DNA of 8,080 nucleotides. It comes from a bacterium (GTDB lineage Bacteria; SM23-31; JAUVVT01). Of the stretch, positions 1 to 8,080 are shown piece by piece. The notes beneath the pieces were generated by a model, which saw only the letters and a list, made by a program, of their open reading frames with translations, searched no databases and was not told where the DNA came from. A program made the translations under genes and the position numbers. The stretch lies in the NCBI GenBank assembly GCA_030616165.1, contig JAUWXV010000169.1:1-8080 (forward strand), in the 5' to 3' direction. Positions within the stretch are counted from its first letter, which is position 1; every line of letters starts with the position of its first letter.

Positions 1-1223
1 ATTTCATTTTCCCTGTTAGACAAAACTCGATGTATAAATTCCCCAACAAGTTTCATTTCCTCTTCTTTAAATCCTCTTGTAGTTAATGCTGGTGTGCCTA
101 ATCTTATTCCGCTTGTTATCATTGGTTTTTGTTTATCGAATGGAACCATATTTTTATTGACAGTAATCCCTGCCTTTTCAAGAGCGTTTTCTGCTTCAGC
201 ACCAGTTATGTTTTTATTAGAAAGGTCCACCAGAAGAAGATGATTATCAGTTCCACCCGAGACAAGATTATAACCATATTCTATCAATGCCTCAGCAAGG
301 GTTTTTGCATTTTTAATTATTTGTTCGCAATAAATTTTAAACTCTGGTTTTAGGTCTTCTCCGAATGCAACTGCTTTAGCAGCAATAATATGCATTAGCG
401 GACCACCCTGGGTACATGGAAATACTATGCTATCTATAGCTTTTTTTAAAGGTTTCAATTTATTAGTCCAAGGGTCAACTATTTCCCTTTCTGCTGCTGC
501 TTTACCAAGCAGTATCATTCCACCTCTTGGTCCGCGAAGTGTTTTGTGAGTTGTTGTTGTAACTATGTCACTGTGAGGAATTGGATCAGGATAAAGGTCA
601 GTGGCAATAAGCCCTGCTACGTGCGCTACATCGCTGACAAGATATGCCCCAACAGATTTGGCAATTTCACCGAACCTTTTAAAATCGAGTTTTCTGGGAT
701 ATGCACTAAATCCTGCAATTATTATGTTTGGTCTTATTGTTTCTGCAAGTTTTTGTATTTCATCGTAATCCACCAGCCCGTCATCCTTTCTTATCCCATA
801 AAATTCAACATTAAAAAGCCTTCCGGAAAAATTAACAGGACTTCCATGAGTAAGGTGACCGCCATGGGATAAGTTCATACCTAATATTTTATTACCTGGT
901 TTGATTAAAGAAAAGTAAGCAGCCATATTTGCTTGGGAACCAGAGTGCGGCTGAACATTTGAATGAGCACAATTAAAAAGTTTCTTTGCCCTTTCCCGTG
1001 CAAGCTCTTCAGCAATATCAACAAACTCACATCCTCCGTAATATCTTTTACCGGGATAACCTTCAGCGTATTTATTTGTCATAACAGAACCAGCAGCTTC
1101 AAGCACTGCTCTACTGACAAAATTCTCTGATGCAATCAATTCGAGTTTATTATTCTGCCTTTCTTTTTCTTTTATAATCGCGCCAAAAATTTCAGGGTCA
1201 GAATCTCTTAACAATCTGTTCAT
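1..1223 (-). CDS. glyA: Serine hydroxymethyltransferase, C-terminus cut by window edge
   Basis: PLP-dependent cytosolic enzyme that interconverts serine plus tetrahydrofolate with glycine plus 5,10-methylene-tetrahydrofolate, the main source of one-carbon units. The reading frame is open for 407 codons from an ATG at 1223 to the left edge. The N-terminus [13 protein letters not shown] is followed by the family signatures [20 protein letters not shown] and HGGHLTHG. The PLP-lysine motif [14 protein letters not shown] places the Schiff-base lysine at residue 227 (E. coli GlyA: about 229). [14 protein letters not shown] lies near the end. Family members are about 415-430 residues, so perhaps 10-20 residues are missing; no frameshift was seen in the C-terminal third that I read codon by codon. 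The start is 3 bases after the rpiB stop, with only a weak AGG about 11 bases upstream, so translational coupling to rpiB is likely. Identity is very secure. Confidence 0.97.
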
Positions 1224-1226
1224 ATT

Positions 1227-1667
1227 TTATAAACCTGTTAACTGGTGAATTTTTTTAACTCTTCTTTCATGTCTACCTCCAGTTTCAAATTCAGTATTAA
1301 GCCATGCGTCTATTATCTCAAAAGCAGTCTCAGGAGACATTTGTTCACCCAAAACAATAATGTTTACATTGTTATGGGCTTTTACTGTTCGGCTTAGTTC
1401 TGGAGTACTGCAAAAAGCCGCTCTTATTCCTTTCACCTTATTTGCAACTATGGACATTCCTACTCCATTGCTGCATATTAATATTCCAAGGTCTGTATCT
1501 CCCGTTGAAACCGATTTAGCCACCATATAACCGTAATCCGGGTAATCTGAAGATTCATTTGAATTAGCACCAACATCTTTATACTTTATATTTTTTCTGT
1601 CAAAATATTTTAATATTCCCTGTTTTAATTTATAACCCCTATGGTCACTTCCTATCGAAATTACCAT
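1227..1667 (-). CDS. rpiB: Ribose-5-phosphate isomerase B (RpiB/LacAB family)
   Basis: Interconverts ribose 5-phosphate and ribulose 5-phosphate in the non-oxidative pentose phosphate pathway, in the cytosol. The protein opens with VISIGSDHRGYKLK, the family N-terminal phosphate/substrate loop. It then has SSDYPDYG, the catalytic-cysteine loop ICSNGVGMSIVANK, KGIRAAFC, the conserved His in AHNNVNIIVLG, and the C-terminal GGRHERRVKKI. Length (146-149 residues) is typical. I chose the ATG at 1667 because it gives the usual short N-terminus before GSDH. A GTG at 1676 would add three residues (MKE) and has no ribosome site; GAAGG lies just 2-3 bases before the ATG, closer than ideal. The active-site loop reads CSNG where E. 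coli and Thermotoga have CGTG. Allose-6-phosphate or lactose-pathway isomerases of the same fold are alternatives, but pairing with glyA favours the housekeeping role. Confidence 0.93.
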   Translation of the reverse strand: MVISIGSDHRGYKLKQGILKYFDRKNIKYKDVGANSNESSDYPDYGYMVAKSVSTGDTDLGILICSNGVGMSIVANKVKGIRAAFCSTPELSRTVKAHNNVNIIVLGEQMSPETAFEIIDAWLNTEFETGGRHERRVKKIHQLTGL

Positions 1668-1695
1668 TTCCTTCACTTTAAAATTGTGTTAAATA

Positions 1696-2793
1696 TTACC
1701 TGTAAATCCACTGATATACTGGATTATTAGCTTTAGTTTGATCCGGATTCATAAACCTATCTTCTTTTGTAGGCAAAGAGTTTTTAATCGCACTCATCTT
1801 TCGACTTGCAATACCAGATACATCAATATAATTTGATGCCTTCCTATACTGTTCATTAGCAAGTTCATATATGAGTTTATCATCAAACCTTATCTTTGCA
1901 AAACCTCCTCTTTTTGAAATCATATCCTCTGCACAAAACTCATACGCCTCCCCTATTCTTATGTATGCCATACCATAATTCTCATCTATTCTAATCGCCC
2001 TTGTCGCATAACTTCTTGCAGTCTCATAATTCTTTAAAATGTTATACGACTCAGAAATATCACATAAGGCTTGTGGATCATCACTATTTATTTCAAGTTT
2101 TCTACTTAATACATTTATCCTATCTTTCCATCTCTGAAGGTTGGCATAAGCATCCGATTTTACATCCAAAGCAGAAATATTTTCAGGCTCCAACGCCAAA
2201 AGTTTATCTGCCATCGAAAGCACATTAGCATTGTCATTCTCCTGGTGATATTCTATCATAAGTGCCTCAATGTATTTCCTATCATTTGGATATTTCTCGT
2301 GCAGTTTTTTATATTCCTCTATAACAGAGCCACCACTCAACTTTATGAGATTTGTCTTTTGATCCTGAAGTTCTTTACTATCAGGTTCAAGCTCTATCAA
2401 TTTATCATAAACATTAATCGCCTCCTGAATCTGGTTGTTCCAGATATAAAAGTTCTTTAATTTTGTCAAATAGTATTGTTTGTCCCCTCCAAGTTCCAGA
2501 ATCTTTTCAGCCTCCACAATAGCCTTATCAAATTCTGATTTTGCTTCATATATCCACTCCAACCTCTCATGTATATAAACATCATCTGGTACCTTCTCAA
2601 CACCCATTTCGTATACTATCTGAGCGCTGTCTGGCTCTTCTATCTCAATATAACTCTGACCAAGCTGGTTGTACATACCAGGATATCTCAATTCTTCATC
2701 ATTCTTAATTGCACTCCAATAAAAAGGGATTGCATCCTTATAATTTTTATGAGAATAATATTCATAATATGCTAAATTAAAATCCAGGTCCAC
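1696..2793 (-). repeat. Direct repeat copy A (TPR body of tandem duplication)
   Basis: This segment is homologous at nucleotide level to 3010-4104, offset by about 1.31 kb. It runs from the codons for VDLDFN to the stop codon. The intergenic DNA on either side and the first 60 codons of the genes do not share this high similarity. The nucleotide offset is exactly 1314 in the middle of the repeat. It is a gene duplication rather than a mobile element: no terminal inverted repeats or transposase are present. Confidence 0.9.
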
Positions 2794-2976
2794 CTGACGC
2801 CTCCTAATAGAATCCTGTTCCGCCTTTGAAATAACATCACCCTCTTCAGCTTTTATTACCTCTTCAGTTGTTGAAACACAACTGAAATACATCATAATAA
2901 TAAATAATATCAGTCCACAAAATATAATTGACCTGAATAAAAATATATAGTTTCTCTTTTTATTGGTCACTTTCAT
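1696..2976 (-). CDS. TPR-repeat lipoprotein, copy A of tandem pair
   Basis: Function unknown. This 426-residue protein starts at an ATG with AAGGAGG four bases upstream. A basic N-terminus (MKVTNKKR) leads into a hydrophobic segment (about 10-30) ending in YFSC, so Cys33 is a likely lipidation site, though the box is non-canonical. A charged, coil-like linker (about 35-60) follows. Eight or nine degenerate tetratricopeptide units then run to about residue 385, for example YNQLGQSYIEIEEPDSAQIV and EAINVYDKLIELEPDSKE. The last unit carries an insertion around FCAEDMISKRGG. The tail has SLPTKEDRFMNPD and ends YQWIYR, an ending I know from TPR proteins of FCB-group bacteria. It probably sits in the periplasm or on a membrane as a protein-binding scaffold. 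It lies 33 bases after its close paralogue and 19-28 bases before rpiB. Family is secure, partner unknown. Confidence 0.88.
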   Translation of the reverse strand: MKVTNKKRNYIFLFRSIIFCGLILFIIMMYFSCVSTTEEVIKAEEGDVISKAEQDSIRRRQVDLDFNLAYYEYYSHKNYKDAIPFYWSAIKNDEELRYPGMYNQLGQSYIEIEEPDSAQIVYEMGVEKVPDDVYIHERLEWIYEAKSEFDKAIVEAEKILELGGDKQYYLTKLKNFYIWNNQIQEAINVYDKLIELEPDSKELQDQKTNLIKLSGGSVIEEYKKLHEKYPNDRKYIEALMIEYHQENDNANVLSMADKLLALEPENISALDVKSDAYANLQRWKDRINVLSRKLEINSDDPQALCDISESYNILKNYETARSYATRAIRIDENYGMAYIRIGEAYEFCAEDMISKRGGFAKIRFDDKLIYELANEQYRKASNYIDVSGIASRKMSAIKNSLPTKEDRFMNPDQTKANNPVYQWIYR

Positions 2977-2980
2977 ATAT

Positions 2981-2987
2981 CCTCCTT
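2981..2987 (-). promoter_or_regulatory. Strong Shine-Dalgarno of TPR copy A
   Basis: On the minus strand the sequence reads AAGGAGG followed by ATAT and the ATG at 2976. It fixes the start of copy A. It matches the GGAGG-to-start spacing of copy B (four bases in both), even though the surrounding intergenic DNA is not otherwise alike. Confidence 0.8.
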
Positions 2988-3009
2988 TACAAATTTTTTT
3001 ATTTGCAAT

Positions 3010-4104
3010 TTACTTGTAAATCCACTGATATTCTGGATTATTAGCTTTAGTCTGATCTGGGTTCATAAATCTATCCTCTTTTGTAGGCAAAGAGTTTTTA
3101 ATCGCACTCATCCTTCGGCTTGCAATACCTGATAAATCAGTATAATTTGATGCCTTCCTATACTGCTCATTAGCAAGTTCATATATAAGTTTATCATCAA
3201 ACCTTATTTTTGAAAATCCTCCTCTCTTTAAAATCATATCCTCTGCACAAAACTCATACGCTTCCCCTATTCTTATGTATGCCATACCATAATTCCCATC
3301 TATTCTAATCGCCCTTGTCGCATAACTTCTTGCAGTCTCATATTCCTTTAAAATGTTATACGACTCAGCAATATCACATAAGGTTTCAGGATTATCCCTC
3401 TTTATATCAAGTCTCTGCCTTAATACATTTATCCTATCTTTCCATTTCTGAAGGTTGGCATAAGCATCCGACTTCATATCCAAGGCAGAAATATTTTCAG
3501 GCTCCAACACCAAAAGTTTGTCTGCCATTGAAATTATATTAACATTGTCATTCTCCTGGTGATACTCTACCATAAGTGCCTCAATGTATTTCCTATCATT
3601 TGGATATTTCTCGTGCATCTTTTTATATTCTTCTATAATAGAGCCACCACTCAGTTTTATGAGATTTGTCTTTTGGTCTTGCAGTTCTTTATTATCTGGG
3701 CTAAGTGCTATTAATTGGTCATAAACGTTAATCGCCTCCTGAATCTGGTTGTTTCTAATATAAAGGTCTTTTAATTTTGTCAAATAGTATTGTTTGTCCC
3801 CTCCAAGTTTCAGAGTCTTTTCAGTCTCCACAATAGCCTTTTCAAATTCTGATTTTGCTTCATATATCCATTCCAATCTTTCATGTATATAAACATCATC
3901 TGGTACCTTCTCAACACCCATTTCGTATACCATCTGAGCGCTGTCTGGCTCTTCCATCTCAATATAACTCTGACCAAGCTGTCGGTACAGACCGGGATAT
4001 CTCAATTCTCTATCATTTTTTATTGCTTCCCAATAGTGTGGAATTGCATCTCTAAAATCTTTATGAGAATAATACTGGTAGGCAAAGTTAAAATCTATAT
4101 CAAC
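3010..4104 (-). repeat. Direct repeat copy B (TPR body of tandem duplication)
   Basis: Partner of the 1696-2793 repeat. Similarity is patchy: 3881-3981 matches 2567-2667 at 99 of 101 bases, whereas adjoining blocks differ at several bases in a short span. The copies differ by a one-codon indel near the start of the body (YYEYYSHK against YQYYSHK). Confidence 0.9.
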
Positions 4105-4293
4105 CTGATGCATTCTTTGCACCCTTGCAGCGGAATCTTGTGCCGCTTTAACCGCTGCAGTATCTTGTTCAACTTTTATTACCTCCTCAGTTGTTGAACC
4201 ACAACTGAAATATACCATTGAAATATATACTATCCCTATACTAATAATAACCAAACTGTATAAAAAAGATTTTTCTTTTTGTCTGATGTTCAA
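3010..4293 (-). CDS. TPR-repeat lipoprotein, copy B of tandem pair
   Basis: Function unknown. This 427-residue paralogue of the next gene has the same architecture. The basic start MNIRQKEKSF is followed by a hydrophobic segment (about 9-30) ending in VYFSC (Cys31, likely lipidated), and a charged linker rich in Ala, Gln and Asp (about 40-62). About nine TPR units cover 64-385, including YRQLGQSYIEMEEPDSAQ and EAINVYDQLIALSPDNKE. The tail has SLPTKEDRFMNPD and ends YQWIYK. By hand count, residues from VDIDFN onward are about 86% identical to copy A, while the first 60 residues match only around the lipobox (YFSC, then STTEEVIK). The start is a TTG supported by GGAGG four bases upstream; the next in-frame Met lies inside the signal segment. 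It follows the barrel gene by 64 bases with no terminator seen. Two diverging scaffolds may bind two variants of one partner; that is inference. Confidence 0.88.
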   Translation of the reverse strand: MNIRQKEKSFLYSLVIISIGIVYISMVYFSCGSTTEEVIKVEQDTAAVKAAQDSAARVQRMHQVDIDFNFAYQYYSHKDFRDAIPHYWEAIKNDRELRYPGLYRQLGQSYIEMEEPDSAQMVYEMGVEKVPDDVYIHERLEWIYEAKSEFEKAIVETEKTLKLGGDKQYYLTKLKDLYIRNNQIQEAINVYDQLIALSPDNKELQDQKTNLIKLSGGSIIEEYKKMHEKYPNDRKYIEALMVEYHQENDNVNIISMADKLLVLEPENISALDMKSDAYANLQKWKDRINVLRQRLDIKRDNPETLCDIAESYNILKEYETARSYATRAIRIDGNYGMAYIRIGEAYEFCAEDMILKRGGFSKIRFDDKLIYELANEQYRKASNYTDLSGIASRRMSAIKNSLPTKEDRFMNPDQTKANNPEYQWIYK

Positions 4294-4297
4294 TTTC

Positions 4298-4302
4298 CCT
4301 CC
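4298..4302 (-). promoter_or_regulatory. Shine-Dalgarno that decides a TTG start
   Basis: The minus strand reads TGGAGGGAAATTG: GGAGG, four bases, then the TTG at 4293. No ATG or GTG is available in frame before the signal segment is consumed, so this site is the main support for the TTG start of TPR copy B. Confidence 0.75.
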
Positions 4303-4357
4303 ATTTAACAGCAGGTCATCAACAAAATATAAACCATATTCAATAAAATTAAATTAT

Positions 4358-5560
4358 TCATTTCTCATCTCTTGAAAACCATTTCTCATTAGAACTGAAT
4401 CCTAAACTTAATCTTACAATCCTTTCAGAAGCAAGGTCTTTATTCCCTGAACCTCGTGTACCAAATTCGATTGAAATATCTATGCGGGCGTTATTATTGT
4501 AGAAGGGCAAACCAAATCCACTGGCAATAAAATATTCTTTTATAGAAGAATTGTCTATATTTCTAATATATGGAGAATTAATGAAAAATCCAAATCTATA
4601 ACTCATCCTTTTGATATAATTGTCAAATATATTATTAGAAGGAGTGATTTCCCCTCCAAAACAAATCTTATAAGCATCTTGAACAAAATCGGCATTTGAA
4701 CCATTATATTTCAATTGACTTCCCTTGAATATGAATAAGTCAGCGCCTAAAATAGTTTTTAGATTTAATTGGTAAACCCATCCCAGACCGAAGGAATAAG
4801 GAAGATCTATATTTATTTTTGGAGAATCACCTGATGAACCATATATATGTAAATATTCGATTCTTCCATTCAATTTAGAACCAGTGGAAAAAAATCCACC
4901 GAACCTTGCATTCTCATTAATATTAAATAAAAAACCTGAAGTAAAATAATTTCCATAAAGGATTTTATCTATACTATCTTTTGTATCAGTATAATCCTTG
5001 TCATCGAAATCTATTATTGTTTTTTCTTCCAATCTTCCGAAAAGTCTGTTAACAGAAAAACCTACAGTAAGTCTTTTTAAAAGTCTCAATCCTATACCAC
5101 CTCTAACAGATGATAATCCACCATTTCCAACTAAATCAATGGAATAATCAACATTGTCTGCCCTTGAGTAAAATTCATATTCATAATCGCTAAAAGGGAA
5201 AAGGCCAGCAGATATAATAAAACCATTCCTTATTTTTATAGAAACAGAAGCACCATTGAATCGTGATAAACTAGAAGAAAGACTATTATCTTTCTGTAAA
5301 ATTCTAACACCTTCAAAAACAAAACCAGTATTAAATGATGTATCTTTTATCTCAGCAGAAATTGCAGGGTTCATTCTGTTATATGAAAGGTCATCATTAG
5401 TTGCCAGTCCTATATGTCCCATCCCAGCCGAGCGTGTATTAATAAAGTATCGAATCTCTCCTAATTTCACAGTAGAAAATATTGATTGAGAATATAGTGA
5501 TATAAATCTTATAAGCAAAAAGACAAAGCAAAATAATATAATTTTAAAAATTATTTTCAT
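4358..5560 (-). CDS. Outer-membrane beta-barrel protein, PorV/FadL-like
   Basis: Probable outer-membrane barrel of about 400 residues; substrate unknown. A signal peptide (residues 1-26, from MKIIFKIILF to LYSQS) precedes NTRSAGMGHIGLATNDD and MNPAI at about 41-67. This R-x-x-GMG...A...D...NPA pattern is typical of the PorV/UPF0164/FadL-like barrels of Bacteroidetes and relatives. The rest alternates hydrophobic and polar residues with Gly- and aromatic-rich strands. It closes with SIEFGTRGSGNKDL and RLSLGFSSNEKWF near the C-terminus, a characteristic ending of these barrels. I chose the ATG at 5560 because it gives a clean signal peptide; an ATG at 5596 would add 12 residues (MDFKLWRRKRLN). 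The gene sits between a lipoprotein gene and two TPR lipoprotein genes. Roles in transport, secretion or surface-protein anchoring all fit. No PorV-specific residue can be pointed to, so I give no symbol. Confidence 0.82.
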   Translation of the reverse strand: MKIIFKIILFCFVFLLIRFISLYSQSIFSTVKLGEIRYFINTRSAGMGHIGLATNDDLSYNRMNPAISAEIKDTSFNTGFVFEGVRILQKDNSLSSSLSRFNGASVSIKIRNGFIISAGLFPFSDYEYEFYSRADNVDYSIDLVGNGGLSSVRGGIGLRLLKRLTVGFSVNRLFGRLEEKTIIDFDDKDYTDTKDSIDKILYGNYFTSGFLFNINENARFGGFFSTGSKLNGRIEYLHIYGSSGDSPKINIDLPYSFGLGWVYQLNLKTILGADLFIFKGSQLKYNGSNADFVQDAYKICFGGEITPSNNIFDNYIKRMSYRFGFFINSPYIRNIDNSSIKEYFIASGFGLPFYNNNARIDISIEFGTRGSGNKDLASERIVRLSLGFSSNEKWFSRDEK

Positions 5561-5639
5561 ATTTAATCTTTTCCTGCGCCAAAGTTTGAAATCCATTATT
5601 TAATAAAGCAAACCTCTAAAAAAACCTGGAAAACCTATT

Positions 5640-6776
5640 TTAAAATTGTTGTTCAGTCTTGATAGCAGAATATTTTATAAGTAACTTAGTTGGTTCAATT
5701 TGACTCAGTGTATCTAAATTAAATACATATTTCCCTGCATAAGCGCCTTCATTATATGATTTAGATTTAATAATTAATCCATTATTTTGTTTTATATTTG
5801 AGACCCACTGCTGAAAAATACCGGTTATATTTATCTGTACAGTATTATCATCTATGAAATTTGAAGCTTGCTGGTTTTCAAACGAATCCCAATCAAACCC
5901 TATTTCATCAGGTTTCCAGGAAGAAGTTTCAACTCTATACGCATAAAGCCTGTCTTCGTAGTCCCCTTGAATGAAGGAATCTTCTGTTTTAAGCACCAAT
6001 TCTAAAAGAGCCATATTTATAGTAGAATTTTCCGGGATATTGATGCTGTCAAATTTTATTATTGAACGATAAATGCTTAAATCGTCGATCGTCAATTCCC
6101 CTGGATTAGGTTCAACTTTACTTTTAACCAGATGGGTGTCCATTTCTGGATATATATATACTGTATCTTCAGTAGTTCCTATATTGCCTCTTATTAGCAT
6201 GTATGGGAATCCTGAAACTTCTTTTGAAAAATACTTTTTTATAAAATCAGCATTCTTGAAACCTATCATCATTCCATAATTAGATGTAGTGTCATTATAC
6301 CATTTTTGCACTAAGTCAGGAGGAACAAGAATAGAATCAGGTTTATCCGATGTAGAATATACAGAAAATGAAACAACTTCATTTGAATTATAACTGATTT
6401 CCGGGATTTCATATTCATTCCAATCGGATGTAATTTCATAAATCAAACCTTCAAATTCACTTGAAATTTCACCTATACTCGAATGAGGAGTTAATACCAT
6501 TTGAGCAGATTTAATTGAATTAAAATCTCCTCTTGTCCTAAATTTAATTAAAATATTTGAACTATATTCATTAAATTCACCCAGTAATAACACATCCTTA
6601 CTACCAAAATATTTTTCAATCCTAATATTTTCAGATTTTGTAGGATATAAAGTCCTGGAAAATACCCAATCACCCGCTCCTATAAAAGGAAATTCATCCC
6701 CTATAATATTTTTATTGTCTGAACAATATATAATAAAAGGAATAAATAAAATTAATTTTAATATATTATTTTTCAT
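5640..6776 (-). CDS. Lipoprotein with two DNRLRE-like beta-sandwich domains
   Basis: 378 residues, function unknown. MKNNILKLILFIPFIIYC is a lipoprotein-type signal with Cys18 as likely lipid site; Tyr at -1 is unusual. The body looks like two related all-beta domains. The first (about 55-197) contains ILIKFRTRGDF, DLVQKWYNDT and PYMLIRG. The second (about 203-370) contains YRSIIKFDSINIPENSTI, ALLELVLKT, VQINITGIFQQWV, NGLIIKSKS and ends TKLLIKYS. The order of a strand with I-x-F-D/R, helper strands, then V-Q-x-W and a terminal L-I-K-Y-S is the pattern of DNRLRE/CBM96-like modules found on surface proteins and carbohydrate-active enzymes. No catalytic motif was seen. It lies 79 bases before the barrel start and 50 bases after gmhB. 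A surface or periplasmic ligand-binding partner of the barrel is plausible. The domain call is by pattern only. Confidence 0.78.
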   Translation of the reverse strand: MKNNILKLILFIPFIIYCSDNKNIIGDEFPFIGAGDWVFSRTLYPTKSENIRIEKYFGSKDVLLLGEFNEYSSNILIKFRTRGDFNSIKSAQMVLTPHSSIGEISSEFEGLIYEITSDWNEYEIPEISYNSNEVVSFSVYSTSDKPDSILVPPDLVQKWYNDTTSNYGMMIGFKNADFIKKYFSKEVSGFPYMLIRGNIGTTEDTVYIYPEMDTHLVKSKVEPNPGELTIDDLSIYRSIIKFDSINIPENSTINMALLELVLKTEDSFIQGDYEDRLYAYRVETSSWKPDEIGFDWDSFENQQASNFIDDNTVQINITGIFQQWVSNIKQNNGLIIKSKSYNEGAYAGKYVFNLDTLSQIEPTKLLIKYSAIKTEQQF

Positions 6777-6826
6777 TTTAAGTTTTAAAAATAATTATAA
6801 TTTTACTTTAAATCAACTAAATTTTA

Positions 6827-7420
6827 TTAAATTTTATAAATCTCTTTACAGATTATTTTAGATGCTTCTAACAAATTATCAGCAACAAAATTTGGTTTTT
6901 TGTAATTATTTTCATTTATTTTTTTTATTGAATCTTTCCCAAATCCAGTCATAACAAGTATAGATTTAGCTCCAGAATTATAACCAGTTTCAATATCCGA
7001 TATCTTATCTCCTATAATAAAAGAATTACCAAGTTCTATATTAAACCTTTTTGAAGCTTTTAGAAGCATCCCTATTTTCGGCTTTCTGCAAACGCAATTT
7101 ACTCTATATCCTTCAATAATTCCTTCTAAATGATGTGGACAGTAATATATAGCATCAATATGTGCACCACCTTTCTTTAATAAATCTTTCATTTTTTTAT
7201 GGACAGAATTTACAGTTTCCTCAGTGTATAATCCTTTTGCAATACCTCCTTGATTTGTTACAATAATGACTTTTACTCCTAATTTATTAAAATTTTTTAT
7301 TGCTTCTGACGAAAACTCGTATATTGAAAATTTCTCAATATTATCAATATAACCAACTTCTTCGGAGATTGTACCATCCCTATCAAGAAATATACCAATT
7401 CCTTCTTTATTGACTGTCAA
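6827..7420 (-). CDS. gmhB: D-glycero-manno-heptose 1,7-bisphosphate phosphatase-like HAD enzyme
   Basis: HAD-superfamily cytosolic phosphatase. GmhB removes the 7-phosphate of heptose 1,7-bisphosphate on the way to ADP- or GDP-heptose for lipopolysaccharide core or S-layer glycan. In order the sequence shows IFLDRDGTISEEVGYI (motif I, nucleophile and acid/base Asp), VIIVTNQGGIAKG (motif II), the zinc loop YYCPHH...NCVCRKPKIGM (Cys-x-His and Cys-x-Cys ligands, diagnostic of GmhB) and IIGDKISDIETG (motifs III/IV). At about 197 residues it matches the family (E. coli 191). No ATG is available; of two in-frame TTGs I chose the one at 7420, eight bases after a perfect AGGAGG, over 7426, only two bases after it. 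It heads the putative operon. The histidinol-phosphatase part of HisB is the closest alternative. No other heptose gene is visible, so the exact substrate is unproven. Confidence 0.87.
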   Translation of the reverse strand: MTVNKEGIGIFLDRDGTISEEVGYIDNIEKFSIYEFSSEAIKNFNKLGVKVIIVTNQGGIAKGLYTEETVNSVHKKMKDLLKKGGAHIDAIYYCPHHLEGIIEGYRVNCVCRKPKIGMLLKASKRFNIELGNSFIIGDKISDIETGYNSGAKSILVMTGFGKDSIKKINENNYKKPNFVADNLLEASKIICKEIYKI

Positions 7421-7428
7421 ATTCAACT

Positions 7429-7434
7429 CCTCCT
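7429..7434 (-). promoter_or_regulatory. Perfect AGGAGG Shine-Dalgarno before gmhB TTG start
   Basis: The minus strand reads TTAGGAGGAGTTGAATTTG. AGGAGG is eight bases from the TTG at 7420 and two bases from the TTG at 7426, so it decides in favour of the shorter protein. It is the strongest ribosome site in the window together with that of TPR copy A. Confidence 0.8.
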
Positions 7435-7454
7435 AACTGGTTCGCTTTTTATAT

Positions 7455-7481
7455 ATTATATTATTTAGATAAAAGTTTCAA
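7455..7481 (-). promoter_or_regulatory. Candidate promoter for the gmhB-to-glyA unit
   Basis: On the minus strand TTGAAA (7476-7481) and TATAAT (7455-7460) are separated by 15 bases; using the overlapping TAATAT instead gives 17. They sit between the glgA-like terminator and the gmhB ribosome site, where a promoter is needed. The region is nearly all A and T, so such matches occur easily by chance, and FCB bacteria may use a different -33/-7 consensus. Confidence 0.35.
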
Positions 7482-7484
7482 AAT

Positions 7485-7515
7485 AAAAAAAAGTCAGGTA
7501 AATAATTAACCTGAC
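7485..7515 (-). terminator. Rho-independent terminator of the glgA-like gene
   Basis: On the minus strand GTCAGGT and ACCTGAC form a perfect 7-bp stem (7493-7515) around a 9-base AT loop, followed at once by eight T residues. It begins 34 bases after the stop codon of the glgA-like gene. The T tract is only on the minus-strand 3' side, so it acts in that direction. It separates this gene from the gmhB unit. Confidence 0.85.
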
Positions 7516-7549
7516 AGGATTGTTTATTACAAAAATCCCAAAATTTAAA

Positions 7550-8080
7550 CTATTTCTGATTTCTCAAAGCAGAAGAATACATTTTTAAAAATTTTTTTGC
7601 AGTATTTTTCCATAAAAATTCTTCTTTCATACCGTTTTTCTGAATTATTCTCCATGTATTTTCTCTATTAAAGAGTTTAATAACATTTTTAAATTGCCTT
7701 AAAATTTCAGTCGAAGAATATTCTTTAATTAACAGACCATTACCAGAGTTATTCTGTGAACTAAATTCAACTATAATATCGGAAAACTCTCCCACATTTC
7801 TGACAATTGGAACAGTCCCGTACTTTAAACAGTTAAGAGGATTTATTTCATTCGGGTAATATAAGAAAGGCAGTAAAATTACATCACAGCCACCAATAAT
7901 AATGTGCATTAATTTTTCATTATCAGAAGAATAGAAACTAAAATTTTCAGGATAAAGGTTTTTATATTTTGTTAACTTTGACAATAATTTTTTTTCAATT
8001 TTCCCTGCAATAACAATTTGAAGTTTCAAGGCACTTAATTCTTTAGCAATATTTTCAATAACCTCAAAAATTCCCGAATT
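7550..8080 (-). CDS. Glycogen/starch synthase-like GT5 C-terminal part, degenerate active site, partial
   Basis: The frame is open from the right edge for 176 codons, so the start and N-terminal domain lie outside; the in-frame TTG at 8029 is not a real start. The visible part corresponds to the C-terminal Rossmann domain of GlgA (ADP-glucose to alpha-1,4-glucan). FEVIENIAKELSAL, LQIVIAGK, YPENFSFYSSDNEKLMHIII, GGCDVILLP and LKYGTVPIVR line up in order with GlgA, and NGMKEEFLWKNTAKKFLKMY matches the end. However, where GlgA has PSRFEPCGLxQLY this protein has PFLYYPNEINPLN, and TGGLAD is VGEFSD. The catalytic-site Glu (E. coli Glu377) is thus Tyr and the nucleotide-phosphate Gly pair is changed. 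The frame is intact, so this is not an obvious pseudogene. It could be an inactive or repurposed GlgA paralogue. It ends at the terminator downstream and is probably a separate transcription unit from gmhB. Confidence 0.82.
   Translation of the reverse strand, partial: NSGIFEVIENIAKELSALKLQIVIAGKIEKKLLSKLTKYKNLYPENFSFYSSDNEKLMHIIIGGCDVILLPFLYYPNEINPLNCLKYGTVPIVRNVGEFSDIIVEFSSQNNSGNGLLIKEYSSTEILRQFKNVIKLFNRENTWRIIQKNGMKEEFLWKNTAKKFLKMYSSALRNQK

Follow-up and report, generated by a model that had tools for sequence, protein, structure and literature searches.

A glycogen synthase orthologue that lacks its donor-binding residues and is probably retained for a non-catalytic function of the N-terminal domain

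Introduction

The closest described relative of the gene studied here is bacterial glycogen synthase, GlgA (CAZy GT5; structures 2qzs and 3d1j from E. coli, 1rzu from Agrobacterium). The likeness comprises homology over the full length, a predicted GT-B fold and intact orthologues at the same locus. However, the proteins described below lack the donor-pocket residues, and they conserve an N-terminal patch that is variable in ordinary GlgAs. Functions of E. coli GlgA residues are taken from published work (PMC6210743, PMC7137382). Plant STARCH SYNTHASE 5 (SS5/SSV) offers another comparison: it is a GT5-type paralogue reported to lack transferase activity that is still needed (PMC7582286). As in SS5, catalytic residues have been lost and the gene appears to be kept by selection, for which the evidence is strongest in Calditrichota relatives. 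SS5 is eukaryotic and acts in granule initiation, whereas the degenerate copy treated here is the ancestral one and has envelope genes as neighbours.

A GlgA-GT5 fragment is kept by Bacteroidetes according to a 2024 review (PMC11046441). This fragment has in common with the proteins considered here the patch I[NS]ER[RK]xxLxEVIRL ... KxAxxPxxxxQVYF and a neighbourhood of envelope genes. It consists of the N domain alone, usually encoded beside panC and BamH, whereas our gene keeps the C domain and adjoins genes for BamG, a HAD phosphatase and a DNRLRE lipoprotein. In 2025 the product of bamH was described as a subunit of BAM (PMC12611786, PMC12578637), and a homologue of BamG, the other component of this BamG/BamH extension of the BAM complex, is encoded in the cluster described below. 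A term search of these two 2025 papers gave no mention of glycogen or glgA, and a text search of the papers at hand found no bacterial GlgA pseudoenzyme.

Results

Gene content and lost residues

The window, i.e. the whole stretch of 8,080 nucleotides that was analysed, is the complete contig C156 of the window genome (G000), whose assembly comprises 343 contigs. The following features were assigned:

1227..1676, minus strand: RpiB/LacAB-type sugar-phosphate isomerase; conserved neighbour
1696..2976, minus strand: TPR protein 2, tandem paralogue; conserved cluster
3010..4293, minus strand: TPR protein 1; conserved cluster, E 1.9e-37 to the neighbour in G080
4358..5596, minus strand: BamG-like outer membrane protein; conserved neighbour, NCBIfam BamG E 6.7e-66, 223 bits against a cut-off of 250
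5640..6776, minus strand: DNRLRE-domain lipoprotein; conserved neighbour, DNRLRE E 1.2e-21
6827..7426, minus strand: HAD-IIIA phosphatase (GmhB-like); conserved neighbour, E 4.6e-66 to the neighbour in G003 and 1.6e-54 to that in G080
7485..7515, minus strand: probable intrinsic terminator, 7-bp stem GTCAGGT/ACCTGAC, 9-nt loop, T8; by eye
7550..8080, minus strand: degenerate GlgA (GT5) orthologue, C-terminal 176 aa; 5' part past the contig end
7778..7795, minus strand: VGEFSD replacing TGGLAD; alignment to GlgA
7844..7870, minus strand: PFLYYPNEI replacing P-S-x-F/Y-E-P-C-G-L, Tyr (TAC) at 7856-7858 corresponding to E. coli Glu377; alignment
8069..8080, minus strand: NSGI where SRLxxQKG has QKG, Lys305 lost; alignment

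The frame at 7550-8080 is free of stop codons and runs off the contig. NCBIfam GlgA models match it (E 4e-35), and phmmer aligns its product to the C-terminal domain of E. coli GlgA 2qzs (E 2.5e-17), placing LLPFLYYPNEI against LVPSRFEPCGL, with residues N-E at Cys379-Gly380, and RNVGEFSD against RRTGGLAD. The tyrosine at the position of Glu377 and the altered TGGLAD segment, both noticed in an earlier sequence-only reading, are borne out by this alignment. The same reading described the flanks as well kept, which is only partly true because 14 of the 34 columns conserved in at least 28 of 30 canonical GlgAs are kept in the window part. It also gave the gene its own terminator; the stem and T8 seen by eye make one probable between the GlgA and HAD genes, and a consensus scan made no call at 7485-7515, its loop limit being 8 and the loop here 9. 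The window covers the C-terminal part of the gene, and what follows on the KTGGL motif and the N-terminal patch comes from relatives. The N-terminal half was not found elsewhere in the G000 assembly, where only an intact GlgA on contig C40 was matched.

A contig scan queried with the window fragment alone returned no relatives. G001, a genome of the same family and another genus, encodes a nearly complete relative that is 54% identical and can be read for 474 residues up to the contig end. This relative has KTNIL for KTGGL, HDFRETG for HNLAYQG, VEKGAD for LNGVD, YSEYDSN for SRLxxQK, YYLNEL for YEPCGL and IGEFSD for TGGLAD; it thus shares the losses of the window copy and has in addition lost KTGGL, Arg300 and Asn246. 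Fifteen near-invariant positions are lost in both copies, with the same new residue at most of them, including E377Y, C379N, G380E and the G-to-E change in TGGL. Since the losses recur in this separate genome, an assembly error at the Tyr codon or the other motif positions was rejected. The window family has lost the donor-binding residues GG of KTGGL, Asn246, Arg300, Lys305, Glu377, Cys379 and Gly380 in a frame that is kept; Lys15, His161, Asn246, Arg300, Lys305 and Glu377 are present in all 30 ordinary GlgAs of the same alignment. As to the residues for the donor phosphates, the window copy lacks Lys305 and Glu377, Arg300 lies beyond the window, and the G001 copy lacks all three.

The family model TIGR02095 (cut-off 328.45 bits) gives 338 bits for the G001 copy and 117.9 bits for the window fragment, which is too short to pass. 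Its score is no test of catalysis, because the fully degenerate Calditrichota protein L086 scores 425 bits. Together with L087, L088, L090, L093 and L098, likewise fully degenerate and above the cut-off, L086 would automatically receive the name glycogen synthase.

The ancestral copy and the intact second GlgA

A second, fully intact GlgA is encoded in both genomes (G000:C40 and G001:C173), beside pgi and an aminotransferase gene; a canonical glgA elsewhere in the genome had been proposed as a check. G003 and G005 belong to the same class but to different families. Each has an intact GlgA as its single full-length copy detected, and genes for a HAD phosphatase and a DNRLRE lipoprotein follow it, as in the window. 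In G003 a BamG-like gene comes next; its counterpart in G005 is a truncated frame. Normal motifs in sister genomes are thus found at the level of the class, not within the family. In the tree, the intact G003 and G005 orthologues join the degenerate pair (99/99), and the second copies fall in another clade. From this synteny and tree grouping, the degenerate gene is the ancestral copy and the intact GlgA the extra one, contrary to the earlier suggestion of a fast-drifting second copy. No GlgC above the family cut-off was detected in the window genome; the best GlgC match (L058, 1495-2934 on G000:C42) is an apparent nucleotidyltransferase joined to a phosphomutase-type domain.

Recurrence in Calditrichota

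A scan of reference genomes gave one further degenerate GlgA, L079, in a Calditrichota genome. A search of Calditrichota then found the same orthologue in three states: intact, in one-copy genomes; fully degenerate with KTGGL lost (clade A); and semi-degenerate (clade B), with Arg300 replaced, Lys15 often lost, and EPCG, Glu377 and Lys305 kept. Clade B copies may be active; they are possibly enzymes with altered properties, or proteins at a less advanced point of the process seen in clade A. Their Arg300 is replaced by Lys, Ala or Asn (L099-L107, L109, L111-L114, L145, L146), and some clade B pairs are more conserved than intact second copies. The second copies read from two-copy Calditrichota genomes are intact. 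A further genome holds L160, apparently one more degenerate case.

With the motif columns left out, the tree gives three separate losses, each nested in intact relatives, the conversion having occurred independently twice in Calditrichota. Arg300, Lys305 and Glu377 are lost with different replacements in each lineage. Two GlgAs per genome accompany 16 of the 20 degenerate rows and none of the 13 intact orthologues; phylogenetically these are three events, so the association is not statistical proof, and testing it on phylogenetically independent pairs leaves only 3 to 5 pairs, too few to reach significance. For four degenerate rows no second GlgA copy was detected.

Selection and the conserved N-terminal patch

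Between the window and G001 copies, differences at codon positions 2 and 3 number 33 and 69 of 156 (p 2e-5). The dS of this pair by NG86 is 1.2, which is saturated and too high to trust, so L086 and L087 (fully degenerate, 95% identical) provide the better selection test: their dN/dS is 0.087, and the intact second GlgAs of these genomes give 0.110. Clade B pairs are constrained equally or more. The gene is thus under purifying selection rather than decaying, at least in Calditrichota, and we infer the same for the window family. In a neutral simulation about 7 stops arise already at 10% divergence; the G001 frame is open along its full length.

Constraint is unevenly distributed. Identity to the G003 orthologue is 57% in the N domain and 38% in the C domain, whereas intact pairs are similar across both domains, and in clade A the donor-binding C domain likewise changes fastest. 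The most conserved segment of the degenerate Calditrichota copies is an N-terminal patch of about 50 residues, PKYKxINERKYVLREVIRL...KSAFLPxSKVxVYF, which is beyond the window (82%; C domain, 28-38%). In ordinary GlgAs no segment is less conserved than this one (17% pairwise). The G001 copy carries the ER-x-x-x-L-x-E-V-I-R-L patch, in a part of the gene that lies outside the window. Because intact orthologues carry it too, the patch predates the loss of catalysis. The earlier reading saw selection for the fold in the C domain; this domain is the one that decays, and the kept part is the patch.

AlphaFold2 models of the G001 copy (pLDDT 89.9; Z 41.5 to E. coli GlgA 3d1j) and of L086 (93.6) predict that the GT-B fold is kept in these relatives. 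Most sequences in the input alignments were intact GlgAs, which biases the prediction towards the GlgA fold, and the models are therefore only supportive.

Stand-alone N domains and gene neighbourhood

When the N-terminal part was used as a query against 386 genomes, it recovered proteins of 256-280 residues made up of nothing but this domain; they carry the patch and lack KTGGL. They occur in all of the 57 good genomes of a class that apparently belongs to Bacteroidota, judged from its BamH and panC genes. panC was detected beside the fragment in 25 of 30 loci, and in 21 of 30 BamH follows it directly on the same strand. In this class the patch of the fragment is 82% conserved, and its C-terminal part 35%. 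In G373, G059 and G242 the stand-alone gene lies beside RodA and PBP2 genes, and downstream are genes for a DNRLRE-type lipoprotein, a BamG-like outer membrane protein and a TPR protein, in the order of the window. Neither GlgA nor GlgB was detected when looked for in G242 (98% complete, 0.9 Mb). A stand-alone fragment is also kept in a 0.5 Mb genome of the apparently Bacteroidota class (G450:C1:437188-437700, 46% identity to L164), and this retention hints at an important function. In the N-domain tree the stand-alone forms attach by long branches, with no exact position within the orthologue clade.

The family profile of the window BamG-like protein matches solved BamG (9n2d_B, E 3e-52). This protein occurs outside Bacteroidota, which suggests that BamG, as a component of the BAM extension, arose before that phylum. 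Checked for BamH, the window cluster has BamG and the DNRLRE lipoprotein, with no homology to BamH detected in the latter (hhalign probability 0.2%, a weak test with a single sequence on one side). The two tandem TPR genes of the window are close paralogues; Calditrichota and other relatives have a single TPR gene. In clade A, BamG-type genes do not adjoin the degenerate gene, and galT is kept there; in most clade A loci, and in G235 as well, galT is the immediate neighbour of the GlgA orthologue (L115-L123, L190), degenerate GlgAs included.

Discussion

The observations are best explained by a GlgA-derived pseudoenzyme kept for a non-catalytic function of its N domain, a reading that we regard as probable. 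The window protein would no longer transfer glucose from ADP-glucose, and its retention would be owed to a binding function in the N-terminal domain, with the clade-specific patch at its centre. The ancestral enzyme may have had two roles, with the arrival of a second GlgA releasing that copy from catalysis. The sequence-only reading had offered a pseudoenzyme among its options, and this option is upheld by the loss of the donor pocket, the fold predicted to be intact and purifying selection in close relatives.

More tentatively, the patch could be a cytoplasmic docking or regulatory element in an envelope task. Such a task is proposed because patch-bearing proteins adjoin genes for BamG-like, BamH, DNRLRE-lipoprotein, RodA and PBP2 proteins in several phyla. 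The GlgA-like protein itself is presumably cytoplasmic, with no obvious signal peptide, and it is from one line of evidence, the gene neighbourhood, that we infer a connection to the envelope and BAM. It is conceivable, though we would not call it probable, that a branch of GlgA turned into a cytoplasmic, non-enzymatic factor of outer-membrane or envelope assembly across Bacteroidota, Calditrichota and the window phylum by means of one N-terminal surface patch. The window gene and its relatives would then be intermediates between a working GlgA and the stand-alone fragment beside BamH.

Other explanations can be considered. A non-catalytic GlgA could bind alpha-glucan or the second GlgA and aid the start or regulation of glycogen synthesis, following the precedent of plant SSV/SS5, which without transferase activity works by glucan binding (PMC7582286). 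The acceptor residues E9, L19, Y95 and D137 are kept in nearly all degenerate rows that have the N domain (one clade B row, like several intact rows, has Glu in place of Asp137), and an intact GlgA is present in the two-copy genomes that were read. However, none of the three degenerate lineages has kept Tyr165, which stacks on glucan in E. coli (PMC6210743), and the stand-alone form persists in G242, where neither GlgA nor GlgB was detected, and in the 0.5 Mb genome. The role as a glycogen regulator that had been suggested earlier is weakened by these stand-alone forms, and we consider it rather unlikely.

A glycosyltransferase using a different donor or acceptor, also raised before, would fit the predicted retention of the fold, the presence of His161 in G001 and most clade A rows, and the example of GlgM, a GlgA-like GT-B enzyme with a changed acceptor (PMC7137382). 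Yet Arg300, Lys305 and Glu377, the donor-phosphate residues kept even in GlgM (PMC7137382), are lost, their replacements differ by lineage, constraint is weakest in the C domain and some relatives have no C domain at all, which makes a changed transferase improbable. A redundant copy under relaxed selection and heading for loss would account for the decay of the C domain and for the identity of 53% in the window pair, against 76% over the same columns in the intact pair of the same genomes. Against such a functionless copy stand the full-length open frame in G001, the codon-position bias, the conservation of the patch and the low dN/dS of the comparable Calditrichota pair, and we regard it as very improbable.

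The non-catalytic GlgA orthologues described here would be a bacterial case in which a metabolic enzyme became a pseudoenzyme repeatedly and independently, with intact sisters for comparison. They also carry a warning, in that the curated model TIGR02095 gives fully degenerate copies the name glycogen synthase. With the retained function pointed to a precise patch, the puzzle of why Bacteroidota keep a GlgA fragment, often directly before bamH, becomes testable.
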